This document shows, piece by piece, positions 1 to 64,000 of a stretch of DNA of 64,000 bases. A program made the translations under genes and the position numbers. The notes beneath the pieces were generated by a model. The model was not told the DNA's origin. It saw nothing but the letters and a program-made list of their open reading frames with translations, and made no database searches. Within the stretch, counting starts at the first letter, position 1. Each line of letters starts with the position of its first letter. Origin of the DNA: Candidatus Accumulibacter phosphatis (GTDB taxonomy: Bacteria; Pseudomonadota; Gammaproteobacteria; Burkholderiales; Rhodocyclaceae); assembly GCF_012939955.1 (NCBI RefSeq), contig NZ_SPMY01000022.1, positions 1-64,000 on the forward strand, written 5' to 3'.

Positions 1-313
1 CGGCCCCCTTGCCCGACAATGCCACGCCAGTACAGGCGATGTCCCATCGGCTGAAGACCAAGGATGGACGAGCGCGCTACGCCTTACGCAAGCAGACGAT
101 CGAGCCGGTCTTCGGGATCATCAAGTCGGTGATGGGCTTTCGCCGCTTCTCCCTGCGCGGCTTGAAGAAGGTCACCGGCGAGTGGACGCTGGTTTGCCTC
201 GCCTGGAATTTGAAGCGCTTGGCCGTATTGCGTCCACAGTAGGGAGAATGAGGGGAAATCCCTTGGAAACGCCAGAAAACCAGGGAAATCCGGCTTTTTG
301 TCCCACATGGTGA
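1..313 (+). mobile_element. Right end of an insertion sequence (IS1182/IS5-like), cut by the window edge
   Basis: The first ~313 bases hold the 3' part of a DDE transposase gene and about 70 bases of non-coding IS end. The boundary is placed near 305-315 because, on the minus strand, recognisable secretin sequence stops there and the reading frame continues into sequence unlike any secretin. The exact terminal inverted repeat and target duplication cannot be seen because the other IS end lies outside the window. Confidence 0.7.
3..242 (+). CDS. IS transposase, C-terminal fragment (DDE type)
   Basis: This is the last ~79 codons of a transposase whose frame is open back to the window edge, so the true start lies upstream. 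The stretch with IEPVFGIIKSVMGFRRF, followed by a GLKKVTGEWTLVCLAWN-type sequence, is typical of the C-terminal end of DDE transposases of the IS1182/IS5 type, carrying the catalytic glutamate (E of IEPVFG). The stop is TAG at 240-242. The family assignment is by pattern only and the element could be another DDE family. The insertion interrupts the secretin gene on the opposite strand. Confidence 0.75.
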   Translation, partial: APLPDNATPVQAMSHRLKTKDGRARYALRKQTIEPVFGIIKSVMGFRRFSLRGLKKVTGEWTLVCLAWNLKRLAVLRPQ

Positions 314-1814
314 AACGCGCCGGCTTTGCCGACGGGTAGTCCGACAAGCTGCTAGTAAGCGCTGGGTTGGGGTCCTGCTTAAGTTCGGCGATACTGGAAA
401 TCGACGGACGGACGTTAAGGGTCACCGTGCCGTTGTCGCTGATCTGCGGCGTCAGGCTCATGAAGAAACCGATCGAGACTGACTGCGGCGTGGTTGTGGT
501 ACTCACGGTCGCGTTGGTGTTGGGACCTCCTGCCACGGAATCCTGCTTGACGCTGAAATAGACGAAGTCCTCGGAAACCTTGAGCGTCGCCGTCTGGTTG
601 TTGAGCACCGTCAGCTTGGGGCTGGAGAGGACCTTGACGGTGCCAAAGGCACGCAGCAGTTCCACGCTTCCCAGCAGACTCGCCGGGTTGAGGCTGCTGT
701 ACTTGATGACGTAGGGCGTCACGGCCGTACCGACATTCGTCGTCACCGCCGGCTTGGTGATCTCGTAAGTGCTGCCACTGGTCAGGCGACTCCACTCGAT
801 ACCCTGCTGGTAGCCATCACTCAGGCCCACCTCGACGATCGTTGCCTCGATCAGCACCTGGCGCCGGGCGCTGCTCATCACCCGATCGAGAAAGGCCTGC
901 ACTCTTTCGTGTTGTCGAGCGGTCGCCCGAATGTCGATCACCCCCGTTTCCGGATTGGCGATGACCGACGCAGCTTCACGAAAGGTCATCCGTTTGACGA
1001 CGGTGGCGCCGGTGTTCTGCAGCGTCGCCGGATTCGGGCTGCCGGCCAAGCCTTGTGCGAGCTGCGTCAGGCGCGCCGCAGTGCCCTTTGCCTGTGCCGG
1101 CGCGCCAGCACCGGTACCGCTGGTACTTTGCGAGCTGGCCTCCTCGGTCACCGTCTCGGTGGAACCTTCCGGGAAGACCTTGTCGGTCTCATGCAGCAGG
1201 TCTTTGAGGTTTTTCTCGAGGGACGCCCAGAAACGGTTGTTCGACTTGTTCTCGATCTGAATCCGCGAGGTGTTCCCCGTTCCGGCCGCACCGCCAGCGC
1301 CGGTCGCCAACGCGCTGGTGGAAATCTGGGTGTTGGTCGATATCGTGGCGGTGGCGTCGCGAGAGATGTTGACGTAGTCGACCTTGTAGTTCTTCAAATA
1401 GGGGGCGTCGGGCATCACCGCCAGGTTCGGGCCATCGAGTTCGAAGCGCATATCCACCTGCTTGGAAATACGTGTAAGCAGCTGCGGCAGGGTCTGATCG
1501 ATGGCGTTGAGAGTCACTTCTCCGACAATGCCGGGATGGATATCAACGTTCAGCTTGGCATCGCGGGCGAGGGCAAAAAGCAGATCGTGAACCGCGACGT
1601 TGTTGACCACCACGCTGTAGGTCTCGGTCTTGCCGGCCGGCCGTGGCCTCGGTAGAGAGAGGCTCTGTTGAACCGGTGCAGGAATAGTGCCCGGCGTGCT
1701 GACCACGCTGTCGGCTTGCAGGTGTGCAGGCGCCGGCCCGCCACTGAGCGTCGTCGGCGTACAAGCGCCAAGGAGAAGCGAAAAAAGGATGGCGCTGAGA
1801 GTTTGCAGAGGCAC
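84..1814 (-). pseudogene. mshL: MshL-type secretin, 3' end removed by an IS insertion
   Basis: This gene should encode the outer-membrane secretin of an MSHA-type type IV pilus (or related secretion) system. The GTG start at 1814 is followed by a lipoprotein-type signal with a lipobox-like LLGAC. A secretin N-terminal domain around residues 60-130 (VHDLLFALARDAKLNVDIHPG) and most of the C-terminal secretin core (RRQVLIEATIVEVGLSDGYQQG, then VLSSPKLTVLNNQTA) can be read. Authentic sequence ends shortly after LNVRPSISSI, near base 310; the frame then runs through the IS end to a stop at 84. The last part of the beta-barrel core is missing, so the protein is probably non-functional. Next on the same strand upstream is the MshM-like ATPase, which supports an msh-type locus. 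Confidence 0.75.
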
Positions 1815-1929
1815 GCTCGGGCTTGCTCCGGTTAAGGGTTGACTTCATGATACCACGACAAAACTTCGAGGCAAGTGCATGATTTTTATTGTGTTACAAC
1901 CCTATTCCGAGGCGCCCCGGAGAGCGTTG

Positions 1930-3357
1930 TCAGCGTAGTCGGCTGACCGCTCGAACGTAGGGCTTGCTCGCCGGGCTGACCTCGGCGAGCTTGGCCAGCG
2001 CAGCATTCGCCAGCTCGCGTGACGGATAGTCGCCATAAATGACGCCGAGCCGGTCGCGACCGCTCAGATTCGAGCGATAGACGCGAAGCTGCTGCAGGTC
2101 AAGCGTTGCGGCATGCTTGTCAATGAAATCCAGCACTTCTTTCTCACTTGCGGCATCGACGACGAGCAACTGAATGAAAAAATGACTATCCGGAGTCTTT
2201 GCCAGCCAGGCGGCGCTGGCCGCGCTACGCTCAGCCAGCGTCAGAGAAGCTGGCGCGCGCGGCAACTCGGTGCCTGGTAGCGGGGCCTCCGCAGCGGCGA
2301 CCGAAAGCTCCGCCGTTGCGACACCGGACGTTGCGTCCAGCGCCAAGGCCGGCGCCGCAAGCGGTGCCTCGACGCCCTGTGCCACGGCCATGGCCGCGAC
2401 GACCGGCGGCTCGGCGAGGGGAGCGCCGGCCGGGCCGCCAAGACTGGCGAGGTTCCGAGTGCCGGCGAGATAGGCGACGACGACCACTACGCAAAGGCCT
2501 GCTGCCGCGGCGCCCGCCCAGGCCCAGCCGACGCCAAAACGGCGCTTGAGGCGGCGGAACTCGACGTCGCGAATCGCCGCCCGGACCTGCCGCCGATCGA
2601 TCTGATGCACACCTTCGGAGAAAGCGGCGAGCAGTGCCTTGTCGGCAAGAATGTTGATGCGTCGGCTGAGCCCTTCTGAGGCCTTGCTGATCAGCTCGAC
2701 AGCCCCTTTGGTGAAGGGATCCGGCCCCCGATAACCGGCCGCGCGCAGGCGGAACAACAGATAGACCGAAACATCGCTGCGGCGCAGCGGTTCCAGCCTG
2801 AAATTGTGGGTGATGCGGTCATTGAGTTGGCGCATGCTCGTTTGCCGTAAGCGGGAATCCAGCTCGGGCTGACCGAAGAGAACGATTTGCAGCAGTTTGT
2901 GGCGGTTGGACTCCAGATTGGAAAGCAGCCGAATCTCTTCCAGAGCCTCGGGCGGCATGGCATGCGCCTCGTCGATCAAGGCCACCACCTGGCGACCGCT
3001 GCCGTAGATCTCCAGGAGACGCTCTTGAAGCGAACGGAGCAGCAGATGGTTACGCCCGTCCGCAAGGGGGATGCGCAACTCCTCGGCAATGGCGAAGAGA
3101 ATTTCGTCGCGCGAGAGCAGCGGATTGGACAGATAGACCGTCTCGACGTTATCCGGGAGCTTCTCGAGCAACATCCGGCAGAGCATCGTTTTGCCGCTAC
3201 CCACCTCGCCGCTGACCTTGACGATGCCTTCATCGTGAGTGATCGCGTAGATCAGAGCCTCGAGCGTCGCGCCGCGCTTGCCGCCGGCAAAAAAGAACTC
3301 GGTATGCGGCGTGATCCGAAAAGGCGCTTGATGCAGGCCGAAATGTTCTAGATACAT
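1930..3357 (-). CDS. mshM: ExeA/MshM-like AAA ATPase with membrane segment and C-terminal SPOR domain
   Basis: This 475-residue protein has an N-terminal AAA domain of the ExeA/GspA/MshM family: Walker A GEVGSGKT near residue 50, Walker B VVALIDEAH near 130, and the family opening YLEHFGLHQAPF. A hydrophobic segment at about 279-300 should anchor it in the inner membrane. After an Ala/Pro-rich linker, the last ~80 residues (FFIQLLVV, then YRSNLSGRDRLGVIYGDYPS) fit a SPOR peptidoglycan-binding domain. The family helps secretins cross or dock at the cell wall; ExeA normally uses a different peptidoglycan-binding domain. Its ATG overlaps the TGA of the response-regulator gene by one base (TGATG). 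The call mshM rests on the neighbouring secretin; gspA/exeA is the alternative. Confidence 0.75.
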   Translation of the reverse strand: MYLEHFGLHQAPFRITPHTEFFFAGGKRGATLEALIYAITHDEGIVKVSGEVGSGKTMLCRMLLEKLPDNVETVYLSNPLLSRDEILFAIAEELRIPLADGRNHLLLRSLQERLLEIYGSGRQVVALIDEAHAMPPEALEEIRLLSNLESNRHKLLQIVLFGQPELDSRLRQTSMRQLNDRITHNFRLEPLRRSDVSVYLLFRLRAAGYRGPDPFTKGAVELISKASEGLSRRINILADKALLAAFSEGVHQIDRRQVRAAIRDVEFRRLKRRFGVGWAWAGAAAAGLCVVVVVAYLAGTRNLASLGGPAGAPLAEPPVVAAMAVAQGVEAPLAAPALALDATSGVATAELSVAAAEAPLPGTELPRAPASLTLAERSAASAAWLAKTPDSHFFIQLLVVDAASEKEVLDFIDKHAATLDLQQLRVYRSNLSGRDRLGVIYGDYPSRELANAALAKLAEVSPASKPYVRAVSRLR

Positions 3358-4814
3358 CAGAGTTCCCGCGCCGACGATTCCATGCGGTTGTAGAGCGTCG
3401 TGCGATGGATGCCGAGCAGGCGAGCAGCCTGACTGACATTGCCATGCGCCAGCTTCAGCGCGGCTTCGATATAGCCGCGTTCGGTGGCATTGAGCAAGCC
3501 ATCGAGACTGAAGGGCTCGCGTTGCCGCAAGCGCTGCGTTGCCGCGGCGATGATGACCTCGCCGTCGGCCTCCTCACCGCCGCCAGTGGCGACGCCGGTC
3601 GCCGCGGCCAGCGGCTCGTCAGGCACGTCAAGCTCGGCTTCGAGCGCAGCCACGTCGACCACCTGCCCCGAGTGCTTGCTGGCCAGACGAATGACAATGT
3701 TACGCAACTCGCGGACATTGCCGGGAAAAGAGTAGTCGAGCCAGAGGCGCCTTGCCTCGGCGGAAAGACTGAACGGCAGTTGCTGCGCTTGGGCCGCGTA
3801 CAGCTGCCGGAAGTGTTCAAGCAGGAGCAGCTTGTCGTCGCCCATCTCGCGCAATGGCGGAGCGACGATGGCGCACACCGACAGGCGGTGGTAGAGATCA
3901 GCCCGGAAATTTCCGGTCCGCACCTCCTTGCGCAAATCGCGGTTGGTGGCGGCAATGATGCGCGCCCGGCTGACGCGCGGCTGTGTTTCGCCGACCCGTT
4001 GATACTCGCCGTTTTCCAGCACCCGCAGCAGCTTGGCCTGTAGTTCGAGCGCCAGTTCGCCAATCTCGTCCAGAAACAAGGTACCCTCGGTGGCGTCTTC
4101 GAAGTAACCCGCCTTGGTGGCGATGGCGCCGGTAAACGCGCCGCGCGCGTAGCCAAACAAGGTTGCCTCCACCAGGTTCGGCGAAATTGCCGCGCAATTC
4201 AGCGCCAGGAACGGCTTCTCGCGACGGCGCGTATCGTAATGCAGACAAGCCGAAGCGATGATTTCCTTGCCGCTCCCCGATTCACCTTCGATCAGTACCG
4301 CGAAAGGCAGGTCGGCATACTGTCGCAACTGCAACCGCAGTTTGTCGATAGCCGGGCTGTTACCGATCAGCGGTGAGGCAGCCGCGCCCGGCGGGCGCTT
4401 CTCGACGAGGGCGCGAAACGTCAGCGCCCCTTGGAGAAGCTGCTGCAGATCGGCGGGGTTGCACGGCTTGGCCACGAAATCGGCCGCGCCAAGCGTCCGC
4501 GCGTGACGTGCGTTGCCGTCCTCGCTTTGTCCGGAGAGGACGACGATACGCATTTCCGGCGCGACCTTGAGCAGCTCCGATATCAGCGCAAAGCCCTCGT
4601 CGGGACGATGCGGCAGCGGCGGCAGACCGAGGTCAAGCAGCGCCAGCTCCGGCGGCCGGCGCAACTGCCGAAGCAGCTGCAAGGCATGCGGGCGCGAATG
4701 GCTGGTGACCACTTCGAAGAACGAACTCAGCGAAAAACTCAAGCTGTCACAGATCAGCGGGTCGTCGTCAACAATCAGCAGCAGGGGTTTATCGGGCAGG
4801 GAGATTTCCGTCAT
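3357..4814 (-). CDS. Sigma-54-dependent response regulator (NtrC family)
   Basis: This 485-residue regulator has three parts. A receiver domain occupies residues 1-130 (LLIVDDDPLICDSL; phospho-acceptor Asp in LALLDLGLPP; Lys in VAKPCNP). A sigma-54 AAA+ domain follows at about 155-390, with Walker A GESGSGKE, the sigma-54 contact loop GAFTGA and Walker B GTLFLDEIGEL. A Fis-type HTH ends the protein (GNVSQAARLLGIHRTTLYNRM). It should activate RpoN-dependent promoters when phosphorylated; no cognate kinase is in the window. The one-base overlap with the MshM-like ATPase gene suggests it controls that pilus/secretion locus. It resembles regulators of extracellular-structure loci, but the target genes are not visible. 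Confidence 0.85.
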   Translation of the reverse strand: MTEISLPDKPLLLIVDDDPLICDSLSFSLSSFFEVVTSHSRPHALQLLRQLRRPPELALLDLGLPPLPHRPDEGFALISELLKVAPEMRIVVLSGQSEDGNARHARTLGAADFVAKPCNPADLQQLLQGALTFRALVEKRPPGAAASPLIGNSPAIDKLRLQLRQYADLPFAVLIEGESGSGKEIIASACLHYDTRRREKPFLALNCAAISPNLVEATLFGYARGAFTGAIATKAGYFEDATEGTLFLDEIGELALELQAKLLRVLENGEYQRVGETQPRVSRARIIAATNRDLRKEVRTGNFRADLYHRLSVCAIVAPPLREMGDDKLLLLEHFRQLYAAQAQQLPFSLSAEARRLWLDYSFPGNVRELRNIVIRLASKHSGQVVDVAALEAELDVPDEPLAAATGVATGGGEEADGEVIIAAATQRLRQREPFSLDGLLNATERGYIEAALKLAHGNVSQAARLLGIHRTTLYNRMESSAREL

Positions 4815-4919
4815 GGGAAGAATGAAAAACGGGCCGTTGTTTCCGGGTAGATTAACACGTCACTGTTTCCCAGATACGCGGGCGCCAAGCAATTCACGCG
4901 GCTGACGCCGAGAGTCCGG

Positions 4920-4925
4920 TATAAT
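4920..4925 (+). promoter_or_regulatory. Perfect -10 box (TATAAT) upstream of mlaF
   Basis: TATAAT at 4920-4925 lies 26 bases before the chosen mlaF start in the divergent gap between the regulator and mlaF. No good -35 hexamer sits at 16-18 bases, so the promoter is tentative. Transcription starting about 7 bases downstream would leave the AGGA at 4941-4944 as the ribosome site. Confidence 0.5.
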
Positions 4926-4951
4926 GGTTTTTTTTGTCTCAGGATTCAACA

Positions 4952-5770
4952 GTGTCTGACGATAATCTGGTCGAAATCAAGGATCTTGATTTCGCCTATG
5001 ACGATCGGCCGATCCTCAAGGGGATCAGCATGCAGATCCCGCGCGGAAAGGTCGTCGCGATTATGGGCGGCTCCGGCTGCGGCAAGACCACTCTGCTGCG
5101 GCTGATTGGTGGGCAGCTCAAGCCCAGCCGCGGCGAGGTGCTGGTCGACGGCCTGTCGGTGCCCAAATTGCGCCATGACGAGCTCTACGATCTGCGCCGA
5201 CGCATGGGCATGCTGTTCCAGTTCGGCGCGTTGTTTACGGACATTTCGGTATTTGACAACGTCGCCTATCAGATGCGCGAGCACACCGACCTGCCCGAGG
5301 AACTGATCCGCGACCTGGTCCTCCTCAAGCTCAATGCCGTTGGCTTGCGCGGTGCCGATCAGCTGATGCCCGCCGAACTCTCCGGCGGCATGGCCAGACG
5401 AGTAGCACTGGCACGGGCGATTTCGCTCGACCCAATGCTGATCATGTACGACGAGCCTTTTGCCGGGCTCGATCCGATCTCCCTGGGAGTCATCGGGCAA
5501 CTGATTCGCAAGCTGAACGATGCGCTCGGCGCAACCTCGATCATGGTCACCCATGACATTCAGGAGTCGCTGCAGATCGTCGACTACATCTATTTCATGT
5601 CCGACGGAAAAGTGGTGGCGATGGGCACGCCCGACGAGATCCGCGCTTCGCAACATCCTTTTGTGCACCAGTTCGTTTTCGCGCAGGCGGACGGACCGGT
5701 CCCCTTCCACTATCCTGCCAAGCCTCTTGTTGAGGAATTGCTTGGGAAAGCTGCCCATGAGCGAGCCTAG
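4952..5770 (+). CDS. mlaF: Phospholipid ABC transporter ATP-binding protein MlaF
   Basis: MlaF is the cytoplasmic ATPase of the MlaFEDB inner-membrane complex, which moves phospholipids between the outer and inner membrane and maintains outer-membrane lipid asymmetry. The sequence shows Walker A GGSGCGKT, the signature LSGGMARR, Walker B MLIMYDEPFAGLDP and the switch His in VTHD. I prefer the GTG at 4952 because AGGA at 4941-4944 is correctly spaced; a TTG at 4934 is in frame but would lie at the predicted transcript start. About 272 residues is normal. It opens the operon mlaF-E-D-A-C-B. Confidence 0.93.
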   Translation: MSDDNLVEIKDLDFAYDDRPILKGISMQIPRGKVVAIMGGSGCGKTTLLRLIGGQLKPSRGEVLVDGLSVPKLRHDELYDLRRRMGMLFQFGALFTDISVFDNVAYQMREHTDLPEELIRDLVLLKLNAVGLRGADQLMPAELSGGMARRVALARAISLDPMLIMYDEPFAGLDPISLGVIGQLIRKLNDALGATSIMVTHDIQESLQIVDYIYFMSDGKVVAMGTPDEIRASQHPFVHQFVFAQADGPVPFHYPAKPLVEELLGKAAHERA

Positions 5771-5798
5771 ACGTGATGGTCGGAGTACGGCTGTGGCG

Positions 5799-6572
5799 AT
5801 GATCACCCATTTGGGACACCGCGTAACTTCGGCGCTCCAGCAGTTGGGCTTTATCGCCCGTTTCTTTGTCGTGCTGCTGCTCTCGTCCGGACAGTCCTTC
5901 CGGCGTATACATCTGACCATCCGCGAACTCTATTTTTCCGGCTTCCAATCGCTGCTGATCATCATGGTTTCTGGTTTGTTCATCGGCATGGTGCTCGGCA
6001 TGCAGGGCTACGAAACACTGCAGCGCTACGGCTCCGCCGACGCCCTTGGCGTTCTGGTAGCGTTATCGCTGGTCCGGGAACTTGGTCCCGTGGTCGCTGG
6101 ACTGCTCTTTGCTTCGCGGGCCGGCTCGGCGATCACGGCCGAAATCGGCCTGATGAAGGCAACCGAGCAGCTCACGGCAATGGACATGATGGCGGTCAAC
6201 CCGATTGCCCGCGTCGTGGCCCCGCGTTTCTGGGGTGGCGTGATCTCGATGCCCTTGCTGGCGGCGCTATTCTCGGTGGCAGGTATCTTCGGCGGCTACC
6301 TGATAGGGGTCATCTTCATCGGCGTCGACGAAGGCGCATTCTGGTCACAGATGGGGGCTTCGGTTGATTTTTACCATGACATCTGGAGTGGCATCATCAA
6401 GAGCTTTGTCTTCGGCATTGCGGTTTCGCTGATTGCCGTCTTCGAGGGCTACGATGCAGTACCGACAGCGGAAGGCGTTTCCAGCTCGATCAAGAGCACT
6501 GTCGTGCAGTCGGCACTGGCGATCCTGGCGCTCGACTTTGTATTAACCTCGTTCATGTTGCGGGAGGCTTGA
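5799..6572 (+). CDS. mlaE: Phospholipid ABC transporter permease MlaE
   Basis: This is the MlaE permease, about 257 residues and mostly hydrophobic. Its core (VSGLFIGMVLGMQGY, then LVRELGPVVAGLLFASRAGSAI) is the classic MlaE/YrbE signature. It forms the transmembrane channel that MlaF drives. I chose the ATG at 5799, which gives the usual family length; an ATG at 5757 overlaps mlaF by 14 bases and would add 14 polar residues. The TGA stop overlaps the mlaD ATG. Confidence 0.93.
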   Translation: MITHLGHRVTSALQQLGFIARFFVVLLLSSGQSFRRIHLTIRELYFSGFQSLLIIMVSGLFIGMVLGMQGYETLQRYGSADALGVLVALSLVRELGPVVAGLLFASRAGSAITAEIGLMKATEQLTAMDMMAVNPIARVVAPRFWGGVISMPLLAALFSVAGIFGGYLIGVIFIGVDEGAFWSQMGASVDFYHDIWSGIIKSFVFGIAVSLIAVFEGYDAVPTAEGVSSSIKSTVVQSALAILALDFVLTSFMLREA

Positions 6573-7039
6573 TGAGTCGCAAGTTACTCGACCTGTGGGT
6601 CGGAATTTTTGTTGCCATGGGACTGGCTGGCGTACTGTTCCTGGCGCTGAAGGTGGGCAATCTCTCGGCTGGCAATTTCGCCGAAACATACCCGCTGACG
6701 GCCAAGTTTGCTAATATCGGCGGCCTGAAGGTCAGGGCGCCGGTAAAAAGCGCCGGCGTCGTCGTCGGCCGGGTGGCTGACATCCGTTTCGACCCCAAGG
6801 ACTACGAAGCGGTGGTCACCTTCCACATCAACGAGAGCTATCGTTTTCCAAGAGATACTTTCGCCCTGATCCTGACCGCCGGCCTGCTCGGAGAGCAATA
6901 CATCGGCCTTGATCCAGGCGGCGACGAAAAGATGCTGCAGGCCAACGACGTGATCACGAAAACGCAATCCGCAGTGGTGCTGGAAAGCCTGATCAGTCAG
7001 TTCATGTTCAACAAGGCCTCGGAAAGTCCGACAGAATAA
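6572..7039 (+). CDS. mlaD: MlaD, MCE-domain lipid-binding subunit
   Basis: MlaD is a periplasmic MCE-domain protein anchored by one N-terminal membrane helix (about residues 7-27). It forms a hexamer on MlaE and receives or hands on phospholipid. The MCE domain is seen in YPLTAKFANIGGLKVRAPVKS and GLLGEQYIGLDPGG. The 155-residue length is slightly shorter than the E. coli protein, mainly at the C terminus. The ATG at 6572 overlaps the mlaE stop; GGGAGG just upstream is the ribosome site. Confidence 0.92.
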   Translation: MSRKLLDLWVGIFVAMGLAGVLFLALKVGNLSAGNFAETYPLTAKFANIGGLKVRAPVKSAGVVVGRVADIRFDPKDYEAVVTFHINESYRFPRDTFALILTAGLLGEQYIGLDPGGDEKMLQANDVITKTQSAVVLESLISQFMFNKASESPTE

Positions 7040-7052
7040 CGGAAGGAAATCA

Positions 7053-7778
7053 GTGAAACCAACTTTTTCGCGCCCCCTTACCGCCTGCGCCTGCGCAGTG
7101 GCGATTCTTGCCGCCAGCGGTTGCGCAACGGTAGATCAGGATCCGGCAGACCCCTTCGAGGGCTTCAACCGCGCCATGTTTGCCGTCAATGAAGGCCTCG
7201 ACAAGGTTGCCATCAAGCCCGTAGCCCAAGGCTACGACGCTGTGACGCCGCTGCCGGTCAAAGTCGCGGTCGGCAATTTTTTCGGCAATATCTGGGACTC
7301 GTGGACGGCAATCAACAACCTCCTGCAGGGCAAGGGAGCTGACGGCCTTTCCGATATTGGACGGGTGCTGATCAACAGTACCGTCGGTATCGGCGGCATC
7401 TTTGACGTGGCCGGCGAAATGGGCTTGGTCAAACACACCGAAGACTTCGGCCAGACGCTCGGCACGTGGGGCGTTCCCAACGGCCCCTACTTCTACTGGC
7501 CCATCATCGGACCGCGTACGACACGGGACACCTTCGGTTGGCTGCTCGACACCTATTACGATCCGGTCTGGCGCGTCGACAACGTTGCGCTGCGCAACAG
7601 CCTGGTTGCGCTGCGCTACACAGACATCAGGGCGGGCTACCTGCCGGCTGACAAGGTGGTTGAAGAGGCGGCTTTCGACAAATACTCGTATATACGCGAT
7701 GCCTACCTGCAGAATCGTCGCAGCTTGATATTCGACGGTGTCGACAGTCCCCCGCCACCGCTTTCCCCTGACCATTGA
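7053..7778 (+). CDS. mlaA: Outer-membrane lipoprotein MlaA (VacJ)
   Basis: MlaA removes phospholipids from the outer leaflet of the outer membrane. The protein begins with a lipoprotein signal ending in ILAASGC, followed by the VacJ pattern DPFEGFNRAMFAVNEGLDK and the motif FGQTLGTWGVPNGPYFYWP. Its 241 residues are typical. It starts with GTG after AAGGAA. Encoding mlaA inside the mlaFED-CB operon, rather than elsewhere as in E. coli, is common in betaproteobacteria and joins the outer-membrane end of the pathway to the rest. Confidence 0.93.
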   Translation: MKPTFSRPLTACACAVAILAASGCATVDQDPADPFEGFNRAMFAVNEGLDKVAIKPVAQGYDAVTPLPVKVAVGNFFGNIWDSWTAINNLLQGKGADGLSDIGRVLINSTVGIGGIFDVAGEMGLVKHTEDFGQTLGTWGVPNGPYFYWPIIGPRTTRDTFGWLLDTYYDPVWRVDNVALRNSLVALRYTDIRAGYLPADKVVEEAAFDKYSYIRDAYLQNRRSLIFDGVDSPPPPLSPDH

Positions 7779-7845
7779 GCGGCCGCGTCGGCTGCTGTAG
7801 ACCATGCTGCGTTAAGCAGCAGTCCTTACTTGCACGGAAATATTC

Positions 7846-8460
7846 ATGAGATCTCTACTGTCACTATTTTTTTCTCTATTGCTGCTGGCGGGCTCCGCGG
7901 TCGCACTGGAGCAGTCACCCGATGCACTTGTGCAACAGGTCACCGACGATGTACTGAACATCGTCCGTCAGGACAAGGACATTCAGAGCGGCGATACCGC
8001 CAAGGCTCTCAAACTGGTCGAAACAAAGGTGCTCCCGTACTTTGATTTCCGGCGCATGACGGCCCTCGCCGTCGGACGCAACTGGAACAAGGCCACACCC
8101 GAGCAGCAGCAACGCTTGGCTGAAGAGTTCAAGAACCTGCTGGTACGCACCTATTCGAATGCCCTGACCTCGTTCAAGGACCAAAGCGTCTCCTACCGGC
8201 CGAGCACCTTTGCAGCCGGCGCAACCGATGTCGTTGTCAAGACCGAAGTCGTGCAACCGGGCAGCCAATCGATTCCGCTCAATTACTCGCTCGAAAAGCA
8301 GGGCAGCGGCTGGAAGGTCTACGATGTCATCGTCTCCGGCGTCAGCCTGGTCACCAATTACCGGGGAACCTTCGCCCGCGAAGTCAGCAACAAGGGTATC
8401 GACGGGCTGATCCAGATGCTCAGCAATAGAAACATGCAACTGGCAAACGCCAACAAATGA
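7846..8460 (+). CDS. mlaC: Periplasmic phospholipid shuttle MlaC
   Basis: MlaC is the soluble carrier between MlaA and MlaD. A signal peptide (hydrophobic stretch up to about residue 20, ending near SAVA) precedes a Ttg2-type domain with VLPYFDFRRMTALAVGRNW and YDVIVSGVSLVTNYRGTF, both hallmarks of the family. It has 204 residues. Its stop overlaps the ATG of mlaB by four bases. Confidence 0.92.
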   Translation: MRSLLSLFFSLLLLAGSAVALEQSPDALVQQVTDDVLNIVRQDKDIQSGDTAKALKLVETKVLPYFDFRRMTALAVGRNWNKATPEQQQRLAEEFKNLLVRTYSNALTSFKDQSVSYRPSTFAAGATDVVVKTEVVQPGSQSIPLNYSLEKQGSGWKVYDVIVSGVSLVTNYRGTFAREVSNKGIDGLIQMLSNRNMQLANANK

Positions 8461-8750
8461 TCGAGCAAGCAGAAGGCCGGCTGCGTGTCACCGCGCCGAT
8501 GCTCATCGCCAACGCCCGTGCGCTGCTCGAAGCAGGCTACCCCCTGCTGAATTGCGGTGCACAATCAGGCGAATTGCTGCTCGACCTTGCGGGCGTGGCC
8601 GAGCTTGATTCGTCATCGCTGAGCACCTTTTTCGCCTGGCAGCGCAAGGCTACGGAGCGCGGCGTCCAACTGCGAATTGCCCATCCGCCGGCAAGCATGA
8701 TCAGCCTGGCAGAGCTATACGGCGTCTCCGAACTCCTCCCGCTCGCCTGA
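8457..8750 (+). CDS. mlaB: MlaB, STAS-domain subunit
   Basis: This 97-residue protein is a single STAS domain. It has the central LLLDLAGVAELDSSSLSTF strand-turn, where conserved Ser residues follow the Asp. MlaB binds MlaF in the cytoplasm and stabilises the MlaFEDB transporter. Position directly behind mlaC with an ATGA overlap completes the six-gene set. Confidence 0.88.
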   Translation: MIEQAEGRLRVTAPMLIANARALLEAGYPLLNCGAQSGELLLDLAGVAELDSSSLSTFFAWQRKATERGVQLRIAHPPASMISLAELYGVSELLPLA

Positions 8751-8785
8751 ACGGGCGACGCAGCTTCGACCCCGTCCCCGATGCC

Positions 8786-9712
8786 ATGAGCGTCGCAGTT
8801 TCTATTTCTCAAGTCGAAAAGCGCTTTGGCAGCTTGCGGGCGCTCGCGGGTGTTTCGCTGCAGATTGCCGAAGGCGAATTTTTCGGTCTCCTCGGCCCGA
8901 ACGGCGCGGGTAAGACAACGCTGATTTCCTGCCTGGCCGGCCTCACCCGCCCGGATGCCGGCACGCTGAGCGTCATGGGCCACGACGTGCTCAGCGACTA
9001 CCGCGAAGCGCGGCGAAGACTGGGCGTGGTTCCCCAAGAACTCGTTTTCGACCCCTTCTTTTCGGTACGCGAGACGCTGCGGATTCAATCCGGCTATTTC
9101 GGAATGCGCAACAACGACGACTGGATTGACGAGATTCTCGCCAATCTTGATCTCACTGCCAAGGCCGACATCAACATGCGCCGCCTGTCCGGTGGCATGA
9201 AGCGGCGTGTCCTGGTCGCGCAGGCTCTGGTACACAAGCCGCCAGTGCTGGTCCTCGACGAGCCGACCGCCGGCGTCGACGTCGAGTTGCGCCAGGGCCT
9301 GTGGCAATTCATCCGCCGTCTCAACCAGGACGGCCACACGATCATCCTGACGACGCACTATCTCGAGGAGGCAGAAGCTCTCTGCGGCCGAATCGCGATG
9401 CTCAAGCAGGGACAGGTCGTGGCCCTGGATACGACCCGCAACCTGCTGGCACGCTTCTCGGGTCAGACACTGAACCTCCGTCTCGCGGGCGGGCCAGCTT
9501 CGCTGCCCGCCGCCCTGCGCGCTCGCGCCAGTGAAAGTGAGCAGACCTGCGCCTTCCACCTGGCAAGCCTCGACGAGCTCGAACCGCTATTGGCGACCCT
9601 GCGCGCGGCTGGCTGTGGTATTGACGACCTGCGGCTGACGCAAGCCGACCTCGAGGACGTCTTTCTCGGCGTCATGCAGGAGAGTGGTAGCGCGCAGGAC
9701 ACCGCAAGATGA
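8786..9712 (+). CDS. yadG: ABC transporter ATP-binding protein (YadG type)
   Basis: This 308-residue ATPase belongs to the ABC-2 exporter class: Walker [10 protein letters not shown], signature LSGGMKRRV, Walker B VLVLDEPTAGVDVELRQ, switch TTHYLEEAE. The last ~80 residues are the variable C-terminal region of drug/multidrug-type ABC-2 ATPases. The gene overlaps the permease gene by four bases, so the two form an exporter. The substrate is unknown; linkage with mla and murA is conserved in betaproteobacteria and hints at an envelope role. Confidence 0.85.
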   Translation: MSVAVSISQVEKRFGSLRALAGVSLQIAEGEFFGLLGPNGAGKTTLISCLAGLTRPDAGTLSVMGHDVLSDYREARRRLGVVPQELVFDPFFSVRETLRIQSGYFGMRNNDDWIDEILANLDLTAKADINMRRLSGGMKRRVLVAQALVHKPPVLVLDEPTAGVDVELRQGLWQFIRRLNQDGHTIILTTHYLEEAEALCGRIAMLKQGQVVALDTTRNLLARFSGQTLNLRLAGGPASLPAALRARASESEQTCAFHLASLDELEPLLATLRAAGCGIDDLRLTQADLEDVFLGVMQESGSAQDTAR

Positions 9713-10464
9713 GCAGCGGCTTCCTAACCTTGCTCTACAAGGAGCTTTTGCGTTTCTGGAAAGTGAGCTTCCAGACCGTCGGCGCGCCGATACTCACCGC
9801 ACTGCTCTACCTGATGATCTTCTCGCACGTGCTGGAGTCGCACGTGCAGGTGAACGGTGTGCCGTACGCTGCCTTTCTGATTCCCGGGCTGGTGATCATG
9901 TCAGCGCTACAGAACGCCTTCGCCAACAGCTCGTCGAGCCTGATTCAGTCAAAAGTGACGGGCAGCGTCGTTTTCGTGCTTCTGCCACCGATCTCTTACG
10001 TCGAGTTCTTCCTGGCCTACGTCGTTGCCGCAATGCTGCGCGGCGTGATGGTCGGCGGCGGCGTACTGGTGGTAACCATGTGGTTCGCACCCCTGACTTT
10101 CACTGCCCCGCACTGGATTCTGCTCTTCATCGCTCTCGGCGGCGGGATCATGGGAACCCTGGGGATGATCGCCGGTATCTGGGCCGACAAGTTCGACCAG
10201 TTGGCGGGTTTTCAGAACTTCCTGATCATGCCCCTGACCATGCTCTCTGGCGTCTTTTACTCGATTCATTCGCTGCCCGAATTCTGGCAACTCGTTTCGC
10301 GTTTCAACCCCGTGTTCTATATCATCGACGGCTTTCGCTTCGGCTTTTTCGGCGTCTCGGACGTGCCGCCGGGAATTAGTCTGGCGGTCGTTACCGCAAC
10401 TTTCCTGCTGGTGTCCGCGGCAACGCTGGCGCTCCTCAGGAGCGGCTACAAACTGAGGTCCTGA
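9709..10464 (+). CDS. yadH: ABC-2 type permease (YadH type)
   Basis: This 251-residue integral membrane protein has about six hydrophobic segments and the ABC-2 pattern LLYLMIFSHVLESHVQVNGVP and LTMLSGVFYSIHSLPEFWQ. It pairs with the preceding ATPase. The transported compound cannot be inferred from sequence. Confidence 0.85.
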   Translation: MSSGFLTLLYKELLRFWKVSFQTVGAPILTALLYLMIFSHVLESHVQVNGVPYAAFLIPGLVIMSALQNAFANSSSSLIQSKVTGSVVFVLLPPISYVEFFLAYVVAAMLRGVMVGGGVLVVTMWFAPLTFTAPHWILLFIALGGGIMGTLGMIAGIWADKFDQLAGFQNFLIMPLTMLSGVFYSIHSLPEFWQLVSRFNPVFYIIDGFRFGFFGVSDVPPGISLAVVTATFLLVSAATLALLRSGYKLRS

Positions 10465-10467
10465 ATC

Positions 10468-10713
10468 ATGATGCACCCTGAACAAGTCCGCAAAATCATC
10501 GCCGAAGGCATCGCCTGCGAGCATCTCGAAGTCGCCGGCGATGGCCAGCATTTCGAAGCCCTGATCGTCAGCGGCGAGTTCGCCGGCAAGAGCCGCGTGC
10601 AAAGGCAGCAGGCGGTGAACGAAATACTACGTCAGCATTTCAACAGCGGCGCACTGCACGCACTGTCGATGAAGACGCAAACACCTGCCGAATGGAGCGA
10701 GACGCGTGGATAA
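10468..10713 (+). CDS. ibaG: BolA-family protein IbaG
   Basis: This 81-residue protein of the BolA family has the [21 protein letters not shown] loop and helix and a C-terminal HALSMKT strand, closest to the IbaG/YrbA branch. These proteins bind monothiol glutaredoxins and Fe-S clusters and influence envelope and acid stress. Location between mla genes and murA matches E. coli and betaproteobacteria. It overlaps murA by eight bases. Confidence 0.88.
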
Positions 10714-11968
10714 GTTGCTGATCGAGGGCGGCACGCCGCTGGCCGGCGAAATCGCCATTTCGGGTGCCAAAAACGCCGCCCTGCCAATTCTCTGCGCCAG
10801 CCTGCTGTCGTCCGAGCCGCTGCATCTAAGCAACGTACCGCGGCTGAAGGACATCTCGACGATGCTGCGCCTGCTCGAACAGATGGGCGTCGCTGTCGAA
10901 GACCTCGGCGCCGACGGGCTGCTCTTGAACAGCCGGGGGCTCGACAACCCGCTTGCCCCCTACGATATGGTCAAGACCATGCGTGCGTCGATCCTGGTCC
11001 TCGGCCCCCTGCTGGCGCGCCATGGTGAAGCGCGGGTGTCCTTGCCGGGCGGTTGTGCAATTGGTGCGCGGCCGGTCGAACAACACATCAGGGGGCTACA
11101 GGCGATGGGTGCCGAAGTGCTCGTCGAGCATGGCTACATCCAGGCCAGGGCGCAAGGCAAAGGTGGCCTCACCGGGGCGCGCATCGTCACTGACATGGTC
11201 ACCGTCACCGGCACCGAAAACCTGATGATGGCGGCAGTCCTGGCCAAGGGCGAAACGATCATCGAGAATGCTGCTCGCGAACCCGAGGTGGTCGACCTGG
11301 CGAACTGCCTCGTTTCGATGGGTGCGCAGATCGCTGGCGCCGGCACCGCCAAGATTCGCATCCAGGGCGTCGAGCGCCTGCATGGCGCAAGGCATGCGAT
11401 CATGGCCGACCGCATCGAGACCGGCACCTATCTTTGCGCGGCCGCGGCGACGGGTGGCAATATCCGGCTGACCAATACCTCGGCTGCCAATCTCGACGCC
11501 GTGATCGACAAGTTGTTCGATACCGGCTGTGAACTGCTCATCGAGCGCACGGCGATTACGCTACAGGCACCGCCACGGCTAAAGGCGGTAAGTATCCGCA
11601 CTGCACCCTACCCGGCTTTTCCGACCGACATGCAGGCGCAGTTCATGGCCGTCAACTGTGTCGCCGAGGGATCGGCGGTTATCCGCGAGACGATCTTCGA
11701 AAATCGCTTCATGCACGCCGTCGAACTGATCCGCCTGGGGGCTGACATCAAGATCGACGCCAGCAACGCCATGGTCACCGGCGTCGGCCATCTTGATGGG
11801 GCGACGGTAATGGCCACCGACCTGCGCGCCTCAGCCAGCCTGGTCATCGCCGGTCTGGTAGCGCAGGGCGAAACCTTGATCGAGCGCATTTATCATCTCG
11901 ACCGCGGCTATGAACGCATCGAGGAAAAGCTCGGCCAGCTTGGCGCACGCGTAAGAAGAATTGGCTGA
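10706..11968 (+). CDS. murA: UDP-N-acetylglucosamine 1-carboxyvinyltransferase MurA
   Basis: MurA makes the first committed step of peptidoglycan synthesis, transferring enolpyruvyl from PEP to UDP-GlcNAc in the cytoplasm. The protein has 420 residues. It shows the N-terminal [14 protein letters not shown] motif (catalytic Lys) and the loop Cys in [15 protein letters not shown], the fosfomycin target, so sensitivity is expected. The C-terminal Asp-containing segment AYPAFPTD-type (here [14 protein letters not shown]) is present. hisG, often next in related genomes, is not here. Confidence 0.95.
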
Positions 11969-12125
11969 GGAAGCGGGAGTGGCGGATGAGGGGATGCGGA
12001 GCGCCTGCGGCTGGGCGACGAACCGCTAAGCCGGCGAACCACTCGGCTTCCAGCTAAGGCGCATAGTCGAACTCGGTAACTGTGGCCGCTACACGGAAGA
12101 CGGCTGGTCCTTTGACAGAAATCGC

Positions 12126-12416
12126 CTAACGGCCGGGCAGGACGCCTTCAATCAATTCGAGGTCGTTGTCCTGCGCGAAATGCAGCACGAATCTATAGGC
12201 CATGGGCTCAACTTCGTACAAGCCACCGTCGACAAAAACAGCCTTTTCTCCCTTGTAGTTGCGCGGCCCGACGTACGGTGAATAGCGCATTCGTTTCTCG
12301 GCGCCGAACGCCGAGAGAACGCCACACAAACGCTCGGCCCAGTCGCTTGGGCGGAACTTCTTGCCGGCGGTGGTCCGTCCGACGATGATGAAGGAGGAAT
12401 GCGACGAAGTGGTCAT
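12126..12416 (-). CDS. DUF3579 family protein
   Basis: This 96-residue protein matches the betaproteobacterial DUF3579 family. It has KFRPSDWAERLCGVLSAFG, then RYSPYVGPRNYKGEKAVFVDG, and ends with PMAYRFVLHFAQDNDLELIEG. No function is established and there are no membrane or signal segments. It stands alone on the minus strand downstream of the tRNA-Val gene. Confidence 0.75.
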   Translation of the reverse strand: MTTSSHSSFIIVGRTTAGKKFRPSDWAERLCGVLSAFGAEKRMRYSPYVGPRNYKGEKAVFVDGGLYEVEPMAYRFVLHFAQDNDLELIEGVLPGR

Positions 12417-12638
12417 GTCTTGGTGATGTCGTAACGAAGAAAAGCGCCAACGACTCTCCGGGATTGTCGTCGAATGACTAAAGCGAAGCGCAACACGCGG
12501 ATTCTACCAGAAAGACGCCTGCTTGGCGGCTCTTGAAGAGCCTTGCTGGCCGATGTCAGGGTGATCAATGGCGTGGCCATGGGCGGCTGGCGGATAACTC
12601 GGGCCAGGCCAGTCGGGAATTGCTGGCGGCGGAAATGA

Positions 12639-12713
12639 TGGTGGGCGATAGTGGGTTCGAACCACTGACTTCCACCGTGTGAAGGTGGCACTCTACCACT
12701 GAGTTAATCGCCC
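12639..12713 (-). tRNA. tRNA-Val (anticodon CAC)
   Basis: On the minus strand the acceptor stem GGGCGAT pairs with ATCGCCC, the D arm carries AGTGGTA, the anticodon stem CCACC/GGTGG encloses TTCACAC (anticodon CAC, reading GUG), and the T arm AGTGG-TTCGAAC-CCACT is intact. The body is 72 nt and CCA is encoded at 12641-12639. Confidence 0.95.
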
Positions 12714-13111
12714 GATGTTCTGCGGCAGGGACAGGCTGCTGTCGGTACGCGGCGGCTGCAAGGCTGCCGAAAAAGAACGCCGACAGACGGTGCCGCCGAA
12801 AGAAGCGCCATCCGGGAAGCGGATCCACAGAAGGCGGGATTAGATCACAAGTCGATAGTCGGGTCAATGTCGATAACGAGCTACCAACGGGTGTCACGCA
12901 CAGCAACTCCGGCCGCACGGGCAAGGCTTCTTGAAGCGCTTGCCGGGCGTGCCGAATGCGAACAGCGGCGAGCGCGCCAAGCGGGCTTCGCAGCCCCTTG
13001 TGAGCGCCCCGCACTGCCATCCCGTGGCTTGCCCTTGGCGCAGCCGATGAGGTTTTGGGAGCACTGTGCAAGCGCGCAGCAGCCGAGTCGCAAGCAGCCA
13101 CCAAGAAACGT
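12714..13111. other. Intergenic region with no gene recognised
   Basis: About 400 bases between the tRNA 5' side and the end of the alpha-E gene. Open frames here lack family resemblance. The promoter of the minus-strand tRNA should lie just above 12713, but no convincing hexamers were found. Confidence 0.5.
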
Positions 13112-14044
13112 TCAGGCGGGCATAAGGAAGTCGCGACTGATACCCTCGCCAAGTTCATAGATGCGATCCATGAAATCCGTCAAATACTCGTGCAGCCCAC
13201 CAGCCAGCACATCTTCGATACGCCCGAAGTGCAACTTGGCATGCAGTACACCCGCCTGGCGCTGGGTCTCCGCCGAAGCACTGTTGGCAATCAAGGGCAA
13301 CATGCGGACAATGCCGTCCGCACAGGAATGCAGGGATCGCGGTAGATCCATGCGCAGAATCAGCAGTTCGGCGACCCGGGCCGGGGTGATCGCATCACGA
13401 TAGACCTTGCGGTAGACCTGAAACGCCGACAAGGAGCGGAGCAAAGCGCCCCAGCGATAGAAATCACTGGCCCCCTCGTCGCCGTTGCGCAGGACGTGAT
13501 ATTGCATGTCGAGAATGCGCGCCGTGTTGTCACCCCGCTCGAGCAGCCCGCCGAGGCGAATGAAATGCAGCGCGTCGTCCCTGAGCATGGTGCCAAAGGT
13601 CACCCCGCGGATGACGGCCGAACGCAGCTTGACCCACTCGAAGAACTCGCTGACACCGCGCGCCAGTACCTGCTCGACATTCTGCTCGCGGAGTTCGATC
13701 CAGGTGGCATTGACGCTTTCCCACATTTCGGCGGTTAGCGTACCGCGCACCGCGTGCGCATTCTCGCGTGCGGCACGCAGGCAACTGAAGATCGACGAGG
13801 GATTGGCAGCATCGGCGACCGTGAACCGCAGGACATTTTCGGCGCTGACCTCGTCATAGACCTTGGCGAACGCTTCCTCCTGGCTGTTCAGGGCGAGGAT
13901 GGCGCGCCAGTTCTCGTTCTGCGCCGCCAGGGGCTGCGGCACCATCGACATCTGGTAGGAGGCGTCGAGCAATCGGGCCATGTTTTCAGCGCGCTCGGTA
14001 CTGCGTGCCATCCAGTAAAGGTGATCAGCTGTGCGGCTCAACAT
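13112..14044 (-). CDS. Alpha-E domain protein
   Basis: This 310-residue, almost entirely helical protein belongs to the alpha-E family (Pfam PF04168, formerly DUF403). It opens with the diagnostic MLSRTADHLYWMARSTERAE and contains WVKLRSAVIRGVTFGTMLRDD and FIRLGGLLERGDNTARILD. Alpha-E proteins occur almost only beside circularly permuted ATP-grasp ligases and transglutaminase-like proteins, and their biochemical role is unknown. It follows the ATP-grasp gene by 18 bases on the same strand. The same domain appears fused to an ATP-grasp in the second cluster at 24.5-27.1 kb. Confidence 0.88.
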   Translation of the reverse strand: MLSRTADHLYWMARSTERAENMARLLDASYQMSMVPQPLAAQNENWRAILALNSQEEAFAKVYDEVSAENVLRFTVADAANPSSIFSCLRAARENAHAVRGTLTAEMWESVNATWIELREQNVEQVLARGVSEFFEWVKLRSAVIRGVTFGTMLRDDALHFIRLGGLLERGDNTARILDMQYHVLRNGDEGASDFYRWGALLRSLSAFQVYRKVYRDAITPARVAELLILRMDLPRSLHSCADGIVRMLPLIANSASAETQRQAGVLHAKLHFGRIEDVLAGGLHEYLTDFMDRIYELGEGISRDFLMPA

Positions 14045-14062
14045 CTCGGTTCTCCATCCATC

Positions 14063-15487
14063 TCAGTTTTCCAACACCCAGGTATCCTTGGTACCGCCGC
14101 CCTGCGAGGAATTGACCACCAGCGAGCCTGCGCGCAGGGCGACCCGCGTCAGGCCACCGGGCACCATGCGGATGCTCTTTCCGGAGAGCACAAACGGACG
14201 CAGATCAAGGTGGCGCGGCGCGATGCCCGCCTCGACGAAGGTCGGGCAGTTGGACAGCGCCAGCGTCGGCTGTGCGATGTACTTCTCCGGCGCGGCGACG
14301 ATACGAGCGCGGAAGTCCTCGATCTCGGCCTTGCTCGACGCCGGCCCGACCAGCATGCCGTAGCCCCCCGCTCCATGCACCTCCTTGACCACCAGTTCCG
14401 GCAGGTGCGCCAGTACATATTTGAGGTCCTCGGGCTTGCGCAGAATCCAGGTCGGTACGTTGTGAAGTATCGGCTCTTCACCGAGGTAGAAGCGGATCAT
14501 CTCCGGCACGTAGGGATAGATCGACTTGTCATCGGCGACGCCGGCACCAATGGCATTGGCCAGATTGACGTTGCCGGCCTGGTAGGCGCCGAGCAAGCCC
14601 GGAACACCGAGCATCGATTCCTTGTTGAAGGCCAGCGGATCGAGAAAGTCGTCGTCGAGCCGACGATAGATCACGTCGACCCGCTGCGGACCCTGTGTGG
14701 TGCGCATGAAGACCGCCTGCTCCTTGACGAAGAGATCTCTGCCCTCGACAAGCTCGACACCCATCTGCTGAGCAAGAAAACTGTGTTCGAAATAGGCGCT
14801 GTTGTAGGCGCCGGGCGTCAGTACCACCACCGTCGGGTCGGCGACGCCTTTCGGTGCCACGGTGCGCAGGTTTTCGAGCAGCAGGTCAGGATAATGCTGA
14901 ACGGGCGCGACCATGTGCCGCGAGAAGAGTTCCGGAAACAGCCGCATCATCATCTTGCGGTCCTCAAGCATATAGGACACGCCGGACGGCACGCGCAGGT
15001 TGTCTTCGAGGACGTAGGACTCACCTGCCCCGGCACGCACCATGTCGACGCCCGCGATATGAGCGTAAATCCCGGCCGGCAGGTCGACGCCGATCATCTC
15101 GCGCCGGAACTGCGCGTTGTTGCGCACCTGATCGTACGGAATGTGTCCGGCGCCGAGAATTTCCTGATCATGGTAGATGTCGTGCACAAAGGCATTAAGC
15201 GCCTTCACTCTCTGCCGCAAGCCCGCTTCCATCACCGTCCACTCACTCGCCGGGATGATGCGCGGGATGATGTCGAAGGGGATCAGGCGCTCGGTGCCGG
15301 CCTTTTCTCCATAGACGGCAAAGGTAATGCCAAGGCGGTGAAAGGCGCTATCGGCCTCGGCCTGCTTGCTCGCCAGACGCTCAGGCGAGGTCGCTGCCAG
15401 CCAGGCCGCAAAACCCTCGTAATGGGGTCGCAAGCCGCCGGCAGAATCGTACATCTCGTTATAGAAGTCTACATTCATGAGGCTCAC
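14063..15487 (-). CDS. Circularly permuted type 2 ATP-grasp protein
   Basis: This 474-residue protein is of the circularly permuted ATP-grasp family (formerly DUF404/DUF407). It shows LIPFDIIPRIIPASEW, ETYVLEDN-like SYVLEDNLRVPSGVSYMLE, VVLTPGAYNSAYFEHSFLA, FVKEVHGAGGYGMLVGP-type glycine-rich nucleotide loop, and the C-terminal GGTKDTWVLEN. ATP-grasp enzymes join a carboxylate to an amine; the substrate here is unknown. The start is either GTG at 15487 or ATG at 15478; neither has a strong ribosome site. It forms a two-gene unit with the alpha-E gene and is a paralogue of the N-terminal half of the protein at 24.5 kb. Confidence 0.85.
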   Translation of the reverse strand: MSLMNVDFYNEMYDSAGGLRPHYEGFAAWLAATSPERLASKQAEADSAFHRLGITFAVYGEKAGTERLIPFDIIPRIIPASEWTVMEAGLRQRVKALNAFVHDIYHDQEILGAGHIPYDQVRNNAQFRREMIGVDLPAGIYAHIAGVDMVRAGAGESYVLEDNLRVPSGVSYMLEDRKMMMRLFPELFSRHMVAPVQHYPDLLLENLRTVAPKGVADPTVVVLTPGAYNSAYFEHSFLAQQMGVELVEGRDLFVKEQAVFMRTTQGPQRVDVIYRRLDDDFLDPLAFNKESMLGVPGLLGAYQAGNVNLANAIGAGVADDKSIYPYVPEMIRFYLGEEPILHNVPTWILRKPEDLKYVLAHLPELVVKEVHGAGGYGMLVGPASSKAEIEDFRARIVAAPEKYIAQPTLALSNCPTFVEAGIAPRHLDLRPFVLSGKSIRMVPGGLTRVALRAGSLVVNSSQGGGTKDTWVLEN

Positions 15488-15786
15488 CGACAGAGTGGAT
15501 TAAGCAGTATTAAGCAGAAACCGTGCCATAAGCTAAACAAGCTTCAAGTGGGAGAGCGCCATGCGACGAACAGGCAACGGCGCCTACGAATGGTGCGCAA
15601 AACGCCCTGCGAAGCACCGCGACGGTGCATGACAGCCCCGGCCCGGGGCTTACACGCCCAGCGGCGTGAAGGCGGGCGAAGGCCTGCAACGCACAGGATG
15701 ATCGCGCCGCCAGGCAGGAGCGCACGTCCCCGGCGAGGCCTTGTCATGTTATATTAGCTACCTCTTATACACTATCGGGAGCCATC
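15488..15786. other. Divergent intergenic region
   Basis: About 300 bases between the minus-strand ATP-grasp gene and the plus-strand haem-domain gene. The last 50 bases are AT-richer, with TTGTCA at 15741-15746 and TTATAC at 15765-15770 (18-base spacing). This could be a promoter, but it would place the transcript start almost on the ribosome site. Nothing else was recognised. Confidence 0.4.
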
Positions 15787-16368
15787 ATGAAGAAATCCAC
15801 AGCCCTTATTCTCGCTCTTTCGCTCACCTCCGCCACACAGGTCGTGCACGCGCAGGATACCGCCGCACTAATGAGCGAAACGCGAAAAACCGCGCTGCCA
15901 ATCTTGCCAAAAGTGGTGCAGGCGATGCAGACGGCCGTGCAGGAACAGGGTCCCGTCGCTGCCATAGCGGTCTGCAAGGAAAAAGCGCCGCAACTGCTGC
16001 GGGAGATGCAACAGCACACCGGCTGGGCGATCCACCGTGTCAGCCTGAAGACTCGCAACGCGACGACCGGCACGCCTGACGCCTGGGAAGCGCGACAGCT
16101 GGCCGAATTCAACATTTTGGTCGCCAACGGTGCGCAGCCTCAAGAGCTGGAAGTTGGCGAGATCGTCGTCGCCAGTGGTGGGCAACGCAGTTTCCGCTAC
16201 ATGAAAGCACTGCCGGTCGTCGAGGTCTGCCAGACCTGCCACGGGCCGGCCGATTCGCTATCGCCCGAACTCAAGGCAGCGCTGGCCAAGGATTACCCGC
16301 ACGACCAGGCGACCGGCTATGTCGCCGGCGAGATCCGCGGCGCCTTGTCGGTCACGCGGCCGCTGTAA
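15787..16368 (+). CDS. Periplasmic DUF3365 (Tll0287-like) haem-domain protein
   Basis: This 193-residue protein has a clear signal peptide (residues 1-23, ending VVHAQ), so it should be periplasmic. It carries AVCKEKAPQL, W-x-HRVSLKTRNATTGTPDAWE and a single c-type haem motif CQTCHG near residue 145. This arrangement matches the DUF3365/Tll0287-like family of mono-haem or redox-sensor proteins. The family role is poorly defined (sensor or electron carrier). It is a single gene converging on gltA, 22 bases apart, with GGGAG ten bases before its ATG. Confidence 0.78.
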   Translation: MKKSTALILALSLTSATQVVHAQDTAALMSETRKTALPILPKVVQAMQTAVQEQGPVAAIAVCKEKAPQLLREMQQHTGWAIHRVSLKTRNATTGTPDAWEARQLAEFNILVANGAQPQELEVGEIVVASGGQRSFRYMKALPVVEVCQTCHGPADSLSPELKAALAKDYPHDQATGYVAGEIRGALSVTRPL

Positions 16369-16390
16369 CCCGCCGGACAGCTGCTGCCTG

Positions 16391-17707
16391 CTACGCGGGT
16401 ATGCGCTCAGACCCACGCGCCGAAGCGACAGGGACATCGCGCCGTGCGGGGCCGATATAGAGCTGCCGCGGGCGGGCGATCTTGTATTCGGGGTCGGCGC
16501 GCATTTCTTCCCATTGCGCCATCCAGCCCGCCGTGCGTGCCACGGCAACGATGCAGCCAAACATCGAAGCGGGCAGACCCAGTGCTTTCTGCAGAATACC
16601 CGAATAGAAATCGACGTTCGGGTAGAGCTTGTTCTCGACGAAGTACGGGTCTTCAAGTGCGATCCTGTCGAGTTCTATCGCCAACTTGAACAGCGGATCA
16701 TTCTCCAGGCGCAGCTCGGTCAGCACTTCGGTACACAATCGGCGCATCAGCTTTGCGCGCGGATCGAAGTTGCGGTAAACGTAAAGACCAAAGCCGGTCA
16801 CTTTGGAGTGATCGCTCTCGATCCTGGAGCGGCTGATCATCGCCGCAACTTTCCGCACATCGCCGACTTCCTGGAGCATCGCCAAACAGGCTTCGCTGGC
16901 GCCGCCGTGCTCGCGACCCGACAGGCAAGCTATCGCCGCAGAAATGCAGGCGAAGGGGTTGGCCCCGGACGAACCCGCCATGCGCACCGTCGAGGTTGAA
17001 GCGTCCTGAGCATGATCGGCATGCAGGATCAACAGTCGGTCAAAGGCCCGCATCAGCACCGGGTTTAGCTCGAATTTCTCGGCCGGATTCGCGAACATCA
17101 TGTGCACGAAGTTGGCCGCATAATCGAGGTCATTACGCGGATGTACCGGCGGATGACCCATGGTGTACTTGTAAGCCATCGCTGCCAGCGTCGGCATTTT
17201 GGCAATGATGCGATGAATGGTCAGGCTGCGCTGCTCGACATCGGAAAAGTCTGCCGCTTCACGATGGAACGCGGACAGCGCGCCAACCACGCCAACCATC
17301 ACCGGCATGGTGTGCGCATCGCGGCGAAAGCCATGGTAGAAATTCACCATCTGGCCATGCACCGGCGTGTTCCTCTTGATGGTTTCCGCGAAGCTCAGCT
17401 TTTGCGCCACATTCGGCAGTTCGCCATTCTTCAGCAAATACGCCACTTCAAGAAAGTCGCAGCGCTCGGTCAGTTGCTCAATCGGATAGCCTCGATAGAG
17501 AAGTTCACCCTTCGCACCATCGACGTAGGTAATGCTCGATTTACAGCTGGCGGTCGACTCGAAGCCGGAGTCATACCCGAAGCGATCGGTGTTGCCGCCG
17601 AGCGCGCGAATATCCACGCACTCGTTGCCGTGTGTCGGCGTCAGAATCGGAAATTCCACCGGACCTTCTCCGGTAATGGTCAAAGTCGCCTTACGTTCGC
17701 TGCTCAT
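16391..17707 (-). CDS. gltA: Citrate synthase-family protein with altered oxaloacetate site
   Basis: This protein has 438 residues, the length and N-terminal domain of hexameric E. coli-type citrate synthase. Three catalytic positions are present: the first His in HADHAQDAST, the second in EHGGASEA, and the Asp in YPNVDFYSG. The C-terminal arginines (VARTAGWMAQW; PARRD) are also present. However, the usual WGPxHGGAN is SGREHGGAS, and the usual GFGHRVYKNYDPR is GFGLYVYRNFDPR, so the arginine equivalent to E. coli Arg314, an oxaloacetate ligand, is replaced by Tyr. It may therefore be a divergent paralogue or have another acyl-CoA/keto-acid preference. The ATG at 17707 follows AAGGGGAG. No sdh or other TCA genes adjoin it. 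Confidence 0.82.
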   Translation of the reverse strand: MSSERKATLTITGEGPVEFPILTPTHGNECVDIRALGGNTDRFGYDSGFESTASCKSSITYVDGAKGELLYRGYPIEQLTERCDFLEVAYLLKNGELPNVAQKLSFAETIKRNTPVHGQMVNFYHGFRRDAHTMPVMVGVVGALSAFHREAADFSDVEQRSLTIHRIIAKMPTLAAMAYKYTMGHPPVHPRNDLDYAANFVHMMFANPAEKFELNPVLMRAFDRLLILHADHAQDASTSTVRMAGSSGANPFACISAAIACLSGREHGGASEACLAMLQEVGDVRKVAAMISRSRIESDHSKVTGFGLYVYRNFDPRAKLMRRLCTEVLTELRLENDPLFKLAIELDRIALEDPYFVENKLYPNVDFYSGILQKALGLPASMFGCIVAVARTAGWMAQWEEMRADPEYKIARPRQLYIGPARRDVPVASARGSERIPA

Positions 17708-18343
17708 CACTCAACTCCCCTTCAGATACTCGACATCACGACTTGCAGGTGGCGGACAATCCGCCGGCCAGCACCTCTTGCTCGCCTTTGCCAGGACCCA
17801 ACACCAAGGCGCCTTCACCCCATTCGCCCTGCACTCAATTGGCACATTCCGCGGCTGCTGCAGCGCCGGTCGCCACGCTGACTGCCTCTCCGGGGAATTG
17901 CACGCCGGCGCCTGACAAGCACACGCCCCATTCTATCGCCACTACCGCCCCAAGCCTGTGCGAGCAGCGGATCGAAGCGCGCCAGCGCCTCGGCCCGCGG
18001 ACAAACCTTGTCGCCAAGTGTAGCGTAGTTCCGCCAAGAAGAAACGTTTGCCGCCAGCGACCCAGCCCTGCGGAGCACGGCCGCTGACCAAGAGCGAAGG
18101 CGGCGGCGGTGCTCGCCAGCGTTACTGGCGCGACTTTTGCTTACCCCTGACGGGCCGCACCCGAGTTGGGCCAGACCGACAGCAATGGCCCGCTACCCGA
18201 AAGGGCTTTCCCCGATCAGCGAAAGACGAGATGACCATTCCGATGCTTCTCCCCTGGCTTGCACGCCGGGCATTGCTTGTCTGGCCGTTGCTGCCAGGAT
18301 TCCTGTTACACCGCGGCTCACCCGCAGCGATGGGCGACAGACC
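17708..18343. other. Divergent intergenic region between gltA and glnD
   Basis: About 635 bases without a recognisable gene. The frames that are open have biased, low-complexity compositions (Pro/Ser/Ala/Arg-rich) typical of GC-rich shadows. map and rpsB, frequent neighbours of glnD, are absent. Promoters for both genes should be here but I could not assign them. Confidence 0.5.
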
Positions 18344-20944
18344 ATGAGCGCCGAACGCGCAGCGCGAAACAGGCTGATCAGCAGCTTCCGGAATCGCCTG
18401 CAGGAGGGTCAAAGAGCGATCTGCGAGCGATTTCTCACGACCGGGAACGCTCTCGCTCTGCTCCATGAACGCTGCCGGCTGATCGACGACACGCTCTGCG
18501 ACCTCTGCCAGGCGGTGAACTTACCTGCCTCGCTCGCTGTGCTGGCCGTCGGCGGTTATGGACGCGGCGAGTTGTACCCGGCCTCCGATGTCGATCTCCT
18601 GATTCTTCTTCCGGAGCAGGCAGACGACGCCTTGACCGCGCAACTCGAAGGCCTGGTGTGCCTGTTCTGGGACATCGGACTGGAAATTGGCCACAGCGTG
18701 CGCACCATCGAGGAGTGCCTCGAGCAGGCCAGCGGCAATATTACCGTCCAGACATCGATGATCGAAGCCCGCCTGCTGGCTGGCAGCGCGTCACTCTTCG
18801 CAGGCTTTTCGGTGCGCATCAAAGCCGCACTGGACGCAAAAAACTTCTTCCAGACCAAGCGCATCGAGCAGGAGGACCGCCACCAACGCTTCGGCGAAAC
18901 GCCCTACAGCCTGGAAGCAAACTGCAAGGAAGGCCCCGGCGGGCTGCGCGATTTGCAGCTGATTCTGTGGACCACACAGGCAGCGGGCTATGGCAACTGC
19001 TGGAAAGATCTCGAACGGCGAGGCTTCATCACCATTGATGAGAAACAACTGCTGGAGAGCAGCGAGGCCTTCCTGCGCGACTTGCGCACACGCCTGCACC
19101 TACTGGCCGGACGGCGCGAAGATCGCCTGCTCTTCGAGTACCAGACGGCTCTGGCTGAACAACTCGGCATTACCGCCACCGCCACCCAACGTGCCAGCGA
19201 ACAGCTGATGCAGCGCTACTACCGGCGCGCGAAAGCGGTCCTGCAGATCAACGCCATTCTGCTGCAGAACATCGGTACGGCACTGGTACCTCCCCGGGAG
19301 GAGCCACCACAGCCGATCAACGAACGTTTCCAGAATGCGCACGAGCTCCTCGACGTGGTGCACGAAGACGTCTTCGACGTGACCCCGGGGGCCATCCTCG
19401 AGGCCTTCCTGTTACTCCAGCAGCATGCGGGCCTACACGGCATGACCGCCCGTGCGCAGCGCGCCCTGTGGCGTGCCCGCACCCTGATCGATGACGACTT
19501 CCGCCGCAACCCGACCAACCGCAGGCATTTTCTGGAGCTATTCACCTACGGAAATCGCCTGACCCAGGCCCTTCGGCGCATGAACCAGCTCGGCGTCCTG
19601 GGTCGCTATCTGCCCAATTTCGGACGTGTCGTCGGGCAAATGCAGCACGACCTGTTTCACGTCTACACGGTTGATCAGCATATCCTGCAGGTGCTGCGCC
19701 GCTTGCGCCGTTTCGCGATCGAGGAATTTGCGCATGAGTACCCGCTCTGCAGCCGCCTGATCAGTGACTTCGGCAATCCCTGGGTACTGTACATCGCGGC
19801 CCTCTTTCACGACATCGGCAAGGGTCGTGGCGGCGACCACTCGGAACTCGGCGCGATCGACGCTGCCCAGTTCTGCGCAGACCACGACCTCGCGGCGGAC
19901 GAAAGCGAACTGGTCGTGTGGCTGGTTCGCCAGCACCTGTTGATGTCCAGAAGTGCCCAGAAAGAGGATATCTCAGACCCCACAGTCATAGCCAGGTTTG
20001 CCGAAATCATCGGTGATGAGAGACATCTGGTGGCCCTTTACCTGCTGACCGTTGCCGACATCCGCGGTACCAGTCCGAAGGTGTGGAATGCATGGAAAGG
20101 ACAGCTGCTCGAACAGCTGTTCACCGCCACCCGGCGACATCTGCGGTCGAGTGAAGCACCGCCCATGCCCGCGGGAGTCATCGCCCAGCGGCAAGAGGAA
20201 GCAAGGCGCGTAATGCGCTTTCTGGCGCTTCCCGAAACCATCCATGAACGCTTGTGGGAGCAGGTCGATACGGTCTATTTCCTGCGCCAATCAGCCGAGG
20301 AGATCGCCTGGCATGCTCGCGTGCTGCACGACCGCCGCAAGACCGACACGCCCCTGGTCAAGGCACGCCTCAGCCCCCTCGCCACAGGACTCGAAGTCAT
20401 GGTCTACGCGCACGATCAAGCCGACTTGTTTGTGCGCATAGTCGGTTTCTTCAGCAGCGCCGATTACAGCATCGTCGACGCCAAGATCCACACCACCAGC
20501 GATGGCTATGCCCTCGATACCTTCGTCCTGCTCGACGTCACCAATCGCCACAGCGAGCGTGAGATGATCAGTTACATCGAGCACGAACTGAGCCAACGTC
20601 TGTCTCGGCACTCGGCTGGCGAGGCACCTGCGAGCGGGCGCGTTTCGCGCCAAGTGAGACATTTTCCCTTGCAGCCACTGGTCAGCATCCAGCCCCTGGT
20701 AAGCCTCGAAGCCGATGAAACCGGAAAGATGTTCGTGCTGACCGTCGTCGCAGCGGATCGCCCCGGCCTCCTGTTCACCATCGCCACGCAGCTGGCGGCA
20801 CATCGCGCCAATCTGCACACAGCCAAGATCGTCACCCTTGGCGAACGCGTCGAAGACACCTTCCTGATCAGTGGCGGCCATCTCGAGGAAAGTGCCTGTC
20901 GTGTGAAACTCGAGGCCGATTTGCTGAAACAGTTGCAGCTCTGA
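18344..20944 (+). CDS. glnD: Bifunctional uridylyltransferase/uridylyl-removing enzyme GlnD
   Basis: GlnD senses glutamine and adds or removes UMP on PII proteins, controlling nitrogen assimilation upstream of NtrB/NtrC and RpoN. From the ATG at 18344 the product has 866 residues, the usual length. It shows the nucleotidyltransferase motif GGYGRGELYPASDVD near residue 70, the HD hydrolase motif ALFHDIGKGRGGDHSELG near 485, and two C-terminal ACT domains starting near 680 and 795. The frame is open further upstream, but that part is non-conserved. Confidence 0.95.
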   Translation: MSAERAARNRLISSFRNRLQEGQRAICERFLTTGNALALLHERCRLIDDTLCDLCQAVNLPASLAVLAVGGYGRGELYPASDVDLLILLPEQADDALTAQLEGLVCLFWDIGLEIGHSVRTIEECLEQASGNITVQTSMIEARLLAGSASLFAGFSVRIKAALDAKNFFQTKRIEQEDRHQRFGETPYSLEANCKEGPGGLRDLQLILWTTQAAGYGNCWKDLERRGFITIDEKQLLESSEAFLRDLRTRLHLLAGRREDRLLFEYQTALAEQLGITATATQRASEQLMQRYYRRAKAVLQINAILLQNIGTALVPPREEPPQPINERFQNAHELLDVVHEDVFDVTPGAILEAFLLLQQHAGLHGMTARAQRALWRARTLIDDDFRRNPTNRRHFLELFTYGNRLTQALRRMNQLGVLGRYLPNFGRVVGQMQHDLFHVYTVDQHILQVLRRLRRFAIEEFAHEYPLCSRLISDFGNPWVLYIAALFHDIGKGRGGDHSELGAIDAAQFCADHDLAADESELVVWLVRQHLLMSRSAQKEDISDPTVIARFAEIIGDERHLVALYLLTVADIRGTSPKVWNAWKGQLLEQLFTATRRHLRSSEAPPMPAGVIAQRQEEARRVMRFLALPETIHERLWEQVDTVYFLRQSAEEIAWHARVLHDRRKTDTPLVKARLSPLATGLEVMVYAHDQADLFVRIVGFFSSADYSIVDAKIHTTSDGYALDTFVLLDVTNRHSEREMISYIEHELSQRLSRHSAGEAPASGRVSRQVRHFPLQPLVSIQPLVSLEADETGKMFVLTVVAADRPGLLFTIATQLAAHRANLHTAKIVTLGERVEDTFLISGGHLEESACRVKLEADLLKQLQL

Positions 20945-21080
20945 CGATGCGACTCTTTCTTGCCCACAGCCGTCCTGCTGCTGCATGGCCTGCGCGCACC
21001 GCGGTGATCACCCCCGCGATCTGCGCAGCCTGGCGTATGCTTTGCCAACAACCCTCTTCGCCTTCCCCCAGGAGTTAACC

Positions 21081-24000
21081 GTGTCCATCCATGTTGCCCT
21101 CAACCATGTCACGCACTATCGCTACGATCGGCCGATCAGCCTCGCACCGCAAGTCGTCCGCTTGCGGCCAGCACCGCATTCGCGCACGCCAATTCTGAGC
21201 TATTCGCTGAAAATTACGCCCGCACAACACTTCATCAACTGGCAGCAGGATCCGCAGGCCAACTACCTGGCGCGCCTGGTATTCCCCGAGAAGACCCGCG
21301 AATTTCGCGTTGAAGTCGATCTGGTGGCCGAGATGTCGGTGATCAATCCCTTCGACTTCTTTCCCGAGCCCTACGCGACGAGCTTTCCATTTGCATACGA
21401 GGCCTGGCAGCGAGAAGAGCTCGAGCCCTATCTGACCCCCTTGCCGCGGACCCCGCTACTGACTGAGTTCCTGGCAACGATTCCCCGCGAAGCGCGCGCC
21501 AGCGTCGACTTTCTGGTCGATCTCAACCAGCGGGTGCAGCACAAGGTCGCTTACGTCATTCGCCTCGAACCCGGCGTGCAGACGCCGGAGGAAACACTGA
21601 CGCTGGCGCTCGGCTCGTGTCGTGACTCGGCCTGGTTGCTGGTGCAGGTACTGCGCAATCTCGGCCTGGCGGCGCGCTTCGTTTCAGGCTATCTGATCCA
21701 GCTGGTACCTGACGTGAAGTCACTCGACGGGCCTTCAGGAACCGATCACGACTTCACCGACCTGCACGCCTGGTGTGAAGTGTACCTGCCCGGAGCAGGC
21801 TGGATTGGCCTCGACCCGACCTCGGGCTTGTTCGCCGGCGAGGGGCACATCCCGCTCGCCTGTTCGCCGCAGCCATCGTCGGCGTCGCCGATTACCGGCT
21901 TGACCGAGAAATGCGAATGCCAGTTCGAGCACCACATGCAGGTCGAGCGTGTCTGGGAAGCGCCAAGAGTGACTCGCCCGTACAGCGACGAGCAGTGGCA
22001 GACGATCGAGGCCCTCGGCCACCAGATCGATGCCGACCTCGTCAGCGATGACGTGCGTCTGACGATGGGTGGCGAACCCACTTTCGTCTCCATCGACGAC
22101 CACGACGGCGGCGAATGGAACACCGAAGCGCTCGGCCCGACGAAACGCGCGCGCGCAGCGGAAATCTTTCACCGCTTGCGCGACAAATATGCGCCGCAAG
22201 GACTGCCACATTTTGGCCAGGGCAAGTGGTATCCGGGAGAACAGCTGCCGCGCTGGTCGCTGAATTGCTTCTGGCGCCGCGACGGCCAAGTAATGTGGAA
22301 CAATCCGGCACTCTACGCCGACGAGAGCCGCGACTATGGTGCCGACGCTCAACTGGCCGGGCGCTTCCTGCGAAGACTCGCGGAGCACCTGGCCATCGAC
22401 CCGAAGTACGTATTCGCAGCCTACGAGGATGTTTACTATCACCTGTGGCGAGAAGATCGCCTGCCGGTCAACGTCGACCCCTTCGCATCCCGCCTCGATG
22501 ACCCGCTGGAACGTGAGCGGCTGGCCAAGGTCTTTCGCCAGGGCCTCGATGCGGTGGTCGGCCATGTGCTGCCGCTGCAGGCGCGCGCACAAGGCGGCTG
22601 GCAAAGCGGACCGTGGTATCTGCGCGGCGGCCGCTGCTACCTGGTCCCGGGCGATTCGCCGGTCGGCTATCGCTTGCCGCTCGACTCGCAGCCCTGGGTA
22701 GCCAAAGCCGACTATCCTTACGTGCACGCGCCCGACCCGACGCAGGCCTTCCCGGCGCTGCCCGCACACAGCGAGATGCACGCGCAGTTCGCCATCAGCC
22801 GCAGTCTGGGCTTGCCTGCCGTCAGCGCGGCAGTGAGCGGCGAACACTTCGCCGAGAAGGCCCTGGAACGTGTCGATGAAGCCCTTGCCCACGGCGCCGG
22901 TGATGGCAATGAAAGCCCGCCGCGCGCCGGCGAATCGGCAAGCCTGGTCACCCGTACCTCGCTTTCGGCACAGGCCCGCAAGGGCGTGCTCTACATCTTC
23001 ATGCCGCCAACCGAAACGCTCGAGGACTACCTCGAACTGATCACCGCTGTCGAAGCCACCGCCGAAGCGCTCGCTGCGCCGGTGATCGTCGAAGGCTACG
23101 AGCCACCGTCCGATCCACGACTGACCAACTTCCGGGTCACTCCCGACCCGGGCGTAATCGAAGTCAACATCCAGCCGTCGGCAAGCTGGGACGAACTCGT
23201 CGCGCGCACGACTCACCTCTACGAGGCGGCGCACCTGTCGCGTCTGTGCACCGAGAAGTTCATGCTCGACGGTCGCCACACGGGTACCGGCGGTGGCAAC
23301 CACTTCGTCTTCGGCGGTGCGACGACACAGGACTCCCCCTTCCTGCGCCGACCCGACCTGCTGCGCAGCCTGATCAGCTACTGGCACAACCATCCGTCGC
23401 TTTCCTACCTCTTCTCGGGTCTGTTTATCGGCCCGACCAGCCAGTCGCCGCGCGTCGACGAAGCCCGTAACGATTCAGTGTACGAGTTGGAAATCGCCTT
23501 CAGCGAGCTTTCCAGGGCGACGGCCGAGGCTGCCGAGCTTGCCGAAGGCATTGCGCCCTGGGTGATCGACCGCGCGCTGCGCAATTTGCTCATCGACGCG
23601 ACCGGCAACACCCACCGTGCCGAGTTCTGTATCGACAAACTGTACTCTCCGGACGGCGCCACCGGCCGCCTCGGGCTGCTCGAAATGCGGGCCTTCGAAA
23701 TGCCGCCGCACGCACGCATGTCGCTCGCTCAGCAGCTGCTCCTGCGCGCACTGATCGCACACTTCTGGCGCACGCCCTATGCGCCCGAGCGGCTGGTCCG
23801 CTGGGGAACCGAGCTACACGACCGTTTCCTGCTGCCGCACTTCGTGAAGCAGGACTTCGACGATGTGATCAGCGACCTGCGCGGCACCGGCTACGCACTC
23901 GACAGCGCGTGGTTTGCCCCCCATTTCGAGTTTCGTTTCCCGGTACATGGCAGCATTTCGGTGCTGGGCATGGAACTGGAGCTGCGCCATGCGCTCGAGC

Positions 24001-24476
24001 CCTGGAACGTGATGGGAGAACAAGGCTCGGTCGGCGGCACTGCGCGTTACGTCGACTCGTCGCTCGAGCGTCTGCAGGTCAAGCTGAGCGGTATGGCAGC
24101 CGAACGCTACGTGCTCACCTGCAACGGCCGCCGCGTGCCGCTGCGCTCGACCGGCAAAGTCGGCGAATTCGTTGCCGGCGTCCGCTACCGCGCCTGGAAC
24201 CCACCATCCGCCCTGCATCCGACGATCGGCGTACATGCGCCGCTGGTTTTCGACCTGGTCGACACCTGGATGAAGCGCTCGCTCGCTGGCTGCCAGTATC
24301 ACGTCGAGCACCCCGGCGGTCGCAACCCCGACCGCTACCCGGTTAACGCCAACGAGGCCGAAGGCCGCCGTCTGGCGCGATTCACGCCCTTCGGCCACTC
24401 CCCCGGAGAGATTGACGTAGCACCGCTGCCGGACAATGCCGGCTTCCCGTTTACGCTAGACTTGCGGCGTTCCTGA
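21081..24476 (+). CDS. Transglutaminase-like protein fused to DUF2126
   Basis: This 1131-residue protein starts with GTG at 21081 after CAGGAG. Residues 1-85 form the bacterial transglutaminase N-terminal domain (VALNHVTHYRYDRPI). Residues ~150-260 are the papain-like transglutaminase core, with Cys180 in LALGSCRDSAW, His229 in DLHAWCEVY and Asp in IGLDPTSG. The rest (about 320-1131) is DUF2126 (VRLTMGGEPTFVSIDD; GTGGGNHFVFGGAT), which has glutamine-synthetase/ATP-grasp-like ligase flavour in published predictions but no proven activity. It heads a three-gene plus-strand operon with an ATP-grasp/alpha-E fusion and a second transglutaminase-like protein. No signal peptide is visible, so it is probably cytoplasmic. 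Confidence 0.88.
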   Translation: MSIHVALNHVTHYRYDRPISLAPQVVRLRPAPHSRTPILSYSLKITPAQHFINWQQDPQANYLARLVFPEKTREFRVEVDLVAEMSVINPFDFFPEPYATSFPFAYEAWQREELEPYLTPLPRTPLLTEFLATIPREARASVDFLVDLNQRVQHKVAYVIRLEPGVQTPEETLTLALGSCRDSAWLLVQVLRNLGLAARFVSGYLIQLVPDVKSLDGPSGTDHDFTDLHAWCEVYLPGAGWIGLDPTSGLFAGEGHIPLACSPQPSSASPITGLTEKCECQFEHHMQVERVWEAPRVTRPYSDEQWQTIEALGHQIDADLVSDDVRLTMGGEPTFVSIDDHDGGEWNTEALGPTKRARAAEIFHRLRDKYAPQGLPHFGQGKWYPGEQLPRWSLNCFWRRDGQVMWNNPALYADESRDYGADAQLAGRFLRRLAEHLAIDPKYVFAAYEDVYYHLWREDRLPVNVDPFASRLDDPLERERLAKVFRQGLDAVVGHVLPLQARAQGGWQSGPWYLRGGRCYLVPGDSPVGYRLPLDSQPWVAKADYPYVHAPDPTQAFPALPAHSEMHAQFAISRSLGLPAVSAAVSGEHFAEKALERVDEALAHGAGDGNESPPRAGESASLVTRTSLSAQARKGVLYIFMPPTETLEDYLELITAVEATAEALAAPVIVEGYEPPSDPRLTNFRVTPDPGVIEVNIQPSASWDELVARTTHLYEAAHLSRLCTEKFMLDGRHTGTGGGNHFVFGGATTQDSPFLRRPDLLRSLISYWHNHPSLSYLFSGLFIGPTSQSPRVDEARNDSVYELEIAFSELSRATAEAAELAEGIAPWVIDRALRNLLIDATGNTHRAEFCIDKLYSPDGATGRLGLLEMRAFEMPPHARMSLAQQLLLRALIAHFWRTPYAPERLVRWGTELHDRFLLPHFVKQDFDDVISDLRGTGYALDSAWFAPHFEFRFPVHGSISVLGMELELRHALEPWNVMGEQGSVGGTARYVDSSLERLQVKLSGMAAERYVLTCNGRRVPLRSTGKVGEFVAGVRYRAWNPPSALHPTIGVHAPLVFDLVDTWMKRSLAGCQYHVEHPGGRNPDRYPVNANEAEGRRLARFTPFGHSPGEIDVAPLPDNAGFPFTLDLRRS

Positions 24477-24484
24477 AACCGGTC

Positions 24485-24506
24485 GGCCCGGGCTAACTCC
24501 CGGGCC
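24485..24506 (+). terminator. Perfect 8-bp intercistronic hairpin
   Basis: GGCCCGGG at 24485-24492 and CCCGGGCC at 24499-24506 enclose a six-base loop, nine bases after the DUF2126 stop and just before the next start at 24517. It is followed by TGTTTGCTT, only a weak T-tract, so it may be an attenuator or an RNA-processing/stability stem rather than a full terminator. Confidence 0.5.
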
Positions 24507-24516
24507 TGTTTGCTTG

Positions 24517-27078
24517 ATGCCAAGATCCTTGCTGTCGACCTATCCGCAGACGCCTGATCGCTTCGACGAAATGCTTGCCGAAGATGGCAGCATCCGCCGC
24601 GCCTGGCAGCCATTCTTTGCGCACCTGGAGGCGGCGACGCCCGAACAGATGCGTCACCGCCTCGACTACGTGCGCCGGCGCATCCTCGAAAACGGCGTCA
24701 CCTACAACGTCTATGCGGATCCCGAAGGCGCAGACCGGCCGTGGGAACTTGATCCTCTGCCGCTGATTCTCTGCCCCGACGAGTGGCAGGCGATAGCCAG
24801 CGCTGTGCAGCAACGTGCGCGCCTGCTCAACGCCGTGCTGCGCGACCTTTACGGCGAACAGACATTGCTCAGGGACGGCATCGTGCCAGCGGCACTGATC
24901 TACGGGCACAACAATTATCTCTGGCCATGTCAGGACATCAAACCACTCGGCGACACCTACCTGCACCTCTACGCCGCCGATCTTGCGCGTTCGCCGGATG
25001 GCCGCTGGTGGGTCATCGCAGACCGCACCCAGACGCCATCCGGCGCGGGCTATGCGCTCGAAAACCGGACCATCATTGGCCGCCTCTTTCCAGAACAGTT
25101 CCGCGACCTGCACGTCCAGCACCTGGCTTCGTTCTTCCGCAAATTTCAGCAAGCCCTGGCGCATTGGGCACCGCACGGCGACGAGCCGCCACTGATCGTG
25201 CTGTTGACGCCAGGCCCCTACAACGAAACCTATTTCGAGCACACCTACCTCGCGCGCTATCTCGCTTTTCCACTGGTCGAAGGGCAGGACCTGACGGTGC
25301 GTGGCGAATGCGTCTACCTGAAGACACTCAACGGCTTGCGCCGTGTGCACGCCATCATGCGCCGGCTCGACGACGACTACTGCGACCCGCTTGAGCTGCG
25401 CGGCGACTCGGCGCTGGGCATTCCCGGCCTCCTGCAGGCAGTGCGCGCTGGCAATGTGCTGGTCGCCAACGCCCTCGGCAGCGGCCTCCTCGAGTCCGCT
25501 GCCCTACCCGGTTTCCTGCCCGGCGCCTGTAAAAAGCTGCTTGGTGAGCCACTGGCAATGCCTTCCGTAGCCACCTGGTGGTGCGGCGAGCAGGAGGCGC
25601 TCGACTATACCATCGCCAACCTTGAGCATCTGGTCATCAAGGGCGCCTACCCCTCGCAGACGTTCGACCCGCTCTTCGGCAACGAGTTGACCGCTGGCAG
25701 CCGCGACGAAATGATTGCCCGTCTTCGCGCGCGGCCGCAGGCCTACGTTGCGCAGGAGCTGGTTAATTACTCGCAGGCGCCAAGCTGGAGCCCGGACCAC
25801 AAACGACGCCTGCTGCCGCGCGGCGTTGGCCTGCGCGTCTACGTCGCCGCCACGCCCTCTGGTCACGTGGTGATGCCGGGCGGACTGACGCGCGTATCGG
25901 CAAAAGCGAACGCGCGCACCATCTCGATGCAGCGCGGTGGATCGAGCAAGGATACCTGGGTGCTCACCAATGCCGCGGTCAACACCTTCAGCCTGCTCAA
26001 GCACTCCGTCGGCAAAGCCGATCTGGTACGCGGCGGCCTCAAGCTTTCGTCGCGAGTCGTCGAAAATCTCTACTGGTTCGGCCGTTACTCCGAGCGCTGC
26101 GACAAGACGGCCCGCCTGTTGCGCGTCGCGCTCGCGCGACTGGTGGACGCGGGCGACGACGCCGCCCCGGCGCTGAGTTCAGCGCTCGACCTGTGCCTGG
26201 CGCTGAAGCTCCTGCCCGTCGCCGAAGCCGACCCGGAGAGCAACGCCGGGGCCAAGGTCCCCGCCTCGCGGGTGCAGCGTGAGGCGCTGATGCTGACTGC
26301 GATTTGCGGCAAGGAATGGGGCGCCGGGCTGGCCGGCGACCTACGCCGCCTGCTGTGGGTTGCCGCACAGGTGCGCGAACGCTTCTCGCTCGATAACTGG
26401 CATGCCCTGAATCGCCTGCAACACCAGTTGCAGGCCTACAGCCGGCTGCGCAGCAGCGAAGCGCTAGCCGAGGAACTTGGCGACGCGCTTGCTTTTCTCG
26501 ACCAGGTCCTGCTCGCCTCGTCCTCCCTGGCTGGCTTTGCGATGGACAACATGACGCGTGACGACGGCTGGCGCCTACTGATCATCGGCCGGCGCATCGA
26601 GCGACTCATCTTCCTCGCCAAAGCCTGCGCGCAGTTCCTGCGCCTGGAATCAACCCGCGCTCCCGGCGGCCTGGAGTGGTTGCTGGAGTTCACCGACAGC
26701 ATCATTACCTACCGTTCGTCTTACATGACGCAACCGGAGTTGCTACCGACGCTCGACCTGGTCGTCTTCGACGACGCCAACCCGCACTCGGTTGCCTTCC
26801 AACTGCAGATCCTGCTCCGTTACCTGGACCAGCAGGCCCGCCTGCTCGGTGGCCCGCGCGACGAAACCCTGCGGCAAGCGCAGGAACGACTGCAAGCCTT
26901 CGACCTCGGCCTTTTCGAGGGACAAAGCTTCGGCGATTGCCGCGCTTGCAACCCCTGCCTGCAACTGGCGACGATTCTCGAGCAGGCGGCCACTGCCGCG
27001 GCAGCACTTTCCGACCGCCTGGCGATGCGCTATTTCAGCCACGTCAGCGACGTCAGTCACTACACACTCACCTCATGA
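24517..27078 (+). CDS. Circularly permuted ATP-grasp / alpha-E fusion protein
   Basis: This 853-residue protein fuses the two activities that are separate genes at 13.1-15.5 kb. Residues ~1-480 are the circularly permuted ATP-grasp (GVTYNVYADPEG; VIADRTQTPSGAGYALENR; VLLTPGPYNETYFEHTYLA; GGSSKDTWVLTN). Residues ~515-850 are alpha-E (LSSRVVENLYWFGRYSERCDKTARLL; DDGWRLLIIGRRIERLIFL). I took the ATG at 24517; an adjacent TTG is in frame. A Cys pair near the C terminus (CRACNPCLQ) is unusual and may be incidental. The stop overlaps the next ATG (ATGA), indicating translational coupling. Confidence 0.88.
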   Translation: MPRSLLSTYPQTPDRFDEMLAEDGSIRRAWQPFFAHLEAATPEQMRHRLDYVRRRILENGVTYNVYADPEGADRPWELDPLPLILCPDEWQAIASAVQQRARLLNAVLRDLYGEQTLLRDGIVPAALIYGHNNYLWPCQDIKPLGDTYLHLYAADLARSPDGRWWVIADRTQTPSGAGYALENRTIIGRLFPEQFRDLHVQHLASFFRKFQQALAHWAPHGDEPPLIVLLTPGPYNETYFEHTYLARYLAFPLVEGQDLTVRGECVYLKTLNGLRRVHAIMRRLDDDYCDPLELRGDSALGIPGLLQAVRAGNVLVANALGSGLLESAALPGFLPGACKKLLGEPLAMPSVATWWCGEQEALDYTIANLEHLVIKGAYPSQTFDPLFGNELTAGSRDEMIARLRARPQAYVAQELVNYSQAPSWSPDHKRRLLPRGVGLRVYVAATPSGHVVMPGGLTRVSAKANARTISMQRGGSSKDTWVLTNAAVNTFSLLKHSVGKADLVRGGLKLSSRVVENLYWFGRYSERCDKTARLLRVALARLVDAGDDAAPALSSALDLCLALKLLPVAEADPESNAGAKVPASRVQREALMLTAICGKEWGAGLAGDLRRLLWVAAQVRERFSLDNWHALNRLQHQLQAYSRLRSSEALAEELGDALAFLDQVLLASSSLAGFAMDNMTRDDGWRLLIIGRRIERLIFLAKACAQFLRLESTRAPGGLEWLLEFTDSIITYRSSYMTQPELLPTLDLVVFDDANPHSVAFQLQILLRYLDQQARLLGGPRDETLRQAQERLQAFDLGLFEGQSFGDCRACNPCLQLATILEQAATAAAALSDRLAMRYFSHVSDVSHYTLTS

Positions 27079-28085
27079 CCCCCGCGAACCTGCCTGCCAG
27101 CCGCTATCACGTCGTTCACGAAACGATCTACCGCTACGAGAGCCCGGTTTCATTGTCGCGCCAGATGCTGCATCTGACGCCGCGCGATTGCCATTGGCAG
27201 CGCTGCCTGAGCCATCAGATCACGGTCGCTCCCGAGGTCAGCGCAAGCCGCCAGCGGCACGACAGCTTTGGCAATCCGATCCGGGAACTGGCGATCGAAT
27301 TTCCGCACGACAGCCTCACCGTTCGCGCTCAGAGCACCATCGAAGTGCTGCCGCACCTGCCGCTTGACCCACAGTCGACGCGGCTTGCCGACGCACCATA
27401 CGCCGCTCGCCAAGCCGTTCGTGGTGCTGCGGGGCAGAGGCCTGGTTTCCTGACGTCCTCGCCAGCTTGGGAAAGGGTACGCGAAGCACTGGCCTATGGC
27501 TCGCGTCCGGTTCTCGTCGACGCCAGCCGTTTCCAGTTCGAATCGCCGCACGTGCGCGTAAAGCACGAGTTCCTGAGTTACGCCAGCAAATGCTTCTCGC
27601 CGCAACGGCCGCTACTCGAGGCCGTTCAGGCACTGATGAGCTGCATCTACGAGGATCTGGAGTTCGACCCGGAAGCGACCACGATCGCCACCCCCGTACT
27701 GCAGGTGCTGGCCGACAAACGCGGCGTCTGCCAGGACTTCGCGCACCTGATGCTGGCCTGCCTGCGCTCACAGGGCCTGGCGGCGCGCTATGTCAGCGGT
27801 TACCTGCTCACCCACCCGCCAGCTGGCCAACCACGGATGGTCGGCGCCGACGCGTCACACGCCTGGGTGTCGGTGTACTGCCCGGAACTCGAAGGTGGCC
27901 GCTGGGTCGACTTCGACCCGACCAACAACCTCCTGCCAGACACCCAGCACATCACGCTGGCCTGGGGGCGCGACTTTGCCGACGTTTCACCGCTGCGGGG
28001 AGTGATTCTCGGCGGCGACGCCCACGAACCGGACGTCGCGGTCACCGTGACGCCGCTCGACGAAGTCAGCGATCAAGGCAAGTAG
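27075..28085 (+). CDS. Transglutaminase-like cysteine protease-fold protein
   Basis: This 336-residue protein has the bacterial transglutaminase N-terminal domain (HVVHETIYRYESPVSLSRQ) and a full transglutaminase core. The catalytic Cys219 lies in GVCQDFAHLMLACLR, His in DASHAWVSVYCP and Asp in WVDFDPTNN. Family members are predicted peptidases or amide-bond exchangers acting with ATP-grasp/alpha-E ligases. The ATG at 27075 overlaps the preceding stop, so the ORF open further upstream is not part of the gene. No signal peptide is present. Confidence 0.9.
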   Translation: MTPANLPASRYHVVHETIYRYESPVSLSRQMLHLTPRDCHWQRCLSHQITVAPEVSASRQRHDSFGNPIRELAIEFPHDSLTVRAQSTIEVLPHLPLDPQSTRLADAPYAARQAVRGAAGQRPGFLTSSPAWERVREALAYGSRPVLVDASRFQFESPHVRVKHEFLSYASKCFSPQRPLLEAVQALMSCIYEDLEFDPEATTIATPVLQVLADKRGVCQDFAHLMLACLRSQGLAARYVSGYLLTHPPAGQPRMVGADASHAWVSVYCPELEGGRWVDFDPTNNLLPDTQHITLAWGRDFADVSPLRGVILGGDAHEPDVAVTVTPLDEVSDQGK

Positions 28086-28182
28086 CTCGCCACCCGCAGC
28101 AGCATCACCAGAACGCCTGCGGGCAGAGGCCTTCCAGCCCATGGTCCCGCGCAGTGGGCCACACCCAGCTGGCTGGCCCGGT

Positions 28183-29427
28183 CTACCAGAGGATCTGCAC
28201 TTCCTGGACAACCTGTGGCGTCGCCCGCTGGACGGTAAACTTGATACCCGCCACTTCGATGACCGTTCCCACCTTCGGGATTTCGCGCGCATGTTCGAGG
28301 AGAAGACCGGACAAGGTATCGTAGTCGCCCTCCGGCAGCTTCAGCCCCAGCTTTTCATTGAGCATTGCCGGATCGGCCCGGGCGCTGACCAGGTAGTCAT
28401 GGTGGCCAAGCTTCTTCAACCACTCCGCCGGCTTCTCCTGGCGATCATACTCGTCCTGCATATCCTCCATCACTTCCTCAATGATGTCCTCAATGGTGAT
28501 TATCCCCTCGGCACCGCCGAACTCGTCCATCACCACGGCCATCGCATCGCCATCCTTGCGCAGCTCGACGAGCATCGACTCGGCACTCTTGCTACCCGGA
28601 ACGTATTGCGTCGGGCTGATGTAAGACTCGATCGACGCGGACCCGTCCACGCCCAGCAAATCCATCGTGTTGAGCACTCCGACGACGCGGTCGATACGCC
28701 CGTCGAAGACCGGCAAGCGAATGTGCGAGCCGGCCACAGCCAGGCGAATCGCCTCGGCAACGGTACAGGTCTTCTCGACCGCGTCCACGTCAATCAAGGG
28801 CACCATCACCTTCGAAACGGTGGTCTCCGAGAAATTGAACATGCGCCGAATCATGTTCTTTTCGATCAGCTGGATGTCGCCCCCTTCGTGCGGTGGCATC
28901 TGCACCATGCTCTGAATCTGCTGGCGCAGGGTAAAGGGGTTTTGTTCCTCCGCGCCGCCAGCGAGCCGGGAAAGGAACTTCGACAGCGTCACGAAGAAGA
29001 TCAGGATCGGCGAAAAGAGAATTGAGAAGAAGTGCAGCACGTAGATCAGATACGGTGCCATGACATCGGCGCGCTGCTGAAAAATGCTCTTCGGGACGAT
29101 TTCTCCAAATACCCAGATCAAGGGCGCGACAACGAGCACCGCCATCCAACCGCCGGCGTCGCCAAACAAGGAGATCATCATCGCCGTGGTGATCGTCGAG
29201 TTGGCGACAACGGCGATATTGGTCCCGACCAGGGTCGTCGACAGCAACCATTCGGGCCGCTTCTCGAGCATATCGAGAGCCAGGCGTGCACCCCGTGAGC
29301 CCTTAGCCGCATCGTGACGAAGCTTCATGCGGTCGGCGCTGACGATGCCGAGTTCCGAGCCGGAAAAAAATGCCTCCGCGATCAGGCAGGCGAACATGAA
29401 CAGAACAGTGAGCCAGATATCGGACAT
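28183..29427 (-). CDS. CNNM/CorC (HlyC)-type transporter protein
   Basis: This 414-residue protein has the CNNM transmembrane domain (DUF21; FFSGSELGIVSADR and FGEIVPKSI, about four hydrophobic helices), a CBS pair (~210-335, ending DEFGGAEGIITIEDIIEEV) and a C-terminal CorC/HlyC domain. Members act in Mg2+/Co2+ export or resistance. The ATG at 29427 directly abuts the stop of the upstream paralogue at 29428, so both are co-transcribed. Confidence 0.88.
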   Translation of the reverse strand: MSDIWLTVLFMFACLIAEAFFSGSELGIVSADRMKLRHDAAKGSRGARLALDMLEKRPEWLLSTTLVGTNIAVVANSTITTAMMISLFGDAGGWMAVLVVAPLIWVFGEIVPKSIFQQRADVMAPYLIYVLHFFSILFSPILIFFVTLSKFLSRLAGGAEEQNPFTLRQQIQSMVQMPPHEGGDIQLIEKNMIRRMFNFSETTVSKVMVPLIDVDAVEKTCTVAEAIRLAVAGSHIRLPVFDGRIDRVVGVLNTMDLLGVDGSASIESYISPTQYVPGSKSAESMLVELRKDGDAMAVVMDEFGGAEGIITIEDIIEEVMEDMQDEYDRQEKPAEWLKKLGHHDYLVSARADPAMLNEKLGLKLPEGDYDTLSGLLLEHAREIPKVGTVIEVAGIKFTVQRATPQVVQEVQILW

Positions 29428-30846
29428 TTAGACGCCCTCCGCTTTCTTCGGCGGCTCGACTGGGCCGCTGTTCGCATCCCTTGCCGCGGCTTGGTCGCCG
29501 GGCTCCCCGCCACTGGTCCCGGCGGTTTCGACCGCGGCCCCCACCTCAGTGCTATCAACCGCGCCAGCCGTCGACGCCACTGCCGGCGGCTCGATCAGCA
29601 CCCGGCTGATGCGATTGAATTCGACGCTCTCGACCGTCAGCTTCATGCCGCAGAGAACAATCGACGCGCCCGTCGCCGGCAGTTCGCCGAAAGCTTCGAG
29701 CAAAGCACCGGCGATTGTCTCGGCGTCTTCACAGTCGATAGTCACACCGAAAGTGCGGTTGAACTCCTCCAGAGACATACCGGCGTCGATCAGGCGGCGG
29801 CCATCGTCGAATTCGCTGACCATGTGCCGGTCGGGTGCCTCGCTATCCGATGGGCTGGCAATCTCACCGAAGACGCACTCCAACAAATCCTCCATGGTCA
29901 CCAGACCGGTGACACCGCCGTACTCGTCGACGATCAGCGCGAACGAGAGTTTGCGCTGGCGGAAGGTATGGAACAGCTCGACCGCCGGCTTGGACTCAGG
30001 GAAGAAGTTCGGCTGCCGCAGGAGCTTGCGAAAAGCATGCGGGTCGCGCTCCAGCCTGCCGAGGTCGACACCGAGCAAGTCACGCGTGTGCAAGATGCCG
30101 AGGATGGTATCCCGCCGCTCGCGATAAATGGGATAGCGTGACTGACGGGTAGCCTTGATCTCTGTAATCAGCTCGGGCACCGAAAGATCCGCCGACAAAA
30201 ATTCGATGTCCGAGCGCGGACGCATGATGTCGCGCAGCGACTTGTTGCCGAAGTCGAAGATTTTCTCGATGTAGCGCGCTTCCTGGCTGTCGAGAGCGCC
30301 TTCACCAACGGCGTCGGTCACCAGGGTACGGATCATGTCTTCCGTAACCAGATTGCCCTGCGAGCGCTGCTTACCGACGATGAGCGTGATGAAAAACTCG
30401 GCTACATGGCGGATCACTTCGCGCAGCGGGGTGATCAGACGCGCAAACAGATGGATTGGGCGTGCCTGGAAGCTGGCAAACGCCATGTTGTTGCGAATCG
30501 CCAGGACCTTGGGGGTGATCTCGCCAAACAGCAGCAGGATCGGCACCATGACCAGGAGATTGAGCATGTCGTTCTCGGCGCCGAACAGCTTGATGATCAC
30601 TGCGGCAGAGATCACCGAAGCGGCGACATTGACAAATTCGTTGCCAATCAGAATGGTGACAATCAGCCGGCGTGGCTCGCTGCGCAAACGCTCGATGAGA
30701 TCGATGCGCGGGTTCTTGGCCTTGCGCATCTGATCAAGGTGGAAAGAACTCAGAGAAAACAGCGCGGTTTCGGTGCTCGAGAAGAAACCCGAAAACACCA
30801 GCAGGACGACAAAAACCGCCAGCTCTATCCAAAGTGCTGGATCCAT
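29428..30846 (-). CDS. CNNM/CorC (HlyC)-type transporter protein
   Basis: This 472-residue paralogue of the next gene has the same order: DUF21 membrane domain (FFSSTETALFSLSSFHLD; FGEITPKVLAIRNN), CBS pair (DEYGGVTGLVTMEDLLECV) and CorC/HlyC domain. It ends in an extra ~70-residue Ala/Gly/Glu/Pro-rich tail with no recognisable fold. Tandem duplication followed by divergence is likely. Metal specificity (Mg2+, Co2+ or other) cannot be read from the sequence. Confidence 0.88.
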   Translation of the reverse strand: MDPALWIELAVFVVLLVFSGFFSSTETALFSLSSFHLDQMRKAKNPRIDLIERLRSEPRRLIVTILIGNEFVNVAASVISAAVIIKLFGAENDMLNLLVMVPILLLFGEITPKVLAIRNNMAFASFQARPIHLFARLITPLREVIRHVAEFFITLIVGKQRSQGNLVTEDMIRTLVTDAVGEGALDSQEARYIEKIFDFGNKSLRDIMRPRSDIEFLSADLSVPELITEIKATRQSRYPIYRERRDTILGILHTRDLLGVDLGRLERDPHAFRKLLRQPNFFPESKPAVELFHTFRQRKLSFALIVDEYGGVTGLVTMEDLLECVFGEIASPSDSEAPDRHMVSEFDDGRRLIDAGMSLEEFNRTFGVTIDCEDAETIAGALLEAFGELPATGASIVLCGMKLTVESVEFNRISRVLIEPPAVASTAGAVDSTEVGAAVETAGTSGGEPGDQAAARDANSGPVEPPKKAEGV

Positions 30847-31328
30847 TCTTCACTCCTCGAGAAAAATTGCATGCCGCCTTCGGAACCCCTTGAAAGCGCA
30901 CGATGCCAGAGCGGACAAAACCACGGCAGCAAGCTTCCTGACGGCCACACCGGCAATTCAGCGGCGGCATAAGCGCCCGTAGCTGCTTCGCCCAAATGCG
31001 AACTTGCCCGCAGCTGCGCACGACCCGCGATTATCAGCGAGTTTGATGCCAAAGTCAAACTGCGGCGCCCACGGCGCGTGACCCGCCAAAGCTGGCCCGC
31101 AGACCGCTAGCGTGGCTGACACAGCCGCAGAGGAAAGCCCGGGTGCCGCTCGCCCGTTCACCGCAGCTAGCGCTTTGCTGCCAAGGCCTTCGCGGCCAGA
31201 ATTAGCGAACGTCGACGAGCTTGCGGCCTGGTAAAGGCACGCAGCTCGACAGCGCAACAGCTTCGGCAGACACGGGCGCACCACATCCACCGCCCCGAAC
31301 ATCCGGCCAGTGCCTCAAGCCGGCAATA
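30847..31328. other. Divergent intergenic region, no gene recognised
   Basis: About 480 bases between the divergently oriented CNNM genes, excluding the promoter below. I found no conserved reading frame, RNA gene or clear repeat. Confidence 0.5.
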
Positions 31329-31357
31329 TTGCACCGGCCTTGCAAGTAGTGTATCAA
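31329..31357 (+). promoter_or_regulatory. Candidate sigma-70 promoter for the plus-strand CNNM gene
   Basis: TTGCAC at 31329-31334 and TATCAA at 31352-31357 are spaced by 17 bases in a locally AT-richer stretch, about 70 bases before the GTG start at 31429. Confidence 0.4.
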
Positions 31358-31428
31358 CGCCGGGAAGTCCTTACCCCGGCCTCTGGATATCGCGAGCCGG
31401 GCGCGCCAACTCTGGGAGCCATCTCACC

Positions 31429-32734
31429 GTGTTTGAAGCGTTTCTGCTGCTGATCATGCTCACCCTGTCGGCCTTCTTCTCGGGTTCCGAAACCGCCCTC
31501 ACCACACTCTCCAGGGCACGCACCGAGTCGCTGCTTGCCGAAGGACGGCGAGGTGCCAGGGCGCTGCATCGCATGAAGAGCAACCTGAATCGGACGCTGG
31601 TCATCATCCTGATCGGCAATAATCTGGTAAACACGGGCGCCGCGACCCTGGCCACAGTGGTGGCCACCGAGCATTTCGGCCACCTCGGCCCCGGCCTCGC
31701 CGTCGGGGTCATCACCCTGTTGCTCCTGGTGTTTGGCGAGATCACGCCGAAGACTTATGCCACACGCTACGCCATAGTCGTCGCCTTGCTGGCAGCAACG
31801 CCACTGGAGATTCTTGGCAAACTGCTCTTCCCGCTGGTCTGGGCAATGGAAAGACTGATCGAATGGATGCGACAGTCTCAGCAGCCCGCCAAAGGATCCA
31901 AGCATCACCGAATCAGAGCTGATCGCCCTAGCCGCCCATGGCACCCGGGAAGGATCGATCGAGGCAGGCGAGCATATGATGATCCGGCGAATCTTCGATT
32001 TCAGCACGCTACGCGCCAGCGACATCATGGTGCACCGCCACCAGATCTTTTCGCTCGACGGCAACCGCTCTATTCGCGACGCCCTGGACGAGATCATCGC
32101 CAGCTCGCACTACCGGATCCCTCTTCACTCAGGCGACCCGGACGAGATCAACCAGGTGATCACTCTGCAGAGCGTCCTTGGCGAGGTGGCCCAAGGCAAT
32201 CTCGACAAACCCCTCAAGGAAGCTGGCAGAGAGCCGCTGTTCGTACCGCCGAACCAGCCGGTAGACAGCCTGCTGAGGATACTGAAAGCAGACAAGGAGC
32301 GCCTGATGGTGGTTGTCAACGAGTTTGGCGGCCTGCTTGGTATCTTCACGCTGGAGGACATCCTCGAGGAACTGGTCGGCGAAATTCATGACGACACGGA
32401 AGCTTCGCAAGCAGATCAGACGCTCGTCGGAAAGCCGAACGGCAGCGAGCTGTTGGTCGATGGCATAACGGAACTGCGCGTCCTGGAAGATCACTTTGGC
32501 CAGGAACTCGCAGGCAAACCGTATGACTCGGTAAATCTCTGGGTGATCACCCACCTCGAACGCCTTCCCACAGCGGGCGAGCACCTCGTCCTCGAGGGCC
32601 TTGAAGTAAGAATCGAACGCGCATCGCGGCGCCGCATCCATGAGGTGCGAATCCGCCGCCAGCAGAATATCGCTCCCGGGCCCCAAGTCGAAAAACCAGC
32701 GGCGCCAGAACAGGGGCCAAACGAGAAGGGCTGA
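31429..32734 (+). pseudogene. CNNM/CorC (HlyC)-type protein, single frameshift
   Basis: The N-terminal half (GTG 31429) is a DUF21 domain with FFSGSETALTTLSRART and FGEITPKTYATRYA. After about base 31880 this frame becomes nonsense. The continuation (DPSITESELIALAAHG, then MMIRRIFDFSTLRASDIMV, CBS pair ending NEFGGLLGIFTLEDILEEL, and CorC/HlyC domain) is in the +1 frame and runs to 32734. That second frame has a stop at 31856-31858, so the shift lies between 31859 and about 31905. One extra base explains it. Joined, the product would be about 434 residues, normal for the family and the third CNNM member here. A sequencing or assembly error is as likely as a true mutation. Confidence 0.8.
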
Positions 32735-32799
32735 TCCAGGAACGATACCTCGGAGCAGCCATCGCGAGACTGGCGTATCCTGAATTGCGAAATTGACGC

Positions 32800-32829
32800 T
32801 TGGCGTCGCACGGCAAGCATGTATATAAT
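32800..32829 (+). promoter_or_regulatory. Sigma-70 promoter of rpsU
   Basis: TTGGCG at 32800-32805 and a perfect TATAAT at 32824-32829, spaced 18 bases, lie about 45 bases before the rpsU ATG. Confidence 0.65.
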
Positions 32830-32874
32830 GCGCGGCTAAGCTGTACCATACCCACCTGAACCTTGGATGAGTCT

Positions 32875-33087
32875 ATGCCTGCCATTCGTGTAAAAGAAAA
32901 TGAGCCTTTCGAAGTTGCCATCCGGCGCTTCAAGCGCACCGTAGAAAAAACGGGCCTATTGACCGAACTGCGAGCGCGCGAGTTCTACGAGAAGCCCACC
33001 GCCGAGCGCAAGCGCAAGCTGGCCGCCGCGGTCAAGCGCCATCACAAGCGCATGCGCAGCCAGACCCTACCTCCCAAGCTGTTTTAG
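32875..33087 (+). CDS. rpsU: 30S ribosomal protein S21
   Basis: The 70-residue product ([19 protein letters not shown], then a basic [10 protein letters not shown] tail) is S21, which helps the 30S subunit initiate translation. It starts at the ATG at 32875 with GGATGAG upstream. It is the first gene of the macromolecular-synthesis operon and is followed by a terminator, so it can be expressed more strongly than the downstream genes. Confidence 0.97.
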
Positions 33088-33110
33088 AGATCGTCAGCGT
33101 CGTTTGAACG

Positions 33111-33138
33111 GCCGCCTGTCTGCAGATGGGCGGCTTTT
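33111..33138 (+). terminator. Intrinsic terminator/attenuator after rpsU
   Basis: GCCGCC (33111-33116) pairs with GGCGGC (33129-33134) around a loop that itself contains the palindrome TCTGCAGA, followed by TTTT. E. coli also has an internal terminator between rpsU and dnaG, which limits primase expression. Confidence 0.7.
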
Positions 33139-33218
33139 GGCGTTCCTGCAACGCCCGCATTCGGCGAGCGCAAAAACGCCTTCGCGCAGCAATTATGTAG
33201 ACCTGGAGGTGCTTGGCG

Positions 33219-33671
33219 ATGACCCTCAAAACACGCATCAACGAAGACGTCAAGGCAGCGATGCGCGCGCGCGACGCGAAAACGCTCAGCACCTTGCGCC
33301 TGCTGCTGGCGGCAATCAAGCAGAGAGAAGTCGACGAGCGCATCACACTCGACGACGACGCGATCGTCGCTGTCATCGGCAAGATGCTCAAGCAACGCCG
33401 GGATTCGATCACCCAGTATGCAGCAGCCGGGCGCAAGGACCTCGCCGACGCGGAGCAATTCGAGTCCGAACTCCTCGGCGCCTACCTGCCAGCGAGCCTG
33501 TCGACAGAAGAAATTGTCGAAGCAGTTGCACAGGCCATTGCAGAAACCGGCGCGGCGAGCCCTGCTGACATGGGCAAGGTGATGGCGCAGCTGCGACCCG
33601 GACTAGCGGGGCGCGCCGACATGAGCGAGGTTTCGCGGCTCGTGAAAATGCGCCTTGTTGCTGGCGCCTGA
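33219..33671 (+). CDS. yqeY: GatB/YqeY domain protein
   Basis: The 150-residue product is a stand-alone YqeY domain (MTLKTRINEDVKAAMRARD; then a DMGKVMAQLRPGLAGRADM segment related to the tail of GatB and GlnRS-type tRNA-binding domains). The ATG at 33219 is chosen because GGAGGT at 33205-33210 is well placed. Its insertion between rpsU and dnaG is frequent in betaproteobacteria. Its exact role is unproven. Confidence 0.92.
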   Translation: MTLKTRINEDVKAAMRARDAKTLSTLRLLLAAIKQREVDERITLDDDAIVAVIGKMLKQRRDSITQYAAAGRKDLADAEQFESELLGAYLPASLSTEEIVEAVAQAIAETGAASPADMGKVMAQLRPGLAGRADMSEVSRLVKMRLVAGA

Positions 33672-33716
33672 ACGCCACCGTCAGGGCCGCCAACCACCCG
33701 TCCGAGGGAAGCCCGG

Positions 33717-35462
33717 ATGATCCCGGACACATTCATTCAGGATTTGCTGTATCGCGTTGACCTGATCGACCTGATCGACAGCTACGTCCCGCTGAAGAAA
33801 ACCGGTGCCAATTTCGCGGCCTGCTGCCCGTTCCACAGCGAAAAATCACCCTCTTTCACCGTCAGTCCAAGCAAGCAGTTCTACCACTGCTTCGGCTGCG
33901 GCGCGCACGGCAACGCCATCGGCTTCATCATGGCCTACTCCGGGGCCGGCTTCATTGAAGCGCTCAAGGAACTCGCGGCGCGCTGCGGTTTGCAGCTTCC
34001 CGACGATCAAGGGCACGCACCGCAGCACGGTCCGCAACGCCAGCAACTCGCCGAAAGCATGGGCAAGGCCGCGAAGTTCTACTACGAACAACTCAAGCGC
34101 TCGGAAAACGCAATCCGCTACCTCAAGGAACGCGGCGTCAGCGGCGAGATAGCCCGCCGCTTCGGCGTTGGCTACGCGCCTGCGGGAGGGCAAGGTCTGG
34201 CTGCTGCTTTCGAAGACTATGGCCATCCGGAGCTGCAGCAGGCCGGCCTGGTCATCAAGAACGAGCAAGGCCGCCTCTACGATCGTTTTCGTGACCGGGT
34301 AATGTTTCCGATTATCAGCCAAAAGGGCGAGGTGATCGCTTTTGGTGGCCGCGTCCTTGGCGCGGGTGAGCCGAAGTATCTGAACTCGCCCGAAACCCCC
34401 CTCTTCGAAAAAGGCCGCGAGTTGTTCGGCTTGCCGCAGGCGCGCACGGCAATACGTGACCGAGAAACGGTGATCGTCGTCGAGGGCTACATGGACGTCA
34501 TTGCGCTCGCACAACACGGGGTCGACAACGCGATAGCGACGCTCGGCACAGCGACTACGCCAATGCACGTGCAAAAGCTTCTCCGTCAAGCCGACCGCGT
34601 CGTGTTTTGCTTTGATGGTGATGCAGCTGGTCGCAAGGCCGCGTGGCGAGCACTGGAGAACAGCCTCGAAGTTCTTCCCGAGCAAAAGAGCATCGGCTTT
34701 GTCCTCTTGCCGGAAGGCGAGGACCCCGACAGCCTGGTACGCAAACGCGGCGGCGAAGCCTTCCAGCGGATGATCATCGAAGCGACACCCCTCTCTGATT
34801 TCCTGTTGCGTGAACTGAGCCAGCACTGTGATCTGAGCAGTGCCGAAGGGCGAGCCAGACTCGTCGCCGACGCCAAGCCGCTGCTTGGCCGGATGCTGTC
34901 GCCATTGTTGCGGCTGCAACTGGTCAAGCGACTGGCTCAGGTCAGCGGCTTCTCACAGGCAGAAGTGGAACGTCTGTGCTCGCTGCGTGCAATCGTCAAG
35001 CCAGCGCCGGCACGGGCGCCGCGACAGGCGCCCTCGCTGCTGCGGCCCTTGCTGCGCCTCCTGCTCCAGAATCCCGCCCTGGCTTCCCGCTTGCCACTCG
35101 AACTGCTCCCCGAGCATGCGCCGGAAGCGCGCGCGATTCGCCTGCTCTGCGCAACCATTGCCGGCGCCGGCGCGCAACCACTGGCCTATCCCGCCTTGCT
35201 CGAAAAGCTGCGCGGCAGCGAGGACGAGTCAATGCTGCACGCCGCGGCAGCTGAACTAATGCAACAGCCTTTTGCCGAAGACGAAATCGACAGCGAATTT
35301 GACGGTACGCTTGCACAGCTGCAGGAGAGTGAGCACAAACGCGCGTTCACTCGACTACAGGACAAGATCCAAAAACTTGGTGTCGGCGGTCTATCGAACG
35401 AAGAAAAACAGGAGTACCTGCAAGCACTCAGCGCGCGCAGCAAAGGCAGCCATACAGTGTAA
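33717..35462 (+). CDS. dnaG: DNA primase DnaG
   Basis: DnaG makes RNA primers at the replication fork. The 581-residue protein shows the N-terminal CHC2 zinc finger (CPFHSEKSPSF and CFGCGAHG), the central TOPRIM catalytic domain (VVEGYMDVIAL; DGDAAGRKA) and a C-terminal helicase-interaction domain. The ATG at 33717 follows GAGGGAAG. It is in the order rpsU-yqeY-dnaG-rpoD. Confidence 0.96.
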   Translation: MIPDTFIQDLLYRVDLIDLIDSYVPLKKTGANFAACCPFHSEKSPSFTVSPSKQFYHCFGCGAHGNAIGFIMAYSGAGFIEALKELAARCGLQLPDDQGHAPQHGPQRQQLAESMGKAAKFYYEQLKRSENAIRYLKERGVSGEIARRFGVGYAPAGGQGLAAAFEDYGHPELQQAGLVIKNEQGRLYDRFRDRVMFPIISQKGEVIAFGGRVLGAGEPKYLNSPETPLFEKGRELFGLPQARTAIRDRETVIVVEGYMDVIALAQHGVDNAIATLGTATTPMHVQKLLRQADRVVFCFDGDAAGRKAAWRALENSLEVLPEQKSIGFVLLPEGEDPDSLVRKRGGEAFQRMIIEATPLSDFLLRELSQHCDLSSAEGRARLVADAKPLLGRMLSPLLRLQLVKRLAQVSGFSQAEVERLCSLRAIVKPAPARAPRQAPSLLRPLLRLLLQNPALASRLPLELLPEHAPEARAIRLLCATIAGAGAQPLAYPALLEKLRGSEDESMLHAAAAELMQQPFAEDEIDSEFDGTLAQLQESEHKRAFTRLQDKIQKLGVGGLSNEEKQEYLQALSARSKGSHTV

Positions 35463-35466
35463 GCTA

Positions 35467-35475
35467 TGGTAGAAT
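35467..35475 (+). promoter_or_regulatory. Extended -10 element upstream of rpoD
   Basis: TGGTAGAAT (TGn followed by TAGAAT) lies 40 bases before the rpoD ATG. No -35 match is seen, but an extended -10 can work without one. An extra promoter for rpoD inside or behind dnaG is known in E. coli. Confidence 0.4.
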
Positions 35476-35514
35476 TTAGAGTTTTTCCAGCATAACGCTA
35501 TCCGGGAATTGGTC

Positions 35515-37497
<1,983 letters not shown>

Positions 37498-37574
37498 GGC
37501 GCTCGGCACACACCAACACACGACCTTACCAGCGCGTTGCCACAGCACCTGCGAACACAGCGCAGTGCGCGAAA

Positions 37575-37601
37575 CGAAGGGGACTTTTGTGGTCCCCTTC
37601 G
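37575..37601 (+). terminator. 10-bp stem-loop after rpoD
   Basis: CGAAGGGGAC (37575-37584) and GTCCCCTTCG (37592-37601) form a perfect stem around TTTTGTG, about 80 bases beyond the rpoD stop. There is no T-tract after it, so it may act as a weak terminator or 3'-end protecting stem. Confidence 0.55.
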
Positions 37602-37793
37602 CGCCTTCCGACCTGCCTACCCAGGGCGTTTGCCGATCCACAAGGCCGGCGGATGGAAAATATGGCAGCGTCTCGCCACGGGCCAGCGCGAACTGTCAGC
37701 GCTTTTAGTGATCAGCCCCGCCCGCGCTCCTTCGGCTCGCTTTGCCTTCTTGGCCGTCACGCAATCGACCCTTGAACCGGCAGCAGCCTGGCA

Positions 37794-38525
37794 ATGATCG
37801 AATCCATCCTCCTTGCCGCCACGCGCATCACGACCTTTCTTCAGCAGCAAGCGCTGACCAACGCCAGCGGCTTCTTCTTCAGGCGTGATGAGCAGCTGTT
37901 CCTGGTCACCAGCCGGCACGTGCTGTTCGACGAACCTAGCCAGCACACCCCCGATCGCATCGAGATCGAGTTGCATATCAACCCGGACAATCTCGCCGAG
38001 TCGACCGCATTCTCGATTCCGCTGTACGCTTACGGTCAGCGCGTCTGGCGGCAAGGCCTCGATATGGCCGGCGCGATCGACGTCGCGGTGGTCGCGATCG
38101 ATGGCGCCGCGCTGCCGAAAACGGGGGTATACCGTGCCTTTACCCCACGCCATCTGCCGGAGCGCTTCGATCAGGTGGAAGTAGGCAGCTCATTGCTGGT
38201 GGTAGGCTTCCCGCTGGGCTTCCAGGACAGCCTGCACCACATGCCGGTGGTACGCCAGGCAATCGTTGCATCTTCGTTCGGGCTCCGTTTTCAGGGGGAA
38301 GGCTACTTCCTTACCGACGCCCGCACACACCGCGGGACCAGCGGTGCGCCGGTGGTCATGCGCGTCGCGGCACAGGATTTCGCGTCCAGCGATTTGCCGT
38401 GGATGCTTCTCGGCGTCCACTCCGCCCGCCTCGATGTCGGTTTCCGCGACCCGAACCAGGACGAGGCACTTGGGCTCAATTGCGCCTGGTACGCTGACAT
38501 TCTGCTGACCTTGACCGAGCGCTGA
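37794..38525 (+). CDS. Trypsin-like serine peptidase, no export signal seen
   Basis: The 243-residue product has a chymotrypsin-fold triad in order: His in LVTSRHVLFDE (near residue 42), Asp in AIDVAVVAID and Ser in RGTSGAPVV. There is no signal peptide, PDZ domain or other domain, unlike DegP-type periplasmic proteases, so it may act in the cytoplasm. The substrate is unknown. It lies alone between rpoD and the convergent dsbC, and is probably transcribed separately. Confidence 0.75.
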   Translation: MIESILLAATRITTFLQQQALTNASGFFFRRDEQLFLVTSRHVLFDEPSQHTPDRIEIELHINPDNLAESTAFSIPLYAYGQRVWRQGLDMAGAIDVAVVAIDGAALPKTGVYRAFTPRHLPERFDQVEVGSSLLVVGFPLGFQDSLHHMPVVRQAIVASSFGLRFQGEGYFLTDARTHRGTSGAPVVMRVAAQDFASSDLPWMLLGVHSARLDVGFRDPNQDEALGLNCAWYADILLTLTER

Positions 38526-38612
38526 ACGAACGCGCTCCACCACCGCTGCACCGCAGCGCCGACGCGGGCTGGTCGCCGCCGACAGCAGGCCATCGGGCAC
38601 CAACCTCCGTGG

Positions 38613-39329
38613 CTAGTTGGTGGGGCTAGGCGCCTCGGCAAGCTTTTCCTCGATCTTGGCAAGAGGGATTGCACCGGGGATACGCTCGCCATCCGCAAAG
38701 AAGATCGTCGGCGTGCCATTGATGGCCAACTTACGGCCCATTTCGACGCTCTTCTTCACCGCTGTGGTGTCGCAATCGCCCTTACCGCCCGGCGCCTTGC
38801 CGTCAATCATCCAATCGTTCCACGCCTTGACCTTGTCAGCCGAACACCAGATCTGATTGGACTTTTCCAGTGAATCGGGCGACAGGATCGGGTAGAGAAA
38901 GGTATAGACGGTGACGTTGTCCAGCTTGGCAAGGTCTCTTGCCAATTTCTTGCAGTAGCCGCAGTTCGGATCCTCGAAGCTCGCGAAGACGCGCTTGCCA
39001 TCACCGCGTACCTGTTTGATCGCATGCGTCAGGGGAAGATCCGAAAACTTGATCGCGGTGAGCTTCTGCATCCGCTCGCTGGTCACGTTCTTCATCGTCT
39101 TGCCATCAATCAGGGAGCCGACCAGCAAGGCCGAAGCCTTCTCGTCCGTGTAAACGATCTGGCCATCCGCATACACTTCATAGAGCCCCAGATAAGGCGT
39201 TTTGGTGACGCTGGTGACCGGAGCACCGAGCTTTGCTTCGAGTGCCTTCTTGACGCTTGCCTCATCTGCCAGGGTGGGCAGGCTGAGCGCGGCAGCGACG
39301 ACAACAAATGGCACGAATTTCATATACAT
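38613..39329 (-). CDS. dsbC: Thiol:disulfide interchange protein DsbC
   Basis: DsbC is the periplasmic disulfide isomerase. The product has 238 residues with a signal peptide ending near LPTLADE, an N-terminal dimerisation domain (LGLYEVYADGQIVYTDEKAS), and a thioredoxin domain with the DsbC active site CGYC (FEDPNCGYCKKL) and the cis-Pro GTPTIFFADG. The first of two ATGs (39329) has GGAG at the right distance. Partner DsbD is not in the window. It lies 30 bases downstream of the Ubi hydroxylase gene, same strand. Confidence 0.93.
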   Translation of the reverse strand: MYMKFVPFVVVAAALSLPTLADEASVKKALEAKLGAPVTSVTKTPYLGLYEVYADGQIVYTDEKASALLVGSLIDGKTMKNVTSERMQKLTAIKFSDLPLTHAIKQVRGDGKRVFASFEDPNCGYCKKLARDLAKLDNVTVYTFLYPILSPDSLEKSNQIWCSADKVKAWNDWMIDGKAPGGKGDCDTTAVKKSVEMGRKLAINGTPTIFFADGERIPGAIPLAKIEEKLAEAPSPTN

Positions 39330-39359
39330 CTGGTTTCTCCGGGTTTAGGTAGGGGTGTT

Positions 39360-40529
39360 TCAGAAGGCGCCGATTGCGTAGCGCACAAGAGAGTTCTTTA
39401 GGACTGGCAAAGCGTTCGCCAGGTTCATTCCCAGGTTGCGCAAAGGCCTGAGGCCGGGGAAGTCGTCGTGGAAGAGTTTGTGCAAAGCGTGCGTAGTCGT
39501 CTGCATAAGCAGGGTTTCCTCCCGCCGTTCGCGTTGATAGCGCAGGAGCAGGCGCTCGTTGCCAATGTCCTTCCAGTCGGGCGTCCCGGCGAGCAGGCGC
39601 GCAAGCACTTTGGCATCTTGATAGCCAAGATTGATGCCGTGGCCGGAGAGCGGGTGGATGCCATGTGCTGCATCGCCAACCAGCGCCAGCCTGGGGGCGA
39701 CGATTCGCGGCACCTGCATCAGGCGCAGCGGAAACGCCGCGGGAGGAGTGAGCAATTGCAGGGCTCCCAACTGGTGGCTGCCGGCAGCTGCGACCCGGGC
39801 GCACAAATCCTCGGCAGACATCGCGAGCAACCTCCTGGCGTTCTCGTCGGGGGTAGACCAGACGATCGAGATACGATTTCCGGGCAGCGGCAGCCAGGCA
39901 AGGACCCCGTCCGCACGAAACCACTGCCGGGCAATACCGCCATGCGGGCGCCCGCATTCGAAATTGGCCACCAGACCCATCTCGCCATACGCGGTGTTGA
40001 TTGCCGGCAGCTCAAGCGCTTCGCGTACCCATGAATCCCTTCCATCGGCGCCAACCAACAACTTGGCCGAAAGTGTGTCGCCGTTGGAAAGGGTCAGCAC
40101 GGATGCCTCGGAGGTAATTGCCAACGACTGCGGCGCGGCCGGGCAACACAGGCTGAGATTGCCCTGCCGCTTGGCGTTCTCCCAGAGTTCGCAGGCCATC
40201 AGCGACGACTCCAAAATCCAGCCAAGCTCCGGGATGCCCGTCTCATAGGCCGAAAAGTCAAGCTCGGCGTCACCGTCACCGAAAATCTGCATGGCGTGAA
40301 GCGGGGCAATGCGCTCGACGGCCATGTGCTTCCATGCGCCGATCTCCCGCAGGAAGGCGGCATTGGCCGGCGAAACCGCATAAACGCGCGCATCCCAGCC
40401 CGCAGGCCTCTGCGGGGGACGTTGCTCGACCAGGCCAAGCCTGAGGCGGGTGTCACGCAGCGCACAAGCCAGCGAGAGACCCGCCAGGCCTCCACCCACT
40501 ATTAGAACGTCGAACGCGCTAACTTGCAT
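39360..40529 (-). CDS. UbiH/UbiF-family FAD-dependent hydroxylase
   Basis: The 389-residue flavoprotein monooxygenase shows the N-terminal dinucleotide motif VLIVGGGLAGLSLACAL, the central GADGRDSWVRE and the C-terminal FAD ribityl motif LVGDAAHGIHPLSGHGINLGYQDA. This pattern is that of the ubiquinone ring hydroxylases (UbiH, UbiF, UbiI, UbiM). Which ring carbon it oxidises cannot be decided, as betaproteobacteria use different combinations. I chose the ATG at 40529 since the conserved part begins right after it. It precedes dsbC in a two-gene unit. Confidence 0.85.
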   Translation of the reverse strand: MQVSAFDVLIVGGGLAGLSLACALRDTRLRLGLVEQRPPQRPAGWDARVYAVSPANAAFLREIGAWKHMAVERIAPLHAMQIFGDGDAELDFSAYETGIPELGWILESSLMACELWENAKRQGNLSLCCPAAPQSLAITSEASVLTLSNGDTLSAKLLVGADGRDSWVREALELPAINTAYGEMGLVANFECGRPHGGIARQWFRADGVLAWLPLPGNRISIVWSTPDENARRLLAMSAEDLCARVAAAGSHQLGALQLLTPPAAFPLRLMQVPRIVAPRLALVGDAAHGIHPLSGHGINLGYQDAKVLARLLAGTPDWKDIGNERLLLRYQRERREETLLMQTTTHALHKLFHDDFPGLRPLRNLGMNLANALPVLKNSLVRYAIGAF

Positions 40530-41079
40530 GTCGATGGGGCTCAGAGAAGAACTGTACAACGGTGCGCTCGTCGTACGCGGCAGATTTTACAAATGCAGCC
40601 GAGCGTGTTAGAAGCTCAAAGTCATGACATCGCTCGCCAGACAAGCTGCTCACCTTTACTTCCCGGCAATTGTTCGTTCCGAGCATGATTCCCCGCTAGA
40701 CGCGTTGGTCGCCGCGTGCGTGCCGCGACCCGAGGCCATGGACCTGGTGGCCGCTTCCTGGGCCGACCGTTATTCGAATTGCCTCCTGGCCTTTGTCGAC
40801 GGCGGCCGCCCGGTTGTCGTGTTGCGTACGCCCGCGGGGCGGTGGGCGGCGTGTAACGCTTTTCTTGGCAGCCTATATGCAACGGCGCAGGAGGCTGATA
40901 AGCACCTGGGAAAACTCCGTCAGCCCCGCCGCGAGGCCTACGTGGTCAGCCTTCCAAGGGACCACATTCACACCGCCACGCCGGGCAATCTGCTTGGCAA
41001 GCTGGCCGCTGACGACGCTGATGAAGAAAGGTCAGCGCGACGCAAAACCCCGAAACGCCGGCCTGCAACCAGCGACAGC
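40530..41079. other. Region without a confident gene; one weak plus-strand frame
   Basis: About 550 bases. A plus-strand frame from ATG 40624 reads plausible protein for about 130 codons (for example LLAFVDGGRPVVVLRTPAGRW). It then becomes basic and runs antisense through psiF, lacks a good ribosome site and has weaker third-position GC bias than its neighbours. I recognise no family. It may be a gene remnant or chance frame. Confidence 0.35.
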
Positions 41080-41112
41080 AAAAAAAAAGCCGGCTGCGGC
41101 CTGAGAGCTGGC
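41080..41112 (-). terminator. Intrinsic terminator downstream of psiF
   Basis: On the minus strand GCCAGCT and AGCCGGC (one mismatch) form a stem directly followed by nine T residues (complement of A41080-A41088), about 30 bases after the psiF stop. It would end the whole recA-to-psiF direction of transcription. Confidence 0.65.
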
Positions 41113-41142
41113 GCCGAAGAGCGACGCCCGCATGCCGCTTGG

Positions 41143-41493
41143 CTAGCCCTTGAGGCACTCGCTCATGAAGGCCTTGCGCTCGTCACCCTTGAGCGCCTTG
41201 CTGCCAGCCTTGGCGTTGCAGTCCGTCATCTTGTCCTGCTGACTCGTCTTGGCAGGCGCTGCAGCTGCCGGGACTGCTTCCGGAGTCGCCACGGCCGGCG
41301 CTTTCTTGAGGCAATTACTCATGAATTGCTTGCGCTCGTCGCCGCTCAAAGCCCTGGTCTTGGCCTCAGCGTTACAGAAGGTCATCTTCTCCTGTTGTGC
41401 CTTCTGGGCTGCAGAGGGTTCCTTCTTTTCGTCGGCAGCAAGAGCGCCGCTGGAGGCGAAGACAAGAGCGACAATAGCGATCAAAGCTTTCAT
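41143..41493 (-). CDS. psiF: PsiF repeat-containing protein
   Basis: The 116-residue secreted protein has a signal peptide (residues 1-20, ending GALAADE) and two PsiF repeats, each with a KMTxCNAxAxxxxLxGDERKxFMSxCLK pattern (two cysteines per repeat). E. coli PsiF is induced by phosphate starvation; the function is unknown. The gene lies 44 bases behind hprK but may have its own promoter. Its gene name is by family only. Confidence 0.85.
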   Translation of the reverse strand: MKALIAIVALVFASSGALAADEKKEPSAAQKAQQEKMTFCNAEAKTRALSGDERKQFMSNCLKKAPAVATPEAVPAAAAPAKTSQQDKMTDCNAKAGSKALKGDERKAFMSECLKG

Positions 41494-41537
41494 CGGAATT
41501 TCTCCTAGGTTGAGGAAACGCTGTGATTAGGCCACTG

Positions 41538-42482
41538 CTAAAGATCTTCGTCAAGCAGCGCCTGCTGCTGGCGATCGATAAAGTCGCCCATGCTATCGAT
41601 CCCGCGTAGCTGCAGGATGCTGTTGCGGACCGCAGCTTCGAGCAGAACCGCAATGTTCCGACCGGCGGCGACCGGGATGACGACCTTGCGTATTGACACA
41701 CCGAGGATGTCCTGCGACTGGGCATCGAGAGGCAGGCGCGGGCCATCGCTGCTGCTCAGCGGCCTCTGCAGATGGGCAATCAATTTGAGCTTCATTTTCC
41801 GGCGCGATGCCGTCTCGCCGAAAATTGTACGGATGTTGAGCAAGCCAAGTCCACGCACTTCCAGATAGTCACGCAACATACTCGGGCAACGTCCTTCGAT
41901 CGTCGTCGGGGCGATACATGCCAGCTCAACGACATCGTCGGCGACCAGACCGTGGCCGCGTGAAATCAGCTCCAATGCCAATTCGCTCTTGCCGGCACCG
42001 GAATCGCCGGTAATCAGGACACCCATTCCGAACACATCCATCAACACGCCATGCACCGACGTCGAACCGGCCAGGCGGCGCGAAAGATAGATGCGCAGCA
42101 AGTCGATGACCGCCGAACAGGGCTTCGAGCTGACAAACAGCGGCGTTTGCGTGGACTCGCAAGCGTCGCGAATCTCCGCCAGGATGTCCAGATTGTCGGC
42201 GATGATCAGCGCCGGTGGCCTCGCCGCCATCAGTTCCCGCACCTGTTGGCGCAGGCGGTCCACGGTGACGCGTTGCGCCCAGGCATGCTCGGCACGGCCG
42301 ATAACCTGTAGCCGTTCCGGGTGAATCAGGTTGAGATGACCGACGACGTCAGCACCATAATTACTCTGCTCTTTGAGCGCGATCTGGCGGTCAACGCCGA
42401 CTGCCACAACCCAGGACAGCTTCAGCTTCTCGCGGTGATCTTCATACAGCTGAATTACGCTGAACTGGCGCAGGGCACTCAT
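41538..42482 (-). CDS. hprK: HPr kinase/phosphorylase
   Basis: HprK phosphorylates and dephosphorylates a serine of HPr (or NPr) and so controls PTS-linked regulation. The product has 314 residues. An N-terminal receptor-like domain precedes the catalytic domain, with Walker A GDSGAGKSELALELI and the HprK signature VRGLGLLNIRTIFGE. The ATG at 42482 overlaps the ptsN stop (ATGA). In betaproteobacteria it works with the nitrogen PTS; the HPr gene is not in the window, nor is rapZ. Confidence 0.93.
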   Translation of the reverse strand: MSALRQFSVIQLYEDHREKLKLSWVVAVGVDRQIALKEQSNYGADVVGHLNLIHPERLQVIGRAEHAWAQRVTVDRLRQQVRELMAARPPALIIADNLDILAEIRDACESTQTPLFVSSKPCSAVIDLLRIYLSRRLAGSTSVHGVLMDVFGMGVLITGDSGAGKSELALELISRGHGLVADDVVELACIAPTTIEGRCPSMLRDYLEVRGLGLLNIRTIFGETASRRKMKLKLIAHLQRPLSSSDGPRLPLDAQSQDILGVSIRKVVIPVAAGRNIAVLLEAAVRNSILQLRGIDSMGDFIDRQQQALLDEDL

Positions 42483-42931
42483 GTTCCGCCGGCAAAGATC
42501 TGGCGAACACAATTCGCGTCGATGGCACTGGCAAGAGCCTCGCGGCACGTGCGGTCGGAAAAGTGCTGTGCCAATTCGGAGAGGATTTGTAGATGCTGTT
42601 CGGTGGCAACTTCGGGAACCAGCAGGACGAACAAAAGTGAAACCGGCTTGCCGTCCGGGGAATCGAAGGGCACCGGCGCAGCCAGACGTAGGAAAGCACC
42701 CGTGGCATCTTTCAGGCCTTTGATACGGCCATGCGGAATGGCCACGCCCTGGCCAAGCCCGGTCGAACCAAGCTTCTCGCGCGCGAACAGGCTGTCGAAC
42801 ACAGCACTGCGCGCAATGCCGAGATAGTTTTCGAAAAGGAGGCCCACGTGTTCAAAGACGCGTTTCTTGCTGCTTGCGTCAAGATCAAGAATGATATTTT
42901 CAAGGGGAAGTAACTGGGTAATCTGGCTCAT
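42479..42931 (-). CDS. ptsN: PTS IIA-like nitrogen regulatory protein PtsN
   Basis: The 150-residue EIIA-Ntr protein carries the phospho-accepting His in GVAIPHGRIKGL. It transmits the phosphorylation state of the nitrogen PTS to targets such as K+ transport and sensor kinases. It is placed between hpf and hprK behind rpoN, the usual proteobacterial order. Confidence 0.93.
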   Translation of the reverse strand: MSQITQLLPLENIILDLDASSKKRVFEHVGLLFENYLGIARSAVFDSLFAREKLGSTGLGQGVAIPHGRIKGLKDATGAFLRLAAPVPFDSPDGKPVSLLFVLLVPEVATEQHLQILSELAQHFSDRTCREALASAIDANCVRQIFAGGT

Positions 42932-43036
42932 GCGACAAAAACCCGAAAAAGGCTGACGTGGATTAATTCAAACTGGAAAGCGCACGGACTGGCCGGCGAT
43001 TGCTGCCGAGCCTGCCGTGCGCCGACGAAACATCAA

Positions 43037-43363
43037 TCACTCGACGACGATGTGGTCGATGATCTTGCTCCCGCGGTGATGATCCTGCAACTTCTGCTTG
43101 TACTTCTGGACCTGGCGCTCGAGCTTGTCGGCGAGGGCATCCACGGCGGCATAAAGGTCCTCATCGACCGTTTCCACGTAGACGTCTTTGCCAGCCAGGT
43201 GAACGGTCACTTCTGCTTTCTGCTTCAGTTTTTCCACCGACAGAATCACGTTCACGTCTATCACGTTATCGAAATGACGGGTGATCCGCTCGAGTTTGGC
43301 GGTGACGTAATCGCGCAGTGCTGGAGTAATCTCGAGGTGGTGTCCACTGACTTGCAGGTTCAT
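43037..43363 (-). CDS. hpf: Ribosome hibernation-promoting factor HPF (short form)
   Basis: The 108-residue protein ([20 protein letters not shown], then [26 protein letters not shown]) is HPF/YfiA, which binds and inactivates 70S ribosomes in stationary phase. The ATG at 43363 follows AAGGAG; the frame upstream of it is not conserved. Its length exceeds E. coli HPF slightly but lacks the long-form C-terminal domain. Confidence 0.93.
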
Positions 43364-43379
43364 GATGTGGCTCCTTCTT

Positions 43380-44819
43380 CTAAATGGACTTGCGTAGGTT
43401 GACCGACGGAATATTGAGCGCCTCACGGTATTTCGCAATTGTTCGCCGTGCAACGACAATGCCCTGCTGGCCAAGGACTTCGGATATCTGGCTATCCGAA
43501 AGAGGTTTCTTCGGTTCTTCGGTGCTGATCAGCTGCTTGATCAACGCACCAATGGCCGTTGCTGAACATGCCCCGCCAGCGTCCGTGCCGACGTGACTGC
43601 CAAAAAAATACTTCAGTTCAAAAATCCCGCGCGGCGTTGCCATGTACTTCTGCGTGGTTACCCGCGAGATGGTCGATTCGTGCAGCCCCAGGACATCGGC
43701 AATTTCACGCAAGACCAGTGGCCGCATCGCGACTTCACCGTGGTCAAGAAACTGACGCTGACGTTCGACGATAGCCTGCGCCACACGCAGGATCGTGTCA
43801 AACCGTTGTTGCACATTGCGGATCAACCAGCGCGCTTCCTGGAGCTGGCCGGCAAGCCCGGAGCCCCGTTGCCGGGAGAGGATCTGAGCGTAGAGACTAT
43901 TGATTCGCAGACGTGGAAAGGCATCGGCGTTGACGCTGACCGACCACTGCCCCCGCACTTTGCGCACCACCACGTCGGGCGAGATGTAGCGAGTGTCCGC
44001 CGAAGCGTACGCTGCGCCTGGCCTTGGATTCAGGCTGCAGATCAACAGATGTGCCGCACGTAGTGCATCGTCGTCGCAACCCGTCTGCTTCTTGAGCTTG
44101 ACAAAGTCGTGACTGGCCAATAGATCCAGACAGTGACGGACGATCTCCAGCGCCAGCTTACGCGTCGGACCTGCGGGCAAGGCTTCGAGTTGTAACGACA
44201 GGCACTCCTGTGCGCTGCGTGCGCCGACCCCGGTGGGGTCGAAATGCTGCAGGTGCTTGAGCGCAATCTGCAGTTCTTCAGGCTCGATCTCCAGCTCCGC
44301 CGGCATGGTTTCCGAAAGCTCCGCCAGCGACTGGGTGAGATAGCCGTCGTCATCCAGCGCATCGACCAGGCAGCGTACCAGCACGCGGTCGCGGTCGGGC
44401 AGCGTCATCAGGCCGAGTTGCCACAGCAGGTGTTCGCGCAGGGAAACCGTCGCTGCCTGGACATCCTGATAATCGCTGTCTTCGTCGTCGACAGAAGCCG
44501 TTGAACTGTGCTGGCTGTTTTCGTCACCGGGCCAGGCGTCGTCGTCGGAGAACGATTGTTCACTGTGCTCGGAGAGTTCCGGACGTTCTGCGTGCTCGTC
44601 CGCCGCCACCGGATCGGCGGCCGCTTCCTCGCTACCGTTCGTTGGTGCCTCGGTCCGCGCGTACTCCTCCTCGCGCTCAAGCAACGGGTTCTCCAGCAAG
44701 TACTTTTCGAGCTCTTGTTCGAGTTCGATCGTCGACAATTGCAGCAGCCGAATCGATTGCTGGAGCTGTGGGGTCAGGGCAAGATGCTGGGTAAGCTTGA
44801 GCTGGAGGGACGGTTTCAT
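43380..44819 (-). CDS. rpoN: RNA polymerase sigma-54 factor RpoN
   Basis: The 479-residue protein has the glutamine-rich N-terminal activator-interaction region ([24 protein letters not shown]), an acidic region II of about 80 residues, the core-binding domain, and the C-terminal DNA-binding domain with the RpoN box [10 protein letters not shown]. It serves -24/-12 promoters and needs NtrC-type activators such as the regulator at 3357-4814. The order lptB-rpoN-hpf-ptsN is conserved in proteobacteria. Confidence 0.96.
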
Positions 44820-44901
44820 TTACAGAACCGGGGAAGTCGCCGCATTGTGGTCGGGAAACTGCCCATAGGGTTCTCGAATTGTGGCTGAAAAACCGGCGGG
44901 C

Positions 44902-45636
44902 TCAGAGGCGGAAATTCTCACCCAGATATACCTTCCGGACGTTTTCATTATAAATGATTTCCTCGGGCCGGCCAGCGGCCAGAACGCTCCCTTCGTTGAT
45001 GATATAGGCGTGATCACAAATGCCAAGGGTTTCGCGCACGTTGTGATCGGTGATCAACACGCCGATGCCGCGCTCCTTGAGAAAACGGATGATCTTCTGG
45101 ATATCGAGCACGGCGATCGGGTCCACGCCAGCGAAGGGCTCATCAAGCAGAATGAAACGAGGCCCGGTGGCCAGGGCACGCGCGATCTCGACGCGCCGAC
45201 GCTCTCCACCGGAGAGTGAGGTCGCCGGACTGCGACGAAGGTGCCCGATATGCAGCTCGTCGAGCAGCTCCACGGTACGCGCCTCGACTTCGTCGGCCGA
45301 CAGCTTCTGCAGTTCGAGGACCGCTTCGATGTTTTCGCTGACCGTCAGCTTGCGAAAAACAGAGGCTTCCTGCGGCAGGTAGGAGACGCCCAGTCGGGCA
45401 CGCTTGTGCATCGGCAAGTGCGTGAGCGCCTGCCCGTCGAGATGAACGTCACCACCATCACAGGCGACCAGGCCGACGACCATGTAGAAGCAGGTCGTCT
45501 TGCCGGCGCCATTCGGGCCGAGGAGGCCAACGACTTCCCCGCTGAGCACTTCGAATGAGACATCGTGTACCACGGTACGTGACTTGTAGCACTTCTTGAG
45601 ATTCTGCGTGGAAAGTGTGCTCTGCGTATCTGACAT
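44902..45636 (-). CDS. lptB: LPS export ABC transporter ATPase LptB
   Basis: LptB drives LptFGC-mediated extraction of lipopolysaccharide from the inner membrane. The 244-residue ATPase has Walker A GPNGAGKT, signature [15 protein letters not shown] and Walker [14 protein letters not shown], with the LptB-typical [17 protein letters not shown]. Its usual upstream partners lptC and lptA are absent; instead the gene starts 3 bases after recX. Confidence 0.93.
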
Positions 45637-45639
45637 TTC

Positions 45640-46092
45640 TCAATCGTCTTCAAGATCGCCGCGCAGGACGCGTCGGATGGTTTCAGCGGAAAACCCGCGG
45701 CCGGCCAGAAAGCGCATCTGACGGCTGCGCGCCACAACATCGTCGGCGGCCAGCGCTGGTTGGCGAGCGAACTTCCGCTGCCAGACGCGCCACGCCCGCG
45801 ACAACTCGTCGTCGCCCGTCGCCAGTGCAGCGCTCACCAGCTCGCCGGCAACGCCTTTTGATCGCAATTCATGAGCCAGTTGCGCGTCACCAACGCGCCC
45901 GGCACGAGCACTTACCCGCGCCAGTGCGTAACGCTCATCCGACAGCAGGCCGCTGGCGTTCAGGGCGTCGAGCAAGGCTTGCACCTGTTCCGCCGATTCC
46001 GCGTGCGGCGCCAACTTGCCGGCAAGCTCAAGCCGCGCGTAGTCGCGGCGCCCGAGCATCCGCAGAGCCCGCTCGCGCAAAGCGTCGCCCAT
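45640..46092 (-). CDS. recX: Regulatory protein RecX
   Basis: RecX binds RecA filaments and limits recombinase activity. The 150-residue product has the repeated three-helix units (MLGRRDYARLELAGKL; GLLSDERYALARVSARAG; FLAGRGFSAETIRRVLRG). It lies 11 bases downstream of recA, the normal place. Confidence 0.9.
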   Translation of the reverse strand: MGDALRERALRMLGRRDYARLELAGKLAPHAESAEQVQALLDALNASGLLSDERYALARVSARAGRVGDAQLAHELRSKGVAGELVSAALATGDDELSRAWRVWQRKFARQPALAADDVVARSRQMRFLAGRGFSAETIRRVLRGDLEDD

Positions 46093-46103
46093 CGCGGGGG
46101 GCT

Positions 46104-47120
46104 CTAGGCGACCGTCTTCGCCGACGGTGAGGGAACGTTAACGGCGGCACGAATTTTTGCTTCTATCTCCGCGGCGATCTGCGGCTTGCTCTTCAGATAC
46201 TCACGCGCATTATCCTTGCCCTGGCCTATCTTTTCGCCATTGTAGGCATACCAGGAACCCGATTTCTCGACCAGTTTGTGCAGCACACCGAGTTCGATGA
46301 TCTCGCCTTCGCGCGAGGTTCCTTCGCCGTAGAGGATATCGAAGACGGCCTCGCGGAAGGGCGGCGCAACCTTGTTCTTGACGACCTTGACGCGGGTCTC
46401 GTTTCCGACGACTTCGTCGCCCTTCTTGATGCTGCCGATACGGCGAATGTCGAGACGTACCGACGCGTAAAACTTTAGTGCATTGCCACCCGTGGTGGTT
46501 TCCGGACTGCCGAACATGACCCCGATTTTCATGCGAATCTGGTTGATGAAGATCACCAGGGTATTGGTGCGGTTGATGTTGGCCGTCAGCTTGCGTAGCG
46601 CCTGACTCATCAGGCGCGCTTGCAGGCCGGGCAGGGAATCACCCATCTCGCCTTCGATTTCGGCCTTCGGCACCAGCGCGGCGACCGAATCGATGACCAC
46701 CACATCGACACTGGCAGAACGCACCAGCATATCGGCGATTTCCAGCGCCTGTTCGCCGGTATCGGGTTGCGAGATCAGCAGTTCGTCAAGGTTTACACCA
46801 AGCTTCTGCGCGTAGCCCGGGTCGAGCGCGTGTTCGGCGTCAATAAAGGCTGCCGTACCGCCAAGCTTCTGCATTTCGGCGATGACCTGCAGGGTCAAGG
46901 TCGTCTTGCCTGAGGATTCCGGGCCATAGACCTCAACCACGCGGCCACGCGGAAGGCCTCCGATGCCCAGTGCAATGTCCAGCCCCAGCGAGCCGGTGGA
47001 GACCACCGGGACATCGGTCACCACGCTGCCCTCGCCCATTTTCATGATCGAGCCCTTGCCAAACTGCTTTTCGATCTGGGCCAGCGCTGCTGCCAGCGCC
47101 TTTGCCTTGTTATCGTCCAT
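46104..47120 (-). CDS. recA: Recombinase RecA
   Basis: The product from the ATG at 47120 has 338 residues; the ATG follows AAGGGGAC and the frame upstream is not conserved. Walker [10 protein letters not shown], Walker [13 protein letters not shown] and the L2 loop region around [19 protein letters not shown] are intact. RecA performs strand exchange and triggers LexA self-cleavage. A LexA-type operator lies 81 bases upstream of the start, so autoregulated SOS induction is expected. Confidence 0.97.
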
Positions 47121-47200
47121 TGCCAGTCCCCTTGCTTGAGTGAGCGGAATTATCCCATGTTCGACGGCGCTGAAGATGGCAACCTCCGCACCAACGTTGA

Positions 47201-47216
47201 CTGGCATTATATACAG
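47201..47216 (-). promoter_or_regulatory. LexA box overlapping the recA -10 region
   Basis: On the minus strand CTGTATATAATGCCAG matches 12 of 16 positions of the E. coli consensus CTGTATATATATACAG, including both CTG and CAG ends. It contains TATAAT (47206-47211 on the complementary strand), so bound LexA would block the promoter. Confidence 0.8.
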
Positions 47217-47280
47217 TCACCAGGGAATGATCTGCCTCTACAAACGGTGGCTGGGAGCTGCGGCTGGGCGAGGCGCTGGT

Positions 47281-48165
47281 TCAAGCGGTGCGAGCGAGGC
47301 GACTTTCCATGCTGCCGATCAGCCATAGCAGCTCGCGCACCGCCCCAGCGGTAAAACCTTGTCGCTCGCCATTGCGGTTGTCGCGCAGGAGTTTGTTCAG
47401 GTAAATCAGGCATTCTGGCGAGCCCCAGGTGCGTGAAATCTCCGTGCTGATGCGTGCCACTCCGCCAAGCGTTGGCAGCTGCGGCAGCAGCTGGTCGATC
47501 GATGCGCTCCTTTCTTCGCCAACAAAAGCCAGCGCTTCAAAGGCTTCGCCGAGCGACTCCCATTCTGGCGAAGCCACGTTGAAGTGGCGTCTGAGTCGCT
47601 GGCCCAGCGCTTCGAAAGGCTGACGCTGCCCATTCTGTCGATAGAGTTCGAGGAGTTTCAGCCAGGGCGTCAGCGCCGCCAAGGGGTGGGCGCTGACAAA
47701 GCCCTCCAGCGCCTGCTCTGCGCCTCGGGCGCGCCCGAAGCAGAGCATGATCTCGGCGAGTTCGAGGACCGTAGCGACCTCGGCGTCACGGCGCTCTGGC
47801 TGCGGCTGGGCCGGCAACCCCGGCACGCCATCGCTCGCCGGGACAGCATCGGCAAGCATGCTGCTGTCGCCCTCGACAGGCGGCACATCGAGCTCGTTGT
47901 TGGCCTGCAGCTCCCAACCGGAATCGTCGCTGCTGTCAAACGGGGGGACGACAGAAAGCAGGATCTCCGGCGGCTCGAATCGCTCCTCACGGCAACGGCG
48001 AACCAGCCAGCTGACGCCGCCAAGCAAACCGAGGAGGGCCGCCAGCTTGAGCCACCAATTGCGGTGATCGAGCACGGCCGCGGCGCCACTCGCCGCGACG
48101 AAGGCAATCGCCAGCAGCGAACAAATACCCCATATAACGAGAGGAGTGTAGATTCTCGAGCGCAT
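47281..48165 (-). CDS. Inner-membrane FimV-like tetratricopeptide protein
   Basis: The 294-residue protein has two N-terminal membrane helices (about residues 8-30 and 37-55), an acidic linker and a helical C-terminal part (LELAEIMLCFGRARGAEQALEGF; TPWLKLLELYRQNGQRQPFEALG). The helical repeat resembles the cytoplasmic TPR of FimV-type proteins found in betaproteobacteria. A role in polar organisation or pili is only suggested. It lies between pncC and recA on the same strand with a 160-base gap to recA. Confidence 0.6.
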   Translation of the reverse strand: MRSRIYTPLVIWGICSLLAIAFVAASGAAAVLDHRNWWLKLAALLGLLGGVSWLVRRCREERFEPPEILLSVVPPFDSSDDSGWELQANNELDVPPVEGDSSMLADAVPASDGVPGLPAQPQPERRDAEVATVLELAEIMLCFGRARGAEQALEGFVSAHPLAALTPWLKLLELYRQNGQRQPFEALGQRLRRHFNVASPEWESLGEAFEALAFVGEERSASIDQLLPQLPTLGGVARISTEISRTWGSPECLIYLNKLLRDNRNGERQGFTAGAVRELLWLIGSMESRLARTA

Positions 48166-48277
48166 GGTCCGAAATGAAGACAGAGCAGATTCTGGTGGCT
48201 CATTTTATTCCGAAGCGCCCGCCTCTGACGCACCTAGCTGTCACATTACTTTATTTTATTAACGCTCTAGCAGAATT

Positions 48278-48295
48278 CCACAGAGCTGGCTGTGG
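48278..48295 (-). terminator. Hairpin just after pncC
   Basis: CCACAG and CTGTGG form a 6-bp stem with a 6-base loop, three bases after the pncC stop on the minus strand. The following AATTCT is a poor T-tract, so termination is uncertain; the AT-rich stretch at 48241-48262 beyond it could hold the promoter for the next gene. Confidence 0.4.
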
Positions 48296-48298
48296 GCC

Positions 48299-48808
48299 TC
48301 AGCCCAACGGCCTCCTGATGCGCTGCAGCAGCCCTTGCAGCGCATGCGCTACCGACTGCGCGCGCACCGCGGAGCGGTCGCCAGCAAAGCAGCGGGTTTC
48401 GGTCTCGAGGCGCCCTTGCGGCCCAGCCCAGGCGAAGCAGACTGTCCCCACGGGCCTGCCCGGAGACCCCCCAGCCGGACCGGCAACCCCAGTGACCGCC
48501 AGAGCCCAATCCGCACGGCTGCGACACAAGGCGCCGAGCGCCATGGCCGCCGCGCCGGCCTCGCTGACCGCCCCGTGTGCGGCAAGGATTTCGGCGCCGA
48601 CGCCGAGCATCTCGATCTTGGCGTCGTTCGAATAGGTGACAAAACCCCGCTCGAACCAGCGCGAGCTGCCGGCAATCGCCGTCGCACACTGCCCCACCCA
48701 ACCACCGGTGCAGGATTCGGCGGTCGCCAGGCGCTCGCCATTGGCCAGCAACTGCTCGCCGACTTCGGCAGCCAGCGCTTCCAGCGAAAATTGATCGCTG
48801 GCGCTCAT
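48299..48808 (-). CDS. pncC: Nicotinamide-nucleotide amidase (CinA C-terminal family, PncC)
   Basis: PncC deamidates nicotinamide mononucleotide to nicotinate mononucleotide in pyridine-nucleotide recycling. The 169-residue protein is a stand-alone CinA C-terminal domain with TAESCTGGWVGQCATAIAGS (catalytic Ser/Thr loop) and DWALAVTGVAGPAGG. Its ATG overlaps the pgpA stop (ATGA). Confidence 0.9.
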   Translation of the reverse strand: MSASDQFSLEALAAEVGEQLLANGERLATAESCTGGWVGQCATAIAGSSRWFERGFVTYSNDAKIEMLGVGAEILAAHGAVSEAGAAAMALGALCRSRADWALAVTGVAGPAGGSPGRPVGTVCFAWAGPQGRLETETRCFAGDRSAVRAQSVAHALQGLLQRIRRPLG

Positions 48809-49335
48809 GACAAGACAAAACGCAGAATCGCCAGCACCAGCAAGGTATAGCCAGCAGCGACCAGATCGTCGGTCATCACCCCGAATCCGTTCTTCACCTG
48901 CTCGTCGAAGTAACGCGCCGGTTGCGGCTTGCTGATGTCGAAAAAGCGGAACAGGCAGAAAGCAGTGGTCTGCCACAACCAATTATCGGGACAAAACAGC
49001 AGCACCAGCCAGAACGGTACGATCTCGTCCCAGACGATGCTGCCGTGATCGACGACACCCAGGTCGACGCCGGTCTTATGTACCGCCAGCACGCCGCCGA
49101 CGAAACAGACGACAATGAAAGCCAGTAGTTCGAAGTCGCTCATGTACGGACGCAACAGCAGGAACGACAACCAGCCGAAGAGCGTACCGAACGTCCCCGG
49201 CGCGCGCGGCGACAAGCCACTGCCGAAACCACAGGCAAGCAGGTGCGCGGGATGCGCCATGAGAAACTGCAGGGAAGGCGGATGGGACGGATTGTAAGGA
49301 TTGGGATCAGGCAAAGTGGTCGAATCCTTGGCCAT
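48805..49335 (-). CDS. pgpA: Phosphatidylglycerophosphatase A
   Basis: PgpA dephosphorylates phosphatidylglycerol phosphate in the inner membrane. The protein shows GFGSGLSPRAPGTFGTL, the metal-binding VWDEIVPFW and FRFFDISKPQPARYFD, with about three hydrophobic helices. The start at 49335 overlaps thiL by 29 bases; a second start at 49260 (MAHPAHLLA) is possible. Order thiL-pgpA-pncC is common. Confidence 0.92.
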   Translation of the reverse strand: MAKDSTTLPDPNPYNPSHPPSLQFLMAHPAHLLACGFGSGLSPRAPGTFGTLFGWLSFLLLRPYMSDFELLAFIVVCFVGGVLAVHKTGVDLGVVDHGSIVWDEIVPFWLVLLFCPDNWLWQTTAFCLFRFFDISKPQPARYFDEQVKNGFGVMTDDLVAAGYTLLVLAILRFVLS

Positions 49336-50266
49336 CGACGGCTAGCTCCTGGCCGTCTTCGTCAAGCAGCGTCAGGCGCCTGTCGGCCGCAGCGACGATC
49401 CGGCCGAAGCGCCAGAGCGGCAGATCAAGCTCGGCGGCCAGCGCGGCAAGCTCGCGCCGTCTTGCCGGCGCTGCCGAGAAAACAAGCTCGTAGTCGTCAC
49501 CGCCGGCCAGCTGGCATTGGCGCGCGAACGCCGGGTCGGCGCCGGCCGGTCTCGATGGCAGCTGCCCCACCTGGACTTCCGCGGCAACCGCAGAGCGTTC
49601 AAGGATATGCCCGAGATCCGCGAGCAAGCCATCCGAGACATCGATGGCCGCGTTCGCCAGGCGACGCGAGCGCAATTCCAGACCCAGTTCGACGCGCGGC
49701 CACGGTTGCTGCAAGGCCGCCAGACAGCGTTTGGCGAGCCCCTCCGCGAGCTCAGTCCGTCCCTGCAAATGGGCCAGCCCCAGGGCCGCCAGGCCCGGCC
49801 AGCCGGAAACCCAGAGGTCGTCACCGGGCAAGGCCCGATCGCGACGAAGCGCCTCGCCGGCAGGCAGCTCACCGAGCACAGTGAAGCACAGATTGAGCGG
49901 GCCGCGCGTCGTATCGCCGCCGACCAGATCAACGCCGTAGCGACTGGCGCATGCAAAGACGCCTTCCGAAAACGACGCCAGCCATTCCGCGCACGCTTCC
50001 GGCAGGCTGCCCGCAAGTAGCGCCCAGCGAGGCTTGGCGCCCATCGCGGCGAGGTCGGAGAGGTTGACCGCGAGAGCTTTCCAGCCGAGCTGGCGGGGGT
50101 CGGTATCGGGCAGAAAATGACGGCCAGCAACCAGCATGTCGGTGCTGATCGCCAGTTCGCAACCTGCCGACGGCACGAGCAGCGCGCAATCGTCACCGGG
50201 GCCGAGAACCGCCTGCGGCGTCGGCCTGGAAAAATACGTTCGGATCAGTTCAAACTCGCTGGGCAT
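49307..50266 (-). CDS. thiL: Thiamine-monophosphate kinase ThiL
   Basis: ThiL phosphorylates thiamine monophosphate to the active pyrophosphate. The 319-residue product has the typical GPGDDCALL, STDMLVAGRHF, GGDTTRGPLN and AIDVSDGLLADLGH motifs for Mg-ATP and substrate binding. The ATG at 50266 follows GGAGGAGGGG. It lies 56 bases after nusB. Confidence 0.94.
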   Translation of the reverse strand: MPSEFELIRTYFSRPTPQAVLGPGDDCALLVPSAGCELAISTDMLVAGRHFLPDTDPRQLGWKALAVNLSDLAAMGAKPRWALLAGSLPEACAEWLASFSEGVFACASRYGVDLVGGDTTRGPLNLCFTVLGELPAGEALRRDRALPGDDLWVSGWPGLAALGLAHLQGRTELAEGLAKRCLAALQQPWPRVELGLELRSRRLANAAIDVSDGLLADLGHILERSAVAAEVQVGQLPSRPAGADPAFARQCQLAGGDDYELVFSAAPARRRELAALAAELDLPLWRFGRIVAAADRRLTLLDEDGQELAVDGQGFDHFA

Positions 50267-50322
50267 CACCGCCCCTCCTCCTTGCCAATGCACGACTTGC
50301 CGGGCTTGCTCGGCGACGCTGC

Positions 50323-50811
50323 TCAGCGTGCTTTGGCGCGTGCCGCGCGCTTGGCTTCGACCTCGGCCGGACGCAATCTGGCAGCCAGCTTGTCGAGTAC
50401 GCCGTTGACGTACTTGTGGCCGTCGGTACCACCGTAAGCCTTGGCCAGTTCGATTGACTCGTTGATGATCACCCGATAGGGGGTCTGCGGATAATTACCC
50501 AGCTCGAAAGCTCCCGCCAGCAGGACGCTGGCCTCGATCGGTGACAGCTCGTCAAAGGGCCGGTCCAGATACACCTGTAACTGCTCCTGCAGCACCGAAC
50601 GCTGGACGAGAACACCGCGCAGCAACTTGACGAAGAACTCACGGTCAGCCTTGTCGAAGCCTTCGACGTCGCCGAGGTGCGCTTCGATTGCTGCTTCGTC
50701 GTTGCCACTCAGCTGCCACTGGTAAAGCCCCTGCAGGGCGAACTCGCGGGCCCGGCGACGCGGCGACCTGACGGCACTGGCGTTGGCCTTGTTCGGCAAA
50801 CCCCCGGCCAT
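50323..50811 (-). CDS. nusB: Transcription antitermination factor NusB
   Basis: NusB with NusE (S10) assembles antitermination complexes on rRNA operons. The 162-residue protein shows RRRAREFALQGLYQWQLSG and the conserved C-terminal PYRVIINESIELAKAYGGTDGHKYVNGVLD. Its ATG overlaps the ribH stop by one base (TGATG). A basic Lys/Arg/Ala tail follows the domain. Confidence 0.95.
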   Translation of the reverse strand: MAGGLPNKANASAVRSPRRRAREFALQGLYQWQLSGNDEAAIEAHLGDVEGFDKADREFFVKLLRGVLVQRSVLQEQLQVYLDRPFDELSPIEASVLLAGAFELGNYPQTPYRVIINESIELAKAYGGTDGHKYVNGVLDKLAARLRPAEVEAKRAARAKAR

Positions 50812-51326
50812 CACGAGCGCTCCCCGAGTGCCACCAGCAGATTGGCCATCTCGACCGCCACCTGTGCGCAGTCGGCGCCTTTCTGGTGCATGCGGGCCAA
50901 CGCCTGATCGTCGTCTTCGCAGGTCAGAATTCCGTTGGCGATGGGCACGCCGCTGTCGAGCTGCACTTCCATCACTCCCCGGCTCGAGTCGTTGGCGACG
51001 ATCTCGAAATGATAGGTTTCGCCGCGGATGACCGCGCCGAGTGCGACCAGCGCGTCGAAACGCTCGCTTTGTGCCATCGTCTGCAGGGCCAGGGGGATCT
51101 CCAGAGCGCCCGGGACGGTGGTCAGCGTAATGCGCGCTGCGTCGACGCCGAGGCGCTGCAACTCACTGAGGCAGGCACTGAGCAGGCCTTCACCAAGTTC
51201 CGGGCTGAAGCGGCTCATGACGATACCGATCGCCAGCCCTTCGCCGTCCAGCGAAGCCGCACATTCGTCGATGGCCTCGTCGCGACGCACGGGCGCGGTG
51301 TTGGTAGGCGTTGTCTGGATGCTCAT
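50811..51326 (-). CDS. ribH: 6,7-dimethyl-8-ribityllumazine synthase
   Basis: Lumazine synthase condenses the ribB product with the pyrimidine intermediate. The 171-residue product has [18 protein letters not shown], the active-site [21 protein letters not shown] and [15 protein letters not shown]. It overlaps ribBX by one base at its start and nusB at its end. Confidence 0.94.
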
Positions 51327-52459
51327 CAGAGTCCTTCAAGGTCGGTCAGTTTGGCAATATGCCCAGTGACTTCGAGATCGAAGCCGGTCATGCTCGGCAT
51401 CCGCCGCGGACTGGCCAGCAATTTCATCTTGCCGACCCCCAGATCACGCAGGATCTGCGCCCCGATACCGTAGATGCGCGGGTCCCAACGGGCAGCCGGA
51501 CGTTTGCTCGCGGCTGGCTCACGGAGCATGGCGAGAATATCCTGACCGCTTTCGGGACGGTGCAGCAAGACGATCACCCCCGCCCTCGCCCGCGCCAACG
51601 CCGCTTGTGCGACGTCGAGCGAAAAAGTATGCCGCTCCCCACCCGGGTCAAGGAAATCGACGACCGAGAGCGGTTCATGCACCCGCACCAGCGTCTCCTG
51701 ATCGGGGCAGATCTCGCCCTTGGTGAGCACCAGATGCACCTCGTTCGAGGTGCAATCGGTATACGCGTGCAGCATGAACTCGCCGTGCGCTGACTGTACC
51801 GCTTTCGACAGCGTGCGCTCGACCAGGGTCTCGTGCTGGCTGCGGTAATGAATCAGATCGGCGATGGTGCCGATCTTGAGGCCATGCTGGCGAGCGAAGT
51901 CGACCAGGTCGTGCAGACGGGCCATGCTGCCATCCTCGTTGAGGATCTCGCAAATCACCGCCGCTGGTTCGAGCCCGGCGAGCAGCGCCAGATCACAGCC
52001 AGCTTCCGTATGCCCGGCACGCACCAGGACACCGCCCGCGCGCGCCATGATCGGAAAGACATGCCCGGGCTGCACGATGTCGGTCGGCTCGGCGTTACGC
52101 GCCACCGCCGCCTGGATGGTCAGCGCGCGGTCCTGCGCCGAGATCCCCGTGGTCACCCCTTCGGCGGCTTCGATTGAAACCGTGAACGCCGTACTGTACG
52201 GACTCTTGTTGTCGCGCGCCATCTGCGTCAGGCCCAGTTGCCCGCAACGCGCTTCGGTCAACGTCAGGCAAATCAGGCCACGCCCGAAACGGGCCATGAA
52301 GTTGATCGCTTCCGGCGTAACATGCTCGGCGGCGAGAATCAAATCGCCTTCGTTCTCGCGGTCTTCCTCGTCGACCAGAACGACCATCCGTCCGGCACGC
52401 ATTTCGACAATGATTTCTTCGATCGGTGATACATCGCCAGAAGTGCTCTGTGGTGCCAT
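51326..52459 (-). CDS. ribBX: 3,4-dihydroxy-2-butanone-4-phosphate synthase with degenerate GTP cyclohydrolase II domain
   Basis: The 377-residue product begins with an intact RibB domain (residues ~10-210: [35 protein letters not shown]), which makes the four-carbon unit of riboflavin. The C-terminal domain is RibA-like, but the three zinc-binding cysteines of GTP cyclohydrolase II are missing; the region reads [21 protein letters not shown] where the C-x-C should be. Such hybrids (RibBX) are known to lack cyclohydrolase activity, so a separate ribA is expected elsewhere. No FMN riboswitch motif is seen upstream. Confidence 0.88.
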
Positions 52460-52866
52460 TCTTTACATCCTCCACGCCGGGCTTGCGCGTAAATAGGCCC
52501 ACGCCAACTGGCGACAGGCCATCGCCTGCTAAGACGGGCAGGTTCCTCGGACGCCGCACCGCTCCAGCTGCGTCTGGAAGGGGCAAAGCTCGCCTGGCAA
52601 ACGCCGCCCCGGCCAGCGTCGCTCCCGAGCCCGGCATTCTCTCAGTTTCCGGGCTTGACCGCTATGCAGGGATGAGGCAGATGCTGCTATTGCGGCTATT
52701 CGTCGACCAACGCCCTGCCCGGCGATCGCCCAACAAGTCAATTATTCGTTTTATCATGGTCGACAGCGACAGCCCAGGGCAGTCGGCTGATCAGTTGAAC
52801 GGTAACTGGGTGTGCGTCGGCACATTCCGACGAGGGTGAATGCCAAGAGGGCGAAGGATCAGTTCA
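52460..52866. other. Divergent intergenic region
   Basis: About 400 bases between ribBX and the receiver-domain gene. An AT-rich island at 52736-52760 could hold a promoter for either gene (TATCAT at 52752-52757 on the plus strand), without a clear -35. Small inverted repeats occur near 52505-52545. No RFN riboswitch core was found. Confidence 0.45.
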
Positions 52867-53703
52867 ATGTCAATCAATGAGAGCTTGCTGTTGATCGCCG
52901 CGGGAGTCGGCGTGGCCTTTTTCGCATGGCGCTCCTTCAATACACGTCGCTCAGCGAACGAGCAAGCGGAACGGACGGCAATTCAAGACGCTGCCCGTGC
53001 AGAGGCCCAGCGCAAGGCCGCCGAGGAAGCCGCTCGTGCCGAAGCCGAACGCAAGGCCGCAGAAGAAGCCGCTCGTGCCGAAGTCGAGCGCAAGGTCGCC
53101 AGGGAGGCGGCGCAGGCCGAGGCCGACCGCCAGGCCGTTGAGAAAGCCCAGCGCCTGGAAGATGAGGAACGGCTGGCGGTCGACCAGGCCATTGCTCGAG
53201 AAACCGAGCGCCAGGCAAGCGAGGAAAATGCCCGCCGAGCGGCTGAACGGAAAGCTGCCGAGGACGCACGGCAGCTAGCCGCGACCCGCACCGCGACTGT
53301 CGCGCCGGCAAAAGCGAAGACGCCAGAAGAAACAGTGGTCATGGTCGCAGACGATTCCAAGGTGGTCCGCGTCAAGACCGGCCGGCTGTTGGGCGCGCAG
53401 CACTATCAAGTGGTAATGGCTGAAGACGGACTGGACGCCGCCCGGCAAATCGAGAGAGCCTTACCCGATGTACTGATTACCGACGTTGATATGCCCGGCA
53501 TGAGCGGCTTGCAGCTGACACGGCAGCTGCGTGCCCATGCGGCGACCGCAGGGCTGCCGATCATCATGGTCACTTCGGACAGTGAGCAGTTGCGCGGTGA
53601 AGCACACGCCGCGGGCGTAAACGTGCTGCTCGGCAAACCCTACCCCGAGGCGCAACTGCTCGCCCATATTCAGAGCTTGCTTAGCGGACAGAGCTGCACT
53701 TGA
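52867..53703 (+). CDS. Membrane-anchored coiled-coil response regulator
   Basis: The 278-residue protein has an N-terminal membrane helix (about residues 8-23), then ~115 residues of Ala/Glu/Arg-rich heptad-like sequence (repeats such as AAEEAARAEAERK). A complete CheY-like receiver domain follows at about 158-275: acidic pair in MVADDSKVV, phospho-acceptor Asp206 in ITDVDMPG, Thr/Ser in VTSDS, Lys in GKPYP. There is no output domain, so signalling must be by protein contact, perhaps at the membrane or cell pole. The ATG at 52867 follows AAGGA. No histidine kinase is near. Confidence 0.8.
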   Translation: MSINESLLLIAAGVGVAFFAWRSFNTRRSANEQAERTAIQDAARAEAQRKAAEEAARAEAERKAAEEAARAEVERKVAREAAQAEADRQAVEKAQRLEDEERLAVDQAIARETERQASEENARRAAERKAAEDARQLAATRTATVAPAKAKTPEETVVMVADDSKVVRVKTGRLLGAQHYQVVMAEDGLDAARQIERALPDVLITDVDMPGMSGLQLTRQLRAHAATAGLPIIMVTSDSEQLRGEAHAAGVNVLLGKPYPEAQLLAHIQSLLSGQSCT

Positions 53704-53729
53704 GGCAGCACGCAACGAGCAGCGGCGAG

Positions 53730-54182
53730 ATGGAGAGGGAGAGCACAGCAAGGTCCGAACAAGCGCCGACGCACGCGGAACGAAAACCCGCGCTGGCCGA
53801 GTTCGTCATCGTCTGCCTGTGCGCTGAGTGGTGCGGCGTTTGCCGCGAGTACCAGGACGGCTTCGCGAAGCTTGCCCGCCAGTTTCCGGGAGCCGGATTT
53901 CACTGGCTGGATATCGAGGAACACGCCGACGATCTGGGCGACATTGACGTGGACAACTTCCCAACGCTGCTCATCAAGCGCCGGGAGCTGGTCCTTTTCT
54001 ACGGGACGATGCTACCCACAGCAAGTCACCTGAAACGGACAATCGAAGCCTTCCTCGAACAAAGCATTGAAGAAAGTGAGGAATACGCTTTCTCGAACGT
54101 CGAGCGGCACGGCTGGCAGGACGACCAGGACCTGCGCCGACTCAACGCAACGAGCCTGGGCGAACTCTGCCCACAGGTCTAG
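53730..54182 (+). CDS. Thioredoxin-fold protein with WCGVC motif
   Basis: The ~150-residue product has CLCAEWCGVCREYQDGF (thioredoxin-type C-x-x-C), WLDIEEHADDLGDIDVDNFPTLLI with the cis-Pro, and a helical C-terminal extension of about 40 residues. No signal peptide is seen, so it is probably a cytoplasmic reductant or chaperone. The start is uncertain: ATG at 53730, or a TTG at 53700 overlapping the receiver gene. Immediate proximity suggests co-transcription with the receiver gene. Confidence 0.72.
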   Translation: MERESTARSEQAPTHAERKPALAEFVIVCLCAEWCGVCREYQDGFAKLARQFPGAGFHWLDIEEHADDLGDIDVDNFPTLLIKRRELVLFYGTMLPTASHLKRTIEAFLEQSIEESEEYAFSNVERHGWQDDQDLRRLNATSLGELCPQV

Positions 54183-54204
54183 CCAACGCGACGTTGTAGC
54201 GCAC

Positions 54205-55119
54205 CTACAGGGCAACCAGCACGCCCTGCTCGTCGCGTAGCGTACCGACGCGAATCAGGTCGCGAACCAGGCGCTGCGCCAGCGCCTGGTTACTGAGATT
54301 GAGATAGCGCGTGTTCACGCTCTGGCAGAAACTCAGGCCGGCCAGAAAATCAGGCAGATCGGCACGTGGCAGTTGCCGCCTTTCCAGCAAGGCAAAAGCA
54401 AGGATCACCTTGAGCGCGTGCCAGGCGAGCAGATCGATATCCTGTTCGAAAGCCGCCAGCCGCCGATAGGCCCGCTCAAAAGCATCGTCGACCTCGATGA
54501 ACGGCGCGCCATGACCGGGAATCACCAGCTCGACCGGCAGGCGAGCCAGCACGTCGAGCGTTTCACGGGCCGCCTTCAGGCCGCCGGCACCTTCCGGATG
54601 GCCGAGAATCTCCGAGAAGATGACCCCGAAGCCGTTCCGCCACAGGGCGTCGCCGGAGATCAGGATGCGCCGCTCGGGGTTGTGAAAAGCAAGCGCGTCC
54701 ATATCGTGGCCGGGAACCGCAATGGCCCGCCAGTTGAGACCGCCGAGCTCGCTTTCATCGCCAGCGGCAATCGTCGCGTCGTGGCGAAAACGCGTAGCGG
54801 ACTGGCCAAGCGGCGATAGCAAGAGCGCCTCTTCGTCCCACTCGGCAATCGTCGCATCAATGCCGTGCGGAACAATGACCTGGCAGCCGAAAGCCGCGCT
54901 CACCGCCGCGTTGCCGCCGATATGGTCGGAATGCGAATGGGTGTTCAGCAAGCGGGTCAGCCGCCGACCCGCTAGTGCGTGTTCGAGCAAGGCGACGGTC
55001 TGCTGGGCCTGCGTGACGTAGCCGCTGTCGATCAAGGCCGCCTGCTCGCCTTCAAGAAAGACGATATTGTTCGACGACAACCAGCCGCGCTCGAGAACCA
55101 GCAGGTTCTCGGGCAGCAT
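54205..55119 (-). CDS. Metallo-beta-lactamase-fold hydrolase
   Basis: The 304-residue protein has the metal-binding THSHSDHIGG (His-x-His-x-Asp-His), a further His in VPGHDMDALAFHN, Asp in LISGDALWRNGFG and the distal GHG in VIPGHGAPF. This is the binuclear-metal MBL hydrolase pattern. A C-terminal ~80-residue helical region follows. The substrate (thioester, phosphodiester or lactone) is unknown. The ATG lies within the first unit of the tandem repeat and overlaps a TGA in the form TGATG. It is the last gene of the liu/DUF1289 transcription unit. Confidence 0.8.
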   Translation of the reverse strand: MLPENLLVLERGWLSSNNIVFLEGEQAALIDSGYVTQAQQTVALLEHALAGRRLTRLLNTHSHSDHIGGNAAVSAAFGCQVIVPHGIDATIAEWDEEALLLSPLGQSATRFRHDATIAAGDESELGGLNWRAIAVPGHDMDALAFHNPERRILISGDALWRNGFGVIFSEILGHPEGAGGLKAARETLDVLARLPVELVIPGHGAPFIEVDDAFERAYRRLAAFEQDIDLLAWHALKVILAFALLERRQLPRADLPDFLAGLSFCQSVNTRYLNLSNQALAQRLVRDLIRVGTLRDEQGVLVAL

Positions 55120-55243
55120 CAGGGACCGTCCGGAGAATCGTCGGGAGACATCAGCGACTCCCCGGAGGATCGTCGGGCGACATCAGGACTCACCCGGAGA
55201 AGCGCCGGCAGCATCAGTGCTTGCCTGGAGAATCGCCGTCGGG
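55117..55243. repeat. Four tandem copies of a ~32-bp unit at a gene junction
   Basis: Imperfect copies occupy 55117-55148, 55149-55180, 55181-55211 and 55212-55243. Each begins with CATCAG or CATCAGG (plus strand) and contains a CCGGAGAATCGTCGGG-like core with substitutions. On the minus strand every copy ends in TGATG. The outermost copies supply the stop codon of the DUF1289 gene and the start codon of the MBL-fold gene. Confidence 0.85.
55119..55214 (-). CDS. Possible 31-codon coupling ORF made by the tandem repeat
   Basis: A frame of 31 codons begins at the ATG overlapping the DUF1289 stop (TGATG at 55216-55212) and ends with a TGA overlapping the MBL start (TGATG at 55121-55117). Its peptide (MLPALLRVSPDVARR and on) has no recognisable family. 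It could simply allow ribosomes to pass from one gene to the next. Expression is not shown by anything in the sequence. Confidence 0.3.
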   Translation of the reverse strand: MLPALLRVSPDVARRSSGESLMSPDDSPDGP

Positions 55244-55405
55244 GCCCGCATCGACGACCCGCAGCGGACGCGCTTCCTCGGCGACGATCTCCTGCGAAGC
55301 CTCGGATACCGGCTCGGGCGGGCGTCCACAGCCAAGGCAGTAACCCGAATCGGGGTCGAACATACACACACCGACGCAGAGATAGTCGTCTTCAGTCGTG
55401 CTCAT
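55214..55405 (-). CDS. DUF1289 small cysteine protein
   Basis: The 63-residue product has the DUF1289 signature CVGVCMFDPDSGYCLGCGR (C-x3-C-x8-C-x2-C), which suggests a zinc or Fe-S site; the function is unknown. It is the second of two DUF1289 genes in tandem. Its C-terminal codons (DGDSPGKH) lie inside the fourth copy of the tandem repeat. Confidence 0.8.
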   Translation of the reverse strand: MSTTEDDYLCVGVCMFDPDSGYCLGCGRPPEPVSEASQEIVAEEARPLRVVDAGPDGDSPGKH

Positions 55406-55444
55406 TCGCGATGACCCTGCTCACGTAACCCACTGCCGCCCGGT

Positions 55445-55714
55445 CTATTCTTCACGCGCTCGCTCCTCGCCTCTGCTGCTGCCCGTCGGCTCACAGTCGT
55501 CACGGAAGTCCTCGCCTGCCGCACAGGCACTGTGCTCGATGCGGCGACGCTCGACAGCGACCAGTATGTTCAGGCGCTGCTCGTCCCGCGTTCGGCTCCA
55601 GACGGCGATCTCCGCAATGGTCCGGAAGCAGCCGATGCAGAAACCGCCGTCGTCGTCCATTTTGCAGACGTTGATGCACGGCGAAGCGACGCTTGGCGTC
55701 GGCGGTTGACTCAC
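55445..55714 (-). CDS. DUF1289 family protein
   Basis: The 89-residue product (GTG at 55714 after GGGGAGGAG) has CINVCKMDDDGGFCIGCFR with the same four-cysteine spacing as its neighbour, then WSRTRDEQRLNILVAVERRR, the usual DUF1289 continuation (often WxxxSxxEKxxVL). It lies 16 bases after liuE, in the same transcription unit. The family is frequently found near housekeeping metabolic genes; its role is unknown. Confidence 0.8.
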   Translation of the reverse strand: MSQPPTPSVASPCINVCKMDDDGGFCIGCFRTIAEIAVWSRTRDEQRLNILVAVERRRIEHSACAAGEDFRDDCEPTGSSRGEERAREE

Positions 55715-55730
55715 GACAATCTCCTCCCCA

Positions 55731-56675
55731 TCAAAGACCTTGCTCCTGCTTTTCGCCAGCCCGCTGGCGGGCGAGCAGCGCGCGCGCCGCTTTCGACGCA
55801 GATTCGCGGCCCAGGTGACTCGAGATGAACTGGCCGGCAGCGAGCAACTTGTCGATATCGACACCGCTCTCGATGGCCAAGCCCTGCAGCAGATAAACGA
55901 CGTCTTCGGTAGCCACGTTACCGCTCGCGCCGGCCGCATACGGACACCCACCGAGCCCGGCGATCGAGCTGTCGAAGACCGCCATGCCCATTTCCAGCGA
56001 AGCGTAGATATTGGCGATCGCCATCCCGTAGGTGTCGTGGTAATGGCCCGCCAGGCGCTTCATCGGCACCACTGCCGCACACGCCGCCAGCATTCTCTGC
56101 ACCGACGCCGGCGTCCCGGCACCGATGGTATCGCCGAGCGAAACCTCGTAGCAACCCATGTCGAGCAGCTGCCGCGCGACCGCGGCAACACGCTGCGGAT
56201 CAACGGCGCCTTCGTAGGGGCAGGCGACCACGCATGACACGTAAGCACGCACGCGTATCTCGAGCGCGCTGGCGGTGTCGACGACGGCAGCGAAACGCTT
56301 CAGACTTTCGGCAATGCTGCAGTTGATGTTCTTCTGCGAGAATGACTCCGAAGCGGCACCGAAAATTGCAACTTCCTGCGCCCCCGCTTCTACCGCCGCG
56401 TCGAAACCCTTGAGGTTGGGCGTCAGAACCGGGTACGCCACCTGCAGCCGGCGTCGCGGACTCGCCAAGACCGCGCGCAGGACCTCGGCGTTGTCTGCCA
56501 TTTGCGGCACCCATTTCGGCGACACGAACGAGGTCGCCTCGATGGCCGGCAGGCCGGCGTCGGCGAGACGCTCGATGAGTTCGACCTTGATCGCCGCCGG
56601 GACGATCTGCGCCTCGTTCTGCAGACCATCGCGGGGACCGACTTCGACCAGTTTGACCTGTGCCGGCAGCGCCAT
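55731..56675 (-). CDS. liuE: Hydroxymethylglutaryl-CoA lyase
   Basis: This lyase splits HMG-CoA into acetyl-CoA and acetoacetate, the last step of leucine breakdown. The 314-residue protein shows [23 protein letters not shown] and the catalytic-Cys loop [19 protein letters not shown]. The ATG at 56675 is one base from the liuD stop. Confidence 0.93.
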
Positions 56676-56676
56676 C

Positions 56677-58713
56677 TCAATTCTCCGCGGCAAAATCGAG
56701 CAGTTCGGCGCCATCGGCCACCTGATCGCCGGCGGCGTAGCAGAAGGCCTTGACGATACCGTTCTTCGGCGCCGTAATCGTATGTTCCATCTTCATCGCT
56801 TCGAGAATCAGCAGCGCGGCGCCCTTTTCCACCTGCTGCCCGACCGCCGCCAGCAAGGCCACCACCTTGCCCGGCATCGGTGCCGTCAAACCGCCACCCT
56901 GTGTTCCGCCGGCTTCAACCAGATGCAGGGGATCGTCGCGCAGAATGACGTAAGTGGTGCCATTGAGGAAAACGTGCCGTTTCTGTTCCTGCTTCTCATT
57001 GACGGCGACGACGCTGGCCACCAGGCGACGGTCGTCCAGCTCGACCGCCAGCTGGCCGGCAAAGCGACCGCTTTCGAGAACCCGGCCGCGCGCCAGCACC
57101 GACTCGCCAGCCAGCGCCAGGCGCCAGCCGTCGGCCTCGTAAGCAACGGCCACTTCGTACACCGAATCGCCGCTGCGATAGGTTAGCGTGCGTTGCGACT
57201 GGATGTTCAAGCGCCAGCCGTCGTGCGAACTCCACGGCGACCAGGGGTCGCCCGAATGGCTGGCCCTGTTGAGCGCCGCCGCCTGCTCGCGGAGCAGACC
57301 GGCGACCGCGGCGACAAAGAAGACATTTCGCGGTGGTTCGCTGCGCGCCGGGAACAGGAACTCGCGGCTACGCTCGATCAGGCCGGTGTCGAGATCGGCG
57401 TCGGCGAAAGCCGGGCAGACCACCAGGCGTGACAGGAAAGTGACGTTGGTACTGACGCCGACGATGCGATAGTCGGCCAGCGCCTGCCACATGCGCGCCA
57501 GAGCCGCGTCGCGGTCGACATCCCAGACAACGAGCTTGGCGATCATCGGATCGTAGTAAGACGAGATTTCGTCGCCTTGTTCGATGCCCGTATCGACGCG
57601 CACATTGAGGCTCTCGGCCGGTGGCGAGAGATGCACCAGTCGCCCGGTTGACGGCAGAAAGTCCTGCTCCGGATTCTCCGCATAGATACGCGCCTCGAGC
57701 GCGTGTCCACGGATTTCCAGTTGCTCCTGGCGCAGCGGCAGCGGCTCGCCGCTGGCGACGCGCAACTGCCACTCGACAAGGTCCTGCCCGGAAATCATTT
57801 CGGTCACCGGATGCTCGACCTGCAAGCGGGTGTTCATTTCCATGAAATAGAAACTGCCGTCGCGCACGAAAGTGTCACTGGCGATGAACTCGACGGTACC
57901 GGCACCGACGTAGCCGACCGCGCGCGCGGCGTCGACCGCCGCCTTGCCCATTGCTGCACGCCGTGCCGCGCTCATTCCCGGAGCTGGCGCTTCTTCGAGG
58001 ACTTTCTGGTGCCGGCGCTGCACCGAGCAGTCGCGTTCGAAGAGATGAACGTAATTACCCTGCGTGTCGGCGAAAATCTGGAATTCGATATGCCGCGAAC
58101 GGCTCAGATACTTCTCGATGAGCACCTTGTCGTCGCCGAAGGATGAGGCTGCCTCACGCTGGCACGAAGCCAGCGCCGCGGCAAAATCCTCGCCGCGCTC
58201 GACCAGACGCATCCCCTTGCCACCACCGCCGGCCGCGGCCTTGATCAGCACCGGATAGCCGATCGCCTCGGCCTCGCGCTGCAAACGCCCCGGTGCCTGG
58301 TCGTCGCCATGATAGCCCGGCGTCACCGGAACGCCGGCAGCGCTCATGATCGCCTTGGCGGCGGACTTCGAACCCATGGCGCGGATCGCTGCCGCCGGTG
58401 GGCCAATGAAGACAATCCCCGCCGCAGCACAGGCGTCGGCAAAGACGTCGTTCTCGGACAAAAAGCCGTAGCCCGGATGAACCGCCTGCGCAGCGGTACG
58501 ACGGGCCGCATCAAGAATGCGCTCGCCGACCAGATACGACTCGCGGGCGGCAGCCGGACCGATGCACACCGCCTCGTCGGCAAGGCGCACGTGGCGGGCG
58601 TTGGCGTCGGCCTCCGAGTAGACGGCGACGCTGCGCACGCCCAGACGACGAGCGGTCTTGATCACTCGGCAGGCGATCTCGCCGCGATTGGCAATCAGAA
58701 TCTTGGTAAACAT
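56677..58713 (-). CDS. liuD: 3-methylcrotonyl-CoA carboxylase, biotin carboxylase/carrier subunit
   Basis: The 678-residue alpha subunit carries a biotin carboxylase domain ([47 protein letters not shown]) and a C-terminal biotin carrier domain with the biotinylated Lys in [10 protein letters not shown]. With liuB it carboxylates 3-methylcrotonyl-CoA. The beta partner lies in the same cluster, so specificity for methylcrotonyl-CoA is well supported. The gap to liuC is 124 bases. Confidence 0.92.
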
Positions 58714-58837
58714 CGGAGCACCTTTCACCTTCACGCCGCCAGGGCAGCGCGAGTAGCAGAGTCAGCAGCGGCAAGCCGCAAGACAATAGCTCTTGATCTC
58801 GGGGCATCGTTTCCCGGCAAGTCGGCAACTCTGCGCC

Positions 58838-59647
58838 TCACTCGAGCAGCCAGTTCGGCCGCCGCTTTTCGAGAAAAGCGGCGAGACCTTCCTGGCCTTC
58901 CGGGCTGGCGCGCACGCGGGTAATGCGTTGCGCCGTTTCGGCGATGGTCTGCTCGTCGATCGGCTGCCCGGCAACGACACGTATCAGCGCCTTGCACTCG
59001 GCCTGCGCGCGCGGGCCATTGGCCAGCAAACCATCAACAATCTCGCCAATGGCTTCGTCGAGTTGTTCGTCACCGGGGACGATCTCGTGCAGCAAGCCTA
59101 TCCGATAGGCTTCGGCGGCCGAAAAGCGCTCGGCGGTCAGCATGTAGCGCCGGCTGTAGCGCTCGCCTATAGCCGCCAGAACGTAGGGGCTGATCACCGC
59201 CGGAATGATTCCCAGCTTCACTTCGCTAAGCGAAAAGACGGCATCGTAGGTGCCGACGGCGATATCACAAGCGGCGATCAAGCCGACGCCGCCGCCATAG
59301 GCAGGCCCCTGAACACGCGCGATCGTCGGCTTCGAAAGTTCGTTGAGGGTCGACAAGAGTTCGGCGAGGCGATTCGCGTCGCGCAGGTTTTCCTCCTCCG
59401 AGTAGTTGGCAGCCGCGCGCATCCAGTTCAAGTCGGCACCGGCGCAGAAGCTCTTGCCGGTCGATGACAGGACGACGGCGCGAACCGCGGGGTCGGCGTC
59501 GAGTTCACGCAGGCCGGCGGTGATCTCGGCGATCAGTTGCTCGTCGAAAGCGTTGTGGCGCTGCGCCTTGTTCAGGGTCAGGATGCCAACACCGCCGTCG
59601 ACCTCGGTCACTATGGATTCGTAGTCGCTCATCAAAGCCTCGTTCAT
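58838..59647 (-). CDS. liuC: Methylglutaconyl-CoA hydratase (enoyl-CoA hydratase family)
   Basis: The 269-residue crotonase-fold protein has FCAGADLNWM (oxyanion hole) and GPAYGGGVGLIAACDIAVG, with the ADLNWM form common in methylglutaconyl-CoA hydratases. Its ATG at 59647 overlaps the liuB stop by one base (TGATG); an internal ATG at 59632 is an alternative. Function is inferred from placement between liuB and liuD. Confidence 0.88.
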   Translation of the reverse strand: MNEALMSDYESIVTEVDGGVGILTLNKAQRHNAFDEQLIAEITAGLRELDADPAVRAVVLSSTGKSFCAGADLNWMRAAANYSEEENLRDANRLAELLSTLNELSKPTIARVQGPAYGGGVGLIAACDIAVGTYDAVFSLSEVKLGIIPAVISPYVLAAIGERYSRRYMLTAERFSAAEAYRIGLLHEIVPGDEQLDEAIGEIVDGLLANGPRAQAECKALIRVVAGQPIDEQTIAETAQRITRVRASPEGQEGLAAFLEKRRPNWLLE

Positions 59648-61272
59648 CACATCCGGAAAATGCCGAACTTCGTCGCTTCGGCAGGAGCGTTCATTGCCGC
59701 CGACAGGCCGAGTCCGAGGACGCGGCGGGTGTCGGCCGGGTCGATCACGCCGTCGTCCCAGAGACGGGCGCTGGCGTAGTAGGGGTGACCCTGGAGCTCA
59801 TACTGGGCGCGGATGGGTGCCTTGAAGGCTTCTTCGTCGGCAGCGCTCCACGACTTGCCGGCGGCTTCGATGCCGTCGCGCCTGACCGTTGCCAGAACTG
59901 CCGCTGCCTGCTCGCCGCCCATCACCGAAATACGCGCGTTCGGCCACATCCACATGAAACGCGGTGAGTAGGCTCGACCACACATGCCGTAGTTGCCGGC
60001 GCCGAACGAACCGCCGATGACGACGGTGAATTTCGGCACCCTGGCACAGGCGACAGCGGTCACCATCTTCGCACCGTCACGGGCGATACCGCCGTTTTCG
60101 TACTTGCGACCGACCATGAAGCCGGTGATGTTCTGCAGAAAAATCAGCGGGATGCCGCGCTGCGCGCAGAGTTCGACGAAGTGGGCGGCTTTCAGCGACG
60201 ATTCGGAAAACAGGATGCCGTTGTTGGCGACAATGCCGACCGGATAGCCCCAGACGCGCGCGAACCCGCAGACCAGGGTTGTTCCGTAACGCGCCTTGAA
60301 CTCGTCGAAGTCCGAGCCATCGACGATGCGGGCGATGATCTCGCGGACGTCGAAAGGCTTCTTGGTATCGGTCGGGATCACTCCGTACAACTCTTCAGCC
60401 GCGTACAGCGGCAGGCGCGGCTCGCTCAGGGCAAGCGCTGGCCGCTTGCGCCAGTTGAGGTTGCCGACGATGCGGCGAGCGATGGCCAGTGCATGCGCAT
60501 CGTTTTCGGCGAGGTGATCGGCGACCCCCGAGATACGCGTATGCACATCGGCGCCCCCGAGGTCTTCGGCGCTGACCACTTCACCGGTCGCCGCCTTGAC
60601 CAGCGGCGGCCCGCCGAGAAAGATCGTCCCCTGATCCTTGACGATAATCGATTCGTCGGACATCGCCGGCACGTAGGCGCCGCCCGCGGTACATGAGCCC
60701 ATCACCGCCGCGATCTGCGGGATACCGGCCGCCGACAGATTGGCCTGGTTGTAGAAGATGCGACCGAAATGTTCCTTGTCGGGAAAGACATCCTCCTGCA
60801 TGGGCAGGAAGGCGCCACCCGAATCGACCAGGTAGATGCACGGCAGGCGGTTCTCGCCGGCAATCTCCTGCGCGCGCAGATGCTTCTTGACGGTCAGCGG
60901 GTAATAAGTGCCACCTTTCACCGTCGCGTCATTGGCGACGATCATGCACTCGACGCCGTTCACCCGGCCGATGCCGGTGATCAGCGAAGCGGCCGGCACC
61001 TCGAAAGGATTCTCGGCACTACCGCCATACATGCCGTAGGCCGCCAGCTGCGACAGTTCGACGAAGGGCGAGCCGGGATCGACCAGGGCGTTGACGCGCT
61101 CGCGAGGCAGCAATTTGCCGCGTGCCAGATGTTTCTGGCGCGCGCTTTCAGGCCCCCCGAGGGCGATGCGCGCGACCGTTGCGCGCAGATCGGCGACGAC
61201 GCTGCACATGGCCTCGGCGTTGGCCCTGAAATCGGGGCTTCGCGCGTTGAGCTGGGTTTGCAACACGGGCAT
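59647..61272 (-). CDS. liuB: 3-methylcrotonyl-CoA carboxylase, carboxyltransferase subunit
   Basis: The 541-residue beta subunit of acyl-CoA carboxylases begins with [20 protein letters not shown], characteristic of methylcrotonyl- or geranyl-CoA carboxylase, and holds [16 protein letters not shown] and [16 protein letters not shown]. Its ATG overlaps the stop of the upstream isomerase (TGATG). Confidence 0.93.
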
Positions 61273-61887
61273 CAGAAACCTCCAGAGGTCAGCCAGCGGT
61301 CCATTTGTGGCAGGCGGTCAACGCCAAAAAATGGCTCGCCGTCGACGATCATATACGGTGATCCACAAACCCCCCTGGCCAGCGCTGCATCGCATTCACT
61401 TTTCAGGCGCTGCTTGAGCGCGGCACCGGCGAGCGCTTCCGACAGCGTAACGCGGTCGACACCCTGCTGCGCTGCCAAGTCAAGCACCACATCGAGAGAG
61501 GAAACGTCGCGACCATCGACATAAAGGGCACGAAAAAACCGCCGGTGCGAAAGCGCGCGCAGCTTCGCAGGCCTGCTCGCAATCCTGATCGTGGAACCAG
61601 TAAAAGGCGCGCGCCGCGTGCTGCGTGGCAAGCGGAAAGTTCGCCGGATGCGTGTAGGGCAGCCCGAGGAAGCGCGCCGAGCGCGAGAAATCGCGCACCG
61701 AGTACTCGCCCTTGAGCGGCACCAGGGTCAATGGTGCCGCACCGGTGTGCTTGAACACCACGCCGAGCAGAATCGGCCGCCACCTGACCGTGCGCCCGTG
61801 GCGCGCGGCCAGTTCGTCGATTTTCTCGGACGCCAGATAGCCGTAGGGGGACGAGAAGTCAAAGTAGAAGTCTATGGGTTCGGACAT
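61272..61887 (-). pseudogene. 2-hydroxychromene-2-carboxylate isomerase-type (DsbA fold) protein, frameshifted
   Basis: The start at 61887 (GGGAG nine bases upstream) reads IDFYFDFSSPYGYLASEKIDE, the HCCA isomerase/kappa-GST signature with the catalytic Ser. After AARAFAPAVF the frame is lost. The continuation (RALYVDGRDVSSLDVVLDL to [21 protein letters not shown]) is in another frame and ends at 61272. The break is at a run of six A (61533-61538; T6 on the coding strand). Five would restore a ~203-residue protein of normal family length. This may be a homopolymer sequencing error, transcriptional slippage or real loss. It occupies the place usually held by liuA. Confidence 0.82.
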
Positions 61888-62073
61888 GGTCTGTTTCTCC
61901 CAAGGCATTTAGGTGTTTGTGGGCCTGCGGTCGAGTTGCGCCCGTCCGTAACCCTTTCAGCAGCTTCTACAAGCGATCACGGCGCGAGCCCAGCCCGCCG
62001 GACAAATGCCGCGGCGAGTGTGCGTTGCGCCAGGCCGGTGTCCGCCCGCACCCGGAGCGCGTAGCGACTCATG

Positions 62074-63210
62074 TCAGGCGTCGGCAACGGCGCGACCGAT
62101 GACCAGGCGCTGGATGTCGTTGGCGCCTTCGTAAATCTGGCAGACGCGCACGTCGCGGTAGATGCGCTCGACCGGGAAGTCGCTGACGTAGCCGTAACCG
62201 CCGAGGATCTGGATGGCGTCCGAACAGACTTTCTCGGCCATTTCGGAAGCAAACATCTTGGCCATCGAGGCTTCCTTCAGGCAGGGCTTGCCGGCATCCT
62301 TGAAAGTTGCGGCGCGCCAGACCATCAACCGTGCGGCGTCGATCTGGGTGGCCATGTCGGCGAGACGAAAGCTGACCGCCTGGTGCTCGATGATAGGCTT
62401 GCCGAACGTCTCGCGGTCCTTGGCGTATTGCACCGCGCATTCGAAAGCGGCGCGGGCCATGCCGACCGACTGCGCGGCGATGCCGATGCGGCCGGCTTCG
62501 AGATTCGACAGGGCAATACGATAGCCGTCGCCTTCCGTCCCAAGCAGGCAGGAGGCGGGAACGCGGCAGTTTTCGAACAGGATCTGGGCGGTATCCGAAG
62601 CGCGCTGACCCATTTTTTCCTCGATGCGGGCGACGATGTAGCCAGGCGTATCGGTCGGCACCAGGAAACACGAAATGCCTTTCTTGCCGGCCGCCTTGTC
62701 GGTGACGGCGAAGACGATCGCCACCTGCCCGTATTTGCCGGTGGTGATGAACTGCTTGACGCCGTTGAGGACAAAATGGTCGCCGTCGCGGTCGGCCCGA
62801 GTGGTGATCGCTGCGGCATCGGAACCGGTGTGCGGTTCAGTCAGGCAGAAGCAGCCGAGCTTCTCGCCGCTGGCCAGCGGTTTCAGCCAGGTCTCCTTCT
62901 GCTCGTCAGTGCCGTATTTCATGGTGATGCCGCAGGCCAGCGAGTTCTGGACGCTGACGATGGTCGAGGTGGCGCCGTCACCGGCGGCGATTTCTTCGAT
63001 CACCAGCACCAGCGACATGTAGTCCATGCCGGCGCCGCCCCATTCTTCAGGAACGACCATCCCGAGCGCACCTAGCTCGCCCAGTTCGCGCAAGGCTTCC
63101 GCCGGGAAAGTGTGATTACGGTCCCATTCGCCAGCGAAGGGGGCCAGGCGCTCCTGCGCGAATTCACGCAGCGATTCGCGGATCATCTCCTGTTCCTGAG
63201 TCAGAATCAT
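62074..63210 (-). CDS. Acyl-CoA dehydrogenase (short/branched-chain type)
   Basis: The 378-residue flavoprotein shows LTEPHTGSDAAAI, the FAD/ETF-contact FVLNGVKQFITTG and the C-terminal catalytic-base segment QIYEGANDIQRLVIGRA. The glutamate there is the canonical short-chain/butyryl position. Isovaleryl-CoA dehydrogenases usually have Gly/Ala there, so this is not an obvious LiuA despite the liu cluster. The ATG at 63210 follows AAGGAG and overlaps the upstream stop (ATGA). Confidence 0.9.
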   Translation of the reverse strand: MILTQEQEMIRESLREFAQERLAPFAGEWDRNHTFPAEALRELGELGALGMVVPEEWGGAGMDYMSLVLVIEEIAAGDGATSTIVSVQNSLACGITMKYGTDEQKETWLKPLASGEKLGCFCLTEPHTGSDAAAITTRADRDGDHFVLNGVKQFITTGKYGQVAIVFAVTDKAAGKKGISCFLVPTDTPGYIVARIEEKMGQRASDTAQILFENCRVPASCLLGTEGDGYRIALSNLEAGRIGIAAQSVGMARAAFECAVQYAKDRETFGKPIIEHQAVSFRLADMATQIDAARLMVWRAATFKDAGKPCLKEASMAKMFASEMAEKVCSDAIQILGGYGYVSDFPVERIYRDVRVCQIYEGANDIQRLVIGRAVADA

Positions 63211-64000
63211 GCAGCTTTCTCCTTGAAATTGGCACCGGCCGCGAGTTTCGCGCCGGCGCGATTGGTAATGTAGACACCGGTAATTACCAGCGCCCCACCG
63301 CTCAGCACCGCCATCCCGAGCCGCTCGCCGAGCAAAACGGCGCCAAGGATGACCGCGCTGACCGGCACCAGATTGATGAACGCGGCCGAGCGCGTAGCGC
63401 CGATGCGGTGCACGGCTTCGGCGTACCAGGTGAAGGCCAGGGCGGTGCCAAAAAGACCCAGAAAGGCGATCGCACTCCAGCCACGCCAGCTCGTTTCTGC
63501 CAGCGAAAACAGCGACCCCTGCAACAACGCCGCAGAGGTCAGCATCAACCAGCCGGTAAGGCTGGCGCCGAAAGTCATCGCCAGCGGCGACAGCGAGCGG
63601 GTACCTCGCCGCCCGAGGAAAGTGTAGACCGTCCACATCACGGCACAGCCGATGATCAGCCATTCGCCAAGACCCACCTCACCGGCGATGAGCAGGTAGG
63701 GATGGCCATTGGTGACCACCAGCAAGCAGCCGAAAGCAGCCAGGCCGATGCCGAGCGCCTTGCTCGGCGACATCGGCGCGCCGAACAGCAGGCAGTCGCT
63801 GGCAGCGATCAGCGCCGGCGTCAGGGCCACGACCAGAGCGCCGCGACCGGCCTGGATCATGGTCATGCCGTAGAGAAAGCAGACGTTGTAAAGGAAGATG
63901 CCACTGGCGCCCATGGCGCTCAGCGTCAGCCACTCGCCGACTGACCAGCGCGGCCAGCCTTCGCGAACGACCAGCAGCGCGCCAAGGACCAGCGCAGCAA
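63207..64000 (-). CDS. EamA/DMT-family transporter, 5' end outside window
   Basis: At least 264 residues of a ten-helix drug/metabolite transporter are visible. The frame stays open to the window edge; an internal ATG at 63914 is not the true start because hydrophobic EamA sequence continues upstream (WSVGEWLTLSAMGASGIFLYN). Repeated EamA features include QAGRGALVVALTPALIAASDCLLFG and FINLVPVSAVILGAVLLGERL. The substrate is unknown. It overlaps the acyl-CoA dehydrogenase gene by four bases. Confidence 0.88.
   Translation of the reverse strand, partial: AALVLGALLVVREGWPRWSVGEWLTLSAMGASGIFLYNVCFLYGMTMIQAGRGALVVALTPALIAASDCLLFGAPMSPSKALGIGLAAFGCLLVVTNGHPYLLIAGEVGLGEWLIIGCAVMWTVYTFLGRRGTRSLSPLAMTFGASLTGWLMLTSAALLQGSLFSLAETSWRGWSAIAFLGLFGTALAFTWYAEAVHRIGATRSAAFINLVPVSAVILGAVLLGERLGMAVLSGGALVITGVYITNRAGAKLAAGANFKEKAA

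Follow-up and report, generated by a model that had tools for sequence, protein, structure and literature searches.

Receivers that consist of a single domain are generally assumed to be soluble. In the Myxococcus proteins FrzS and AglZ the receiver comes first in the protein, and neither is known to have a membrane anchor. TolA has an N-in anchor and a rod that lies in the periplasm. Silversmith and colleagues are said to have reported in 2016 that the receiver of ChpA, the chemosensory kinase of the Pil-Chp type IV pilus system, exchanges phosphate with the HPt domains of ChpA. A 2025 review describes ChpA as carrying several phosphotransfer domains and an in-cis receiver that is essential for twitching (PMC12632253). 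FrzS has lost the phospho-acceptor Asp of its receiver and kept the switch Tyr (PMC1974792), and EpsW, a Myxococcus single-domain regulator, is proposed to bind the phosphoglycosyl transferase EpsZ directly (PMC12802240).

A receiver of a different build is encoded in the window analysed here, a stretch of 64,000 nucleotides from Candidatus Accumulibacter phosphatis. Searches of an open-licence library, for this build or for receivers of Accumulibacter, listed no title or abstract describing such an architecture. The features of the locus are as follows.

52867..53703, + strand: membrane-anchored receiver gene (membrane helix, rod, linker and receiver); ORF, Pfam Response_reg, one ortholog in each of 28/28 genus genomes
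52873..53280, + strand: predicted continuous alpha-helix, residues 3-138 (membrane helix and rod); AlphaFold2, DSSP H3-138
52882..52932, + strand: N-terminal membrane helix, about residues 6-22, with positive residues after it; hydropathy peak and flanking charge, predicted N-out/C-in
52996..53148, + strand: 39-bp (13-residue) tandem repeat array, the variable-length rod; TRF, 3.9 copies
53134..53193, + strand: conserved neck of the rod, residues 90-109, AVEKAQRLEDEERLAVDQAI; pattern in 26/28 genus rows, overlapping the last bases of the TRF array
53281..53334, + strand: flexible linker, residues 139-156; pLDDT < 50 at 141-149, no secondary structure at 139-152
53335..53682, + strand: receiver domain, residues 157-272, with D162, D163, D206, T236 and K257 intact; Pfam, model and column counts
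53482..53484, + strand: codon of the phospho-acceptor Asp206; D in 35/35 family rows, 55/55 ChpA rows and 21/21 other rows of the own genome (PilH twice)
53700..54182, + strand: thioredoxin-like gene (CGVC), next downstream; Pfam PF00085, an optional neighbour and not part of the mechanism

Gene, distribution and neighbours

The open reading frame runs from ATG 52867, preceded by GAAGGA, to TGA 53703 and encodes a protein of 278 amino acids. A longer in-frame start at ATG 52840 would give 287 amino acids, adding nine residues and keeping the membrane helix. An earlier note on this DNA, made from the letters alone, had proposed a membrane-anchored receiver with no output domain, and had named a start beyond the hydrophobic segment as the finding that would leave a soluble protein. 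ATG 52867 lies ahead of that segment, and a similar start followed by the hydrophobic N-terminal helix is found again across the genus copies. Response_reg is the sole Pfam family in the 278 residues at E <= 0.1. The membrane-anchored receiver architecture at 52867-53703 is confirmed as real, genus-wide and unusual. An RNA element or a promoter at the locus was rejected, as an Rfam search of 50000-57000 gave zero RNA element matches and a scan of 52400-54400 found no sigma-70-type site.

Each of the 28 Candidatus Accumulibacter genomes, the own genome included, has one tethered-type receiver at E <= 1e-35, and the hydrophobic helix and rod are present in all 15 intact copies, so that the same architecture, which the earlier note had suggested looking for, recurs throughout the genus. 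The nearest relative is Ca. A. meliphilus UW-LDO-IC (95% in the best segment). Among 150 genomes drawn from the family, with 16 first-look candidates scored per genome, 77 matched at E <= 1e-25; in the four that belong to the genus the match covered both rod and receiver, and in the remaining 73 it started only near residue 120. Two records named Propionivibrio also have the protein (L042:4001-4978 and L048:2864-4441). Their gene surroundings are different and the neck pattern is absent from both; transfer or misnamed records are possible explanations.

A few Burkholderiales (L053, L054, L055 and L057, with L059 cut) have a more distantly related protein that includes a membrane helix and differs in its linker. 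L054, L055, L056 and L057 all end in ALACA or SLACA at the C-terminus and, as far as they can be read, have a linker that is first Ala-rich and then Pro-rich. A search of 399 order genomes with L055 as query (five first-look candidates scored per genome) gave matches at E <= 1e-25 in 170 of them. Among the matches listed, none but the window gene combined a short frame with coverage of most of the query; most of the others listed lay in ChpA-like frames of at least 1500 residues, and about a dozen were shorter. A seemingly stand-alone relative in one genome (G405, a frame of 300 residues) was rejected as the end of a frame-broken ChpA gene. On these searches, the tethered architecture looks rare outside the genus.

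A thioredoxin-like gene directly follows the receiver gene, as the earlier note had observed. In 18/28 genus genomes it lies on the same strand just downstream of the receiver, at estimated distances of -69 to 274 bases. It was rejected as a constant partner, as the remaining 10 genomes keep the receiver and gave no thioredoxin match at E <= 1e-12. No thioredoxin gene was found within about 4 kb on the downstream side in the two Propionivibrio records, and in three genomes outside the genus (G007, G156 and G004) tblastn found no similar receiver beside thioredoxin. From its pattern of occurrence, the thioredoxin gene is best described as an old neighbour and not a needed partner. One genome (G462, contigs C149 and C192) has a second thioredoxin match on another contig, and in the assembly JAKOZI two loci (L058 and L045) have the receiver beside thioredoxin, one of them cut at a contig end; both cases would reflect strain mixture or duplication.

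Membrane helix, rod and linker

The C-terminal flank of the membrane helix is more positive than the N-terminal flank in 17/18 readable rows, with a tie in the remaining one. Since the charge bias is positive on the C side, the receiver is predicted to lie in the cytoplasm (N-out/C-in), where phosphorylation of a receiver has to take place. The Ala/Glu/Arg-rich rod between membrane helix and linker had been likened to TolA in the earlier note, and its composition would suit a TolA-like trans-envelope protein with a periplasmic rod. The predicted C-in topology is the opposite of that of TolA, and together with the need of the receiver for the cytoplasm makes such a protein highly improbable.

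TRF finds a 39-bp (13-residue) unit in 3.9 copies with 73% match at 52996-53148; the arrays of the seven relatives analysed range from 10 to 22.8 copies. In all 15 intact genus copies the hydrophobic helix is followed by a rod whose autocorrelation is best at 13; a period of 13 fitted best in 27 of the 30 rows, with one row at 26 and two short remnants at 27. Measured as the segment between membrane helix and receiver in the 15 genus copies whose 5' part is free of breaks and gaps, the rod is 131, 136, 160, 215, 216, 218, 222, 252, 285, 305, 308, 328, 340, 351 or 403 residues long. The nearest relative (L038; an array of 10 copies with 93% match) has a rod of 222 residues versus 131 in the window, a difference of 91, or 7 x 13. 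A neck of about 20 residues ahead of the receiver departs from the repeat; two genus rows outside the 26 with the pattern have a near match to it.

The suggestion that the coil may vary in length between strains is upheld only as a difference between species genomes, in which lengths run from 131 to 403 residues, and assembly errors may account for some of it. Thirteen of the 28 genus copies gave no usable rod length: eight start at a contig end inside the rod, four have N runs ahead of the receiver, and one (G452) is without an in-frame membrane helix. Examples of the first two kinds, 12/28 copies in all, are L149, L150, L151, L160, L175 and L185. The repeat evidently breaks assemblies and, because of these contig starts and N runs, other arrays may be collapsed, that of the window included. 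These breaks, and the possibly collapsed short array of the window, could be read as signs of a repeat-driven artefact or a decaying gene, a reading that is barely credible for a receiver found once in each of 28/28 genomes with invariant catalytic residues.

The rod had been described as a long coiled coil. A coiled coil with a hydrophobic core is disfavoured by two measures. In the best heptad register of the window rod only 19% of a/d positions are ILVMFY and 56% are polar, by a simple measure of our own used without a known coiled coil as control; a heptad-like hydrophobic stripe was therefore not found. Opposite charges exceed like charges at i+4 (24 versus 3 pairs, z 4.4, 0/2000 shuffles as high) and at i+3 (17 versus 4 pairs, 8/2000 shuffles as high), and such an excess at both spacings is the pattern of an E-R/K single alpha-helix. 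The hydrophobic period was 4.31 to 4.50 in 25/25 rows measured (4.385 in the window), near 13/3 and not 3.5 or 3.6, although the 13-residue repetition by itself accounts for some of this; of the 30 rows, four with X and one without a matched receiver pattern were skipped. Given the charge pattern and the weak heptad measure, the rod probably resembles a single alpha-helix more closely than a coiled coil; dimerisation through the neck is still conceivable.

An AlphaFold2 model built from 11 sequences (mean pLDDT 84.4, pTM 0.46) has one helix over residues 3-138, a low-confidence linker and a receiver fold. By block, pLDDT was 72-78 over residues 1-40, 85-92 over 41-130 and 67 over 131-140. The modelled continuous helix is weak evidence for the rod, because such a composition tends to give a continuous helix anyway. 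At the rise of 0.15 nm per residue of an alpha-helix, the rods, if helical, would span roughly 20 to 60 nm.

The receiver and its relation to ChpA

Response_reg (PF00072) matches residues 158-269 over the whole profile (1-111 of 111; 80.6 bits, cut-off 30.2; E 1.2e-22), and the best 50 matches listed in a Foldseek search of the PDB were receiver structures. The acidic pair D162 and D163, the phospho-acceptor D206, T236 and K257 are invariant in 35/35 family rows, so that the acceptor is intact and the earlier description of a complete receiver stands.

A search of the own genome ranks the ChpA receiver (96.5 bits) directly below the gene itself, and the next match scores 51.8 bits. Among 300 order genomes drawn, with at most 14 first-look candidates scored per genome, 28/28 non-self matches at E <= 1e-30 lay in frames of 1611-2315 amino acids, with 47-53% identity to the tethered receiver. 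All 54 ChpA-like loci tested (26 from the family draw and 28 from the order draw) match the own ChpA over CheA core and receiver. The tethered protein itself contains Response_reg alone, and the HPt repeats, CheA core and CheW domain of a ChpA kinase were not found in it.

A tree placed the tethered receivers (35 rows, SH-aLRT 92) beside the ChpA receivers (55 rows, 82), with the union at SH-aLRT 94 and PilG, PilH and 18 other receivers of the own genome outside it; the tree came from a quick search with midpoint root on 111 rows (from 116 names) and 121 columns, the ChpA rows had been picked by similarity, and 48/107 inner branches were open and several long. For the receivers of the own genome, 49 matches gave 30 loci; from the 29 others and the PilG and PilH of L116, 22 rows were kept after removal of short, cut or duplicate rows. 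One of these 22 is the ChpA receiver and PilH occurs twice, leaving 20 distinct others. L059, cut by a contig end, was omitted from the tree, and L056 lacks a readable 5' part.

The tethered and ChpA rows differ at the switch position and in the first helix. Residue 254, at the position of CheY Tyr106, is V, L, I or M in 35/35 family rows (30 Accumulibacter-type and 5 Burkholderiales) and Y or F in 55/55 ChpA receivers and in 19/21 other own rows (18/20 distinct); the aromatic of a canonical CheY-type switch is thus missing from the tethered receivers. At residue 208, two positions beyond the Asp, 35/35 tethered receivers have D and 55/55 ChpA receivers have E. In the first helix, tethered and ChpA receivers have K/R versus L/V/M at 165, V/M/I versus T at 166, V/I versus K at 169 and K versus I/V/A at 170, with no letter in common at any of the four, which we take from known complexes to be positions facing the kinase or HPt domain. 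D238 occurs in 30/30 Accumulibacter-type rows and K170 in 35/35. By these column counts, the phosphorylation site is kept under constraint, the usual switch element lost and the partner-facing helix rewritten.

The earlier note had offered a tethered phospho-switch or scaffold. The anchor and the intact acceptor fit that idea, while a CheY-type switch seems less likely than a sink or relay because the aromatic is absent in 35/35 rows. A true tethered switch, whose phosphorylated receiver directly binds a membrane or envelope machine such as the pilus base or polysaccharide synthesis, would draw on the membrane anchor, the lack of an output domain and the precedent of EpsW (PMC12802240); the family-specific D238 and K170 imply a conserved partner, and a receiver that has lost the aromatic may still have an output surface. 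We consider such a switch rather unlikely, the aromatic position being aliphatic throughout and no constant membrane-machine neighbour gene being present in the loci looked at. A mainly structural rod or scaffold, whose receiver serves to place the protein (for example at a pole) with phosphorylation in a secondary role, as in FrzS or AglZ, would suit the long predicted helix joined to the receiver and the lost aromatic, and FrzS gives it a precedent (PMC1974792). It is nevertheless improbable, as the acceptor residues are invariant in 35/35 rows, the reverse of FrzS.

The pil-chp cluster of the own genome lies on contig C48 (L116:5246-14227), where a ChpA of 1805 amino acids is encoded behind pilG, pilH, pilI and pilJ, names that, like chpA, we presume from gene order and content; of this cluster, the receivers and the ChpA core entered the analysis. 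The tethered receiver gene is not adjacent to pil-chp in the own genome. A ChpA core is present in 27/28 genus genomes, including 23/23 with completeness of 90% or more and contamination of 5% or less; the genome G441 (88% complete) carries the tethered receiver and gave no ChpA match. As both are core genes of the genus, this co-occurrence is weak evidence. None of the 53 HATPase matches in the genome, 52 of them over the cut-off, is on the contig of the window (C24), and the neighbours therefore do not name a kinase. Nine HPt matches were found in the genome, four of them in ChpA. With this many candidate kinases and a first-helix face unlike that of ChpA receivers, the receiver might accept phosphate from another, unlinked kinase; we regard this too as rather unlikely, since the lineage of ChpA is the closest by a wide margin in bits in the own genome.

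Proposed role and comparison with known systems

The reading we favour, if tentatively and with less than even confidence, is that of an orphan, inner-membrane-tethered single-domain response regulator whose role would be that of a local phospho-acceptor, either sink or relay, with ChpA as a possible partner. It builds on the anchor, rod, linker, complete phosphorylation site, grouping with ChpA receivers and loss of the switch aromatic, as read from the sequence. A probably stiff single alpha-helix would tether the receiver to the inner membrane and hold it in the cytoplasm, separated from its anchor by 20 to 60 nm of helix, where it would take phosphate from a membrane-bound kinase array or an HPt domain. 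The first candidate partner would be the Pil-Chp kinase ChpA, because its own receiver is of the same lineage. Since the first-helix residues differ from those of ChpA receivers, ChpA is a lead only, and the partner may have changed. The tethered receiver might then be a local phospho-acceptor, for example setting the amount of phosphate that reaches PilG and PilH, and not a CheY-like switch with an effector of its own, and the number of repeats would set how far the leash extends. A further-reaching version, which we put forward as speculative and unlikely, is a genus-wide phospho-buffer, in which a stray ChpA-type receiver is kept at the membrane by a single alpha-helix that lengthens or shortens in evolution through gain or loss of 13-residue units, the repeat tuning the reach and local concentration of the phosphate sink for surface-sensing signalling.

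A membrane-leashed receiver with a phosphorylation site but without the aromatic switch would offer a natural test of a pure sink or relay receiver, and its variable 13-residue repeat a natural length series (131 to 403 residues) for how tether length affects signalling. Accumulibacter is important for phosphorus removal in wastewater, and the tethered receiver points to a Pil-Chp system in this genus.

With TolA domain II and other Ala/Glu/Lys-rich rods, the protein shares composition and a long helix. The predicted topology is opposite to the one known for TolA, and the window rod has an exact 13-residue unit and no Pfam match except Response_reg. CheY, PilG, PilH and EpsW likewise have a receiver without an output domain, but they are soluble, and the switch position is still a Tyr in PilG and PilH of the own genome, where the membrane-anchored receiver is aliphatic. 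FrzS and AglZ share a receiver fused to a long helical segment with no output domain; FrzS is without the Asp and with the Tyr (PMC1974792), the reverse of the tethered receiver. The nearest lineage is that of the C-terminal receiver of ChpA/PilL, with which the tethered receiver shares the acidic pair, the Asp, the Thr (54/55) and the Lys. ChpA/PilL receivers keep the switch aromatic (55/55) and E at D+2, whereas the tethered receiver has lost the aromatic (35/35), has D at D+2 and a different first helix, and stands apart from the kinase, on a membrane rod.
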